Shown here: positions 1-64,000 of the stretch, one piece after another
Layout of the letters: the number at the start of each line of letters is the position of its first letter
Position numbering within the stretch: the first letter of the stretch is position 1
Source of the DNA: Paracyclopina nana
Taxonomy: Eukaryota; Arthropoda; Copepoda; Cyclopoida; Cyclopettidae
Length of the DNA stretch: 64,000 bases
Direction: 5' to 3'
Assembly: GCA_019096065.1 (NCBI GenBank)
Contig: JAGUCH010000001.1
Coordinates: forward strand, 9,486,001-9,550,000
Translations under genes and position numbers: made by a program
The notes under the pieces: model-generated
Told to the model about the DNA's origin: nothing
The model's input: the letters and a program-made list of their open reading frames with translations, nothing else
Database searches by the model: none

Positions 1-212
1 GGTACTCCTTACCTAACGAGATACAACAACTGAATGTCTTATTTTACCGTCTATAACACACTAATCACGGTCTTGTACCCTCGAATTCCTAACGATATTT
101 AATGCACGCCGAATGCTTTACGGCAAGAAAAAAATTGTCTAATGACAACTACAAAAGTAATTTTCTCTGCTGATGCTTCACATAATTTTCAATAATCACT
201 CTAGTGGCACTG

Positions 213-497
213 CCCAACCAGAAATTTTCCCAAGTTTTCTGAAAGTTATTTGGACGTGTTAGCACTCCTTCGTTTTACCCAGGTTGAGTTTATGTCATTA
301 TGTAACATTAACTTCCATACCACCTATGTAAAAAAATTGGAAAAAATCGAATGTGACAAGGAAAATGGGTATTTTCGATTTTACCTAGGTGTCAAGGCAG
401 TTAATGTTACATAATGACTAAAACTCAATGTTGATAAAACGTATAAGTTTCACTAAGAGTTTTTTTGGCGTATGAGGGCTCAGAATTTCTGGTTGGG
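213..497. mobile_element. Small TIR element (MITE) nested in the foldback arm
   Basis: A 285-bp insertion interrupts the left arm; the right arm (2397-2433) lacks it. It begins cccaaccagaaatt and ends with the exact inverse, giving a perfect 14-bp terminal inverted repeat. A second, inner inverted repeat is built around gttaatgttacataatga. No coding capacity. It inserted after the foldback element formed. Confidence 0.75.
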
Positions 498-1149
498 TGA
501 GAGCTTTTTGAAAAGTCTTATGGACCATCTTGAGGGGCTACCCCTAGATAGTAACCATGCCAAAGGGTTTTGCCCTTGGGTCCCAGGGAGGGGAGACAAT
601 GGCCCTCAAAGTTTTAGGGAAATTCTTATGTAGTAATTTGGACCCCTCTCACAGCCATATGAAGCAATTTTTATCTACCCATTTTTAGGCCATTGTTAGG
701 CCCCCTATAGGTGTCTTTGGAAATGGGATAAAAGTTGTTGTCATTATAAAAAATTTCATTCATCTGAAGTCTGTTAAACCAAGTTATATGGGCTAAAATT
801 AGCAAAACTTTGACGGACAATATCTGGCTTCAAACAAAAATGGGCCATTTTTTAATTTTTTTATTTGAAAGTACTCATCTTTGACTGACTCTGTGCAAAA
901 AATGAAAAAATACTTCTGGGGGAAGTTCCCGCAATTTTGCTCCAAAGTTAATTGCTAAAATTTGCATTTTTGTCAACTTGGCGGTGGGTTCACTACATAC
1001 GGCAGTGAAGCGAAAATCCTTGTATTTTGCTGAGATTTGGCGTGCGCTCGCATCTACCGTACAATAATGACCTAGTTTTCATCACATGTGACGAAATATT
1101 ATCCATTATTGTACGGTTGGCAACTTGAGAGTTCTTCTTCAATTAAAAA

Positions 1150-1222
1150 ATAGACTTGACCGGGATTCGAACCTGGGTCTGCTGAGTGTAGAGTCTGCAC
1201 TCTGCCAATGTACTATCAGAAC
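1150..1222 (-). repeat. tRNA-like sequence (tRNA pseudogene or SINE head)
   Basis: On the minus strand a B-box matching GGTTCGAATCCC (1162-1173) follows an A-box-like TAGTACATTGG (1205-1215) at tRNA spacing. The sequences where an acceptor stem should form do not pair, and the anticodon loop lacks the usual U33. A working tRNA is therefore unlikely; a tRNA-derived SINE or decayed tRNA fits better. Confidence 0.5.
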
Positions 1223-1979
1223 ACACTTATTTTCATTAATACTATGGCATAGTAAAAAACTATAACATTGCATTTTTAGAAATTCTTCGAAACCATTCCT
1301 AATGAAGAACATAAAAACTAGAGAACTGCATGGTAAGAGATCGGCGGACACAATATTACTAAGATTTTCCGTGTTCTCGAAATTCGCTAAAGGGAATCAT
1401 GAAGTGAGCAAATATTTTTAAGGCATTTAGTGAAGGGAAAAATTAACAATTTGCCCTTTAAGCAGCATTAAACCTCATTGATTGTGTTTTTAAAGCCTTA
1501 GTGAATTTGTTCATCTTACATTTAGTGAACCAAAAATTGGCTTTGAATTGAAGCTAAAGATTGTGCTTAATTGAGCCATTATCAGTTGACAGTAAAATTG
1601 TGAAGGGTTGAGGGAATTTTCGCTCAAAATTCCGCCAAGTTTTCCCTTTGCGGTTAATTGAAAAGCGTGCGATGAGTGTTCTCTCTCTTATTATGGAGTT
1701 TCTCTAATAAAAATGCATGAAGCATTCTCAATCAATTTCAAGCCAAACTCGTTATTTTGGTGCTTTTGAGAAAAATTCTGGCTAAAAATCACTCAAAATA
1801 TCTGGTTACCCTGCAAGTGCTGAGCTCTAGCTGGAGATGCGCGTGCGCGATTGACCGCAAAGTTTTACCTGCAAACGAGCTGTCTTTTTTAAGGCTAATT
1901 TCTTGATTAAATTGATAATTTTTTAGCATTCAAAAGTAGTGTTGAGACTTTTAACAATCACGAAGCTGACAAAAATGTC

Positions 1980-2127
1980 AATACTGTCCTGATGACTCGT
2001 CCATATAGGGTTTTTCGCTCATTCGTAGTAAAATTCCAGATCACTCGTGGCTTCGCCACTCGGTGATCTTTCATTTGACTACTCATGAGCGAAAAACCCT
2101 ATATGGACTCGTCATCAGGACAGTATT
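1980..2127. repeat. 148-bp near-perfect hairpin
   Basis: Arms 1980-2022 and about 2085-2127 are reverse complements apart from a few bases, and include gtccatatagggtttttcgc. An inner hairpin around agatcac...gtgatct with loop cttcg sits between them (about 2038-2070). It lies at the inner edge of the right foldback arm and looks like a separate inserted or extruded palindrome. Confidence 0.8.
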
Positions 2128-2433
2128 GTTACATTTTCCCCCTTGGAGCACAGTGGGCATGCATGACAACAACTTTTATCCCATTTCCAAAGACACCTAA
2201 GGGGGGCCCAGGGGGCTTAACAATGGCCTTAAAATGTGGCTGTGAGCGGGGTCCAAAGTTTTACTACATAAGAATTACCCAAACTTTGAGGGCCAATATC
2301 TCCTCTCCCAGGGAACCAAGGGCCAAACCCTTTGGCATGGTTACTATCTAGGGGTAGCCCCTCAAGATGGTCCATAAGACTTTTCAAAAAGCTCTCAGTG
2401 CACTATAGTGATTATTGAAAATTCTGTGAATGC

Positions 2434-5400
2434 TTTCCTTAAATGGGAAAAAACGGTCAATTTTAAGACTAAATAAAAGTAAACACTCTGGCTCATTATC
2501 TTCCGCGTCTTTGATCGTAGCATAGTTGCGGTTGTTATCGGTTCTTATTTACTGACATCGCAACCTCGTCAGTAAATGAGAAGCGATAACAAAAGCCTCT
2601 ATGTTTACTTCAATTTCAGTGTCAAACTTGTTACTTCTGAATCAACATGTATAACAATAATTCATGTAAACCAACTCTCTAATTGTTGTTGATTTATTAC
2701 AACCAAGATACAGATGAAAAAAAAGTTTTCCGGAATTTTGCCTTAATTTTGTCAACTCGATTCTTGGTTCAACTATTTGAGATGCCTCTCTAAAGTGGTT
2801 TGATAGCATAGCTCCTCTGCCTTGTGACAATTTTTTACCTTCCGAAAAGCAATAAATCACATGAACGACATGCATATAAGAGAGTACCTTGTCATTCTAT
2901 TTTTATAGATCTTGCTTGTAATTTTGATGTTAAACTTATTATTGGGCAACATCAATCACAGCAGGTGGCCATGATAAACGAGGCAGTTTTCGGCAATAAA
3001 AGTGCGTGGTATATTAATAGTATGCCACCATTATTCATCAAGAGGTAGTTTATGGCATGGACCTACTTGCGATGTAGCCCCATCTTATGAGTAACGATCT
3101 GCTCACAAGTGTCATTATTATCATGTTTACCAAATCTGACATTAATCATGTCAGCTATGCTAAACAGGTATTTGCTTTACACTTGGTATCCTTGATGCAT
3201 TAATGTAACATCTCGGATATGCTACATTCCTATAAGTAAACTACACATTAACCTGATGGACAGCCTAACCCAGACAACATACCCCATAAAAAATATCTAT
3301 ATTTTCAGAAAGCTCATGTCCCAAGGGTTCATTTGAAGTAATTTTAAAATCCTGGCATAATTTAAAAAAACCTCTTGAACCTTTAACTTTAATTTTTTAA
3401 AGGCGGTTTATAGCAATGACCACCAATAAAAATCCCATTTCTAGCTTTCTTTATTTAGTAAGTAAGCCTCAAAATGCTCAAGAAGGGAGATATTACAGCT
3501 CATACACCAGGAAAGCCTTGGCTGTAAGTTGATTTCTGCTAGGCTGTATCTCCTTTCCTGTTAACTCTAGCGATTTTTCTATGAATTAATAAAAGTTAGA
3601 TGTTTTGATTTTGGAGGGGGTCAGTTTTATTCATAATGGCAGAAAAACTAACTAAAGCTGAGCTGCACGTTTAATGAGTTTTTAATTTATGGGATGCGCT
3701 AGGCCAGGATTTTAAATTATCTCCCAAATAATACCACTGGATATAAGCTTTCAGAAAATTTGCATACTTTTGGTGGGGAATTTTGTTTGGGTTAGGCTAC
3801 CACTCAGGCAAATGTATTAATAAAAATAGAGTTGCCGTATTTCAAAGGTCGCAAAGTCTATGTAAGGAGTGATCGTTACTTGTGCATTGCTTATGGAGTC
3901 CCTTGACTCTAATGTTTTCTGAGCTTTTGTAAAGCCCCGTCCTCGAATTTCCTCAACCAAACTCATGATTTGAATAATTCGACACTGAATGAATATGGGG
4001 CTAAAATTAAGCCTAGCTGTAAAAACAACTACGCCATATTCATTCAAATTTTGATCAACAATGAGCTAATTGAAAAACCTATTCTCAAGATAATTCTCGT
4101 CAGGCACTAATTAAAAGCATATGCAAGCAGTGCACCAATCTATCGTTTGCATATTTTTTTAAAAAATGGAGCTCGATTTAGCCTAGCAGAAGGTTGAGTC
4201 CTTATATCGGTTATTGGACTTACCTTTTTTATCTTGGTGCTGTTCAATAAATATCTAAATTATAGGCTCATGTTTTGGCAGAAAATTTCATCTACTGCAT
4301 GTTTTACCAGCTAGGGATCTGCAGGATTACTGAGTTTTGGAGCTCTTCTTGTAGTAGAAGAGCAGGACGACGACTTCGACGGTCCTCGAGTAGCTTTCAC
4401 TTTGAAGGGCTGAATCTTTAGAGAGTAAGGGAAATATTCTTGAAATGAAGGGCATTAGCAAACATCATGCCATGATGATGATGAGCTTCATAACTCAAGT
4501 GAAACTAATTTTTTATCAAAGCCATATTTTACAAGCAGACCTTTTTAGCCCTTGCAAAATATCCAGCTCAACCTCGGCTGGTATTTTGTTGTTGCCACTT
4601 TCTTTGATGTGGATGAAAATAAATGCATAGTTTTGCTAAATCGGCATGGTTTTTCCTAAGATCTGTCGTGCAATGCTTCATGTAAGGATACAGCGAACAT
4701 CATTTTAAGACTGCTTCCGAAATGATAAAACAGACTTTACTGTATTCACGAAAAAGCTTTTTATCAATCAATACTCCGCAAAATCAGCAATATTTGCTAG
4801 GCTGCAGAGGTGTGTGTGTAAACCGTCTGGATTTGGGATTCCAGACAACCCTTGACCGAGACTGTTGCAAAGTTTGGGCTTTCCAAAAAACAAACGAAAA
4901 AAGTGGTGACAGTGGTTTTAATGGGGAAAAGAGCCTATTTCTTCATCTGCAGTGATTTTTTCTGCCTTTTTTTGCAGAAGAAGCACCAGTCGCTAAGCCT
5001 GTAAACTGAATATTACAGCTGCATTTACACATTTCATGGCTACTCGTAAAAATTCTTTTAAAACAATGTTGTGGCCTTCATAAAACTCGTGCAATAAAGC
5101 AGCCGCCCTGGTTTATGCTAATGTTGACTGTGACCCAACGGAAGGAAAAGGATTAGTTTCATGTACAGTAAAAATGTTGGCGGGAATTGAAAAATAAACG
5201 CACTTACCGATCCTGTTGAAGGACTTCGTTAGGATCCAATCGGCCCATCGGCAACTAGTTTTATGATCACGATAGTTTATTGGAACTAGTATTTTCGAAA
5301 GGCAATGCCCAGATCAGGGCGAAGCTGACGATGAACCTTCGACAGCTGTGACCCGCAGAGCAAAATAGCTGACTAGCTCAGCCTCGCCTGCAATTGGTAC

Positions 5401-8167
5401 GCGAAATCGCACACCGGGTAATCTCACGCGCTTTTGGTAACGCCAAAGGATGAGCATAGGACTATTAAAAAAGCCGGATGATCTTTTACTTTGAGCCTTT
5501 ACAAGGTGATGACATGAAATGCTAATAAAAAAGTTGGCCGGAGATCTTAAAGTCATAGTGGATGGATTTTGACACAGAGTGGTGCTTCAGTCAATCGGGG
5601 CTGTACGGCAAAATAGAGAAGAAATATAATGCTGCGACCATATCTGTGAATTTGTAGAAACTTTCGTTCATTCAGGTAGCTCACAAAAGCTAACATCGTT
5701 TAGGTAAATTTTACAATTATTTTATGGTTACCATGTAGACTTAGGCTAAGAAAATTGCTCTTTTAATCTTAACAAATATATTCCCTGTAACCAAATTAGT
5801 CAACCAGAGCTTATTGGGAATCTAATGAAACCGCCATGCATCTTTGCAGGCCTTGGTTTGGTTGGCTGCACATAGAATGTAAGTCAGCCCATAAAAGAAT
5901 AACTTGAATGGCTCATATTGAAAGTAGCTTCCAGCTAAATACATGACAAAAAGGCAGCATTTTGTGAGTGTCGGATATAAGCTGACATTTTCCTCAAGAG
6001 CTGTCTTTAATGCTCTCCCCCAAACGAGTTGGCCTACTCCTAGCTGAACACACAAAAAATCCCACATTTTGCTAAATTATCTCTCCTTTCATTTGACCGA
6101 ATGCGTTTCTTCGCACTGAAAAAAGGAAATAAATTCAGTTCACTTTGTTCATACGTTAGCTAAAAACAATAATGAACCGACCTTCTGTCATGTCACATTT
6201 AACAATTCTTTAGTGGCATGATATTAGTAAAATGGGCTATTTAAGAACAGGATTTAGTTGGTAAAGTTGCATTTTTTGTTAAAAAGGAAAAAGTAATTGG
6301 TGTAGTTTGTCATTAGTGCAGGCCATAAATTTTCATGATATTAGAGTATGAGACACTCTGAGAAAGTGAAAGCTGAGAATGTCCAAGCTACGGTGGATGC
6401 ATAAAGAGAGAGAGAGCAGCTTTTTCGTTCAAGTTCATCAATCTAACTTTTCTGTGCATTTCATTAAAGCCAATCACTACCTATTTTCTGCCCCATGCAC
6501 TAGTTATTTCCTGATTTTGCAATTTTCCACAACTTTTTATCGCTTCTACTAGGACACAAGTTTGTTGGATTCCCAGTCGTTTTTTGTCCCTCTTTCTGAT
6601 CTGTAAAAAAGGGTAAAAGTTTACTCCTTTCGGCTGTTTTGCCAAATACCTTTTGACAATGAAAAGTTCACGCCTTTATGCCTCATTCTAGCCTTTCTTC
6701 ATAGATTGCTTGCCTCAAATATGGTGCACAAACCTGGCCTTCTTTTGCTTGCTTTGTAAACATTAAGATCCATTTCAAATTAAATAGAATTCATCTGAAA
6801 AATCTAAGGAGACGTCAATTATGAGCTTAAAACGCTTCACAAATAGAAAATGCATTATGCAAAAAACTCAGAATGAAGAGGAGAAACTGAGTGAAAGTGG
6901 GAAAATAAAGCTTCCTAAGTTTCTGAAAAGCGAAACTTTTTGCTCGTTTTTGCATTTTCAACGATAACTCTGCTGCACAGCATTTTGGCACTTTTCGTAG
7001 GATTTTGGCGAAAGTTCCTTAAAGAAGGAAAGCTTCTTAGCAGATTTTGTGCTCTTAAAAAGTTATCTAAAGAAACCTTATAAAGCTTAGCTGGCAACCC
7101 TGCAAAGTCAAATAATGGCGAAAGTAAAAAGTTTTCTCATAAAGCCTTGATCACCTGGTAGCAATAAATACATTGAGCCACATCAGTCGCAATTGTGACA
7201 GTGTGCTAATAATTATTTATCTAAAACTACTCAAATATTTCTTTGTCATGAGGTTTGTTGTCAAATTGAAAAGCCTTTCTCAAGATTTGCCCGGAACGGA
7301 ATACATAGAAAAATAGCACGAAATGCGCCTCACTTTTTACAGGCTCTAAATGTGCAGCATATTTGATTAAATCAATCCAACTCTTTTTTGCCCAAACAGA
7401 CCAATCTGGTAAATAAGAAAGTTTGCTTTTTGCTCGGGCCTCAATTCAGGTCAGGTAGAATTTGCATAGCTTCTTCTGCTCCATTTCCAGTATATTTTTA
7501 CATAGATAAACATAAAGCAAGCATTGCGAGTCGTGTTGAGGCTAAAATGGGTTCCAAAACATATGTTACATTTCCTGGAATTATTTATTAATTATGTATG
7601 TCATTTTGATTAGCCACACTTCTTTGCGTGGAAAGGGTATGGTTTAATGTTCTACTTGCAACGGAATTAATGGATCTCCGTCTCTCAACCTTTGAAATAT
7701 TTCTTTTGTTTCCCACAAAAAATATGAAAAAGAGTTAATGCAAAAAGTTATAGTTGCTGATAAGTTGGTTCATTTTAAAACAGATTAAGAAAATTGCCGG
7801 CTCAGCGCCCAGAATTTCACGTGGAAAATGACATTATAAATATTTCACGATCAGCTAGTAAGAAATAGCTTTAATAATTAATGCGCAATGTCCTTGCCGA
7901 AAAATTAGTAGTTTAGCCTCTAGAGGCCTCTTTCTTGACATAAGAAACGTCGCTTGTAATTCTTATAGGGGTCATTTGAATGTGAAGACTTGTTATAAGT
8001 AGATGATCCATATATGAAGCTGAAGCCACTTCATCAAAGCTTCCAAAAATAAATGTTGATTCTGGAATTTTCCTTGGGAAATCCTTGACTTTTAAGGCTG
8101 CTGAAAAAAGGCTGCACAAATGACATTTGTCTCAGTTGCATCTCACATTTGATTGGGAAAAGACAGA
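2434..8167. other. No recognisable gene
   Basis: AT-rich sequence with only short ORFs showing no family resemblance or consistent splice phase. A locally GC-richer patch at about 5290-5480 has an 80-codon minus-strand frame, but no start context, splice partner or known motif supports it. Confidence 0.6.
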
Positions 8168-9992
8168 ATGCTAGAAGCTATATTGATTTCGTACTTTACT
8201 TTTTCGCTCGGCCTAAATGGCTGCCATGCGACTGATGGCAAATTGCATCCGAATTATGAGGGATGCTTCGAAGAGTTTGGCTGCTTTGGTACCAAATATG
8301 ACAAAAGCCTCGAAAATTGCGTCGAAAATGGAGATTGCATTTCTATGGTAAATGCCAAAATGTTGAGTATTCCCGCACATACTGAGTTAAGCAAAATGTA
8401 GGTGAAGTACAAGCATGAGAGTGAAAAGAAGCAATTTCACATGATTTTGCATCACCAATTCGGCACTTCAAATCCCAGTCTCTACATTGCGGTTGGTTTT
8501 TCACATGATGAGGGTATGGGAGATGATTTGGTCTTTTCTTGCCCTAATCAGGGAAATGTCGCAAGTAATTTGGTAAAGCGCGCTTAATTAGCATTCACTT
8601 ACTAATCAACTTGCGGATGTCATTTTAGGTGGCAACAGTGTAGAATACTCCTACAACATTGGCGAGCAAAACTTCGAAGCCTCTTTGGAGGGGGATCAGC
8701 CGGTTCCAATGTCATCAACTAACATAGATTTGGTATATATTAGCTTGCCAAGTACACTGCCTCCTCTTTATTTTGAGCAATTAGGGCAAATCATGCGAGT
8801 TTTCGATTCCTGAAAAAATGACTTTGGTTCAGCCCGAAGATGCCGAGAAAAGGGTTTGGGATTTGAGTGAAGGCAAATACTATTTACTTTTGGCTACTGG
8901 GCCCATCTCAGCAAATGGAAAAATACAACGCCACACTTCAAGAGCACATACGCGCGAAGAAATGAGTATAGTAGAAAATCCGCGAATCCGAGCCTTAAAA
9001 TAAACTATTTTTAATTTAGCCTTAACTAAACCAGACCAAAGACATGCTCGCCACACTGATTGGAGATACATCAGCCATGCTACTATCATGATTTTGGCTT
9101 GGATGGGCTCAGCTGCTTCGGGGATAATGATAGCTCAGCATTTTAAGAAAGTCTGCGATAAGAGAATCGCGCAAAAAGATTCCTGGTTTCGCATGCATCA
9201 ATTTTTCATGGCCTTAGCCTTGATTCTAAGCATTGCTGCTCTCATTATCATTTTTGCCAAAGAAGAACTGGAACCTCTGGAGTGGAGCCACGTTGAGGAA
9301 AATCCTCACCCTATTTTCGGACTGGTTTGCATGAGCTTGGCCATTCTGAATCCCATTTTGGCCTTTTTTAGACCAACCACCATAGATGGTAACCTTTTTG
9401 CTCAAGCAATGATTCTGCTCAAGTTTCTCAGATCAATTTACTAAAGTAGTATATTGTAGTTATTTTTATAAAGGCACGATTTTTAAAGGGTATCATGAAA
9501 ATTAACCAGCATTTGTTAAAGTGCTTACATTTCTATCTGGACAGTCTATGTAAATGTAAGCAATGAAACGCGTCAGCTAGCCTTCTAGCCTTTTTGGGCA
9601 TTTGCGCTGCTAGCAAAAAGGTTACATTCCAATTAGACTCAAGATGGCTGTTCAACCTTGTTCATGGTACAGTAGGTCACATGGCCTTTGGATTTGGAAT
9701 TTTAACTATATTTTATGGCTTTGTTTATGATGATGTGGAAATGTCTTCAGACATGACAGTTGTCTTGGCAGTCTATGTTGTTATCTATTTACTTATGCAT
9801 GCAATCTTACTGAAGCTTAATTACAAGGGAAAAAACAATATTGACAACCAATTCAAAGCCGAATTTATGGGGGGGTTTCTTGAGGAGAAAAATTATGCTA
9901 CGCACAAAATCAGTCTAGCCATTTTTCTGTCTATCTTGTGGGGCTTTGCTGTCGGGATTGTGACATGGATTTCCGTGGAGAAAAGTAGCTAA
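8168..9992 (+). CDS. DOMON and cytochrome b561 domain protein (FRRS1-like)
   Basis: Six exons: 8168-8347, 8402-8564, 8629-8732, 8786-8965, 9020-9388, 9637-9992, all GT-AG with compatible phases; about 450 residues. The start ATG at 8168 opens a hydrophobic signal peptide. Residues from about 20 to 230 form a DOMON domain (motif KYYLLLATGP). The rest is a b561-type transmembrane core with histidines placed to bind two haems: SHATIMILAW, RMHQFF, HPIFG and NLVHGTVGH. The order matches ferric-chelate reductase 1-like proteins, which move electrons across membranes; no reeler domain is present. An AATAAA signal is at 10045-10050. One oddity: the frame giving KSCEFSIPEK ends in TGA at 8812-8814, and the next block (from 8818) is in another frame, so one base appears missing in the A-run at 8814-8818. 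This is either a real mutation or an assembly error. The substrate is unknown. Confidence 0.8.
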
Positions 9993-10148
9993 ACAAAAGT
10001 GAATACTTTACACAATTTTAATTCTATTAAAATGTGCGCACTCTAATAAATAATGGAGAAAATATTTTACTCGATTACTTTTTCATGAATTGTACCTTTT
10101 ATCCGCTGTCAATGTTTTCATTTCGCAAATCAAAAACAAAGTTTTAAA

Positions 10149-13100
10149 ATGATGGCTCATGGCTTGAAATTTCGCCCCTACCAGACATTTATTGTTAATT
10201 CTCGATTTTATGGTACAGAAAAGTCCGGAAGGCTTCCCTCAGGCTTGTCATCAAAGCTCATTCACGGTCAGCGTTCCAAGCTGCGTTTTCCGGATGTGCA
10301 GAAATCTTTAAGTTTAGCCCGAAATCTTGCTCAAGCTGAAGTCACTTGTGACGAATTTGTTCGGAAAGTAAGTTTTACTTACAAGGCTGCGATGAAGAAG
10401 AGTCACTATCAAGACTTTCACAATTTGAAGGAGATAAAAGGTTCACACCTGGAATCATCAGTAAGGTACACCATTTTCACATTAGTCTTGCAAGACTTTA
10501 GTTTGAATCTAAGTCTCTTCTAAGTGTTTTTTCATCATTCCAAAATCCACTGGTTCCTATTTCGTTGATGACATTTGATTTTTTTGAAGGTTACGCTAAG
10601 ACATGTCAGCTCATGAATGATTTAGTCTTGAGGCTTCTTTTTTCCCCCTTCAATATGGCTAAAGTTGTAGAAACCTGAAAGATGATGTGGGGTTTGTTTT
10701 TCAATAGCTATGTCATTACAGGAATCTAGAGGAATATATGGAGAAAATGGATGCGGCTCCGGCTTACATGAATGTTTCTGGAGGATTGCTATACTTCCAA
10801 TGCTTTTATAGAATTGTTGAAATTCTTGAAAATAGAGCTAAGCTTCAATTGATGCCTTTGGAGTTTTCCAACAAAAATCTTATTTATACCCAGTGGCTGG
10901 TATATTTCCTCCATGAAGATATCATCAATTCTCAGGGAATCTTGAACAATAATCTGGAGATCATCTGTGAGTTCCTAATTGCAGATTTACAAGAGTATGC
11001 CAAGGAGTATGAGAAAAATCACAAAGTTGTGAGCAGAAATGTGCCTAAAATTTTCAATCCTGGAAGCATTGAAACATTTGTGGACAATTTGCTTAAGAAG
11101 AATGAGGAAATGTGGCCAAGTGTGGTTGCGTACCAAATGCTTACATGCAAATCGTTGGCTTTGTGGAATTCTGGCCTCTACTCTAACTGTTTAGTTCAAA
11201 TGGCTGCCATTTTGGAATTTTTCCTGAAAAATTTAGAAGATGCTGAAGTGATAACTGAATTGGGGCCCTTGGTTATCTCAACATTTTCAGTTATGCTTAA
11301 GAAGATCACAGAGCAAAACCTGGAACCTGCCATTAACTTTTTAGAAGTGCTCATGGACAAATTGAAGTCAAAAGTGCCACTTTTACCCTACATTATTTAT
11401 GTACATTTCCTGCAAAGCCCTGAAACAGCTACCAAAGCTCAAGGCATCTTGAAAAGTAACCCTTCAATAGAAAAACTTTTGGGAAAATATCCTAAGTTTG
11501 AGAAAGCTTTAGTGAATCCCAGAATGACTGAGAACAACAAGAGTTTCTTTATTCGTGACATGCTGAGAAATTTGGACCACAGTGAGTTTACAAAAGAAAA
11601 ATTGGGTCGAGTGTCCTTCAAAGTGCTACAAGAAATGGTTGACATCCAAATTCTGGAGCTATTGCACAATCAGGATTTTGAGGGGGCTGTTCAAGCTATT
11701 CAAGACGAGACAAAGAAGGGAATTTCTCCGTCGGTTGATACAATCAAGGCCATATTATCAAACAACTGTAAGTACTGGACATTTATAATTTTTCCTCGAA
11801 GAGAAGGGATCGCTTAGGCTTCAAAGCAACTCATTAATTCGGCTCAAACTCGTTGGCCATTTTTTCCATCAGTGCTCCATAGGCATTGAGGCTCTCAAAA
11901 AAGTCATGGACCACATACTCCGGTTGCTGTCCTTGAAACTCTTTCAAATTGGATACTTTTCTGTACATGATGCTAAGAAAAAACTGCCTCAAATTGATAA
12001 CATCCATGTAGTCTGGACAATTCAAGATCATGATATATAGAGCCAGAGTAGTTAGTTCTTTTCTGGTCGTGAATGGCTTCATTGACCTTCTCAGTTGGCA
12101 TTGCTGGAACTTCTGATGCTTTTTGTAGATTGGATTTTTTCCATTGTATTTTTCTACTGTCAGGGGAGGCATTCCATCCACTAGAGAGAACAGAGCAAAT
12201 ATTATGTGACTTAGTCATGATGCTAGCTCAATTTTTCGATTAGGTTTCTATGCACAGAAGACTTAGTTTACCTCAAGGCGTCTTGAAGGTAAAAAAGTAA
12301 TACGTACCTTCTGGAAAGTCATGTGAAATATCGTCATTCGTCATGATTTCCAGTTGATCCTTGAATGACTCCATTTCCATTGACTTGACAAACATGAGGA
12401 ACATGGCAGACTGCACATTGGTGTCGGCAACTTTCAGCCAAGCCATTTGCTTGCCGCCGACATGTTTAGATTCTGGCAGCAGGTGACTGATCATGTACTG
12501 GAACCTTTTCATGAGTATGTTAGATGACAAGACGCAGATTTGGGGCCTGATGTTGACATCTCCATTATTGAAGTCAATCAGCATCTGTATGAAGCTGCTG
12601 GACATCTGAAAAGTTCTCAGAGCATCGTTGTATATGTCCAACTTTTTATCGACCCATCGAGTCTCGTTATCGTGCGCAAGGAAGCGTTGGAAGGAATGAA
12701 CTTTTCTGAGCAGAGAAGATTTCTGCTCGTTCATAATCATTTGCATGGTTCGCAGCGTCATTACAAGTTCATCAAGCATTCCAATGTTGAGGCTTTGGCA
12801 GCCAAAGTTGACAATGTCCCTGGCTAAGAGACCGATGGAATGAATTCTTTGCTGCTCGTGAAGCCTTTCGCATTCTGGGCCTGACCAGTGTCTTGTGGAG
12901 AAGAGCAGGAAAAAAGAAATGGCTCCGTTGTAGAATTGTGGGTAGTTGAAATGCTGTTGCATGAGCTGGATGGAGTGCTCAAAGCTGGCCACCAGCTTGT
13001 GCTCTTCTATCGGAATCAAGACGCCATCTTTATTCAGGTCACTGAAAGGGACCTTTACCAATTGCTGGATTTCAGTCAAGCCTAATCGACATGTATCAAT

Positions 13101-14979
13101 TTTAAAAGAGGTATGCATCGTCAGCCTAGCCATACTTCATTTGCCTTGCAAAATTGTGCCACATAGGTATTATTTTCAGAAAAGACAGGAAGCACTCTTC
13201 TATTCGATTACTTACTTAAGAGGGATAATCTGGATCCTAGCAGCCAAATCAATTGATCGAGACCATTGCTCGCTCCCATGTACCTAGCCATGATGTAGAA
13301 ATTGAACAAATGGGAATTGTTCCGTATCAAAATGTCTTGGTCCAGGCTCAGAAGGCTCTTCAAGTATGGATTTTGAAGAGCAAATTCTGAGAAAAAGCTA
13401 CTCTGCTGGTGGATGAGCCGTAGGAAAGCTTCAGTATGGCTAATAGACCAGTTCGATTTCAAGTGGCCTGAAATGACCATTTTAACAGCGTCCTCATCCA
13501 TCCGAAAGTCCATGTCGACGGCTGAGTATTGCGAAATCAAGGACTCCATGGCCATCTTCAGCTCAGAGTTGAACTCGGTCTCCTCGTGATTGTCAAAGAC
13601 TAAACTTTCCACCCTGGAGCCAATTCAAAGTACTTCTTTAATACCAACTATGAGTGTAGTAGTACTTTGATGTGAAAATGTGTACCTCTGTCCCCCTTTC
13701 CTCCTGAATGTGAACTTTTTCCTTTCCTCCTCGTTCAAGACTTGGTCTGGTCTGAGTCCATTTTTGATGCAGCTGAGGTATCTGCATTTTTTGCATTTCC
13801 CCCTTCGCATGGCAGTGATATCACAGGTGCCGTAGTCCCCTTTGCATACCAACTTGTCGACATCTCTTTTCTCCTGGTGAATCCTTCTGAAGAAGGCCTT
13901 GCAGCCAAGACAGCAAATGACTCCGTAATGAGCATGAAAAGTCTTATTTGGCTTGGCTTTCTCTCCGCAAATCCTGCATTCCGTTTTTGGATCCATGCTG
14001 CCATCAACTGGCATCAGATTTAGGCTACCAAGACAAAGAGCAGAGCTGACTACTCTCTTCTTAAAAGCCCTACTAGTGCATACTGTACAATATGTTGAAG
14101 CGACCTTTTCCTAATACCATATTTTGAAGCTCACTAAGAAAAGTGAGTAATTTTCCTTTGTGTAGGTTCAGCAGAGAATTTGGAACATTTGAGGCTTGCT
14201 CTGCCCATCGCTACAGACTTGTATGACTTAGTCAGCGATAGAGAAGTGCTCGAAAGGTGCCAGAGGATCCACTTCGCCTGGAAGTCAGACAAACAGGAAT
14301 CCATGCTCAAAATGCTGACTTTGTATCAAAGTCTCATCGAAGACGAGTATCAAGTGTCAGATCAAATGGTTGACATTCTGCTCCGGAGAGTTTTGCTCTA
14401 CCTCAGGTATAGTCAGCCTGTATCTAAGCCACACCGTTTCTCAGAACTATTTTCAGGCTTTTCATGGAAGAATCTTTGCTGACCAAAGAAGACACGAGGG
14501 CGGTCTATGAGTTTGCCAAACAACTGAATATGGCCCACGACCACTTTGACTTGCTGGCTCTCTACTGGGAGACTTTCTTCTTCAGTGACGACTTCAAGCA
14601 CCAGTCGCATTCAGACCAAATCATTCAGGAAAACGCAAGACTCCCCAGATTTCTCAACTTCGACCATCTTGTCAACAGAGCGACCAACTATGAAAATGAG
14701 TTCTTTTTCAGAAAGCTCTTGGAACTCAGCTTGCAGTTTGATTTGCCTGTTGAGGCCAAATCTCGAGCCATGGAAGGACTCTTGATCTTCCAATGTGAAC
14801 GTGGAAATTTGCTGGGGGCCAAAGCCACCATAGCGAGCTCTATCAGTTTGGAAAGTCCCATAAGTGCTGAAGCGATGAAGAGCTTCCTTCAGTTAAAGAG
14901 AGATTTCGAGCAGGATCGGCAGAACAGCATTTGGAATCAAATTGCCGAAGTCTTTAGTAGGAGTAAAAGGACTGAATAA
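10149..14979 (+). CDS. Helical, probably mitochondrial protein of unknown family
   Basis: Four exons (10149-10465, 10722-11767, 14166-14406, 14457-14979) join in frame to 708 residues. The N-terminus is basic and lacks acids for about 30 residues (MMAHGLKFRPYQTF...), as in a mitochondrial presequence. The remainder is leucine-rich and helical throughout, in a style like PPR or other helical-repeat proteins, but I do not recognise a specific family. Splice phases 2, 1 and 2 all match. The stop codon overlaps an AATAAA signal (14975-14980). The second intron is 2398 bp and contains an entire nuclear receptor gene on the opposite strand. Exon structure is well supported by phase; function is not assigned. 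Confidence 0.75.
11834..14014 (-). CDS. Nuclear receptor, HR96/NR1-like P-box
   Basis: Four minus-strand exons (14014-13686, 13613-13216, 13081-12308, 12180-11834) join with phases 2, 1, 1 to 615 residues. Residues 13-85 are a C4-C4 zinc-finger DNA-binding domain starting CRICGEKAKPNKTFHAHYGV. The P-box reads CLGCKAFFRR, where most receptors have CEGCKGFFRR; CxxCKAFFRR is known from HR96/HR97-type receptors. The second finger ends GKCKKCRYLSCIKNG, followed by a basic C-terminal extension. The long remainder is a helical, ligand-binding-domain-like region about 500 residues in length, longer than usual (about 250). It should act as a nuclear transcription factor; ligand and targets are unknown. 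The whole gene sits in an intron of the plus-strand gene at 10149-14979. The ligand-binding domain is diverged, and I call it by position and helical character. Confidence 0.85.
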
Positions 14980-15132
14980 ATTGCCTGATGCAATAGTAAA
15001 TTTGAACCTGCCAATCGTCTCCTGAGCTAAATTGCTCCTTCCTCTGATGATGTACTAACGTGGTAAAGCATAGCATGAGCAAATACTGCGCTCTAATAGG
15101 CAATTGCTGTCTGAGCTTCAAAAGGTGTATTT

Positions 15133-16174
15133 TAGCATACGTTAAAAGGCTCAGCTGTGTTTATGAAAATTGGAGTAGTTGTGGACGCAAATCCCATGGG
15201 AAGCGACAAGCCACACTCAACTCTCACTCCACGATCGTAAAGGGGTGGGCCAAGAGAATTCACTCCGACCTGTATTTCCCATCCCTTTGCGTGACCACAG
15301 GTCCTAGAAATGGACGGCCAAGTTTCATCTCGATAATATGCTATAATTCATGAATCAACTTACCCCCATCATCCCCCGTGCAGGTAACGCCATGGCAATG
15401 CTTGGCACAAAAGAAATTAGTGTCATCATGGTGCCGGCAAATTGAGTCCGGAACTATTGCGATGGTGGCTTCCTTTAATAATGGACTCAATAGAGGACCA
15501 TATTCGATTGATGGCTTTCCCCATCCCATAGTTGTGACAACTGTGCCAGGGCTTAGATCCTCTGTTGGTGCACCTGACAAGCATACAGGCTTGACAGAAG
15601 GATCATCCAAAGGTAAAGCTTGGCTCAGAACCAAAATGGCAAAATCTGGCCTGGGCTCGTCCGTTTGGGGCCTCACGATAGAATTGACGGAAAATTCAAA
15701 CGGCCCGTGGATCTCGTTGGATCCAACGTATACAGTATAGTCTGACGCGGAGAGCTCAACATTCGAACCTTCCTCCAAGGTGCAATGCAAAGCAGTCAAT
15801 ATTTTCGACTCAGAAATGATGCTTCCTGAGCAAAAGCGTGCATTTTTTAATCGGATACTTGCCATCTAAGGATATTTAGTCGAATTGCCCACCTCAGACC
15901 CCTTGAGAATTCTCAACGATTTCGTACCAGGGTGGCTACTTTGACAGTCTGGAATGACGGTATAATTCACATCACTATTTTCTGTGGTTGCCTTAGTGGA
16001 GGGCAAGTTGCCTAACTCGGACTCAGTTTGATTGGCAATGGCTAATGATCCCTAGTACATGAATGAGCTTTACTATTCACCAGCAGCAGTTTTAAAAAAC
16101 TAGCTTTTAGTTACCAGGAAAACTAAATCCACTGGCAGGAGCTGTTGAGGTAGGGCGTGAATTATTGGCACCAT
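15133..16174 (-). pseudogene. Trypsin-family serine protease pseudogene
   Basis: Three exons on the minus strand: 16174-16115, 16051-15364 and 15303-15133. Visible landmarks are an N-terminal hydrophobic stretch, a zymogen cleavage site (SLR then ILKGSEV), the histidine motif LTALHC, the aspartate motif DFAILVL, and a C-terminal domain ending at TAA (15133-15135). Three lesions are present. TAG at 15866-15868 replaces the Trp of the usual PWM motif. The catalytic Ser motif GDSGG reads GDDGG across the splice at 15364/15303. A one-base shift separates the GPVVTQRDGKYR frame from the VGVNSLG frame near 15265-15272. Together these rule out a normal active protease. The Ser-to-Asp change alone could mean a non-catalytic homologue, but the stop and frameshift favour a pseudogene. 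Confidence 0.8.
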
Positions 16175-16633
16175 TAATGACTGAGAATAATTTCTTTATA
16201 GTGCTTTCTGATACTTGACCAAATTTACATTACCAATACAGCCAATGAGAAATGATTCATTTTCCAAGTCTATAACTTTTTAGTAAATTCGTAGGAGCAC
16301 CTTACTCATTACTTCAAATATTTCCTTCTAGAATCTGTAGCTAGATGATCAGTTAGCTTGTAGCACTTAATCATAATCATCTTCAACGTAAGTTACATAA
16401 GTTCCGACCAGGTGGCGCAACTTACTTGGGTGAAAATGCAATCGTTTTTTTCGCGAAAGCTTATTTCATTCTTATGACTTCTTGGTATGTTAGAAAAATA
16501 TTTCTCCTCAAATAGGATTCAAGGTTTTAAGGGGCACTGTGAGATATTTTTGAAATAAGAGTCCAGTGGCTCCGAAAAGTGTACCCCACAAAACAAAAAG
16601 TATGTAGTAAGTATGTAGTAAAGCCAGTTTGAA

Positions 16634-16743
16634 AATTTTATAAAGTATGTATTTGCCGATCGATTTATGTAATCAAAGCGTTACGGTTCTAGCCGTATTC
16701 TTGTTCAAAAGTAGCGACTTAATATACCTACTAAATCGGTATT
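16634..16743 (+). repeat. Subterminal direct repeat, left copy
   Basis: Matches 27077-27186 in the same orientation over about 108 bp with about three differences (for example tcttgttcaaa here, tcttgctcaaa there). Part of the TIR element that hosts the retrotransposon. Confidence 0.85.
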
Positions 16744-17061
16744 TTATCTGTTTTCTTAAATTGAACTTAGTAAACTGTTCAGAGATGGCTCTGCTTGCAA
16801 TTCAATAATTTGTGAAATTGTTCTAATCAATAACTTTGAATGGTTTTAAGATTTCAAAAATCATCATTAATAGATGTTGATTAGAACAACATTAAAACTG
16901 AGTGAGTAAGTATCATGAGCCTCAGTTTTTATACAAAAACTGAGATTTTAAGAATATTTCAATATTTTATTCTATGTAACACAATCACTATAATCCACTC
17001 TATTTTTTTAAGGTCAGAACTGTTTTTATGACCAAAAGACTTATGTATGAAATGAGTCAAT

Positions 17062-17273
17062 TGAAGAAAGTTATTTGTATTTGAATTTTCCCGCCCTTGA
17101 TTATGTAAAATCAGCTAACGCATCGTCAGCTCAATAAACCGCAGTCACGTTTTGTTTATCACATAGTAAAGTTGTATTACTTTCACTTCATCGTTCAATC
17201 TGAGCTAAGTCCTCTCTTGGCACGTCGGCAACATCTCTCCAAACGTAGATTCTTGGAGCAGATCTTCCTTTCA
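17062..17273 (+). repeat. 5' LTR of BEL/Pao element
   Basis: 212 bp, starting TG and ending CA, identical to the 3' LTR at 26404-26615 as read base by base. It contains an AATAAA motif (caataaaccgcag, about 17140) suited to polyadenylation. It is preceded by tcaat (17057-17061), which recurs after the 3' LTR (26616-26620) as a 5-bp target site duplication. Confidence 0.95.
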
Positions 17274-17805
17274 TGGCGCCCAAGTGAACAACAGGTGAAC
17301 CAAGACAATTTTCCTGAGATTCTCAAATCACACTCATACCGCACTAGCCACACACGCTAAACCCAGAATTTGAAACAAAAAGAGTCATAGACTAAAGTTT
17401 CGAATTCAAAACCACGAATCCAAAGCAAAAAGAGTCACGTACTAACGCGTTGGATTCCCCACTGACAATTTCTCCCGAGCCAAAAGCAGTTTTGACCCGG
17501 ACGAAATTCACCCATAATTGAAAGTCTTTAGAACCAAACGAACGGATCAAGGCCTAGCCAACAGAAGTGATCCAATCGCGATATTCACCATTCTAAAAGA
17601 CATTTCTATTTACAGACAATATCAAAGAAGCCTCACAAACAGCCGAAGCTTCCCATTACAACGTCACCACGAAATCCGAAGGACAATATTTGAAGCTAAT
17701 CGTCATCTTCAAGCTACATACAGTGTCATTACCAAAACTTACCTTGTACACCAATCACGATAATAAAAGTCAAATATAATTGAACATAGTCCAATCACTT
17801 CTAAC
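17274..17805 (+). other. Primer binding site and untranslated leader
   Basis: The primer binding site tggcgcccaagtgaac starts directly after the LTR and would pair with a tRNA 3' end reading GGGCGCCA; the primer tRNA is not identified. The remaining 0.5 kb up to the gag ATG has no long ORF. It contains two related tracts around aaaaagagtca (about 17379 and 17428), possibly packaging or splicing signals, which is inference. Confidence 0.75.
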
Positions 17806-20286
17806 ATGGCATCCAAACAGACATCAGACAGTGAATTCGAAGTCGCCAACTGGAACGAACTCGAAACAGAAGCAAAAGAGATCATTGCATCTGTACAAAG
17901 CAAAATAACCGAATGGAGCCAAACGAGTCCAAAGGACATGAAAGCTGACATCCCGAAATACATACAAGAAATCCTCAAGGCCAGACAATCAGCTAAACAA
18001 GCCCAGGAGCTCATTTCGGCCATATACGAGGCACGAGCTGACAATGACGAGGAATCTGACCTCATAATTGACCACGCTCAAAAGCTCCAGGAAACTTGGA
18101 ACAAAATGAGACTCAGACTCAGAGTCTACAGCTCAACAGTCAAAAGACTTCAAGGCCAAAACGAAAAGGAAAATCCGGACAGCACACACCTGTCCTTCCC
18201 AGACTCTTCATTCATGTACTCAATGGATGGAGGTCTTGACATCTCACGCATCTCCTTGAACACACAGGAGAAATTCCTTACTGAAAAAGAAATTCTGAGG
18301 TCAGATGAGACTCCCAAAACTGCACCTCCACCACCACAAGCAAACCCACCGAAACAAACTGGAACAATACCAAAAGTCCCGCAACCAGGCAAAGAGCCCC
18401 CAAAAGCACCTTCCAAAGACAATGCAAAAGACCCTCGCTTTGATGCACCTTATCAAAAAATGAAAAGACAGTTTGATGACATGCAGTCCACCCTTAAAGC
18501 TATGGCTGAAGGCCAAAAAGAAGTGGATCAATTCAAAAACTACACGGTCATGACAGACAAACAAAAAGAGCTTGAAGACTACGCCGCTCAAGCACGGGAT
18601 GCACTAACAAAAAGCAAAGTAATCTCATCCCAAGAAGCAGGTGGCTTCAAAGCCCACATAACACGGATTACAAAAGCAGCTAAGGAGCTCATTGATGAGC
18701 TTAGAAAAACGCTTCCGGAATGGAAACCAAAACCAGCCGAAGCAGAACTACACAAGACAATGGACGATCTAATGTCCTCAATGAATGTCTCCAAACAACC
18801 CAGCCCGCAACAGAAAACATTGGCTGAACTGGTTGAAATGTTTGACCAAAAAACAGAGCCAACCCCCACACACATTCTTCCTCCACCACCCAATCCGGAC
18901 CTCACAAATGAATCAAATCATGATAATCCGGACCCGGAACCTAATCACCCACCTCCAACAAATTCAAACAGAGGGGGAAACACAAGGGGACGAAATCGCC
19001 GACAAAGAAGCTCCAGAAATGACCACAATGACTTCTACATGCACGAATCAGAGGATGATGAACCATATGTCCTCATACAAACACTCAAACACCCATCAGC
19101 AAGGAAGCAACAGAAGTCTGTCATCACAGACTGGTCTGATCTCTACAAACGAGCTTTCCTAATGAGCCAAATCTACGATACGAAAAAAGACAGAGCTCCA
19201 AAGGAAAATGAAATTCCCAAGACCAAATTTAAGGGCAACGTCGGCGACTATGCTGACTTCAAGGAAAGATTCTTCATAAGAATCATCAAAAACACTGCCA
19301 TATCCCCTGAACACAAAATGATGATGCTCATGGACAGCATTGAGGGAGAGCCAATGACAGAACTCAAAAACCTGAAACCATGGAACCTCAAAAACCTTGC
19401 TAACGCCCTAGAAATACTTGACAGCCTCTACGCTGACACACAAGGTCAAAAAAGCTATCTATTGAACAAAATCACACAGCTAGAACCACTCGATCACACC
19501 AAACGCAAGTCCCTTCTGGACCACAAAACTCTGATCAATGACCTCATCAGACACTTCAAGGAAGAGGCCAGACGATTAGAATGCACAGCAGACATGGGAA
19601 TCGAGTCCATATTTTACATGATCAAATGGAACAAAGACTCACGAATGTCATTCGAGACTTACATCGAGAACAAAAACTACAAAAAGAACATGGCCAGCCT
19701 CACACAATACATGGACTGGCATCTCAACCTCAGCAGGCAATTCTCGTATGAAAAAGAACTCAAGGAAGCCAAACCTCAAACCAAAAAAGTTGAAACTATT
19801 ACACTGTGCACTAATGAGGACAATGAAACAGATCCGGACTCTTTCACAGATGAGTCAGAACTTGAGGATGATAATGATGACATTCAGTGCATGTCCACAG
19901 CAGTCAAGGATCAAACAATGACTGAGTGTCCAATATGCAAAATAGCAAATCACCTGCTCCCACGATGCCGGACTTTCATGAAAATGTCCGCTCAAGAAAA
20001 ATATGAAAAATGTCTGGCATCAAAAGCATGCATGAGATGCTTAGAATCCACACACATCAGACGCACATGCACTGCGACAAAATGCAAACACTGTGGCAGC
20101 CCCCACCACACCCTCATGCACAAGCATTTTGAAAATCGCAGGACAGAAAGAGCAAACAAAGACGTTAAAACAGAACTCGACAATGTCAAGACCACACTCG
20201 CTACAATAGCTAACTCAGTGAAGGACATGTCTGACCGACAAACAGCTTTTTTAGAAAGCAACCAATCAAACGCAGACCCCACGTAA
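17806..20286 (+). CDS. gag: BEL/Pao Gag
   Basis: Uninterrupted 826-residue ORF. Residues 1-120 and 200-310 are charged and helical, likely coiled coil. A proline-rich linker lies around 165-205. A Gag-like core (DUF1759 type) starts near residue 475 with FKGNVGDYADFKERFF. Residues about 707-775 hold zinc knuckles (CPICKIANH, CMRCLESTH, CKHCGSPHH), expected to bind genomic RNA. It would form the virus-like particle in the cytoplasm. Codon use is strongly A-rich, as in pol. No internal stop is seen, so the ORF is intact. The pol frame overlaps its 3' end in the -1 frame. Confidence 0.93.
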   Translation: MASKQTSDSEFEVANWNELETEAKEIIASVQSKITEWSQTSPKDMKADIPKYIQEILKARQSAKQAQELISAIYEARADNDEESDLIIDHAQKLQETWNKMRLRLRVYSSTVKRLQGQNEKENPDSTHLSFPDSSFMYSMDGGLDISRISLNTQEKFLTEKEILRSDETPKTAPPPPQANPPKQTGTIPKVPQPGKEPPKAPSKDNAKDPRFDAPYQKMKRQFDDMQSTLKAMAEGQKEVDQFKNYTVMTDKQKELEDYAAQARDALTKSKVISSQEAGGFKAHITRITKAAKELIDELRKTLPEWKPKPAEAELHKTMDDLMSSMNVSKQPSPQQKTLAELVEMFDQKTEPTPTHILPPPPNPDLTNESNHDNPDPEPNHPPPTNSNRGGNTRGRNRRQRSSRNDHNDFYMHESEDDEPYVLIQTLKHPSARKQQKSVITDWSDLYKRAFLMSQIYDTKKDRAPKENEIPKTKFKGNVGDYADFKERFFIRIIKNTAISPEHKMMMLMDSIEGEPMTELKNLKPWNLKNLANALEILDSLYADTQGQKSYLLNKITQLEPLDHTKRKSLLDHKTLINDLIRHFKEEARRLECTADMGIESIFYMIKWNKDSRMSFETYIENKNYKKNMASLTQYMDWHLNLSRQFSYEKELKEAKPQTKKVETITLCTNEDNETDPDSFTDESELEDDNDDIQCMSTAVKDQTMTECPICKIANHLLPRCRTFMKMSAQEKYEKCLASKACMRCLESTHIRRTCTATKCKHCGSPHHTLMHKHFENRRTERANKDVKTELDNVKTTLATIANSVKDMSDRQTAFLESNQSNADPT
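20247..20253 (+). promoter_or_regulatory. Candidate -1 ribosomal frameshift site (TTTTTTA)
   Basis: The heptamer TTTTTTA is in the gag frame as T TTT TTA (codons gct ttt tta), the X XXY YYZ form used for -1 slippage. Pol is in the -1 frame relative to gag. That frame is open from just after TGA at 20232-20234 through the gag stop into pol. The site therefore lies in the only window where a shift would work. Confidence 0.75.
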
Positions 20287-20300
20287 CTCTGCCTAAAGAA

Positions 20301-23300
20301 GTGGCCATGCAATTGATCCAAATGAAGAGAGAACTCAAAAAACAGAAACTATCCACATCAAGATGCTTCAGAGTAGTACCAGTCATAGTCTGCAATGGCA
20401 TAAAACAGATAAAAACAAACATGGTCCTCGATGAAGCTTCAAGCAGCTCTTTCATAAGCGATCAACTATACAAGGATTTAAACTTAGTCGGCCAAAAAGT
20501 CACATATCATGTATCATCCATTAATAATAAAATACAAAAAATGGAAAGTCACAAATGCGAACTCACAATTAAACCGGTTCTTCCCACCAAACAAAGCTTC
20601 AAAATCAAAGCTTACACATCAGAAGGCATCAACAAACTAATTGCTCTTCCGGATTACAAAAAACTAAAGGAACAATTCGACTTTCTAAAGCCAATACAAT
20701 TCCCAGAACTCCACGATGGCCCAGTTGAAATACTTTTGGGCATCAACTACCCGGCTCTCCATACAAGCTTTAAAGACACAACAGGACCAAATCCGGATTC
20801 ACCTCTAGTACGAGAGACAGTGTTCGGTAATACACTGACCTATACGAATCCAGATTTCAACAAAAAAGTTGCACTCTTAACTCACGAAGTGATTGATCAA
20901 GAATGCCCCGAGCTCAAACACATAATGAAAGCTCTCTTTGATGACGACTCACAAGGCCTCAAAGAAGCAGATCCTGAAAACTTATTAACGTACGAAGAAA
21001 AGAAAGCTCGGAACATAATACAAGGAACCATCCACAAAACCTCCAAAGGCAACCTAGCTATGCGAGTACCATTCCACACATATCCAGATCCACCACCTCT
21101 TCCCAATAACTACTACCAAGTACTGAACTTCGAAATGAAACAAGAAGACAGACTCGGGCCGGAAGCTATGAAACAAGTGGATGACACTATCGATGAAATG
21201 GTCAAATACGGCTGCCTTCGATTATTACGAGACGATGAAAACAAGCTAGTGGGGTTCTACATACCTCGAGTAATGGTTATAAAAATTGACAGACTAACCA
21301 CAAAAGTCAGAGTCTGCATGGACGCAGCCAGACCATATGGTCCAGAAAGACTCTCACTCAATTCACAAGTACTAACTGGCGAAAAGCTACAAGGAGACAT
21401 ATGGTCAATCTGGATTCGCTTTCGCTTGAAAAAACACGGCTATATAGCAGACGCAGAAAAGATGTTCCTCAATGTACATCTAATGGAAGAAGACAAACCT
21501 TTCCACAGAATGATCCACAGAGGTAAAGCTTACCAGTTCGAATCATGGGTCTTTGGCAATGCAGCCTCACCTTATGCAGCACTTTATACAATGAAACAAA
21601 TAGCTAAAGATAATAAACTACATCCAATTACTGAGTATGTCTTCAGTGAATGCCTCTATATGGACGATATCATCTTCAGCTGCAATTCCACAGAAGAAGC
21701 TCTCAGCGTGTATAATGACTGCAAAAATGCCCACGCCAAATCCAAAATGGTCTTCAAAAAATGGGTCTCCTCAGACAGAGACTTCATGAAACAAATTGAA
21801 ACAGAAGACTGGCACCCATCATTCGAAATAAACTCGAAAACTCCAAATGTAAAAGCTCTTGGCATCAATTGGATCTCAGAAGAAGACCTCATCTGCTTCA
21901 AACCACTCAAACTTAACATATCGGACTCTGACCTTAAAAATATTACTCGACGATACATAGTATCAGTGGTAGCCCAAATCTTTGATCCACATGACCTCTT
22001 AGCACCTTTCACATTAAAAGGACGACTCATAGCCCAAGAAGTCTGGGGCTTAAATGATACGCTAAAAATAGATTGGGATGACAAACTGGCTTCTTTCACA
22101 GACAAAGATGACAGGATCGACCCAATACTCAAAGCCTTCCAAAAATTCGCTAACGAGGCGATAAGAATTGACGAAATAAAACTTCCACGCTATGTGACTA
22201 CTCACATTAAGGTCACTAAACGCGAATTACATGCATTTTGTGACGCATCCAAAAAAGCTTACTGCGTAGCAGTGTACTTACGCACAATCTACAAAAATGA
22301 CATGGACGAGACGAAAATCATGGCTCACTTGATTGTAGCCAAAAAGAAGCTCATTTCAGCATCTGGACGAACAATTCCACAAGCCGAATTAATGGGCGCA
22401 GTATGTGCCACACAAATAACACCGAATACTTCGACCCAACTTGACCTAATTGACATGCATGTGGAAAAAACAGACGTCCACTACTATCTCGACTCAAAAT
22501 GCACGCTACACTGGATCAAAAGGTCAAAAAGAAGACTTATTCCATTTGTGGCAACGCGAACATGTACAATAAAAGAAAAGACTGACAAAGACCAATGGCA
22601 TTACGTTGAAACAAATTCCAATCCAGCAGACAAGGGCACTCGCAGCCTCACATTTGACGAATTTGTTCAACAAAGCGAACTTTGGTTCAAAGGTCCGAAC
22701 CTTGAAAATCCGGATTACACATATCCATCAGATGAAGAATTCCAAAACATGCCAAAAGAAGAAGAAGAAGAACTCCGTTCATCTATGGCAAAAATATGCC
22801 TTTTCAGCCACCTCAAATTACACAATTACATACCCTCAATGTCATTTGACAAGCTTAGACCATTATTCAAAATAAATGCGACCTGGCCAGAGAAACACGT
22901 CGATGTCTTCAAATACATCGACAGATGCTACAAACCAATGTTCACAAATGACTACGTAAAGAAACATTACAACAGTCTACACACACTCATTCAAGCAGCA
23001 ATCTGGCTCAAATACATAAGGGTAAAATTGGCACGAAAGGCATGCCAGAATCGACCAACAGCCAGAAAAATTCTAGAAAGCTTCAATCTAAAGACAGAAG
23101 CCACATCAGTATTGGAAAATAACAGACAGGCATTAACATTCCTAATCATAGAAGCACAAAAAGAATCCTTTTCTGGCAAAGATCGAAACCTAAAGGATGA
23201 TCTACAAAAGTTTTATGCCAAAGTGGACCAAAATGGCGTCATACGCGGGGAATCCCGACTTGAAAACTCAACAGCCATATCAATTTACCAAAGAAGGCCA

Positions 23301-24455
23301 ATATTGTTATCACGTAAACATGCACTGACACACATAATTGTAAAAGACATCCATGAAATAAATCACTGCTCATTGAGAGAAACAATCACGGAAGTTTCCA
23401 GATTCTTCCAAATAACAGGACTAAGAATTTTGGCGAAAGACATTATCAGACACTGCTATGAATGCAATAAAGCTAAAGGCAAACCATACCAAAGTCAACA
23501 CATGTCAGCGCTTCCGGATCTTCAACTGGATCGACTGCGCTTATTTGAAAACGTCTCAATCGACTTTGCCGGCCCAATAAAAGTCAAAATTGGAAGGCCA
23601 CTGTACGATTTCTACTTTCTGGTCATAGTTTGCCAACAAACACACGCTTTTCATATGGAAATAACCGAAAGTTTAGCAACTGAACACGTACTAACAGCGC
23701 TGCAGCGATTTAGCAGCAAAAGACGCGTTCCACGAACAATTAGATCAGACAATGCCGCGCAATTCCTTGCAGCTAAAAAACTGACAGTACCTGACACAGA
23801 TCAAATAATAAAAGAATTACACATCGAAGACTGGGACTTTTCACCAGTATATAGCCCACAAAATAATGGGCTTTCAGAAATAATGGTCAAACTAGCGAAA
23901 CAAAGACTTCCAGACCTTAAAACCACAGAATTCACACTAGACAGCTTATACACGTACGCTGAAATGATCACATGTCTTATAAACGATCGACCAATAGATT
24001 ACGTAGACACAGAAAATATCGATCGAATACTATGCATTAATGACATATTAAAAAGCGGACTCGAAATTGACAATAGTGAGCTCGAAATAATAAACAAAAA
24101 CAGCCAATTTGCAGAGCTATACTTAGGAGTACAGACTTTAATACATAATTTCTGGAACGATTGGACAACTGCAGTCATAGACAAGCTGCGCAGCTATCCA
24201 AAATGGACGAAATTCAGAGATGACCCCAAAATCGGCGAAATGTGCATCCTGATGACGTCAGAAAAAGACAAAAGACACAAATGGCCATATGGCAGAATAA
24301 AGGACATAATCAGAGATCCAGATGGACAAGTCCGGAAATGCACAATGCTCATACCTAAAAAACAAACAAATACACGATTAAATGAAATCAAACCACCTCG
24401 CGAAGAAGTATATTCAATTCGACAAATAATTCCACTTCATTTAATGCGAGACTAA
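20301..24455 (+). CDS. pol: BEL/Pao Pol polyprotein
   Basis: About 1384 residues, open throughout; the first ATG is at 20307 and the frame is open from 20235. Domain order is that of BEL/Pao. An aspartic protease-like region lies near residues 25-60; its active site reads LDEAS rather than D-S/T-G. Reverse transcriptase follows, with YMDDIIFS near residue 452. RNase H acids are seen in HAFCDASKKA, IPQAELMGA, YLDSKC and NPADKG. Integrase comes next, with an HHCC zinc site (ends CYECNKAK) and DDE residues in SIDFAG, RSDNAAQ and NNGLSEIM. The C-terminal DUF5641-type domain includes WPYGRI. Its roles are polyprotein cleavage, cDNA synthesis and integration. No inactivating lesion is seen. Expression is probably by frameshifting from gag. 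Confidence 0.94.
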   Translation: MAMQLIQMKRELKKQKLSTSRCFRVVPVIVCNGIKQIKTNMVLDEASSSSFISDQLYKDLNLVGQKVTYHVSSINNKIQKMESHKCELTIKPVLPTKQSFKIKAYTSEGINKLIALPDYKKLKEQFDFLKPIQFPELHDGPVEILLGINYPALHTSFKDTTGPNPDSPLVRETVFGNTLTYTNPDFNKKVALLTHEVIDQECPELKHIMKALFDDDSQGLKEADPENLLTYEEKKARNIIQGTIHKTSKGNLAMRVPFHTYPDPPPLPNNYYQVLNFEMKQEDRLGPEAMKQVDDTIDEMVKYGCLRLLRDDENKLVGFYIPRVMVIKIDRLTTKVRVCMDAARPYGPERLSLNSQVLTGEKLQGDIWSIWIRFRLKKHGYIADAEKMFLNVHLMEEDKPFHRMIHRGKAYQFESWVFGNAASPYAALYTMKQIAKDNKLHPITEYVFSECLYMDDIIFSCNSTEEALSVYNDCKNAHAKSKMVFKKWVSSDRDFMKQIETEDWHPSFEINSKTPNVKALGINWISEEDLICFKPLKLNISDSDLKNITRRYIVSVVAQIFDPHDLLAPFTLKGRLIAQEVWGLNDTLKIDWDDKLASFTDKDDRIDPILKAFQKFANEAIRIDEIKLPRYVTTHIKVTKRELHAFCDASKKAYCVAVYLRTIYKNDMDETKIMAHLIVAKKKLISASGRTIPQAELMGAVCATQITPNTSTQLDLIDMHVEKTDVHYYLDSKCTLHWIKRSKRRLIPFVATRTCTIKEKTDKDQWHYVETNSNPADKGTRSLTFDEFVQQSELWFKGPNLENPDYTYPSDEEFQNMPKEEEEELRSSMAKICLFSHLKLHNYIPSMSFDKLRPLFKINATWPEKHVDVFKYIDRCYKPMFTNDYVKKHYNSLHTLIQAAIWLKYIRVKLARKACQNRPTARKILESFNLKTEATSVLENNRQALTFLIIEAQKESFSGKDRNLKDDLQKFYAKVDQNGVIRGESRLENSTAISIYQRRPILLSRKHALTHIIVKDIHEINHCSLRETITEVSRFFQITGLRILAKDIIRHCYECNKAKGKPYQSQHMSALPDLQLDRLRLFENVSIDFAGPIKVKIGRPLYDFYFLVIVCQQTHAFHMEITESLATEHVLTALQRFSSKRRVPRTIRSDNAAQFLAAKKLTVPDTDQIIKELHIEDWDFSPVYSPQNNGLSEIMVKLAKQRLPDLKTTEFTLDSLYTYAEMITCLINDRPIDYVDTENIDRILCINDILKSGLEIDNSELEIINKNSQFAELYLGVQTLIHNFWNDWTTAVIDKLRSYPKWTKFRDDPKIGEMCILMTSEKDKRHKWPYGRIKDIIRDPDGQVRKCTMLIPKKQTNTRLNEIKPPREEVYSIRQIIPLHLMRD

Positions 24456-24918
24456 CAATAAAACACAGCTGACACGCGGGGAAAGCAGTTCAATCCAGAT
24501 ATAAGTAACTCACCACTCGCGATTGGACGCGAGGAACAGTTCATGTCACGTGACCACGCGCATGAGCGGGGAAAATAATGACAAACGGAACTTACGCACT
24601 ATTTTGCGTAACATAAACAACTTCCGAACGGGAAATGACCGAGCGAAGAGCCGACAACAATAAAAAGTCGGAACTTTTACAAAAACTAATAAGAATGTAA
24701 ATAACGAGAAAAATAGACAAATACTCATTTAAATCACATGACACTCGCCATCATAACTGGTTTGCGACTGCGCACGGGCAAGCGCACCATCAATCTAACC
24801 AGTTTCGCCCTCGCCCGAGTATAAAAAGACGGGTAAACCCGGCATCAGCCCACACTCACACACATTCGTCTGAACAGACCAGACACTCACCTTCTACACT
24901 CAATCTCGACTTACAACA
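24456..24918 (+). promoter_or_regulatory. Intergenic region with TATA box and polypurine tracts
   Basis: TATAAAA at 24820-24826 lies 24-30 bases before catcag (about 24844-24849), a plausible initiator, and 93 bases before the ORF3 ATG. Polypurine-tract-like copies cgcggggaa (24475-24483) and gcggggaaaa (24566-24575) resemble the tract next to the 3' LTR. This suggests that ORF3 has its own promoter and that the module was inserted between two former tract copies. Confidence 0.6.
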
Positions 24919-26382
24919 ATGGCCTATCAACCCCAAGACGGTGCAGGCTACCCCTTCGATCTCGCCCTTATATACAGGGACCTTAAAAATAAAGGCATTA
25001 TGACAGCGAGCCTCATGATGGATCCCAGGAAAAGAGTTCTTGGGGCCAAAGAACAGTGTGGCAGTGTAGAAAAGAAAGATTTCCCACTCCGCATATTAAA
25101 TGATAGACTTAAATGGGTCGAGGCCGACATGAGGCGACTCGAATTGTTAAGCGAAGGCAGATTTCGCGACTCTTTGAATGTTTACGGGGAATTAGCTCAG
25201 GCTTTCGAAAATGATATGCGGCTAGTCAATCCAAACGACGACCCGTACGAAATGTTTTGTAAGACTTTCACACAGGAAAGCAGGGCGCATGCCAAAACAC
25301 AATGGTCACGCTTGAAAGATGAAAGGCGCCGTCTTATCGAAAAGATCGACGCCAAAACTAGGCCAAAACAGGCGGCCAATGCACCTTTACAGACAGGTCG
25401 CAACTTTCCTAATACGAGGAGAGATTTGGAGGATATTGGGCGCAACTTTCCGATTTCTTTCACGTTTAGAGATCCTCGAATTGATGCTCCGGGGATGTCT
25501 TCCACTTTGACGTCTGACAAAATTGTAATTGTCAACGCACAGGCGGTTGCTCGGATCGCTGCGGAGAACCCCAACATCAACATAAAAGACTTTTATGACC
25601 CGAAAGGGTACCAAATGACTTTTCACGAAAAACGAGAACTGCGCAAGCAGGAAGCTAATTACGTAGTCTTCCTCAGATCCAGGCCAGGGTTCACAAATAA
25701 CCCGCAGACCGTTGATTTGGTCTCGCCTTCACCTTCGCCTTCTCCCTCGCCATCTCCCTCGCACACAGGGTCCAACTGCTCGTACAGACCGAGCGCTACA
25801 CCATCCAATTCGTCAGGTAGTAGCTCTTCTTCATACATAATAGGAACAGACCCCTCTCTTACTTCTGGATCCACTACTTCAGTGTCCACACCCTCTGGAA
25901 TGATCACCCCAGAGGAACAACAACGCAAAAAAGAAGAGATGGACAACGCTATCGCAGAGGCAGTAAATCGAATCAAACGGGAGTACGAATCTCGGCCTCG
26001 GTCCGATCATGTTCCGCCACCACAGCGAGTTCCAATGCCTCCTCCTCCTCCACTGTCGGACTTGGTCCCGCCCACTTCCACCATTCGAATCAAAATTAAG
26101 GCGGAGACTTTGCCACCACCATACGAGAACGACGATCGGGTTCCGCCCCTTCAGCAGCAGCCTCTGCAGCAACAGCAGCCGCCATCGCAGCCGCAGCAGC
26201 AGCCACAGCAGCAGCCTCAACAAGAGGACGAACGCATCGCCCCACCTCAACCGGTCAATCCTCAGGACCCGTTCGGGCTAGAGTCGTTAGGAGACGAGGA
26301 TGGCGAGGACGCGAGCATGGAGATCGGGGAAGAAGAATCGAGGCAACTACTAGCCCCAGACGACGACGAAGTTAAGGGCTGA
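24919..26382 (+). CDS. Third ORF of the BEL/Pao element, unknown function
   Basis: Intact 487-residue ORF between pol and the 3' LTR, where envelope genes sit in some retroelements. It has no signal peptide, no membrane anchor and no cysteine pattern expected of an envelope protein. Residues 1-255 look globular and helical, with charged stretches such as RLKDERRRLIEKIDAKTRPK. Then come a serine-proline run (near residues 270-285), a Ser/Thr-rich tract, a short charged helix (near 335-360), proline-rich segments, a Gln/Pro run (near 410-440) and an acidic tail. Base composition is more GC-rich than the A-rich gag and pol, suggesting separate origin. I do not recognise a family. Its own TATA box lies upstream. 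Confidence 0.8.
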   Translation: MAYQPQDGAGYPFDLALIYRDLKNKGIMTASLMMDPRKRVLGAKEQCGSVEKKDFPLRILNDRLKWVEADMRRLELLSEGRFRDSLNVYGELAQAFENDMRLVNPNDDPYEMFCKTFTQESRAHAKTQWSRLKDERRRLIEKIDAKTRPKQAANAPLQTGRNFPNTRRDLEDIGRNFPISFTFRDPRIDAPGMSSTLTSDKIVIVNAQAVARIAAENPNINIKDFYDPKGYQMTFHEKRELRKQEANYVVFLRSRPGFTNNPQTVDLVSPSPSPSPSPSPSHTGSNCSYRPSATPSNSSGSSSSSYIIGTDPSLTSGSTTSVSTPSGMITPEEQQRKKEEMDNAIAEAVNRIKREYESRPRSDHVPPPQRVPMPPPPPLSDLVPPTSTIRIKIKAETLPPPYENDDRVPPLQQQPLQQQQPPSQPQQQPQQQPQQEDERIAPPQPVNPQDPFGLESLGDEDGEDASMEIGEEESRQLLAPDDDEVKG

Positions 26383-26394
26383 TTTAGCCCTCAA

Positions 26395-26403
26395 CGCGGG
26401 GAA
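26395..26403 (+). promoter_or_regulatory. Polypurine tract
   Basis: cgcggggaa abuts the 3' LTR and would prime plus-strand DNA. The same nine bases occur at 24475-24483 just after pol. Confidence 0.75.
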
Positions 26404-26615
26404 TGAAGAAAGTTATTTGTATTTGAATTTTCCCGCCCTTGATTATGTAAAATCAGCTAACGCATCGTCAGCTCAATAAACCGCAGTCACGTTTTGTTTA
26501 TCACATAGTAAAGTTGTATTACTTTCACTTCATCGTTCAATCTGAGCTAAGTCCTCTCTTGGCACGTCGGCAACATCTCTCCAAACGTAGATTCTTGGAG
26601 CAGATCTTCCTTTCA
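26404..26615 (+). repeat. 3' LTR of BEL/Pao element
   Basis: 212 bp, identical to 17062-17273 as read, and followed by the tcaat target duplication (26616-26620). Identity of the two LTRs implies a recent insertion. Confidence 0.95.
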
Positions 26616-26620
26616 TCAAT

Positions 26621-27076
26621 AGAGTGGAGTGAGCCTACAAATGTCAGGCTTTCAGTTTAAATTATAATATTTAGTGTGTGTATATGTAGAAAAAAAATAT
26701 ATTTCTGACAAAAATAAAGGAGGCAAAAAGTAACAATAAACAGCATATAAGTGTATATTTTTGGTAGATTAGAAGAGTAACAAACACAATTAAATGAGAT
26801 TTAATTACACATTAAAAGTAACTTTACTATCTATTATATAGATAATATAGGCAAATAAAATAGATATGCATACCAAGAAAAAAAGTAAAAAAATACCATG
26901 ATTTTAATAGTAGTAAATGTATATTCTACATATTTAATATGGGTAAACTACCTATTAGGTACAATTTTGATTTAAGTTAAGTCTTTAACAAATTAATATA
27001 TTCCATTTTTTATTGTTTATATGACTTATATAGAGTGCAGAGATGATATTAGAAATGAATTTAAAAACATATCTCT
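26621..27076. other. AT-rich interior of the host TIR element
   Basis: Very AT-rich, with no ORF or recognisable signal. It continues the left-hand piece at 16744-17061 once the retrotransposon is removed. Confidence 0.6.
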
Positions 27077-27186
27077 AATTTTATAAAGTATGTTTTGCCG
27101 ATCGATTTATGTAATCAAAGCGTTACGGTTCTAGCCGTATTCTTGCTCAAAAGTAGCGACTTAATATACCTACTAAATCGGTATTA
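27077..27186 (+). repeat. Subterminal direct repeat, right copy
   Basis: Near-identical to 16634-16743, in direct orientation; see that entry. Confidence 0.85.
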
Positions 27187-27226
27187 AATCCCTACTACTT
27201 TTCGATTTGTTTTGTGGGGTAGGGAC

Positions 27227-27342
27227 CATCTGGTGTGGTTGCCCCTAGATAGTCCCATGCCAAAGGGTTTTGTCTTCGGGACCCTGGGAGGGGAGATATT
27301 GGGCCCCAAAGTTTAGGGTAATTATTATGTAGCAAAACGTTG
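27227..27342 (-). repeat. Diverged copy of the foldback arm sequence
   Basis: Resembles the arm of the element at 175-2433 (shared cccctagatag, catgccaaagggtttt, gggaggggaga and caaagttt). It is a solo fragment next to the TIR element end. Confidence 0.7.
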
Positions 27343-27688
27343 GGAACGCTTTGAGATAGTAAGGCCCTGTTATCAGCAAAATAACGTGCAATATTATGCT
27401 GATATTTGCAAATATCCGGTATTTGTGAAATCATTTTTCATATTTTGACTTCGAAATAGATCTATTTGTACCAAAAGCCATCCTACACCAAAAATGAAAC
27501 TCTCAGTTTCTCAATATTTTTCTTCAATATTTTGCTAAAATAACGGCTGTTTAGTATCACATTTTTTGGTTTGGTTTAAAATTCCATGATAATTTTCTCA
27601 CTATTATACAATTATATTATATTGAAAAGATATCCAAAAAATTATTTTGAAAATGTTGCACAGCACCCCAAAATATGCAGACATACTA

Positions 27689-27820
27689 AAGCCCGGTTCC
27701 AACTAGGTAAATCAGCATAGTCATGAGACGTAACTTTGTCAGGTCACAGCGGTACTAGACTATCAGTAAAGTGGCTCAGCAATACACAGTACTCACTAGT
27801 CGCAATTTGAACCGGCTCTT
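27689..27820. mobile_element. MITE with agcccggttccaac-type ends
   Basis: About 132 bp. The left end reads aagcccggttccaac and the right end is an imperfect inverse (ttgaaccggctctt). The element at 38248-38371 has the same ends and related interior, so this is a repeated family. Confidence 0.6.
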
Positions 27821-27840
27821 AAGTTCCTTAGTATCGTATG

Positions 27841-27912
27841 ATTCGTTGGCTCAGAGGTAGAGCGTTGGCGCAGTATTCTGGTGACTTGAGTTCAATTCTT
27901 GGTAGAGTCATT
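27841..27912 (+). repeat. tRNA-like sequence (SINE or decayed tRNA)
   Basis: A good A-box (TGGCTCAGAGG, 27847-27857, followed by TAGAGC) and a degenerate B-box (GAGTTCAATTC, 27888-27898) stand at tRNA spacing. The acceptor ends do not pair. A small hairpin attatcc/ggataat follows. A SINE head is likely. Confidence 0.5.
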
Positions 27913-29677
27913 ATCCTCTTGTTGGGTATACTGCCTCTTGTAGTCGGATAATGTTCATTATCCTTCTCTGAATCAAAGAGCAAAAATCATGGAAATTATG
28001 TGCATGGAACTTATGTACTGCTCAGCCGTCTCAGCTAATAGTGCATTAGTTGTCCGCTCTCTATATTTATTACTAGTTAGTTTTCAGCTCGACTCGATAT
28101 TCGCGTTATCACTTATTCTAATGCGGTAATATTGCTTTTAAAGAGTAACACAGTTAAAACTCGGCAGTTTTGTGTCAAAACTCACGAAGCCTCTCAAGTG
28201 AAATGTATGCTTTAAAGCGCTTTAGTATGCAAAGAAAAGCTGCTATAAGTACTATATCAAAGTAAGTCTTATGAAGCTAGGCTACATTACATTGCGCCGC
28301 AATGTAATGATAAAATAACCTAACATTGAACGGGCCATTGTTATTAACTAGCTTGTCTCGGTCTAAGCTACGGATTGCGGCAACTGTAATGGCTTCGTAA
28401 GAATTAAGGAGAAGAAATGTTACGTTGAAGTATCACAAAAACAACGTGCACGAGTTTGTTGCTCAAATGTAGAAATACTAGCAACAAAACTTCTCACAAG
28501 AAAGCCTTGTACCAGTCATTATCTCACTATTTGAAATGAAAATGCAGCCGTTTTCACGCGCATGAGAAATTCCGCCAAATCGCCAAATTCTCATTTTGCC
28601 TCCAATGTTCAGCTTCTCTTTAGGATATCTTCTTAGCCATGAAAATAGCTCAAAATAGTGATAGCGAAAAAGGTTGAAATTCAGCTTCAAAATCATTGTC
28701 AGAAACAGTTTCCATGAGGGAAAACAGTAGAACAGCCAATTATGCCTACTTTCAGGATTCTATAACTTAATTAGTTTGACATCAAATGACATTCATCTAT
28801 TATGGCTATGATGGTAACCAGACCCCATTTTATACTTATTCATCAAAATTGGCTGCAGAGATGTACGGATTTGGGTGCTCTGAAAGTCAATTTTTAGCCT
28901 TTCCCCGTGCGCGTTTAGAAGGGATTTTGAACTACTGTGATATGCTTATGCATAATTCATCGCAAATTCTTCTTTAACATTCATTGCAAACGATGGCGTC
29001 AGAAATATTTTTAACGAACAGTGTAGAAATTACATGTCTTAGGTAAATGAAAGTGGATTGAAACCGATTGGTGACCAGGCAGCCGTCCAAACTAAACGGT
29101 GTCTTTCTCTCGTCAATGATGAGCCATTCATTTACTCTTTCCAACCTAGGAATCTGCTGATGTCCCAAAACGCAGCTAAACTGCTGAACATCACACTTTG
29201 GCGTCCTTCTTGTGACTCCTCGAACCTCGAGTCAATCTTGAATCCTCAATCGTCGTCCGCATGCTCGTGGTGCGCACTCGGTGGCGGCCCAACTTTGGCT
29301 TGCTCCCCACACGTTCTTTCTACAAGGTCCCTCTTCTTATGTCTCATACCTAACAAAATTATTTGAAATGTATTTTTTTTAATAAGCTACGGTTCGACTA
29401 TACACGCATACCGATCGACAATGTTTGCCGCCAAATTTCCCCGAGTGAGGGCGCCACTGATGGTTGTGCATCACTCCGAAATAATTACCTATACTTTCGT
29501 AATACATCAACTTTACTAAATAAAAATTAATATTTTGCGTGAAAACTCCAGCTTTTTTGACAACATTGGCGAGTTGACTTTTCCAAGGACTCCAACGGAT
29601 AGGATTCTTGACAATCACATTCAAGCGTGTGAATTAAGGTGATCGTATTATAATCCCTGTGATTTCATCGTATCAGT
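27913..29677. other. No recognisable gene
   Basis: Short ORFs only; none shows a known motif or splice-compatible extension. The last 60 bases should hold the U2 proximal promoter element, but no consensus can be named with confidence. Confidence 0.5.
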
Positions 29678-29871
29678 ATCGCTTCTCGGCCTTTTGGCTA
29701 AGATCAAAGTGTAGTATCTGTTCTTATCAGCTTAATATCTGGTACTAGGGTCATGTACCCTCTTCGATATTAAACTAATTTATGAAAGGGGAAGGATCGT
29801 CTGAAGCTTGCTTCGGATCCTTCAAGGGTTGGCCCGGCATTGCAGTACCGCTGGGATCGGCTCTCTTCCCC
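29678..29871 (+). ncRNA. U2 spliceosomal snRNA
   Basis: Begins atcgcttctcggccttttgg, the canonical U2 5' end, followed by the branch-site pairing element within agtgtagtatctgttc. It continues with atcagcttaatatctg and the usual loop region. The Sm site position reads actaatttatgaa rather than the usual A-U(5)-G run. The 3' part keeps stem IV (cccggcattgcagtaccgctggg). U2 pairs with the intron branch point in the nucleus. Length to the last recognisable base is about 194, near the usual 187-195. It may be a functional gene or a retained copy; the weak Sm site leaves some doubt. The exact 3' end is a guess. Confidence 0.9.
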
Positions 29872-29947
29872 AATTATAAACATGAAGCGCTGCGTGATGC
29901 GCAGTGCCCGTACTTAAACATGGGGGAGCATCTTATGTCTGAAAATC

Positions 29948-30608
29948 AAGTTGTCAAATGACCGATATCTATTGGGTTTTTTGCCCGATAGATTTGTAGT
30001 TGTAGAATGTCCGAGTAAAATGTACGACAGTATTTGTCAAGTTGCAAAATGTGCTACTCGACCCAGATGTAAAATGTCCGACAGATTTTGTCAAGTTGTT
30101 AAAATGTCCTACACGAGACAGTTATAAAACGTTCGTCACAACTTAGTAATTGGGATACATCCTAGTCGTAAAAAATCAAACACACCCAAGTGAAAATGTG
30201 ACATATTTAGGTATTAGAATTGCATTTCCAAAACTTTCTTGAAATGATCAACAACCCTATTGGGACTTCTTAAAAAATACCAAAAAATATTGTGGGGCAA
30301 ATTATAGCTAGTCTGAACTTGTTGGACTTTTCTAATTGCCATTTCCAACTTTTTTGGTAATTTAGCATCTATACCAAATGTGTAGGGCAAAAACGCACCT
30401 GTAGCTAAACTGTGTTGGTCATTTTACAAATACACCAAATGTGTCGGACAAAAAATGCACCCGTCCCCAAAATTTTGTCGGTCATTTTGCAACTACACCA
30501 AATGTGTCGGGCAAAAAATGTACCCGTTGCCAAAAATGTGTCGGTCATTTTACAACTATACCAAATGTGTCGGACATTTTACAACTTGACGAAATGTGTC
30601 GGACAAAA
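29948..30608. mobile_element. Repeat element with inverted arms made of short tandem units
   Basis: The left part (29948-30120) repeats units like aaaatgtccgacaga...gtcaagttg. The right part (30410-30608) holds the inverse, five or more units of ccaaatgtgtcgg(a/g)c. It resembles MITEs with subterminal tandem repeats. It starts about 75 bp downstream of U2. No coding capacity. Confidence 0.65.
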
Positions 30609-30873
30609 TGATGGAGCCCGTGAGGACTGGTGTTATTTTAGCGATCCCTCTAGGATTGACTAAACTAATGCAACTTTGGAAAGAATCCACCGAAATGATA
30701 GACCTAGTAGAATGTCTTAGTCAACCCTAGCAGGCCGGCTTTACTAGCTGTAAGACTTGTCGTTACGTTAGGGTAGACTAAACCAAAGAAAGGTTGGAAG
30801 GTTTGCCATTGTGCAAAGGCAAATCAAAATTGATTTAGTCAGCCATAGCCAGCATATGCTTAACTTGACTAAC

Positions 30874-31106
30874 GCGCTTACCTGATACGTACGCTAACGA
30901 CTGGTCTTACACTGACTTAAGACAATTTTTGTCGTTATAGAATAACGACAATTTTTTGTAAGACTGCTGAAGTTACGACTGAAATAGTCGTTGTAGATGA
31001 ACAGGGCATAAATCAGGTTCATTTCGAGTTTTGTTTTGTGGGGATGCGCTTACCCGATTCGTACGCTAACGACTGGTCTTACGCTGGCTTGAGACAATTT
31101 TTGTCG
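30874..31106. repeat. 61-bp direct repeat pair with small hairpin
   Basis: 30874-30934 and 31046-31106 share gcgcttacc(t/c)gat and tacgctaacgactggtctta, then gacaatttttgtcg. Between them is a hairpin at about 30920-30958. The phrase gtcgttgtagatgaacaggg occurs at about 30988 and again at about 31669. Likely remnants of related mobile elements. Confidence 0.65.
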
Positions 31107-31789
31107 CTACAGGGACTCGGAGCAAAGCACTGTGAACTAGATGGCGTTAAATTCAGATGGCTAGACGTCATATTCACGTGATCGCAGATGACCCATCGGC
31201 CATTTTGGATCGGTGTCGTTACCAGAATTTGATCTCAATAAAAGCCATAAAGAGCCAGCTGAATGAATTAAAGCAGCCACTTTTAATGCGTAGGCTGATC
31301 TGGTAGCACTTTTAATTGATGCACAAGCAGGCCCAAAAGCCAGCCCAAACGCCAGCCTTAAAAATTGGCAAAAAAGTTGATTATTTAGGAAACAAGACCT
31401 TGCAAAATGGTAAGATTATAACAAAATCGTATTTTTTTTAGTGCCATAAGTAAATTGGGCTTGAAAAAATGCCTCTTTTCTAAATAAATTAAGGCGGAAC
31501 TAAGCATTTTGCCATCTGAGATGGCACACGCAGGCAGCTTTCAGCCATCTGAGAATTTACGTGCTGACCGCTGGGCGAAATATGGGCCGATTTCCAGTAC
31601 CCTATGGAATAACGAAAATTGTAAGACTCACTTGTCAAGCCTGCTTAAATTAAAAGACTGGAATAGTCGTTGTAGATGAACAGGGTATGAAAGTTAGCTA
31701 GAGGAGTAGAGGTTGCGCATCGATGAGACGCTCTGTAACAAAGTTTGCGAATCCAGTTTTATTTAGTTGTAGCTGTAGACTTCAGGAAA
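31107..31789. other. No gene seen; upstream region of FGGY-type kinase
   Basis: Contains the second copy of the gtcgttgtagatgaacaggg repeat near 31669 and otherwise plain sequence. No clear TATA box is seen before the ATG at 31790. Confidence 0.5.
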
Positions 31790-33466
31790 ATGTCAGCATT
31801 TCTTGGTGTGGACGTAGGGACAGCGAGTGTCAGGGTTGGTCTAGTTACTGATCGAGGACAAGTACTTCATACCCATGTCACTTCAATTGAAATCAACAAT
31901 CCAGCTCCAGATTATTTTGAGCAAAGCTCTGAAGGCATTTGGCAAGCTATTTGCAATTCTGTCAAGCATGTGATGCAGAAAAACTTAGAGGTAATATTTT
32001 TGGCGTTATCCGCCATCAGTTTGGATTTTTTGCTAAATTTCATAAATGAGTCGCTTGGAAGTGATGACACCACTTGTTCATACTAGCTTAGAAAGAAAGA
32101 CTTTCTTTTTTAGCCAAAGTTGGCGATAAAAGGGATTGGTTTTGATGCCACTTGCTCATTAGTGGTGTTTGGCTCTGACCTCCGATGGGACGTCATCATG
32201 TGGATGGATCATCGAGCAAAGGCTGAAACAGCCTTTATCAATAGCCTCCATCATCCTGTACTGGATTATGTCGGTGGCAAAGTTTCCCTAGAAATGGAAA
32301 TGCCAAAACTTTTATGGCTGAAGAGAAACCGTCCAGAGATTTTTGCAAAGGCCACAGCTTTTTTCGATCTGGCAGACTTCTTGGCCTTCAAGGCCACAGG
32401 TAACTCTCAAGTGAGATCTTTGTGCACTTTGGTATGCAAGTGGAACTATAGAGCTAAAGAGGGCTGGGATGCCGGCTTTCTCGCTCAAATTGGACTTGAT
32501 GACCTTAATGAAAAAATTGGCCTTTCCGTGGCCTTACCTGGCGCCAAAATAGGTTGTTTGAGTCCTGAAGCTGCGCTGGAGCTAGGCCTTAATGGTGAAA
32601 ATGTGCAAGTTGCCGCTGGCCTCATCGATGCTCATGCTGGCGTCCTTGGCCTTCTGGCCTCTGAACAGTGCGTGAAGGCCAGCTTTGAGGAGACTTTATG
32701 CTTGATCGTGGGGACCTCCGCCTGTCACATGGTTCTGAGCAAGGAGGAAATCAAAATCAATGGCATCTGGGGCCCTTATTATTCGGCCATCTTGAATGAT
32801 TTCTATCTCTTTGAAGGCGGCCAAAGCTCAGTGGGGTCTTTGCTCGACCATTTGATCACATCGCATCCAGCCTTCCCATCGAGACCTACCAACATTTACG
32901 CCCATTTGGAAGAGATCTGCGCGAAAATGAAGAGTGGCCTACCTTCGATCCACCATCTGACAAAAGATTTGCATGTAGTGCCTGACTTCCATGGGAATCG
33001 GTCCCCCTTCGCTGATCCAGACATGAAAGGATCCATGGTTGGTTTGGTGCTAGACAAGTCGGAATCCAATTTGGCGCTCACTTACTTGGCTACAGTGCAA
33101 GCCTTAGCATATGGGACCAAATTGATCGTTGATCATTTGATTGCCGGTGGGCTGACCAGGATCAAGCAAATAGCTATTTGTGGCGGGCTTTCTAAAAGTG
33201 ATTTCTTCATTCAAACCATCAGTGATGTCCTCAATGTCCCAGTGATCAAGCCTCTGGAGACGGAGTCGGTTTTGTTGGGGTCAGCAGTGTTGGCTTCAGC
33301 CGCCGCCAATGGTCAGTCTTTGGAAGACTCACTCAGAGCCATGAGAGGACCTGGCAAGGCCTTCCTGCCCTGCCTTGCGGACCTTGAGTTCCACCTCAAA
33401 AAATACAGGGTCTTTAAGAAAATGATTGACGATCAGCTAGCCTATCGAGAAATCATGAATAAATGA
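31790..33466 (+). CDS. FGGY-family carbohydrate kinase
   Basis: Two exons (31790-31990, 32114-33466), phase 0, giving 517 residues, close to the usual 500-550. The start opens MSAFLGVDVGTASVRVGL, the N-terminal phosphate-binding motif of the FGGY sugar kinases. WMDHRA follows near residue 97, then the catalytic IDAHAGVLG near residue 242, and the C-terminal ATP-binding ICGGLSKSDFFIQT near residue 425. It resembles the animal FGGY domain-containing protein, whose closest characterised relatives phosphorylate ribulose and similar pentoses in the cytosol; the substrate here is inferred. AATAAA (33458-33463) ends right before the TGA stop. The gene converges on the KChIP-like gene, with only 54 bases between stop codons. 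Confidence 0.9.
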
Positions 33467-33520
33467 AGATGAAGGCATTTCGCGAGATGCAATAATTTAT
33501 TGAAGCTGGCAAAATAGATT

Positions 33521-34897
33521 TTAGGGCAGAAATGACATGGATTCTCGCACTGTGGTTTGAGAGGAGCAATAGACAGCAAATTCATCCATGTCCACGAATC
33601 CGTCGTTGTTCGCATCCATAGTGTCAAATACTCGATTCACATGCTGCTTGATCAAAGGGGAAGTGCCATTCGTTTCACCCATCAACTCATGAATTGCGTC
33701 TGTGACTTTCAGCATTTCTTCGCGACTGATGACACCGTCCTTGTCCAAGTCGTAAAAAGTGAAAGCCCACAAGATTTTGTCTTGCTGAGATCCTTTGCTG
33801 AGCACAGACAGGAATTCCATAAAATCTCCAAAAGTGATGCCTCCGGTGCGATCTCTGGAATAGCAAAATTACAGCTTACTTCAGCCCTTTTTCAGCAACC
33901 GCGTGCGTTAGTTTTGCTTGAAATCAGAAAGAGCTGTTCGAACCTGTCAATAGCATTGAAGACCAGGTGAGCATACTTAGCAGCATCTCCCAGAGGAAAG
34001 ATCTTTTCGTAGACGATTTTGAAAGTTTCTTCATCGACGATTCCATTGGGACATTCCTGCTTGAAAGCTCTGTACAAAGCTCGAACTTCCCCTGGAGAAG
34101 AAGATGCGCTCAATATTTTTACAGGATGTGTGCAGTACAAAAAATGCTACTTTTTGAGAATTTTGTGTCCTCTGCCATTTGTTCCAGATCATTCGGTTTG
34201 TATCTCGATGGCTGCAACATTTCCAGTGTGATGCCCTCCTTTTGCTTCTCGTACAACTCTTCTTTTTTGGTCAGTTTTCGCAGCAGCCTGAAAAGCGCGA
34301 AAAGAAATTCCCCGACTCTATTTTCATTTCAAAGCTGTACATGAACTAGCTGCAAGGGATTAAACCCAGTTTTATGACTACTGTCCTTTGAAGGAATTTC
34401 TGCTCAAAAGTTTTGAAATTCTACTCCTATTTAGCTCTTGGACAGAAAAGCGAATTTAATGAAATTACCTTAGCATTGGATTACCACTTTTTCTCCGCTG
34501 TGGCTCAGGAATGCCGGACTCTTCATCAAGCTCCGTTTTGCCAACCTCAGGCTTAGACAGCTGGTGGTCTTGATGACCTGAAAAGGTTGTGAATTAAAAT
34601 GCTGGCCAAAAAGGGTGGCTAAATTTTATGCACCACTTTCATTAGGACCTTCCACAATCATTTTTCATGACACAGGGAACAATACCGTAACCGAGTGCAA
34701 AAAAAATATGTTTTCTTTATGATGATTCTACCATTAGGCCCAGTGTGCTGGTATGCTGCTTTCCAATGCCAAACTGAGCTTCTTTTCCAGGCCTCGAAGA
34801 AGAAGTAGCCGAGGCCGTCGTCGTCGAGGAAGCAAGAGCGTACAGCTGGAGGACGCGCTGACAAACATCGAGGCTGAAAATTCAGCGTAAGCTTCAT
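33521..34897 (-). CDS. KChIP-like neuronal calcium sensor (EF-hand)
   Basis: Five minus-strand exons (34897-34732, 34577-34469, 34287-34151, 34091-33944, 33854-33521) join with phases 1, 2, 1, 2 to 297 residues. The core has four EF-hands. The first is degenerate (FKQECPNGIVDEETF, with the CPxG signature). The second reads DRDRTGGITFGDF, the third DLDKDGVISREEM and the fourth DANNDGFVDMDEF; the last two look fully able to bind calcium. PSRYKPNDLEQ and FSKREVRALYRAF match Kv-channel-interacting proteins, which modulate Kv4 potassium channels. The N-terminal exons (about 92 residues) are variable in this family. The first exon is the least certain, and other start exons may exist. The reverse-strand polyadenylation signal (33496-33501) lies beyond the neighbouring gene's stop, so the 3' UTRs probably overlap. 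Confidence 0.87.
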
Positions 34898-36030
34898 CAA
34901 TATTGGACGTTGTATTGTGGCACCTTACACCTACTGGGGCCAATAAACAAAAAGAACTGCGTAGAGCCTTCCCCATAGGTAACATAATTGCGCACAGACT
35001 CAGCAATCCTATTGTTACTAATTTTTCCCTTTTTCTAGGAGGACAAGCGTGGCTGTTTTGCTCAATAGCCTAATTTTTGCCTGGCTTTTGCTGCAGAATC
35101 TGATTCCAGCTGATTATTAGAGTCGCGTGAAAATCTCCGCATGGTCAACTTTTCTTTTTGTGCAAGCAAAATGCAATAAATTATTTCCAGGTCACTCCTC
35201 TGTTGCTCGCAGGGATATTTCCATCCTTTCACAGATGCAAATTACACAGTTTTAACAAAAAGCTCACTAGTCTTCTCGTAATGCTGTCAGTTTTAAATTC
35301 ACCGTGGACATTTTGACAAACAGCTCTCCAAGAAAGAAAGCAAACAAGAAAGCGCTATTCAAGCGTAAGATCGCGTTCCCATTTTGTTTCGTAAGCTAGT
35401 CTAAAGTAATCTTTTTTTCTAATATGGTTTGTAAGGTGAAATCCTTTCGTTGGACAGCTTTGCTTCCAGTGTGTTGTGCTTGCCATCATTCTTTTGTTTT
35501 TGCAAGGGAAAGTCATCCCTTGCCAACAACTGAAGATGAAGAAAAAATGCTAGCTGTTTCATACCTTTTTCTAGTTTAAAAAGACTGTTGAATGATGAAT
35601 CGCTAAGCGAGTTTTTCAGCGTTATTTAGTTCTAGACAATTTATCAGGATTTTGGATGAAACTCTAATGACGACGCGAGCTCGGTTGTCTAGCCGTAAAA
35701 TGTTCTTCAACTAAACAACTCTTCAGCTTCAATTTGTATTGCAAAAAGGAGTTCTTCTCCCACACTGTTCTTTTTTCTGAAGTGAATGTTCAATAGCCCG
35801 TGGAACAAGTTCCTTCAGTCGCCTGCACTAGTATACTAACCAGACCGTTTCAATGCATGGAGCTAATAAGGAAAGCTAGCTTTCATTAAGCAAAATAGTA
35901 TATTAACTTTAAGCTTGGCTTGGCACTCTGCTACATGATCATTATTAAGTGGCCACTCTGTTTGGTAAATCCACTTCTTGCACTCGACCATTTATGTTGA
36001 GATTGATGGAATTCCGACTGTTTGAAGCTT
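34898..36030. other. Intergenic region, no gene seen
   Basis: Lies between the first KChIP-like exon and the last visible flippase exon, both on the minus strand. It may contain the KChIP promoter and the true 3' end of the flippase gene; neither can be pinned down. Confidence 0.5.
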
Positions 36031-36129
36031 TCATCGACTTGCCACTTCCCTCGGGAATAGTTGGTGGGAGCTTTCGGGAAGAAAAGTCAGATAGGCTAAG
36101 CTTGTACCCTCATTTACATGCACAGTTAC

Positions 36130-39100
36130 CTGGAAACTTGCGGCGTTATGGTGGTGATTGTGGTGGTGTGGCCTCATCATTTTACCAGAAGTGATGAGAC
36201 GGCCAAAGCCTTCTTGATGGGCGAAGGCATAACCAGAACGAACGCTTCGCCTGCAAAACGAAAAAAGTTCAATTTTACAATAACGCTTAAGTGCACACAT
36301 TGCAAGCCTATCTTTAGCTTCATATGAGAGAAAAGTAAACACTATCATCGGTCATAGTACTTTTTGCAAGACTCTCGAAAAAACGGAGACCGAATTCAAC
36401 TAGGTCCTTTTACAGTTGCAACATGGATTTATTTCCATCCGTCCCAAAAGGAAGAGTCGGCATAAAAGGGGGCTTTTTACCAGCCATTTATCATGGCTGA
36501 ACATTTGCTGCATTTCTCCTTCTCGATATTCCTAGCTACTTTTCCTCAATAAAGTTGAGAAACATAAATTAAGCCAACTTATCCTGCGCCACAAGGTGCT
36601 CATGAAGAACTCAGCCAAAAGCTAGTATGCCAGAAAAAGCTATCATTTGCCTTCAGCAACGAAGTCTTTTTTCCATTCTCTCAACAAAATTGTAGAAAAA
36701 ACACGAGGATATCCCCAATTTTTTGATGTGAAAGCTTGCAAGATTTCCCAAGGGTGTTACAACTAGTATGTTAACATAATTTAGCAATTTTGGACTAATG
36801 AATATATCTTGTTCACATGCAACGACAGGCTACATTCTTGAGCATTGCATTTTTAGAGCACTAAAAGAAAGTGGTTTTATCGGGCTTGTTTGAAGCCATG
36901 AAAAATGATATTCTTTGCAGCAGCCAAACTCATTTCTCTTGAGCAAGAAAAAAACTGCCAAGAATTAATTTACTTCACTCAAAAATGAAAGGAGCTTTGA
37001 CATGCCATAAACCGACTTAACTGCTTGCGCTGTTTAATTTCAATGAAAGCAACATAATTAACATAATGGAAAGGCTTTTCTCTATGGGGAAAAATATACT
37101 GCAATATCATGATAGCACAATAAGAGTGCATGACTCAAGGTAGAAGTTAACAAAGAAAATTACGCTAGGCTCTGAAGCAGCAGCATAACAATTACTTATC
37201 CTAAGCAAAGGGATAAAAGAAAAAGCAGCCAAATAAAGGCTGATAATGCTGATCCATTGCTGTTCAACCATTTTTCCTTTCCTTCCCCTATGACACCTTT
37301 ATGCAGCTCGTTAATGTTTTGAATGTTAATTGCAAAGGCGGCCAATCAGTTGAGCTCTCTAAAGTATTTGCCGAATTTTCTTTAAAAAAAAGGGCATTTT
37401 ATTTACCGTGATCTTCTGCCGCTGAAAGGTCTGAACTCTTCTTTTGGTTTAATTTTGGCATGTCTCTGCAGCAATCTGACCTTGTCAGACAAAGTTGGGT
37501 GCACATCTGACCTATAGAATCTCCATGCCACAACAGGAAGCACAAGGACCACAGTGGACAGCAAGCTTGTGAACCAAAATGTGGGATCAGACATAGCCTG
37601 CCAAATAAATTTGAGATCAAAGGCCCCCTTCCACAAGCGTAAATTACCGTTAAAAGAGATCCAATGTAGCTTCCAAACAGAACATAGTTGTAGAAGAATT
37701 GCAAAGCAAAGTAGAAAATTAAACTGCCCCAAATGGCCACATGGTTGAGCCAAGTCCAATAGGAGGTATCCAGTGCAATCTAAGGAGGAAAAAAGTCATT
37801 TACGGCTTAGTCTCTTCTGGAGATTTCATAGTGACCAAGCCACGGGCATTATCGATTCTTGTGTTCTGAGTAGGCTGCGATAGGACCACATAAGAATCGA
37901 TAGTGACCGTGACAATGCCACTATAAAATCTCCAGATGAGACTAAGCCTAAATAGTAGCGATAAGAAAAGAGACATGGCAGTTATTGCTCAGAGAGGAAT
38001 GTGGCCTTACCTGAGCTGTCACCACAATGACCAAAGTTGTGGCAACTACAGAGCCAAATAGCATGTGATCAGAAAGCACTTGACCATTAAGGCTGGTTTT
38101 GTTGTGATAAGCTCCTAGAGTGGAAGAAAAGTGGTCTTTTTAGCTGAATAAAATCATGGTGGTTCGAAGATAAAATGAATGCTATAGCAAATAAGTGGTG
38201 TATGGTGAACAAAACATTGATAAAAGGGTAATTGCTAGGCTATACCATAGCCCGGTTCCAACAATGAAGATGTAACTTGACTTCAAGTCACTGTTAGCTC
38301 AGCTTGACCGGACTTAGCTGGGTTACCGTACTTTACTATGCCATGCTGATATTCCTTGTTGGACCTGGGCTCGTGGCTGTTGCACGAAAGAATTGGCCAA
38401 AATTGCATTTGTGCACATTTTACGATGACACCAAATAGTAGTCCATGGCTGCCAATATTTTTTCCAACTTTTTTCGAGTAAATCAAAATGGCTCACCATG
38501 GCTAATGAAAAAAAGGAAACAACTGCTGACAAATCCTTGCAGGGCACTCTTGAAGAACTCTCGTTTGTTGAAAAGTGCGGATGAAAGTCCTGGTGCGTAC
38601 AACTTGGAATATTTGAGTGAGTGGGCGGCGTCCACGTCTTGGTCAAAGATGCCCAACGCCAGGACTGGTTGAGACGTGTAGAACACGTTGTAGACAGCGA
38701 TGAACATCGGCTCAAATAGTGTCTAAGGAAAGTAGTAGTGCATGAAAAACAACATGATGTCAATCAAACAAAAGAATGGATGATGGCCTTCCATATTCTG
38801 CGGTATAGCTGCGGCATGTTGTGCTCAATGCTAGTGGCTATAAAAAGGCCACCATTATTTTTTCATACTACATTTCTCCAACCAAGAGCACTGAGTTGGC
38901 ATGGGGGAGGGCATTGTTCAAACTACCTTCTGCCATTTATCACTCAGAAAAAGTTGGTTGTTGCTCATTCCCACGTTAAATAAAAGAAAAATCCCTGTGA
39001 AAAGACATCAAAGGGAATACAGCTATTGTGCTTGAGATATAAAGGGTCACACACACACACATAGACGGAAAGATGAGCCAAAAAGCATAAATGCTGATGG

Positions 39101-42100
39101 AGTAGAACATGTGGTCAATGTTTGTGCAACAATAAAGTGCTTGAACATCAACAATGAGACTACAGTGGGTTTGTGTGCTCGTGCGTAAGTGTCCAAGTCT
39201 GGCCGACGACGGAAATTATGCCAAGCTTGTCCTACTTTCACATGCACACAAAACCACCGTGAATCATAGCAAGTACCAGCTGGAATGCCAGCCAAAATGA
39301 GGCTGCTCAAGCAGCCTCGAATCGCATCGTAGGCGAAAATCCTCCTATTGAAAAATTCGTTCAGCACCCCTGGCCAGTACAGTTTGCCGTATCTGATGGA
39401 GGCCACATCATCGACATCCTTGTCAAAGATGCCCAAAGCAATGATGGGTAATGATGTGTAAAACATATTGTAGGTCGAGATAAAAAAGGGGTCATAGACG
39501 GTCTGCAAATAAGATTTTCTTTGTACTTCCATTTTCTTCCTCACATATATTCAAGTGAGCTGTAAGCCCATCAAAGGAAATTCGGGATGGGAAGAAAACT
39601 GGACGAGCCCTCTGAAGTGGTGGGAAGAAAACTACTGTGTATCATAACCAAAGGCCAAACTTTTGCCGAAATGCAGGAGACATTGCGTGACATTCTTATG
39701 ATCACGAAGAAAGCAGAGAGTAGACAGGTTTATGCTCTGTTCATCTAATAACTCCTTAAGGAATCGGAACGCGAAGTTCCTTTGCGTAAAGGAATTTCGC
39801 GTTCCGATTCCTTAAGGAGTTTGTAGATGAACAGAGCATTAGTCAGGCCTTCTCTCATGCCTTTTTTATGAGTCTCAAGCAAAAATCCCACACCTTGAAC
39901 ATTATTTTTTGTTTTGAACCCTTATTATAATGGTCGGCATAGCTGCCAAAACTTTCCTTATGAGGAAACTTTTTGCCTCGCTAAAAAAAGAAATAATAAT
40001 CAGTTGTCTTACCTGCGCACTGAAACCACAGAAGAAAGCGTACCAAAAATGACAAAGTGTAAATGCAAAGTTTTTATAGAAGAAGTATCGCAAAAATTTG
40101 CACATCCTGCAAAAAGAAATGAGAAGGCCTATTAGTACACTCCAAGAAAAATGCTTAATAATTTCAAGCTACGCATGTCATGGTGCCAAACGAAGATGCT
40201 TTTAGGCACACTTGTGTGACTTTTCTGATTAGTGTCTTAGTTAGGAGCCATGATATGTCAAAAAATAAATGTATAAATAGGGAAAATTCCCCTCTCCATT
40301 TCATTCATATCTTAATCTAGTAAGATAAACTAACAATATGAATATTCCAACAACAGCTTTCACTTTTATTTTGATCGTTGCCTATTGCAATGCAAATATA
40401 ATTAAGCCCTTCTATCAACCCACTAGGTAGTAGCCGTTTTCAAATTCCTGCGAAGCAGCATGGAATCAAATTTGTCGGTTTGTGTTTTTTCAGTGCCCTC
40501 AACTATACCATAGAGATCAATGGTGCCCAAGAAATGTACGTTACGCTAAGTTTTTACACATTAGATGATGGTGAAACACCGGTGCCTGCCGAAGTTGACG
40601 GTTGGATTGCCTACTTCCTAAATGACCCAATAGTGGATGGGCTCGGTAACGAACCCTCTCTTTACGAACAAGGACTAGAGGTCTGCAAGGAGACAAGCTG
40701 CCTGGTTCACACAGACATCTTGGCTGTCACCGACTTCTTCTTTACTTTCAGCGTAAGCATCCCCCATTCTCTCAAATTTGGCCCCTAATGTCTACAGCTT
40801 TCATTTCAGTTTGTGCCAGTTGCATTAGATGACAAGCCATTGGCTGATCTTGCCATTTTATCCATCATAACTGCCTAAACGCCTCCAAAAGGGATTTTCC
40901 TACTGCCATTATTACAGTTGTGTGATCTTTGATGATTTTTGACTAGTCAAATAAAAGTAATAGCACTTACCTGTAGTAAGACCATCGTCCATGAACAAGA
41001 AGCAAGCGCTCCAAGTATTGAAACTGGGCAATGCTATAGTCCGATGCGAGCACCGCTTGCATGCCCTCTTGCCCAGAAATGCCCACACCAATATGTGCAG
41101 CTGAAAGCAACGCAGTACAGGAAAATACCATTATCTTATCACAAGCCGAATTACTTTTTATCATAGAGACGTCGTTGGCGCCATCACCAATTGCCAAAGT
41201 CACAGCCTTTTTGTATTTCTTCACCAGTTCAATAACCAGTGCTTTTTGGATCGGAGTCACGCGACAGCATATCACAGCTGCAAGAATAAGGGCAAAGAAA
41301 AGTTTAGCATTTCATCTTGATTGGACCCAAGGTTAGCCGTACAGTTGCAGTGTTCGGCCACGCCAAGAAAGAGCAGCTCCAATCCAGGTGTGAGAGCATG
41401 CACCAGGGAGTGGCCGTTGATGACCAAACTGAAGGTGGGATGCTCCGACCCCTCCCCCATGGAAGTGGTTTCGCTCAAGGTTAACATTGACACTGAATCC
41501 TGTACCCTTGGTTTGGCAGCCAGTCTTCGACCACTGGCATTATCACCTAAAATGCAAAGATAAGATGCATACTTCTGCGCTTGGCAATCAACGGCTGAAT
41601 AGGCAAGGCGTACCATACATAAAGTAGCTATTTATGGTCGTTCTGTGCTCCACTAGCTGGGTCTGGACGTCGTCATACGTGACACCGTCCACAATAAAGG
41701 GCTCTTCCACCAAATCATCGCTCAAAAGCTGGCACGAATAGCCAATGTTGACCGCGGTCTCCTGCTTGTCCCCAGTGAGAACCCAAATTTTAATTCCAGC
41801 CCCGCGCAAATTGGCTATCGTTCTGGGCACGCCATCTTGTAGCTTGTCTTCAATTGCAGTGGCCCCCAAAAGCTGGAGGTTTTTTTCAATGTCATTATAC
41901 ACCGCGTCCAGTTTTTCCTCTCGATTCTCCAGAGAAATGGCGGCATCGTGGTGTGCACTTTTCCAGTCATTGAATTCCTGCTCAGTGAGATCTTTGGTTG
42001 CCAAAACGAGCGTTCTCAGTCCGTCGAGTGCGAATTTCTGCAAAAAGTAAGAAATGCAATTCAATTACTCCTCGGTGCACACAAGATCTGCATTGAATCA

Positions 42101-45100
42101 AGCTAAAAACTACTTGGAAAGTTTGCCCGAAAAGCAGCTCTTACATCAAGATGATTCTGAGTTTTGCCTTTCAACTCTTCTTGGCCGGGTTCGAGCCTCT
42201 CGAAAATCACCGTATCGGCGCCTGTAATTAATTCGAATTAGCTCCAAGTTAATTAGTCAATTAAGGAACTACCTTTGCAGTAGAGCCTGATTTTGCCGTC
42301 TTTTCGCAAAATCACTGACATCCTCTTGCGCACATTGTTAAAATCCAAAATGCACAAAAGCTCGTAAACTTCCTCCACTCCATTAAAAGTGATGGTGATG
42401 CTTCGCGGCGTCCGCTTGGTGAAAACGAAGCCGAAATTGCGGGCTGATGATACCAGTGCATTTTCATCAGGACTTTGAGCTTGGTACTCCAGCTTTCCTA
42501 CAAAAGAACAGCCGAGCGCTCTTATTGGTGCAACCGTAATGTAATTACTATGCATGAGCACAAAAGATATGCTGACGTACAAACAGACGAGTCATTTACA
42601 TTTTTAATTCAAAGCCAATGAAAAAAGCTCGCCACGCTTTCGAAAATGCATTAGCCGAGGATTATGTTATTTACCTCCTTCTTTGTATTCAGGCATGACT
42701 GTGTGACATAAAGCTAGGAGCCTGAAAAACTCTTGCACGTGGGGATTGCCTTGCTTGACATCATCCAGCAGACTTTTGTCGTAGAAATCGAAGGTTGGCT
42801 CGTACATCGGATTATCCGAAAAGTCCACTCGATTTTGGACCTGAAACATCAACAACAAAGGCCATAAAATAGGTGACTCGCGCCAATCTCACAGAGATGA
42901 TGGTCATGCAGGGATTTAGGTCCTTGTAGGCATACTGCACACCAAAAAATGTAGTCCAAAACCAAATCAACTTAGACACAGAAAAGCCATGACCACAAAT
43001 GAAACATAACCAGTCAGCTCATATCTTTTAGTTTCAGCTGATAATCGCCAGTATACAGTTGCGCGTGCGAGTGGAATGGCGCGCGATGAGTGGTTGTCAA
43101 CAAACCGCACGCCAATTCAAGCGCACGCGCCAAACTCAAAAACTATGAAAAATGAACTCAGTTACAGAAAAAAGATAAGAGTAAAAATAAAGGGTAGTCG
43201 TTTCTTTAATTACATCGTGCATGGTCTTTTCTGGTGGCTGATTTTCGAATTGGACCCTTCTGTTAGTATTGTTCTCTTCGTTCTCCTCTGCTGCTACATA
43301 TTTCATGGCCTCTGAGCTGTTTTCCACATCATTAGTTGATGAGCTCATGGCCTCATTATCGACCCCCCTAAGTTCTGGTTCCCTTGAGGCCACCACAGTG
43401 TCTCTGATTATGAACCGACTAAATATGTCTGTGAACATCCGGTACACTGGCTCACCTCGTTCAAGCTCATTCACATCCTAGACAAATCATTCCTTCTTTG
43501 GTCCGAGTTTGATACAAAACACTTATAAATATATACACATCTCTATGTACAGATTAATGAGGGGGTGTGCCAAACGAGGTTACAATCAATCTTACCACTA
43601 AGGCAACCAATTCGCTAAACGACATCTGAGTTTTTGTGAAAGAAAAAGGCAGTTTTCATACCGATCGTCAAAATAGAGTTAGTTGGAAACGTCAGCAAAG
43701 CAGAAAGAAAAATGAAAGGGCCAATATCGAGCGCAACTTACATCCTCTATTCCGCCAGCTTGGCCTCGATTCTCGTCCACGACATCTCCATAAGTTTTGC
43801 CTTGTATGGTGCATTTGTTGAACGTCATGATATTCTGCGGAGGAGAGCGGTAAAAGATTGATTCCAATGATTCAATTTGTCCAGTTACCTGAGTCAGGGT
43901 CCCAGTTTTGTCAGAGAAGATGTACTCGATTTGGCCCAGCTCTTCGTTCAGAGTAGTCGTTCTAGCTTTTGCTGGAGTGTCAGAGGTCGAATGGTACATT
44001 TTGATGTCCCAGGTAATGAGGAAGCTCAGGGCTAGTCGAATCACTTCGACGCTGACGTACAATGAGATGGGCACCACAGTATTGAGGACAATGGCATAGG
44101 AGAAAAATACAAGGAGTGCTATCACAGTGGCTCCTCCCACGGGATCGGAGGGTACCAAGGAATCCCAATCAAGATAGATCTGAAAGAGGAATGTATCATA
44201 AGCACTCTTGCACTATAAAAGGCAATATGAAGGAGAATAACCGCTCACCCTAAATTGCTTTCCTGTCAGGGTTTCCCAGACTCCACAGGCAATGGTGCAG
44301 AAAAGGCACATGCAAAGTAGGAAAAAGACAATCTGCAAAGGAGGAAATGATTAAGGAAGTTTGCTGCTACATCAAAGAACTTTAATGCGCAGCCAGAGAA
44401 GAGCTCCTTTCTCGCTCCATCTAGATTGGCGTACCCCTAAAATGATGAAATTCAGCAGCCTGTCAATCGACGTCCGCTTGAACTTGGCTTTTCCGGAATT
44501 CTGCATCAATTTGGTGTCTTTCCCCGCAAAGATGACAACCCCGTAGCACCAAGGGGTATTCCGGAGCACGGCACCTCGAAGCAGAATTTGGTCATTATCA
44601 ATGGCAAACTTTTTCCCTTCCCACTCCATGGTGCCTTCGAAACGTGATAGGTTGCTGTTGGGCGGCTCGCAAATGATGTGGCCATTGAAATGACTGAGCG
44701 AAACCTCATCTTCCCCCATTTGGTTGGTGGCTTCATCACACTGGCGAGATTTGAGGTTGGTTTCCCTGCAAGGTAACAAAAAAGTTGACACTGCTTTCCT
44801 AGCCTTAAGAATCTTGCTTCCAAGCTTTTACCCATCAAGTTCTGCGGTCTCGATGTAGCAGAGGCCATTCGGGTTGCTGGAGGTCAGAAGCAATACGTCT
44901 GCAGCAATAAACTGGTCGTTCTCCATGCGGATGACGTCACCCACTTGAACCCTGTGCCATTTTTCCTCCACCAACTGACCTTTGCGGAGGACTCGGGATT
45001 TGCGGTTATTCACTTGTCTGTCGGTTTGATGTCTTTGCTGCAAATGCGAAGAAGGAACGCTTGAATAATTCAGATACATGGTGATGAAAAACTTTTCCAC

Positions 45101-45957
45101 TTTCAGGAAGAGAGAGAGAGTGATTCATGGAGTAGTAAATGAGGTACAACGTATACTTGATAAAAAAAAACTACGAGCAAAACATGGAGAGAGGCCTATT
45201 TCTCAAATGGAACTTACTATGTCATCATAAGCATCTTTGATTGCAATGAGCAAAAGTACTCCAATTAAAGGTACAGCAGTTGTCACCGGTGTGAGAGAAG
45301 AAATCACATCAATCAGCTGCAAAAAGATGCAATTTGGTCAATTTAGTAATAAGAATAAAAAGGTCGAAACGCCTTACTTGTAATATAAGCAGGCATAAAA
45401 AGTAGAAATTAGCGAGCCTTTGAAATTGCTCGAATAAATTAAGAGGTAGGAACGACCACCAGGTGTATTTGGATGTCTTGATGTTGTTGTTCTGCAAAGA
45501 CACGATTTTGTTACTGGAAATATTTTATTGAGAAGACTTTGGGGGCAAAGCTTACTGCATAATTGAATTTGTTGTTGTACACACTGTCATTGGCAATGAT
45601 ATCTCTTTGGGTCTCTGAAATGGAAGCAGAAGTATCAGTAAAGGCAATCCAAATTCTCGTTTGAAGCAAGACTGGTCCACCTAGTTCAGGTACAATGCAG
45701 CACCCACAAAACGTTCTTTTGAACCACGAGTGTTGCTTTTTAGGTGGAACGACCCTCGAGCTCGGCTTAGACGAATCAATGGAGGGATTAGTTTCACTGC
45801 TGGCAACTGGGCCAATTTTGTTTGGCCTTCTTCTAGGTACTTTGAGGTGTGGCCTTTTGATCGGGGGCAAATCAGGCCTAGTGGGCCACTGAATGGCACC
45901 AATTTTGTCATCACTCTCAACCCTGATCTCAGGCTTGTAAAAGCCCTCACTTCCCAT
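36130..45957 (-). CDS. ATP8B-like P4-ATPase (phospholipid flippase)
   Basis: Exons, 5' to 3': 45957-45681, 45614-45556, 45491-45378, 45316-45218, 45037-44832, 44765-44435, 44332-44249, 44179-43889, 43834-43742, 43477-43214, 42934-42893, 42840-42675, 42497-42273, 42221-42145, 42037-41614, 41546-41343, 41277-41155, 41100-40971, 40106-40013, then either 39502-39277 or 38722-38497, then 38114-38011, 37779-37648, 37597-37407, 36250-36130 (last end uncertain). All phases agree; about 1360 residues. Seen: AELDGETNLK, the phosphorylation motif [42 protein letters not shown], ten expected membrane segments, and the C-terminal [18 protein letters not shown] motif typical of ATP8B. It moves phospholipids between membrane leaflets, usually with a CDC50 partner. 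Alternative first exons are likely. Introns contain two MITEs, a hairpin and a nested gene. Confidence 0.93.
37804..37951. mobile_element. MITE in a flippase intron
   Basis: About 148 bp with inverted ends ggcttagtctcttctggaga and its near-complement (tctccagatgagactaagcc). An inner inverted repeat gattctt/aagaatc is also present. No ORF. Located between exons 37779-37648 and 38114-38011. Confidence 0.75.
38248..38371. mobile_element. MITE, second copy of the agcccggttccaac family
   Basis: The left end agcccggttccaacaa matches the inverse of the right end (ttgttggacctgggct) with two differences. Same family as 27689-27820. Located in the flippase intron between 38114 and 38497. Confidence 0.7.
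38497..38722 (-). other. Flippase exon copy B (TM6-TM7), mutually exclusive
   Basis: 226-nt exon with the same phases as copy A, encoding [17 protein letters not shown]... through LFFISH. It aligns to copy A without gaps, with about half of its 75 residues identical. The shared core ALGIFD-DVD is kept; the loop and TM7 differ most. Using both or neither would break the frame. Confidence 0.88.
39277..39502 (-). other. Flippase exon copy A (TM6-TM7), mutually exclusive
   Basis: 226-nt exon entering in phase 0 and leaving in phase 1. It encodes [17 protein letters not shown]... through ILAGIPA, expected membrane segments 6 and 7 and the loop between. The partner at 38497-38722 has equal length and phases. 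Confidence 0.88.
39732..39839. repeat. 108-bp near-perfect hairpin in a flippase intron
   Basis: Outer arms atgctctgttcatct and complement (39732-39746, 39825-39839) flank inner arms aactccttaaggaatcggaa (from 39750) and complement, differing at two bases with almost no loop. The outer end gtagatgaacag also occurs near 30992 and 31673, linking it to repeats there. Confidence 0.85.
40272..40279 (+). promoter_or_regulatory. TATA box of the nested secreted-protein gene
   Basis: TATAAATA lies 66 bases before the ATG at 40338. A start near catttcattc (about 40297-40306) would be at usual spacing. Confidence 0.65.
40338..40878 (+). CDS. Small secreted protein nested in a flippase intron
   Basis: Three exons (40338-40426, 40494-40752, 40810-40878) with phases 2 and 0, giving 138 residues. 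[20 protein letters not shown] is a clear signal peptide. The mature part is acidic and beta-like ([20 protein letters not shown]) and has one close cysteine pair, CKETSC, likely a disulfide. It is complete: a TATA box upstream, ATG, two GT-AG introns, TAA, and AATAAA at 40950-40955. It runs opposite to the flippase, entirely inside the intron between exons 41100-40971 and 40106-40013; its polyadenylation signal is about 16 bases from the flippase exon. I do not recognise the family. Confidence 0.75.
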
Positions 45958-46640
45958 GTTGTGATGGAGTGTTATTATTGAATAACCAACAGTAGCAGCA
46001 TGGTTTACTAGTTATAAGCTGATTGTTACCAAAACAAGCCACTGTATTGACCAAACTTTGTGTGCCAAACTATTAGAAAGTCACATATTCACATGCTAAA
46101 TAAGCACTAACCTGGATCATGGGACTTTCTAAAAAGTGCACTGCACGAGAGTGCCACTAAGGTATTGTATGCGTGTAGTACAGGAGATGCCTAATCACTT
46201 TGCAAAAAAAGCTAATCGCGCAAAATTGCTGGATTTTTGTGCTCGAGTGCAACTAATGATTGTCAGATTATTCAAAAGAAAAGTCCGTTTTTGCGCTGAT
46301 TTCCTATATTGGTACCAGAAATTACGTGACACGAAAAAGAGATGATCCTATATTATGAAAAAGTAGCGTTGTGAGGCAACTAGAACTAGAGGTAGCTTAT
46401 CAAAGAGTGAGACCAACTCAGCTGTCAAACTAGGAGAAATTCTAGACTTGATATGACCTAGAGGAATTTTTACCACAGTCATTGCCTTCATCCTCATGCA
46501 ATGAAACTTGAAAAAAACATTATAACAATAATGGCTACTAGAGTGGATGCGAGATGGTAAATATTGGAATATCGACTTGTTCATCGAACGATGCTAAATA
46601 ATGCAAGCGGGAAAATACTCGAAGTCGAAAAACTGATTAC

Positions 46641-46710
46641 CTTGACTAGAGTTTTTAAAAGCTAAGCTTGATGACGTTTTGCTTTCAGCTTTGGGTTTTT
46701 TCTTCGACAT
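46641..46710 (-). other. Candidate alternative first exon of the flippase
   Basis: ATG at 46710 opens MSKKKPKAESKTSSSLAFKN and runs to a donor (caag then gtaatc) in phase 1. That is the phase needed to join the common exon at 45614, as also for exon 45957-45681. Confidence 0.45.
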
Positions 46711-47272
46711 CCTGGCTTAGCAGTAGCTCCACGTTTACATTTTCAGTTGGCAACTTTTTTGTTTCTCTTTTTTCAAACTGATCAGCTGAAGTGCGTGCAT
46801 GTGTGTGCATACCTGTACGCGCTGAGGGGTGCGCAGAAATCCACAGGTACTCGTGCACTTGAGAACAGCCTTCAACTTACTTTTGAATGGCCATGAACGA
46901 GCGTGGTGCAAATTGTTGCCCGCCAAATTTAAAATTAGCCAACAAGCAACAAGAAGTTGGCTTCTATATTTAGCTATGCAAGTACACCTTATCTGAAGTC
47001 AGAATGTCTAGCAGCTCCTTGGAAGTCTGCATTTCTCATCCGAAAAGAACACTTGTAAAATACTAAGGTTTCATTTTTGGCTCTCGAACGTGCATTACTT
47101 TTCAGCAAGGAAAAAGCTTAACACTATTATCAGCACTTAAAATTCAACTTGATTTTAACGAGCGAAGGCCAATAGAATTTAGAGAGCTGTACGATTGCGT
47201 CCGAATTAAATAGCGAAGTGTCAGCTTGCAATCATCAATCACGGGCATAAACACGATGTTAAACATGAGTAC

Positions 47273-47348
47273 CTGAAGCGGTGTCGGCATCATCATCAAT
47301 TTTGCCAAAAAGAATTCGATTCAAAGTAGATTTGCTTTCAGACATCAT
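47273..47348 (-). other. Candidate alternative first exon of the flippase
   Basis: ATG at 47348 opens MMSESKSTLNRILFGKIDDD and ends at a donor (tcag then gtactc) in phase 1, again compatible with exon 45614. Confidence 0.4.
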
Positions 47349-50186
47349 AGACTTTGGGGAATTATCTAGTTGCACTGCATCACGATCTTTCACTACGTCA
47401 TATCGGACAGCTGGCGAGCTGACCGGCATGATGGCACCACTACTGTAGCTGGTCTGATTCAGCCATACTGCAACACTGGCTTAACATGGACGCTAATGTT
47501 GTGGTAAAGTGAAAATGTTGATAAGACTTCATGTAAGCTGTCTTGCCATAGTCGGTGTCCCAAATCAACGAGAGTCACAGTGCTGCACCAAGTGAGAGCA
47601 CACACTGTATGTTATGAACAGCTGGCGCGCGCATGCGGACTTTTCAGGTGCTTAAAAGCTATCCCCACAGTGGGCATCGTGGACTACAATTTGGCCTCAA
47701 AGTTCGAATAGAATCGTTTCCCGACTCCCTTGGAAAATATCTGAATGGAGCTGGTTGGAAGTGCGTTGCTTCGAAACTCCCGATCCCCACTGTGCTATGC
47801 AATTCTTGTGAACATCGAATTCGGCTTTCTGCAACTACTCTGTCATGATAGATGAAATGAGCTCAGCTGTGCACCCAAAAATGCCATTTTTTTAATTAGT
47901 GCTGGAGCAAAGAACTTTTATGCACTTTCACGGCTTTTGGCTCGCTATGCTCGCGCTTATAGAGCATTCAACAATGAAAATGCTGTTCCGAGAAGAGATT
48001 ATCACCACACCCAATTAGAATGATATCATTCTTCCGAGAAATGAGTCATCCAAACAGGGCAGCTCGGCAATCTGATATTTTTTGGACTAGCTTATTCAAA
48101 TCATTTAATTTGAAAACTAAACGCTTAAAACAATTTCATGCACATCATGCACCAAGTGAATGGCCAGAAGACACGCATGAATCGACAAGAGCTAGCTGTA
48201 AATACCATTCACAACGACCATGCAACCACCAAATACCCAACTTGCCAAAACGAAAAAAACAGAGAAAAATTGACTGCTTAGCACCACTTGGCATCGTTTT
48301 AACATAAAAATTGCACCAAACTGTAGGCTCCAACAAATCTTTAGGTAATTATTGGTTGAGCAATAGATTTTGTAAAACTTTGTAGGAGTTGACGTCAATT
48401 ACGTATTTTTTTCATAGCACTGCACTAGAATAAAAAATATTGTCGTAAAGCTTGCGAGGTCATTAGTGAGAACGTACTACGATGAGTAATTACCAGGCGC
48501 CTGATATGGTTATTTCTAGTGAGATATTAGGGTGTTGGAATGACAAAAAGAAAAAACTTAAGCATGTCGTACGAGAAGAAAGGAGGTCAAACTGGAAAAG
48601 CTAGTGCCTCCTAGACGATTTACGCGGATATTGCGTCTCTGAAATGTCGAATTGCTCATCTAGTAAATTAAGAACAATAAAGTGGGGCATAAAAAAAGCA
48701 AATTCTTATTTATTATTTACTTGGTTAAATTGTTTTTCTTCAATAATTTAGATGATCGAAAAAAGGCTTGCAGGTAACAGCTTTTACGGATGATCATAAA
48801 AAAGGGGATACAACTAGTAGTTACTATGCATTTCTTGGCTGGCTGCACGTAAGCAATATAAGGATCAATCAATACACAAAGAGAAGTGGAAGCCACGTCA
48901 TAAAAGCATTTTCAGCTCTGTATCGAGAATCACGAAAGAGAATAACCAATAACAGGCTAATTCAATTTGCAGCACTCAGAACTCTTGGCAAAAGAAAAAA
49001 ATCTTACGAAATCTGCTTACCTCCGGGTGCTACTGCCACCATTATTAAATTCCTTTTGCGAATTCCAAGCAGAAGCAGCAGTCAGAATCTTGGTGTGTCT
49101 TTTCACAAGTGTTTGTCAGCATTATTTTTTCCTTCAATTATTAGTGTTATATCGAGGCCTCCTTTCTTTTGCTTCGATGACATTCAACTACTAGCATATA
49201 CCAAGCAAGTAGTGGGACAGGTGCTCCATAAGCTTGAAAATCGATTGGAACATACAAATAGTAGCAGTATAGCAGGCCGGGCCACACACAATTGTTGTAT
49301 TTTATTAATGAAAAGCTACTAAACTCGAAGGGGAAGCGCACAGGGTTTTCTCAAGGCCTTACATGGACCTTTTTACTAATTTGTACTTGCCACCCGTACT
49401 GTGTCGCTGCATTGAGAAAAGAGTTATTATGGCTCATTTGTATCATTTCTAAAAAAAGTTCGACTTATTTTAAAATAGTTAGATTCGTGAAACGACTTCA
49501 AGCAAAAAGCTTAAGATACGGATTTTTAATTCAAGTACATCTTCTCATTAAGCTCGTTCTGTAGCTTATGAAGGTTGATTAAAACTTTTATGGTGTTGCA
49601 TAGCTATGCGCTCGTGACGTCATTCTTGATTTATATAGCTATTCTGCTAGTATTTGTATATATGCTTATTTAGCTTTTCACCCAATTACATACAGTTAGG
49701 CCTTTAACATTTATGAGTTGGGGAAAGCAATCACTGTTATGGCGAAATGGCTTTTTTGCCCGATGAACCAGATGTTTTAGCACCAGACCACAAAGCTGAA
49801 CTAGTAGGTTTATGGATTTTTGTAGCACATATGGATTTTTAGAGCCAGTAAACAGCACACAGATAGACTTGACACATTTGCAATAATGCCACAACTAATT
49901 TCAACAATTATAGGCCACATTGGAGCACACGAATACGAGATAATGTCATCATCAGTTGAATCAAATGTTTCGCAATTAATGTTAGTCTCATAAAGTCACT
50001 ACCTTGCTCACATCACGCAAAACAAATGTTGAGCGGAATTGCAAAAATCAAGGAAAGTGAACTTCAGGATCATGCATTATTTTGTGGAGCTTGCAGGGAA
50101 ATTCACTGTTGCAATATTTAATTTCTCGCGAAAACAAGCTCCGTCTTCCATAGAAGATCCGGAATGACAGTTAATTTTTAACTCAC

Positions 50187-50232
50187 CTAAAGACTTGGCC
50201 AATTGAATCAAGTCCCCGTCTTCACCGACCAT
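50187..50232 (-). other. Candidate alternative first exon of the flippase
   Basis: ATG at 50232 opens MVGEDGDLIQLAKSL and ends at a strong donor (ttag then gtgagt) in phase 1, compatible with exon 45614. It lies 515 bases from the MGST3-like ATG on the other strand, so the two may share a divergent promoter. Confidence 0.45.
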
Positions 50233-50746
50233 GGCAAATCGCGAAGTAGTCACCAAAGAAAATTAAGCTATTTTACACCTTCATAGTCAGCTCACTTTTC
50301 CCGCTGTATTTTGACGACTTTTTTCTGGCTGCAGCATGGCCCAATTTTCTCATGTTTTCTCAACCCAAAAAAGATATGCGTATCTGTCCCGGTTCTCTTT
50401 CCGATGATGCTTTGTGTAAAGAAAGAACGCTGAGAGCAGCCGAAGTACTATTTCTGAGGCACAAAGATACTAAGACATTCTTTAAAATGAACATGACTTC
50501 TTCATGAAAATGCACAAGCTGACAAAAACGGGATGAGAGTGATATTTTTGTTCACCAATTCAATGAGCTTGTTGCTTTAGTTAGCTTAAAAAGTTTTTTG
50601 AGTTCCACATCAAATGGAATTTGATGACGGTTTCAATTCCGATCCCACTCGGCTTTTTCAAGCAACTGCATTGTTGAACTTGAACTTCACACTACATTCT
50701 TGAATTTGGTTCAAATTTAAGCCAATCTTGATTGAGTTGGATAAAT

Positions 50747-51940
50747 ATGGGCGTCTCCATCCCAAGTGAGTTTGGCTATGTTGTTTTTACTGGAACAGCA
50801 TCAGCGTTTGTCCTGATGTACAAGGTAAATTCAGCTTATGCTTTCTTTCATCTATTTCGCTAAATAATTCGCTCGTTGCCCATCTACATCGCGATTTGAA
50901 GCAATGCATTAACTTTTATTGTTTTGTAATCCTTTATTGGCCATGTGAAGTTATTTTTATCAACTGTCACGCGTTTATAGTAATATTTCGAGCCTTTCTG
51001 GATCTTCGATTTTAGGCAAATTTTTATTTCGGTAATGTTGTTTCAACGTTTAGGCAAAATAATGCATTGAATTGTGTATGCTAAAAAGTAAGGACTTGTG
51101 TTAAATTAATTTCCTTCATCTTACAGAATCCAATTTCCCTTTAAATATTTTTTTGGGTAATTTCTTGTAGATTCTTTTCGGGTGCCGATGCAAAGCTTTT
51201 TTTCTGGAAATAGCTAGGAAAGTAGCTAAAACTTTTAAAACTGTACATTTAAGAACCAATTTTTATTAGCGCTCATACAATTAAGTATTTCATGTTCCAG
51301 GCTATCAATGTGGGCATGGCACGTAAGAAGTATGGAATCAAGTATCCCAAAATGTACAGTGAGGAAAACGGGGGTGACAATATGTTCAACTGCATCCAAG
51401 CAAGTTTAGCCCTTAATAACTTGAAGCATGTTATTTAATATTATTTCTGTACTTTAGAGAGCTCACCAGAACAGCCTGGAAAATTACCCACAGTTTTTGT
51501 GGGTTCTGTTTACCGGAGGCTTAGCCCATCCCGTCGTTGCTAGCATTGCTGGCTGGATTTACATGGCTGGAAGAATTGCATTTGCCAAAGGATACTATAC
51601 AGGTATTTGGCTCTTTTTATCATGTCGGATATAATGAGGTGCAAAGATTTACTTGAAACATCCCAATGCAATGTACATGAAGAATGTGTTCAGAATTTAG
51701 TTAAAAGAGCGTTAGAGTGGATAATATTATTCTCAATTGAGGGCCTTCTTTTTTGTAACTCCTCAAATAATCATGAAGTCACGATCGTCATCCTTAAAAC
51801 TCCCACGCTAAAAAAGCCCTATGCTGTGTTTTGCAGGCAACCCTGAAAACCGTCGTTGGGGCTCCTTTGGATACATTGGCATGTTCACTTTGATCGGCTG
51901 TAGCGTCCATTCCGGACTCAGAATGCTTGGGATTGCCTAA
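50747..51940 (+). CDS. Microsomal glutathione S-transferase 3-like (MAPEG)
   Basis: Four exons (50747-50824, 51301-51399, 51458-51602, 51837-51940), phases 0, 0, 1, giving 141 residues (human MGST3 has about 150). The family signature FNCIQRAHQN spans the second splice. [12 protein letters not shown] precedes it, and [14 protein letters not shown] and YIGM follow. Four membrane segments are expected. MAPEG enzymes of this type conjugate glutathione or reduce lipid hydroperoxides in the endoplasmic reticulum. The second intron begins GC (caa then gcaagt), a GC-AG intron. A TATA-like gataaatat is right before the ATG, probably too close to be the core promoter. AATAAA is at 51992-51997. Confidence 0.92.
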
Positions 51941-52195
51941 CTTGTGCCACCGCTTTTTAGTCGTTTCAGTATTGTCCCAGTTTTAAGCCTAAATAAACTC
52001 TGCTCTCTGCACTTTACCAATAACATCATTTTGTAGTTGAATGTACTTGTCTAAGGTTTCAGAGATCTAGTCTCTTTTTTTCTGGTGCACTAAGGATATC
52101 GATTTTGATTATTCTTAGGTCTACCCACATGGCATCCCTCGAGTTTCAGCAGCATCTGCTTCAGTTAACGGCTACAAAAAGTTAAAGGACTGGAG

Positions 52196-52225
52196 ATGCT
52201 TGCCTTGTCAACTTTCAACAGAGCT
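52196..52225 (+). other. Weak candidate first coding exon
   Basis: ATG opens MLALSTFNRA, like the start of a mitochondrial presequence, and meets a strong donor gtaagt at 52226. No downstream exon can be identified, so it may be chance. Confidence 0.2.
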
Positions 52226-55200
52226 GTAAGTACTCACTTCAATTCATGAGTTATCGCACAATGCGAAGCTTTGATTTAAGTATGGCCAACTTTCGCACGA
52301 ATACGATATTTTGATTTCTACAATTACGCGTGAATTTAGAGCAACATTTGCTGTTACGTATATGGTAGTGGCATGATTTTTTATGACAATTGTGCATGCA
52401 AAAACAGGATGTGACAAATTTGCATGTAGTCGCAGCTAGTGGTCGTAGTTATGTTCGTAATAAGTTGGTGATTTTAAGCAATCGCAAAAGCGTAGCTGAG
52501 AAAACAAAGTAATTACTATGTGCATGTGTGCACACCCACCGTCACAAAAGCATATCCATAGTTTTTACTATGTAAAAAATCATTCATTTGAAGGTAGCTG
52601 CGAAGTAGAGGGAGGCCTAGCTACAGGTACAGTCGTAGCAGCAGCAGCAACGCCGCCGAAATGTTGTATAGTACTCGTAGCAATGTGAAAAGAGTGTGCT
52701 AATACAGGGTGGCCGCGAAAAAAATAATCCACCCAGATTCCAAGGTTATCAGTATGTGTTAGTGTTGTCGTTGCCAACTGTTTTAACCCCGCGCGCGAGC
52801 GCGTACGCCTGCATGGATTGCAGGTTGAGGCCTTGCAGCTGCTGCTATTTCAGCTTTTTACTACGAGCTGCACGAGGAGGAGAGCCTGAGAATTGTCGGC
52901 CCCATGCACTACACTCGCCAATTGAGGGTAAAATGCCTCCTCGCAGGCCGAATCAAGCCACTGCTCAGCGCGCGTGAGAGGGAGAGAGGGAGGGAGGGAG
53001 GGAGAGTGGAGCTAGCACGACTAGGCATGTGGTGCCTACACTCAATGCACACTGGTCGAACTCAATCAGCCCGTTTGACAGCTATCTCATGAAATTCCTA
53101 CTTTTTCTGCAGTTTTCGTTCTTAGCATGCTCCTCGATTACTCTAATGGAGCTGAATTGTTATCAATGCTCGAGCTAAAATACGGAATTAACTTGGCTCG
53201 TTGCGACGGTGGTTGGAGGATGCCAATCTTCTCAAATTGTGGCAAAGTGGTGGTGAAAGATACCAAAGCCAGTTTGAACACACGTATTACTGCGATGGCG
53301 ATGATTCATTGAACCTTCCGCCGCAAAAATCTGCTGCAGATTAGCCACTTTTAATTGTCTCCCCAAACCAGCTTTTGCTTCCCATTAAATGATTGCTCGC
53401 ATGAAGGTCAGCCTTTATATCATTTTTTGACATCACCATGCCAGTTCCAAGTACCACGATGCAATCATTTCTAGGCGTGCGCACATTCTCGTAACAACGG
53501 AAAACGGTCATAATTCGATCATTTTTACCTAAAAATAGCACATTTTTCAACTTTTTTAGGTGCGCGTTAAAAAACTCACCCTTGTGAATTTTGCCTCGTT
53601 CCGCCCAGTGTGCCTAGTAAAGAATGCCTCCGTCGTAGCTCTATTCTCGTGGCCGCGGCTCCCTCTTTTCGCTTCGAAGCTTCGCGGCTCGCCACTCCAT
53701 TGGGGTGGCAACTCCAGAGTTCGTAGCTGTCCACTGAAACAACAACAGCAACTCTAATAAATACATGTTATACTTTTAATTAGGGTGGTGCAATCATACT
53801 ATTTCACATTGTCAGTGCATCGACAGACATAAATAGTGCTGTTTTTTGACAGATAAGTGCAGTGCATACATACATACATTTCGTGCAGCAGGAGTGGCGG
53901 TGCCCTCGTGCGAGTACTAGGCCTTCAAAAAGGTAAGGATTAAAGATCAATATTCACTTAAAAAGGGTTAGAAAGCAGACAATTCAAGATATTGCGTATA
54001 GGTGGGAGTTTTTCCCCCTCTAGCCTCGTTGCTATGTCACATATTCACATGTAAAGATGGTACGTGTCAAATAAGCGCCAGCATGTATCAGCGCGCGCGC
54101 AACAGCTGAAATTGCGACCCTCGCGTCAGCTGCAACTGTCAAGGTTGGATTCAATTATCCCGATTTGACAGCGATTTGCCAGGAAAAAAGAGTGTCGTGC
54201 TATAGGAAAATTGTGTGTGCATGTCAGCTGACTTTTCGAGCGAAAAAAACAGGCCTATATGACCAAGTTGTCCAATTGTGAGTGCATGTAGTAGGAGGTT
54301 AAAAAAAGTTGTACAGTATATATGTGAGTTTAGGGGAGAAAGCAGCTGAAGAGAAAGAGGGTGCCTGCATGTGAGCTCTCTCGAAGGAACAGTGGGCATT
54401 GTGCGGCCAAAAAAATGTCCACTTTTTTCTGCCCACTTTGTGGCCTGACCACCAACCGAGAAACTCTATTTAATATGCTTTTGATTTACCCCTCCTGCAT
54501 ACGGTGCAAAGAAGGGGTCGCGTTCTAGCTACAAGTCAATACTTATGCCAAGTTGGCCTGGATTCGAGGCCACAGCCTCGCATTCATTGGGCCTCCGCTC
54601 GGTCACGTGACCCTGCATGCCAACTTCCCATTGGCTGCGAGAGAAAAACCCCTCCAAAGCAAAGCTCTGAGAAAAAATACACCGAAAAAGGGGAGTAGTT
54701 GCTGCTGTGGCCTGAAAAGTATCGAGGTCACAGGAGGCTGGTTTTTGGTAGGTGCTCCCTCAATTTCTACTGAGATGGATTGAAATTGTTTTTTTTTTTT
54801 AAAACTTAGCCATCGGTGACAGCTGTCAATGAGAAAGGGGAAAGGACAAATGCGGTCTTGCTATCTTTGCTACCGTGCCCTGTGACAATTATTCAGCCTT
54901 AAAAATGGGAGGTCGATTTACTTCTGCCTAGTAGCGTTAGGATATCTGCTTTCATTGCTGAGCAATGCCAGTTCCTCTTCAATTAGGTGGTAATCATCTG
55001 GATTACGTTGATACAATTACCAAAAAATGTAGCAGCCTGCTGCTGACCTTTACAAATCGACATTGACATTCTCCCAGCTAGTCTAAGTATTATGAGGCAA
55101 GAGAGAAGAAAATTAGAAAGCATCCCCTTCGCTCATGAGGGCAATGACATACTTAACTTTCACAGCGAAGCTCTGTCCTCAAAATGACTTGCTGCATTTA

Positions 55201-58200
55201 CTAACTGAAGAGACTAATTGCTTGGTTCGAAGGCGAGTCAAAATAGCCTTTTTAGATTTGCGCTTGCAAATAGAATTTTTTGTTGATCGCAATTATCGTG
55301 CGTTTGCAATATGGCGCCATGTAATATTGGTATAGAACAAGGGTATATTAACAGTGCTGCCAGCTAGTTTGGACATGTTTGTTGGTTGCTTTCTCTTATT
55401 ATGGCAGTGGGCCTTGAGGCTGCCAAAGGGGTGGGATCCATGCTTTTCGTAATGGAGGCCAGAGGTCGATTCCAAAATCAATTGCTTTCTCCGAGTCTTT
55501 TTCGCAGTGCCATTATCCCCTTACTTTGCTTATATGCATCAGTGCATGGGACCGACCCCTGAGAAACATGCACAAGAATGATGCCGTTCTTGCATTGCTT
55601 CCAGATCATCCTCTTCCTTGGAAGCAATCATAACAAAGAATACACTTACCAAGGTGCAGCTCGGAATTATTTTCCCTAGAAGACAGCTAACTTATCAGTT
55701 TACTTAGCAGGATGTGACGACACGTCCAGTGAACCTCTAAACTTCATCAATTTTTTTCTTAATTCTCAATGTTAAGCACTTTTGTTTAGACCTAATTTAA
55801 AAGTTATTACATAATGTGTATTAAATTCAAACTGTGAAAATGCTGCTTAATTTTGCTTTCAAGTGGAATGGCCCAGATTTAGAATAGCGTAAGCATTAAA
55901 ATTGATTGTTCATCAAAGCTTAAATACTTTCAACAAATTGCACTGTAGCACATAAATTATTGTAGAAACTATAACTTTTGCTGTTGTGCAGCAGAGAAAA
56001 GCTATGGTGGTTTGGTTTGCTAGCTGAAGGCCATCCAAATCATGTAGGGAAAGAAAGCTTTCCCTCCCTGAAAGTGGAGCAGTGAGGCCTTCTTTTCCCT
56101 TTCTCCTACTACTACACTTCTCGTCAGGGGTTCTCTTTATTTATACAGAGAGTGTGCCAAATACAGATGACATACTTATGCTACCACATTTTGGCCAATT
56201 CCAGATAAACCCACTCGCTGCCCTAGCAGTTTATGGCATTTTGGTAAAAAAACATTGAGGAAAAATTGTTGAATATGCATTGAATTATTTGTGTGGGCTA
56301 TGGCATTTTTTACGACTCCCTTTAAGCCTGTCTTCATTTGGTAGGTGGAATACCCTGGGTGCAACAGAAAGCCTCCCAGCTTTCATGCTAGCTATATTTT
56401 ATGCATAAGAGTAATGTGTAGCAGCAGTAGTAGTAGTCAGGGCTCATTGGGGCTGCTTCCATTTCCCAGCTTTCTAGAAGAGAAAAGATGAAGGACACTA
56501 CATAATCATAATGATAATCTAGCCATGCCAATGAGATGAAGCTTTCGCCACCATATTCTAACGATATGAAGGGTGACGTAAGTAAAACTTGACCGCATTT
56601 TTTCTTCTCATCAAAAGCCGTTATTTATGTAAATGGGCTTCTACTGAAGCGATTTGGGGTGACATAAGAAGGCTTGTATTCATCTTTCAGGCAAAAATAG
56701 TGGCTGTAGGAATATGGGTGCGCTCAATGAATTTTGCATGCATCCTGTGTCAAGAACAAAACGTTAAGAATTGAGTGGTTTTTCAGTTATTTTTTCCCAC
56801 CTGTGTAAATAGCGTCATGCCTTTTTTGATTCCTTATTTGCAATTAGCCCTACGTAAACTGTGGGTGGCTTGCAATATCCGAGATTCTATGGATTTCTAA
56901 AGATGTAAAAAATATTGTTCATGGCAGCTACTAGACAAAGCGCATATGCTGGCAAAAACAAAGTGCGATAAAAATTATCATCATCCCTCTGCGAGCAGAG
57001 TTTGCTTCTTCTCTGCACCAGCGTTGACCTTGAACACATTATTTTTTCACATATGGAAGATGATCATGTTGCCAAAACGAGTTTTGTTCCACTCTTACCC
57101 TTTTTATTATGTCTAGCACATTATTTGCTGCCTGCCTTCAGGCCCCCGTAAGTCCCTGTTTGAGGAGCACGCTGGGGTAAGCTGAGAATCAAAAAAACGT
57201 GTGCTGCATCCATCCTCTTAAGGGTTGTGCTACACAATTGCGCCATTTGTACTCTACCGACTATTATAGATTATTCCTGTCGACCTATACAGCAAACTTC
57301 CATGAGTATCGTTAAAAACTCGTTTTTTCCTCCCTGATGACTTTGTAACTAGCAGTTACTACTTGGCTTAGGGCATGCCCCATTTAACAGAAAATATGCT
57401 TTTACCTTGGCAAATTGTGCTGCTCATTTCAAGTGCAACTTCATTATTGTTCGTGGCTCGTTTTTCGTATCGAAAAACATGTGTCCTAGAAACGAAAAAA
57501 GGCCCCTTTTTGACTATTCGCAAGTACCGAATTTAATAGCCTAGAATTGGGCCGTGAATCATGTGTGACTTAAGGTGGTTAAAAAGATCCACACGAGCGA
57601 GCCGCACCTTTTGCCAAGCTAGCGTACAAACGACCACTTGATGAAGATCCATTGTAGAAGCGGGGGTCGTTCTCATACCAATAAACTCCGCGAGTAGGCC
57701 TACATGAGTCAAGCAGGCAAAAAAAGCCACCAGAACATGAAGTATTTAATGTAATTTTAGAAAAAAATTGGTGATCAATCACGCGCGAGTTTTGTGCAGA
57801 TCCCGGCCTGAAACGTACCGATTACCATATTTTTACGTTGCTTGAATAAATTTGTGCGAGGGATCGGCCTGGCGCGGTGCGCTGGAACTTACCTAGGCAT
57901 TTCAGTGCAATTCCAAACCAGTACTACTTAGGGGGTGCATGCATTGGTAGTTGGCCAACAACAGCAACTTCTTAAAAGTACAGAGAACAAAAGAAGAACG
58001 AAAAAATACGCCATACGTTTTTTTACCCTTTTTAATGCCCCGACTGTGGCAATTTGCGCCTGGAATCAGGTCAAATCAATGTCGAATATCCAAAAATTGC
58101 CAAGGGATGCGCAACAGAGTCTTGTGTCCTAAAAAGGAAATCGATTGAGCATTATGAAATTATTGAATTTATCCAGTTAAAAAATATTGTTGCATGCAGC

Positions 58201-59400
58201 TCTTCGGCAGGATTTTTGAATTCATTATTCCCACACTCGACCAAGTATGAAGTATCTGGCAACTTTACCGGGCCTCCCTCAAGCATGGAAAAAAGCAACG
58301 TCGTTTTTTACTCTCCTCCGCGCAATTCTCAACAATTTCATAGGCTGGCTGGAATTCGTTCACGTAGAGCTGCTAATCCTCATTTTATGGATTTTAGTTT
58401 TTAAGCTGAAACAATGCACTGCCGTGAAAGGGGACAAACGGACATAATTCGTCACAATATTCTCTTCAGTTTGAAATTCAAATTGCTTTAAAATTGCTAA
58501 GAAGTGAATGATCGAGGTAACGACTAAAAAATGATCGGTTCTCGTTATGAAAACTATCAAGACAGTTCTTTTTCCAGCACTTAAGTTTGTCACGGCGCAC
58601 CTTAATTTTTGTATTCAATGTCTGTTATTTGCGATCATTAATCTGCGGCAAAAAGCTGGAGGAAATCCGAAAAGCAACCGAGTTCGAAAAATTTCAGGCC
58701 ATTACGAGTTCCTTTCATAGCGGAACGTTTAGCGCTCGCGTGCACGCAACCTCCAATCCAATTCCGCGCAAGTTCCCTAAGCTCTTTTTCAACGGCAAAT
58801 CTTTCCATATTAGCGGCGTCGATCAACTGAGCTGGTTCAACCGCATATTATGATAAAAATGCTGCGAGGTACCGAGGCGATTGTTGCAAATGCAAAATAA
58901 CTTTCCGTGCATCGTTCCTGGAGCTATTTTCTTGCCATAATATGCCAGCCAGCCCTTTTTTTCGCTCCCATAATTTGGTAGGAACATTAGCCAAAAAACC
59001 TTTCATCCTGACAGCCTGGTTCGGGATTATGTTGCAGCTCTCTGACTTTTGCTTCATGTGGTGTTCATCTATTAAGGAAAGGATATTTACGCCCGTTTGC
59101 TTTAGCAAAGAGCTTGAGCTAAAAACTAAGAGTTGATAATGTTCCTAACAATTAATTTTTCAATCCCTTATAGTTTTAATGTGAAGCAATGTTCCTAAGT
59201 AACAAAATGACATCAAATCACAAGTTTCCCTATGACAAGGAAAAACACTATTGGCCTCTTGATCGGGGATTGCGTTACGTTTCCAAAGCTTTGAAACGGT
59301 GGAACAAACGGAAGAATTGCATTGATGATGGAATTCGCAATGAGCTAACTTTCAATAATCAGTCACTTTCGTGACTTCATGCGCGTAGCATTGAAAAGAT
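52226..59400. other. No supportable gene
   Basis: Only short ORFs on both strands with no recognisable domain. A purine microsatellite (gggagaga and ggga units) lies at about 52976-53007. No transposon ends were recognised. Confidence 0.5.
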
Positions 59401-59419
59401 GGAAGGATGGAACGGCTCT

Positions 59420-59438
59420 GGCGCGCGCGCGCGCGCGC
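59420..59438. repeat. (GC)n microsatellite
   Basis: An alternating g/c run of about 19 bases at the start of the CpG-rich block; such tracts favour Z-DNA. Confidence 0.85.
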
Positions 59439-59439
59439 G

Positions 59440-62400
59440 TGCAAGTCATCCGATGAAAGCTGCGCAACTTTATCTCAGGTGAAGTTCTCCTGGTTTTAAA
59501 AGGCAACAGTTGGACGAAAATAGCTTGGCACCGCGCTGATGTTGCTGCCGCACGGGGTGACTCTGAAATTCCGAGCTGGAGCATTTTCGGCATTTTTTAA
59601 TGCGGATAAAGAAGCGCGTAAATCTTTCACCTTCGCGCATTCCTCCAACGTCTCATTGAACGCATGCTTTTTGCTTCGGCAGCATCCGAAAACAATATCG
59701 GCACCCTGTACGGCAAACCAAAATGTTGAAGCCCGTCCGTGCCTGCATGGCCTGTGGTACTGCATCATCCTGAAACGCGCAATGCGGCTTCATCTCTGCG
59801 AGAGCTAGGAGACCATATGAAAAATACGGCTGGCTTTGGTCGCGCGAGCGCTTCCAAGGCAACCCATTTAAAGGGCACTGCACCGCGGAAGCAGCCCAAC
59901 TAAAAAGCATCGCGTTTTTCTCGCGCTGCCGTCATTACCTTGGCGATGCACGCTTCCCCAAAAGCTTAAGGAGCAACATTCCAGCTTAGCGGAGTTTCTC
60001 CCCCATTTTCGACTCCTGCAGCTCATTCACCCTCGCGCACCCCGGGGGCAGAGGCCGAAAAAGCCCCACATCCCTCGAAACCTTCTCGCTTCGGCACGAC
60101 GTTGCCTCCGGCTCGATGCGTTGTGTTTTTTAATTGAAGGTTTTTGTCCCCGCGTACGTGCTTCGTTCGTTTCGAAGTCTCAAGAGCAAATTCCGGCCAG
60201 TTTTCTTCTCCGCCATTCCTCCGCTCGTTCCTATAGATAAAACTTGGCAAATCCCGACTTTGTTGTTAGGTCAATAAATAGCGTGACACCCCCTTCCACG
60301 GAAAGCCGCGCCTTGCCGCACCCCCAACATCTTTTGTTTTGTTTGGCCGGCTTTCGCGTTTCTCATCCATTTCATCGCAACATCGGGCATTTTTCAACCC
60401 TCAACGGTTGCATTTTCAGCGAAGCAGCCATCGTCTTTTGCTTCGCAGTCTGAAGCGATCGGCAGAGCGGAACCGAATAATGCAACATCGTACCGCAAAA
60501 ATGAAACAGTTGGTCAAGATCGCTCGGCGTTTGGAAGTTTCCAGGGTGCGCATTGGCTAATGGAAGCGTTGTTTCGGGTCGTTTTTAAAAGTCACGAGTC
60601 TGAAATTGGCCCGGAGTTGAAGTCTCCTCTCCTCCCATATGAAGAAGATTTTAAAGACCGTCCATCGAAGGTGGCGCGCGAAGCTGCGCAAGGATGATGA
60701 TGCAGCAGCAGCGGCAGCGTGCGTGCACATGTCGTCCGTCCGTGCGCGCAGGGGTTATTGCACTCAATGTCGAGCCTGCTAAATTCACATTGCCAGGCCA
60801 GTATCAGGCAATTGTTGTTGTTGTTTGCCCGCACCGCAACCCCGCCACGGTGGGCGAAACCCGGGCCCAAAAATGGCCCACCCCATGCATGGGACGTTGG
60901 TTCCGTCGCGTTTTCCGTTCGCGAACGGCACGGTGGGGAAATGCAAAAAGGCGGAGAAAGCCTTTTGAGGGCGTCCGTTCCCCAGCGTGCCCGGAGAGCA
61001 CCTCGAACTTGGAGGGTGTGCGCGCGCGACGTTTGAGCTCTCCGCGACCGTCGCGTAATATCCAGCCAGCCAGGTATCCTGACTTCCTAAGCCATGTGAA
61101 GAAAAGCATCAGACGATTGCCAAACGCGAAGCCGACAACACACTCAGCGAAAAAGCAACCGCGCCAGCAACTGCCCAAAGCGGGAGGAGAATCGTTGGTC
61201 CTTTCAAGCTTACGCACGCGGCCGTCAGGTAATATCGAACAATTCAGGACTTCTTGCGATTCGCGAAACCCTCGAGCCTTGGATTTAGCCCGTTCGAAAG
61301 CAGCCTAGTCGAGGCATCACGTAACCATCGAAGCCATCGAATCTCATGTGGCTTTCTTGGCACGCGCCCTAGACCGTCGAAGCGTTTAAAAGTGAGCACC
61401 GCGGGGTAAAAAGGACATCGTCTCGCCGCCCGCGAATGCGGTGGGTGTCACGGCTACCCCCAACGTGCTCTTCGCAAAAGCATATACGTAGCATGCACGG
61501 GGGAGGAGGAAACGACAAGAACAACAACACGCCAGAGACTTAAGGGATGAATTTCCCCCTCGTTTACGAGGGTGAAAATCTGGCGTTGCGTTGCTTACCT
61601 TTGCGCACCCAAGCGACATCGCGAGGCAAGCCGAGCAGCTAAAAATAGACTTTCGCTCCCCCCAACGTCTGGACTGCGCGATCAGGCTGCTTAGTCAATA
61701 CGACTGAATTTTTTTCATTCAAATCACTCCCCCGACTTGGCTCAAAAATGGCCTCTTTGCCTCGGAAAAAATGCTTTGTTCGAGCGCTTTTTATGAAAAC
61801 GATGATGATGAGGTTGGCGTGGCTATTGCCAGGGCCAATGTCCTCCACCGTACGCCCCGGGCGTTTTACCAAGATGTTAGCGGCACGGTCGGAGCCGCGG
61901 CGCGTTAAACCCCACCAAAGGTGTAGCGAGTTTAGGCAGACCCTCTTGGCGTTCGCCCACCGTGCTCGGTTGCCAGATCCATGCACATGTGAATGTGCCC
62001 GAGGCGATGCCTGTTGCCTTTTACCTGTTTTTACCTGGCCGGCCCAAATCCACTTGCAACCAACTTGAGGTGAGCTGGCGGCTTCGGAGGATCTTCTGCA
62101 CCTTACAAGGGATTTAAAAATGGCAGCCGCGGGGTCCTGCAAGTTCAATTCAAACTTTTCGACTTTTTTGCGCGAAAAAGCAACGTCATTTGGCTTCTTT
62201 TATAGTGCGCATGACGCGTTGAGCCGCGAACGTGCATTAATTGTATTTTTCGCGAAAGGAGCAAACATTTGGAAAGACCCTGCGAAGATAAGAGCAGCTC
62301 TACTCTATGCTATATATGGTTGACTAGTCATACAGGACAATCACCCCGACTTGGGAGTCAAAGACCTCTAAATAGTTATTGTTCGTCGATTCCTGGGGGC
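59440..62400. other. CpG-rich block without a recognisable gene
   Basis: Base composition shifts visibly to GC with many CpG pairs, unlike the AT-rich remainder. Open frames occur on both strands (for example 60694-61308 plus, 61639-62148 minus), as expected from GC-rich sequence, but none shows a protein motif or splice partner. A promoter CpG island or a GC-rich repeat are possible readings. Confidence 0.5.
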
Positions 62401-64000
62401 CTCCTCACATGAATAACATGACGGTGCCCGCATCGTTCAATATTGTAGCGTTGCACGCTGCTGCTGAAATGCAGCCGGCTAGGCTGCCACCTTTTTAAAA
62501 AAGTCCCGTTTTGCAGTTGAGACACAACCTTCGCAATGCACTTTCTTTGCAGAAAAACCTTCCCCAATTCGGTGACTTTTTAAAGTACTTTTGGAGGTAG
62601 CATTCCTCATTATTAGACCCATCCGCTCGCCATTCTCAGCGGGACAAGTTGGGTGGGGATTTTTATTTTTTGCGAAACTAGCAGCAACTGGTTTTAGGGA
62701 AACTTTAATGTTTTTATTTTGCACCTGGGTGTGAAATTCCGCCGTAACAACATCCTCAATGCGCCATGGTTGCTGTGAAAATGGAGGAAGTTAAAAGGCT
62801 AGCTTGGTGTTGCTGCTGGCGCAAGTTTGTTGTAAGTTTCCTGTGGGTGCGTGTGTGTGAGTGCAGCTTCTTCGAATGTGCTCGTCTACCTTGACGTTTC
62901 ATCGTCGCGTAGATGACCACAGCAGCAACAGATCCTCGACTTTACCAAGCCAAAGAAGAAGAATACTTTACCTGCTGCTTCTTTGCCTGCTGTAGATTTA
63001 CCTGCCATGATTATTGTAGTTAACTGTATCTCCTGGGGCCCCATCCACCATGCACTCCCAGAGAGGTCCTTGCTCCGAAACTGAAATGCCAACAGTTGCC
63101 AGACAAATGGTTGATAGAAAAAATTATCATGGTCTGATCGCTCGGCTATGGGGATGTTCGAGCCGAAATGCCTTTACATTTATAGATTCCTTTTGCTTAT
63201 TCTCCTTTTTGCATTACCCCTCACAGCTCTTGCATTTTGAACCAGTTCGGTTTTGAACAGTCGATTGCGTTGAAGATTGCAAAATAGCATGTGTTTTCAC
63301 CAAAGCGACCCTTTATTAAGTGAAAGAAAGGAGTTTTTGTGTCTGAAAATTCAGGAATTTCTGGCGCGCATGATTTTGATGACAAGGCTGTCGGTGCGTT
63401 TTTAGAAAGCAAATTGTGCAGGAGTCGATGAACTGTAGCCATTAAAATGATGAAATTGGTAAGGAGAGTTGAACGTCCTTTGGTAAATTCTGTACATGCA
63501 CCAGAAAAATTGTTGCCAGTTCTAGCATGATTTAGTAGCATTACTACAGGTGGAAACCAAAATTCACCTGTTACTCTACAACAGTGTGCAGCTCATACGT
63601 GCACACAGGTTCAAAAATTCGTTGAGGAGGATATCAGCAACGCAGCACCAGCGGCAGCAGCTTTACACAACATATTTTCAAAACGTTGCACTACTGTATG
63701 AAGAGAACATGGCCACCGTATGTAACTGTGCTGCTCATACTAAATTCACACATGTTCGAGAAGGATACGTTAATGGCATCTGTGAAAAAAGCCTGTTAGC
63801 GAGGGTCATTGGCTCGGAAATGAAAAAAAAATGCTCTTTAAAATATTGATGAAAGAGGACAACTCACTTTTGCACCATGCACGCATGGCCAAAATAGCTG
63901 TGCATGGTAGAGGCCGAAAAGTATTGATCGGCTTTCAGAAAGTATTTCTTTCCGAAAGTGCTATGTGTAGAACACCAGCTTTCTCCATCGATTTATCGAA
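62401..64000. other. No supportable gene; one weak minus-strand first exon
   Basis: On the minus strand ATG at 63008 opens MAGKSTAGKEAA and meets a donor (gcag then gtaaag) at 62972 in phase 1. It could be a further distant first exon of the flippase or of an unseen gene; its N-terminus faintly recalls H2A.Z, but no histone fold follows in the window. Confidence 0.25.

What the first reader, a model, noticed from the sequence alone, without database searches (positions are those of the whole stretch)
38497..39502. Mutually exclusive duplicated exons in an ATP8B-like flippase
Two tandem exons are both exactly 226 nt, enter in phase 0 and leave in phase 1, align without gaps, and share about half of their 75 residues. 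They encode membrane segments 6 and 7 and the loop between. Because 226 is not a multiple of three, including both or skipping both breaks the frame, so one-or-the-other splicing is enforced. Swapping TM6-TM7 could change lipid choice or partner binding. I do not know of this being described for ATP8B genes.
Basis: partly seen in the sequence, partly recalled or inferred. Interest (0 to 1): 0.82.

Follow-up and report, generated by a model that had tools for sequence, protein, structure and literature searches.

The report
Swappable membrane exons in crustacean flippase
A crustacean gene for a lipid-flipping membrane pump carries two alternative versions of the exon for two of its membrane helices, arranged so that exactly one can be used, so one gene can probably make two slightly different pumps.

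Summary
On the minus strand, a 26-exon ATP8B-type P4-ATPase gene contains two tandem 226-nt exons, A (39502-39277) and B (38722-38497). Both enter in phase 0, leave in phase 1 and align without gaps (37 of 75 residues identical). Either copy gives a 1,432-residue pump; both or neither stop after 1,211 or 1,155 residues. They encode TM6, the loop and TM7.

The organism is copepod-like. B is the ordinary arthropod exon. A is an old copy with saturated silent sites but restrained protein change. An Armadillidium (isopod) gene model carries 41 residues of an A-like exon directly before its B exon, so the pair probably predates the copepod-isopod split; trees lean that way but are not decisive.

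On human ATP8B1, both copies keep N989 and T993 of TM6. They differ at 995 (L/Q) and 1032 (I/E), a phosphoinositide contact on TM7. I infer frame-enforced choice between two pumps with different regulation. No competing RNA structure above shuffles. Use of A in mRNA is untested. Searches of an open-licence library listed no such exons in a P4-ATPase.

The parts
35945..45957 (-). ATP8B-type P4-ATPase gene, 26 exons counting both A and B; start codon and three small in-frame exons (43625-43596, 43477-43214, 42934-42893) are my choice
   Evidence: Exon model and translation; TIGR01652 1,201.7 bits against cut-off 431.25; best solved match ATP8B1
40013..40106 (-). Exon before the pair (TM5, ends ...FSAQ), donor CAG|GTAAGA
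39277..39502 (-). Exon A: alternative TM6-loop-TM7, 226 nt, phase 0 to 1
38497..38722 (-). Exon B: ordinary arthropod version of TM6-loop-TM7, 226 nt, phase 0 to 1
38723..39276 (-). Intron between A and B, 554 nt, GT-AG; holds UGCAUG at 39246 (+31 after A), a lead only
38011..38114 (-). Exon after the pair (enters in phase 1; G|AYHNK, TM8); skipping both A and B puts a stop codon here, 66 bases in

Best explanation
A and B are alternative, functionally constrained versions of one exon in the ATP8B-type flippase gene of this crustacean, made by an old tandem exon duplication. One is used per productive mRNA: because 226 = 3n+1, joint inclusion or skipping shifts the frame and puts a stop several introns before the end, which should send the mRNA to nonsense-mediated decay. 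Shown: anatomy, phases, splice signals, frame consequences, homology, constraint on the A protein sequence. Inferred: that both are spliced, that decay removes the wrong products, and that splicing regulators rather than competing RNA structure choose the copy. Inferred function: both forms keep the TM6 residues named for the transport site, so both should flip lipid. They differ beside that site (position 18: L in A, Q in B) and at the inner end of TM7, where human ATP8B1 contacts an activating phosphoinositide through R1032 (I in A, E in B; positions 57-59 AYD against FKS). The choice would then mainly retune activation by phosphoinositides and autoinhibition, with a possible shift in head-group handling.
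For: Equal length, phases and GT-AG borders; 37 of 75 identical without gaps, shuffle maximum 15. A stays open and matches PF16212 although silent sites are saturated: pS 0.80 against pN 0.33; neutral simulation from B at distances 1 to 2 leaves the frame open in 2.8-4.0% of 4,000 runs each and never gives 36 identities. P0029 of Armadillidium holds an A-like stretch at the same entry point before B; STYN is in window A and P0029 and in no other of 235 database proteins. A lacks the copepod-B letter at all 6 sites flagged as derived and has the commonest or tied-commonest outgroup letter at 4. Splice-site scores of A lie within the gene's range. Residue mapping.
Against: No transcript or protein with a whole A exon was found among the 235 fetched (the database is clustered at 90% identity, so isoforms can be hidden). 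A departs from six near-invariant positions: 20, 21, 28, 39, 59, 71. The A pair in the tree joins long branches, has support 81/78, and does not survive as one place when either is left out; AU p for A inside copepods 0.068, for Armadillidium A inside malacostracan Bs 0.174. On its first 41 columns window A is closer to several single-type sequences (up to 73%) than to Armadillidium A (61%). Position 55 is E in 30 of 40 other rows, not R as in human ATP8B1, so the phosphoinositide site may not work alike in arthropods.
Confidence: 0.72

Rival explanations
1. A is a relic: an old duplicate that has recently lost its use. It is still open and has splice signals but is rarely or never in stable mRNA; B is the only working exon.
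For: The closest plankton proteins P0003-P0005 are B-type; A differs at six near-invariant positions; no expression data here.
Against: Open frame, both splice sites and restrained protein change at saturated silent distance; A-like stretch in an isopod.
Confidence: 0.15
2. The pair works mainly as an off switch: A is included together with B (or both are skipped) under some conditions, so that the shifted frame lowers pump level, and the A-only pump matters little.
For: Both double inclusion and skipping give early stops with several introns downstream; neither acceptor nor donor of the pair is strong for this gene (donors 7th and 8th lowest of 25, acceptors 8th and 4th lowest of 25).
Against: An off switch alone would not keep the A protein sequence, splice phase and exact length.
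Confidence: 0.1
3. Age rival: the A-like exon of Armadillidium and exon A of this species arose by separate duplications in the two lineages, so the pair is not an old shared feature.
For: AU tests do not reject either placement (p 0.068 and 0.174); the two A rows are long branches and part when built singly.
Against: Same order, same entry point, shared STYN seen in no other of 235 database proteins; A has none of the 6 copepod-B derived letters.
Confidence: 0.25

Closest known systems
Frame-shift-enforced mutually exclusive exons (PMC5740500 and PMC3228551; passages read)
   Same: Neighbouring homologous exons of equal length and phase; joint inclusion shifts the frame; frame shift leading to NMD is one of three regulation classes named there
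   Different: Those sets rest on splice-junction reads; here there are none. The words flippase, ATPase and ATP8 do not occur in the main text of PMC5740500
[quoted passage not shown] passages read)
   Same: A P-type ATPase gene family with tandem duplicated exon substitution
   Different: A calcium pump, not a flippase; which segment is swapped was not read
Human ATP8B1 (PMC10657443; passages read)
   Same: Best solved match over the whole protein; N989 and T993 of TM6 kept by both exons
   Different: R1032 of the phosphoinositide site is I in A and E in B; vertebrates have several ATP8B genes (recalled), and alternative TM6-TM7 exons in them were not found in my paper searches
Drosophila dATP8B, CG14741 (PMC3961175; passages read)
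   Same: Arthropod ATP8B-type flippase with seven predicted isoforms; by its title required for odorant receptor function
   Different: The passages mention no TM6-TM7 alternatives, and 'splic' does not occur in the text held; its gene structure was not examined

Membership tests
Mutually exclusive tandem exons | Similar length and conserved splice sites and phase | tested here: met
   226 nt each, GT-AG, phase 0 to 1
Mutually exclusive tandem exons | Sequence homology without in-frame stop | tested here: met
   37 of 75 identical, both open
Mutually exclusive tandem exons | Joint inclusion is non-productive | tested here: met
   Stop after 1,211 residues; for skipping after 1,155
Mutually exclusive tandem exons | Junction reads for each copy and not for both | not testable with these tools
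   No reads available
Mutually exclusive exons steered by competing RNA pairing (Dscam type) | Intron stretches that pair above chance | tested here: not met
   44, 68 and 55 of 100 shuffles reach the observed duplex energy; in 12 pairing tests the lowest was 7 of 60. One genome only, so conserved weak pairing is not excluded
Mutually exclusive exons by steric or spliceosome-type incompatibility | Very short intron between copies, or mixed U2/U12 sites | tested here: not met
   554-nt intron, while introns of about 50-66 nt occur in this gene; all borders GT-AG. Branch points were not mapped
P4-ATPase, ATP8B type | P4 family profile and nearest to ATP8B | tested here: met
   TIGR01652 1,201.7 bits; ATP8B1 1,149 bits against 873 for 6k7g and 845 for DRS2; DKTGTLT and PISL read in the translation
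P4-ATPase, ATP8B type | Flips lipid with a CDC50 partner | not testable with these tools
   No assay; CDC50 genes were not searched for

The most novel reading that the evidence does not exclude
Since an early crustacean ancestor, one ATP8B gene has made two flippases by exchanging, as a unit, the transport-site helix TM6 and the phosphoinositide-site helix TM7, so that cells switch a pump's lipid handling and phosphoinositide response by splicing.
Probability: 0.33. Interest if true: 0.7.

Novelty: new member of a known kind. Interest (0 to 1): 0.5.

Why it matters
[quoted passage not shown] Two natural versions of TM6-TM7 in one otherwise identical pump, the second apparently kept by selection, would be a ready-made experiment on that question and on lipid choice. 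If the pair proves common in crustaceans, it is also an old and overlooked splicing event in a pump family whose fly member is required for odorant receptor function (title of PMC3961175).

Tried and rejected
Competing RNA structure: three intron-intron pairings by whole-intron duplex energy and by best 16- or 24-nt pairing, none above shuffles. A 104-nt hairpin upstream of A (39733-39836) looked like a structure but is a repeat: 88 matches in the genome, in which both strands of a palindrome are counted and only 40 of 158 candidates were scored. A 16-nt inverted repeat around exon B (38464-38479 with 38942-38957) is within chance: 7 of 60 shuffles reach 14 of 16. A weak donor in A as a reason for B dominance was dropped, since the two donors score alike (5.7 and 5.8). 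Recent assembly or segmental duplication was dropped: A and B differ at 43% of bases. A narrow database search with exon A alone gave 19 candidates and no hit, so it was repeated with flanks. A scan of IMG/VR contigs found no relative. A firm age claim from the 75-column tree was held back because of long branches and the AU tests. A Drosophila Na,K-ATPase precedent is recalled only; searches did not confirm it and it is not used. Structure prediction was not run.

Full report
What is there. The region belongs to a gene on the minus strand. Read exon by exon it gives 26 exons from 45957 to 35945, with GT-AG borders, that join into an ATP8B-type phospholipid-translocating P-type ATPase. The 1,432-residue product scores 1,201.7 bits with TIGR01652 (cut-off 431.25). 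Its best solved match is human ATP8B1, listed as Phospholipid-transporting ATPase IC (1,149 bits), ahead of 6k7g (873) and DRS2 (845). The start codon and three small in-frame exons near 43.6-42.9 kb are my choice and do not affect the finding.

The pair. Exon A (39502-39277) and exon B (38722-38497) are each 226 nt, enter in phase 0 after ...FSAQ and leave in phase 1 into G|AYHNK. With either one the frame runs to the end. With both, the stop codon begins nine bases into B, after 1,211 residues; with neither, it lies in the next exon, after 1,155 residues. Five and four exon junctions follow these stops, which by the usual rule (recalled) predicts decay of the mRNA. A and B share 37 of 75 residues without a gap, against a shuffle mean of 5.0 and maximum of 15 in 20,000. 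No other tandem copy of an exon was found in the window by tblastn of the exon peptides of 12 residues or more at E 0.05. In the same genome (91.95 Mb in 10 contigs) PF16212 gave 18 matches, seven places by my count. Only here do two separate DNA stretches match the same 76 profile positions (59-134).

Which organism. Over 291 residues the nearest named relatives of isoform B are Lepeophtheirus (83%) and Tigriopus (80-81%), with unnamed sequences at 89-93% and most listed decapods at 74-76%. It is a copepod-like crustacean.

Which copy is ordinary. B is 92% identical in this exon to the nearest database sequence, P0003, and sits with three unnamed sequences (99/96) among copepods in a tree of 42 rows. 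All 120 proteins listed match both copies; 119 match B better than A, the exception being an odd partial model, P0014. Of the 115 further proteins, four match A better: a fish (P0123), an annelid (P0124) and two gastropods (P0230, P0233). None of the four is an A-type isoform beside a B; by eye they are the single-type sequence of their group. These lists are the best 120 of 7,974 and of 3,385 hits, and the database is clustered at 90% identity, so isoforms that differ only in this exon can be hidden.

Is A real and kept. Silent sites between A and B are saturated (pS 0.80) while pN is 0.33. Neutral simulation from B at distances of 1, 1.5 and 2 leaves the frame open in 4.0, 3.0 and 2.8% of 4,000 runs and never gives 36 identities; at distance 0.3, where silent sites would not be saturated, 80% of runs do. 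On a leave-one-out matrix from the gene's own sites, the donors of A and B score 5.7 and 5.8 bits (median of 25 donors 7.7) and the acceptors 6.2 and 1.2 (median of 25 acceptors 8.4), all inside the gene's range. Against this, A departs from six near-invariant positions: 20, 21, 28, 39, 59 and 71. A recent death of A cannot be excluded.

How old. P0029, an Armadillidium vulgare gene model, reads ...[63 protein letters not shown].... That is an A-like stretch of 41 residues at the same entry point, directly before a B exon. A gene predictor forced to include both members of such a pair would produce this, by cutting A short and adding a few intron-like residues before B (my reading; the contig was not read). 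STYN occurs in window A and in 1 of 235 database proteins, P0029. In the tree the two A stretches pair (81/78) outside a clade of 33 arthropod B rows (82/94). At the six sites flagged as derived in copepod-like B rows, A never has their letter and has the commonest or tied-commonest outgroup letter at four. Against: the A rows are long branches and only 41 columns overlap. Left out one at a time, window A goes beside the annelid and Armadillidium A beside the fish row. AU tests give p 0.068 for A inside copepods, 0.174 for Armadillidium A inside malacostracan Bs, and 0.227 for both As with the crustacean Bs; a clade of all arthropod rows with both As is as good as the free tree. On the first 41 columns window A is 61% identical to Armadillidium A but up to 73% to single-type sequences such as Haliotis. 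I take one old pair as likelier than two duplications, not as shown.

What is swapped. [quoted passage not shown] The same asparagine is N1226 of Dnf1 by the equal-length alignment listed; [quoted passage not shown] Both copies keep both residues. Position 18 is L995 in ATP8B1, L in A, and Q in B and in all nine copepod-like B rows. Position 55 is R1032, the most frequent PI(3,4,5)P3 contact in ATP8B1 simulations (passage): I in A, E in B. Positions 57-59 are AYD in A and FKS in B; position 59 is S in 37 of 40 other rows. Both forms thus look like working pumps that differ beside the lipid site and at the TM7 part of the phosphoinositide pocket. A caution: position 55 is E in 30 of 40 other rows, so the arthropod site already differs from the human one. 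That the swap alters regulation is inference.

How the choice is made. The intron between the copies is 554 nt and all borders are GT-AG, so a too-short intron or mixed spliceosomes do not explain exclusion; branch points were not mapped. Intron-intron pairing is not above dinucleotide shuffles (44, 68 and 55 of 100; lowest of 12 tests 7 of 60), though one genome cannot show conserved weak pairing. This leaves frame-based exclusion plus unknown regulators. One lead is UGCAUG at +31 after exon A, one of two such motifs in up to 150 nt after the 25 donors; at 39 per 64,000 bases, chance gives about 9% per 150 nt.

What is known. Frame-shift-enforced exon pairs are a described class (PMC5740500, PMC3228551; passages), and another P-type pump family, PMCA, has tandem exon events (PMC9741552; passage). 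Searches for such exons in P4-ATPases or flippases: searches found 0 papers; some searches found 71, 92 and 55 papers, of which the 20 listed titles and abstract openings show no case; one search found 2, neither about a flippase. The library holds only open-licence papers, and isoform models in genome databases could contain unnoted cases. I call it a new member of a known kind.

Noticed in passing
window 40338-40788, + strand: A small two-exon gene on the opposite strand nested in the flippase intron 40970-40107: a signal-peptide-like start ([10 protein letters not shown]...) and a 127-residue product with no Pfam match at E 0.1 and, for an 86-residue piece, no second copy in the genome.
   Followed up: partly
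window 43625-43596, 43477-43214, 42934-42893, - strand: Three phase-0 exons of 30, 264 and 42 nt in the N-domain region that look like in-frame cassettes; by eye the 264-nt one resembles an insert of Tigriopus isoform X1 (P0012).
   Followed up: no
window 39733-39836: A 104-nt palindromic repeat with 88 matches in the genome, both strands counted, 40 of 158 candidates scored.
   Followed up: yes
window about 37790-37915: A second imperfect hairpin in the intron before exon 37779-37648, seen by eye in the sequence.
   Followed up: no
window about 34.15-33.5 kb, - strand: Exons of an EF-hand protein downstream of the flippase, Pfam EF-hand matches on a peptide joined by eye; it reads like a neuronal calcium sensor or KChIP (recalled).
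   Followed up: partly
database proteins P0123 (Pundamilia) and P0014 (Coryphaenoides): Fish P4-ATPase models with a repeated or permuted TM5 region, probably tandem-gene or model artefacts, which ranked high in the searches.
   Followed up: no
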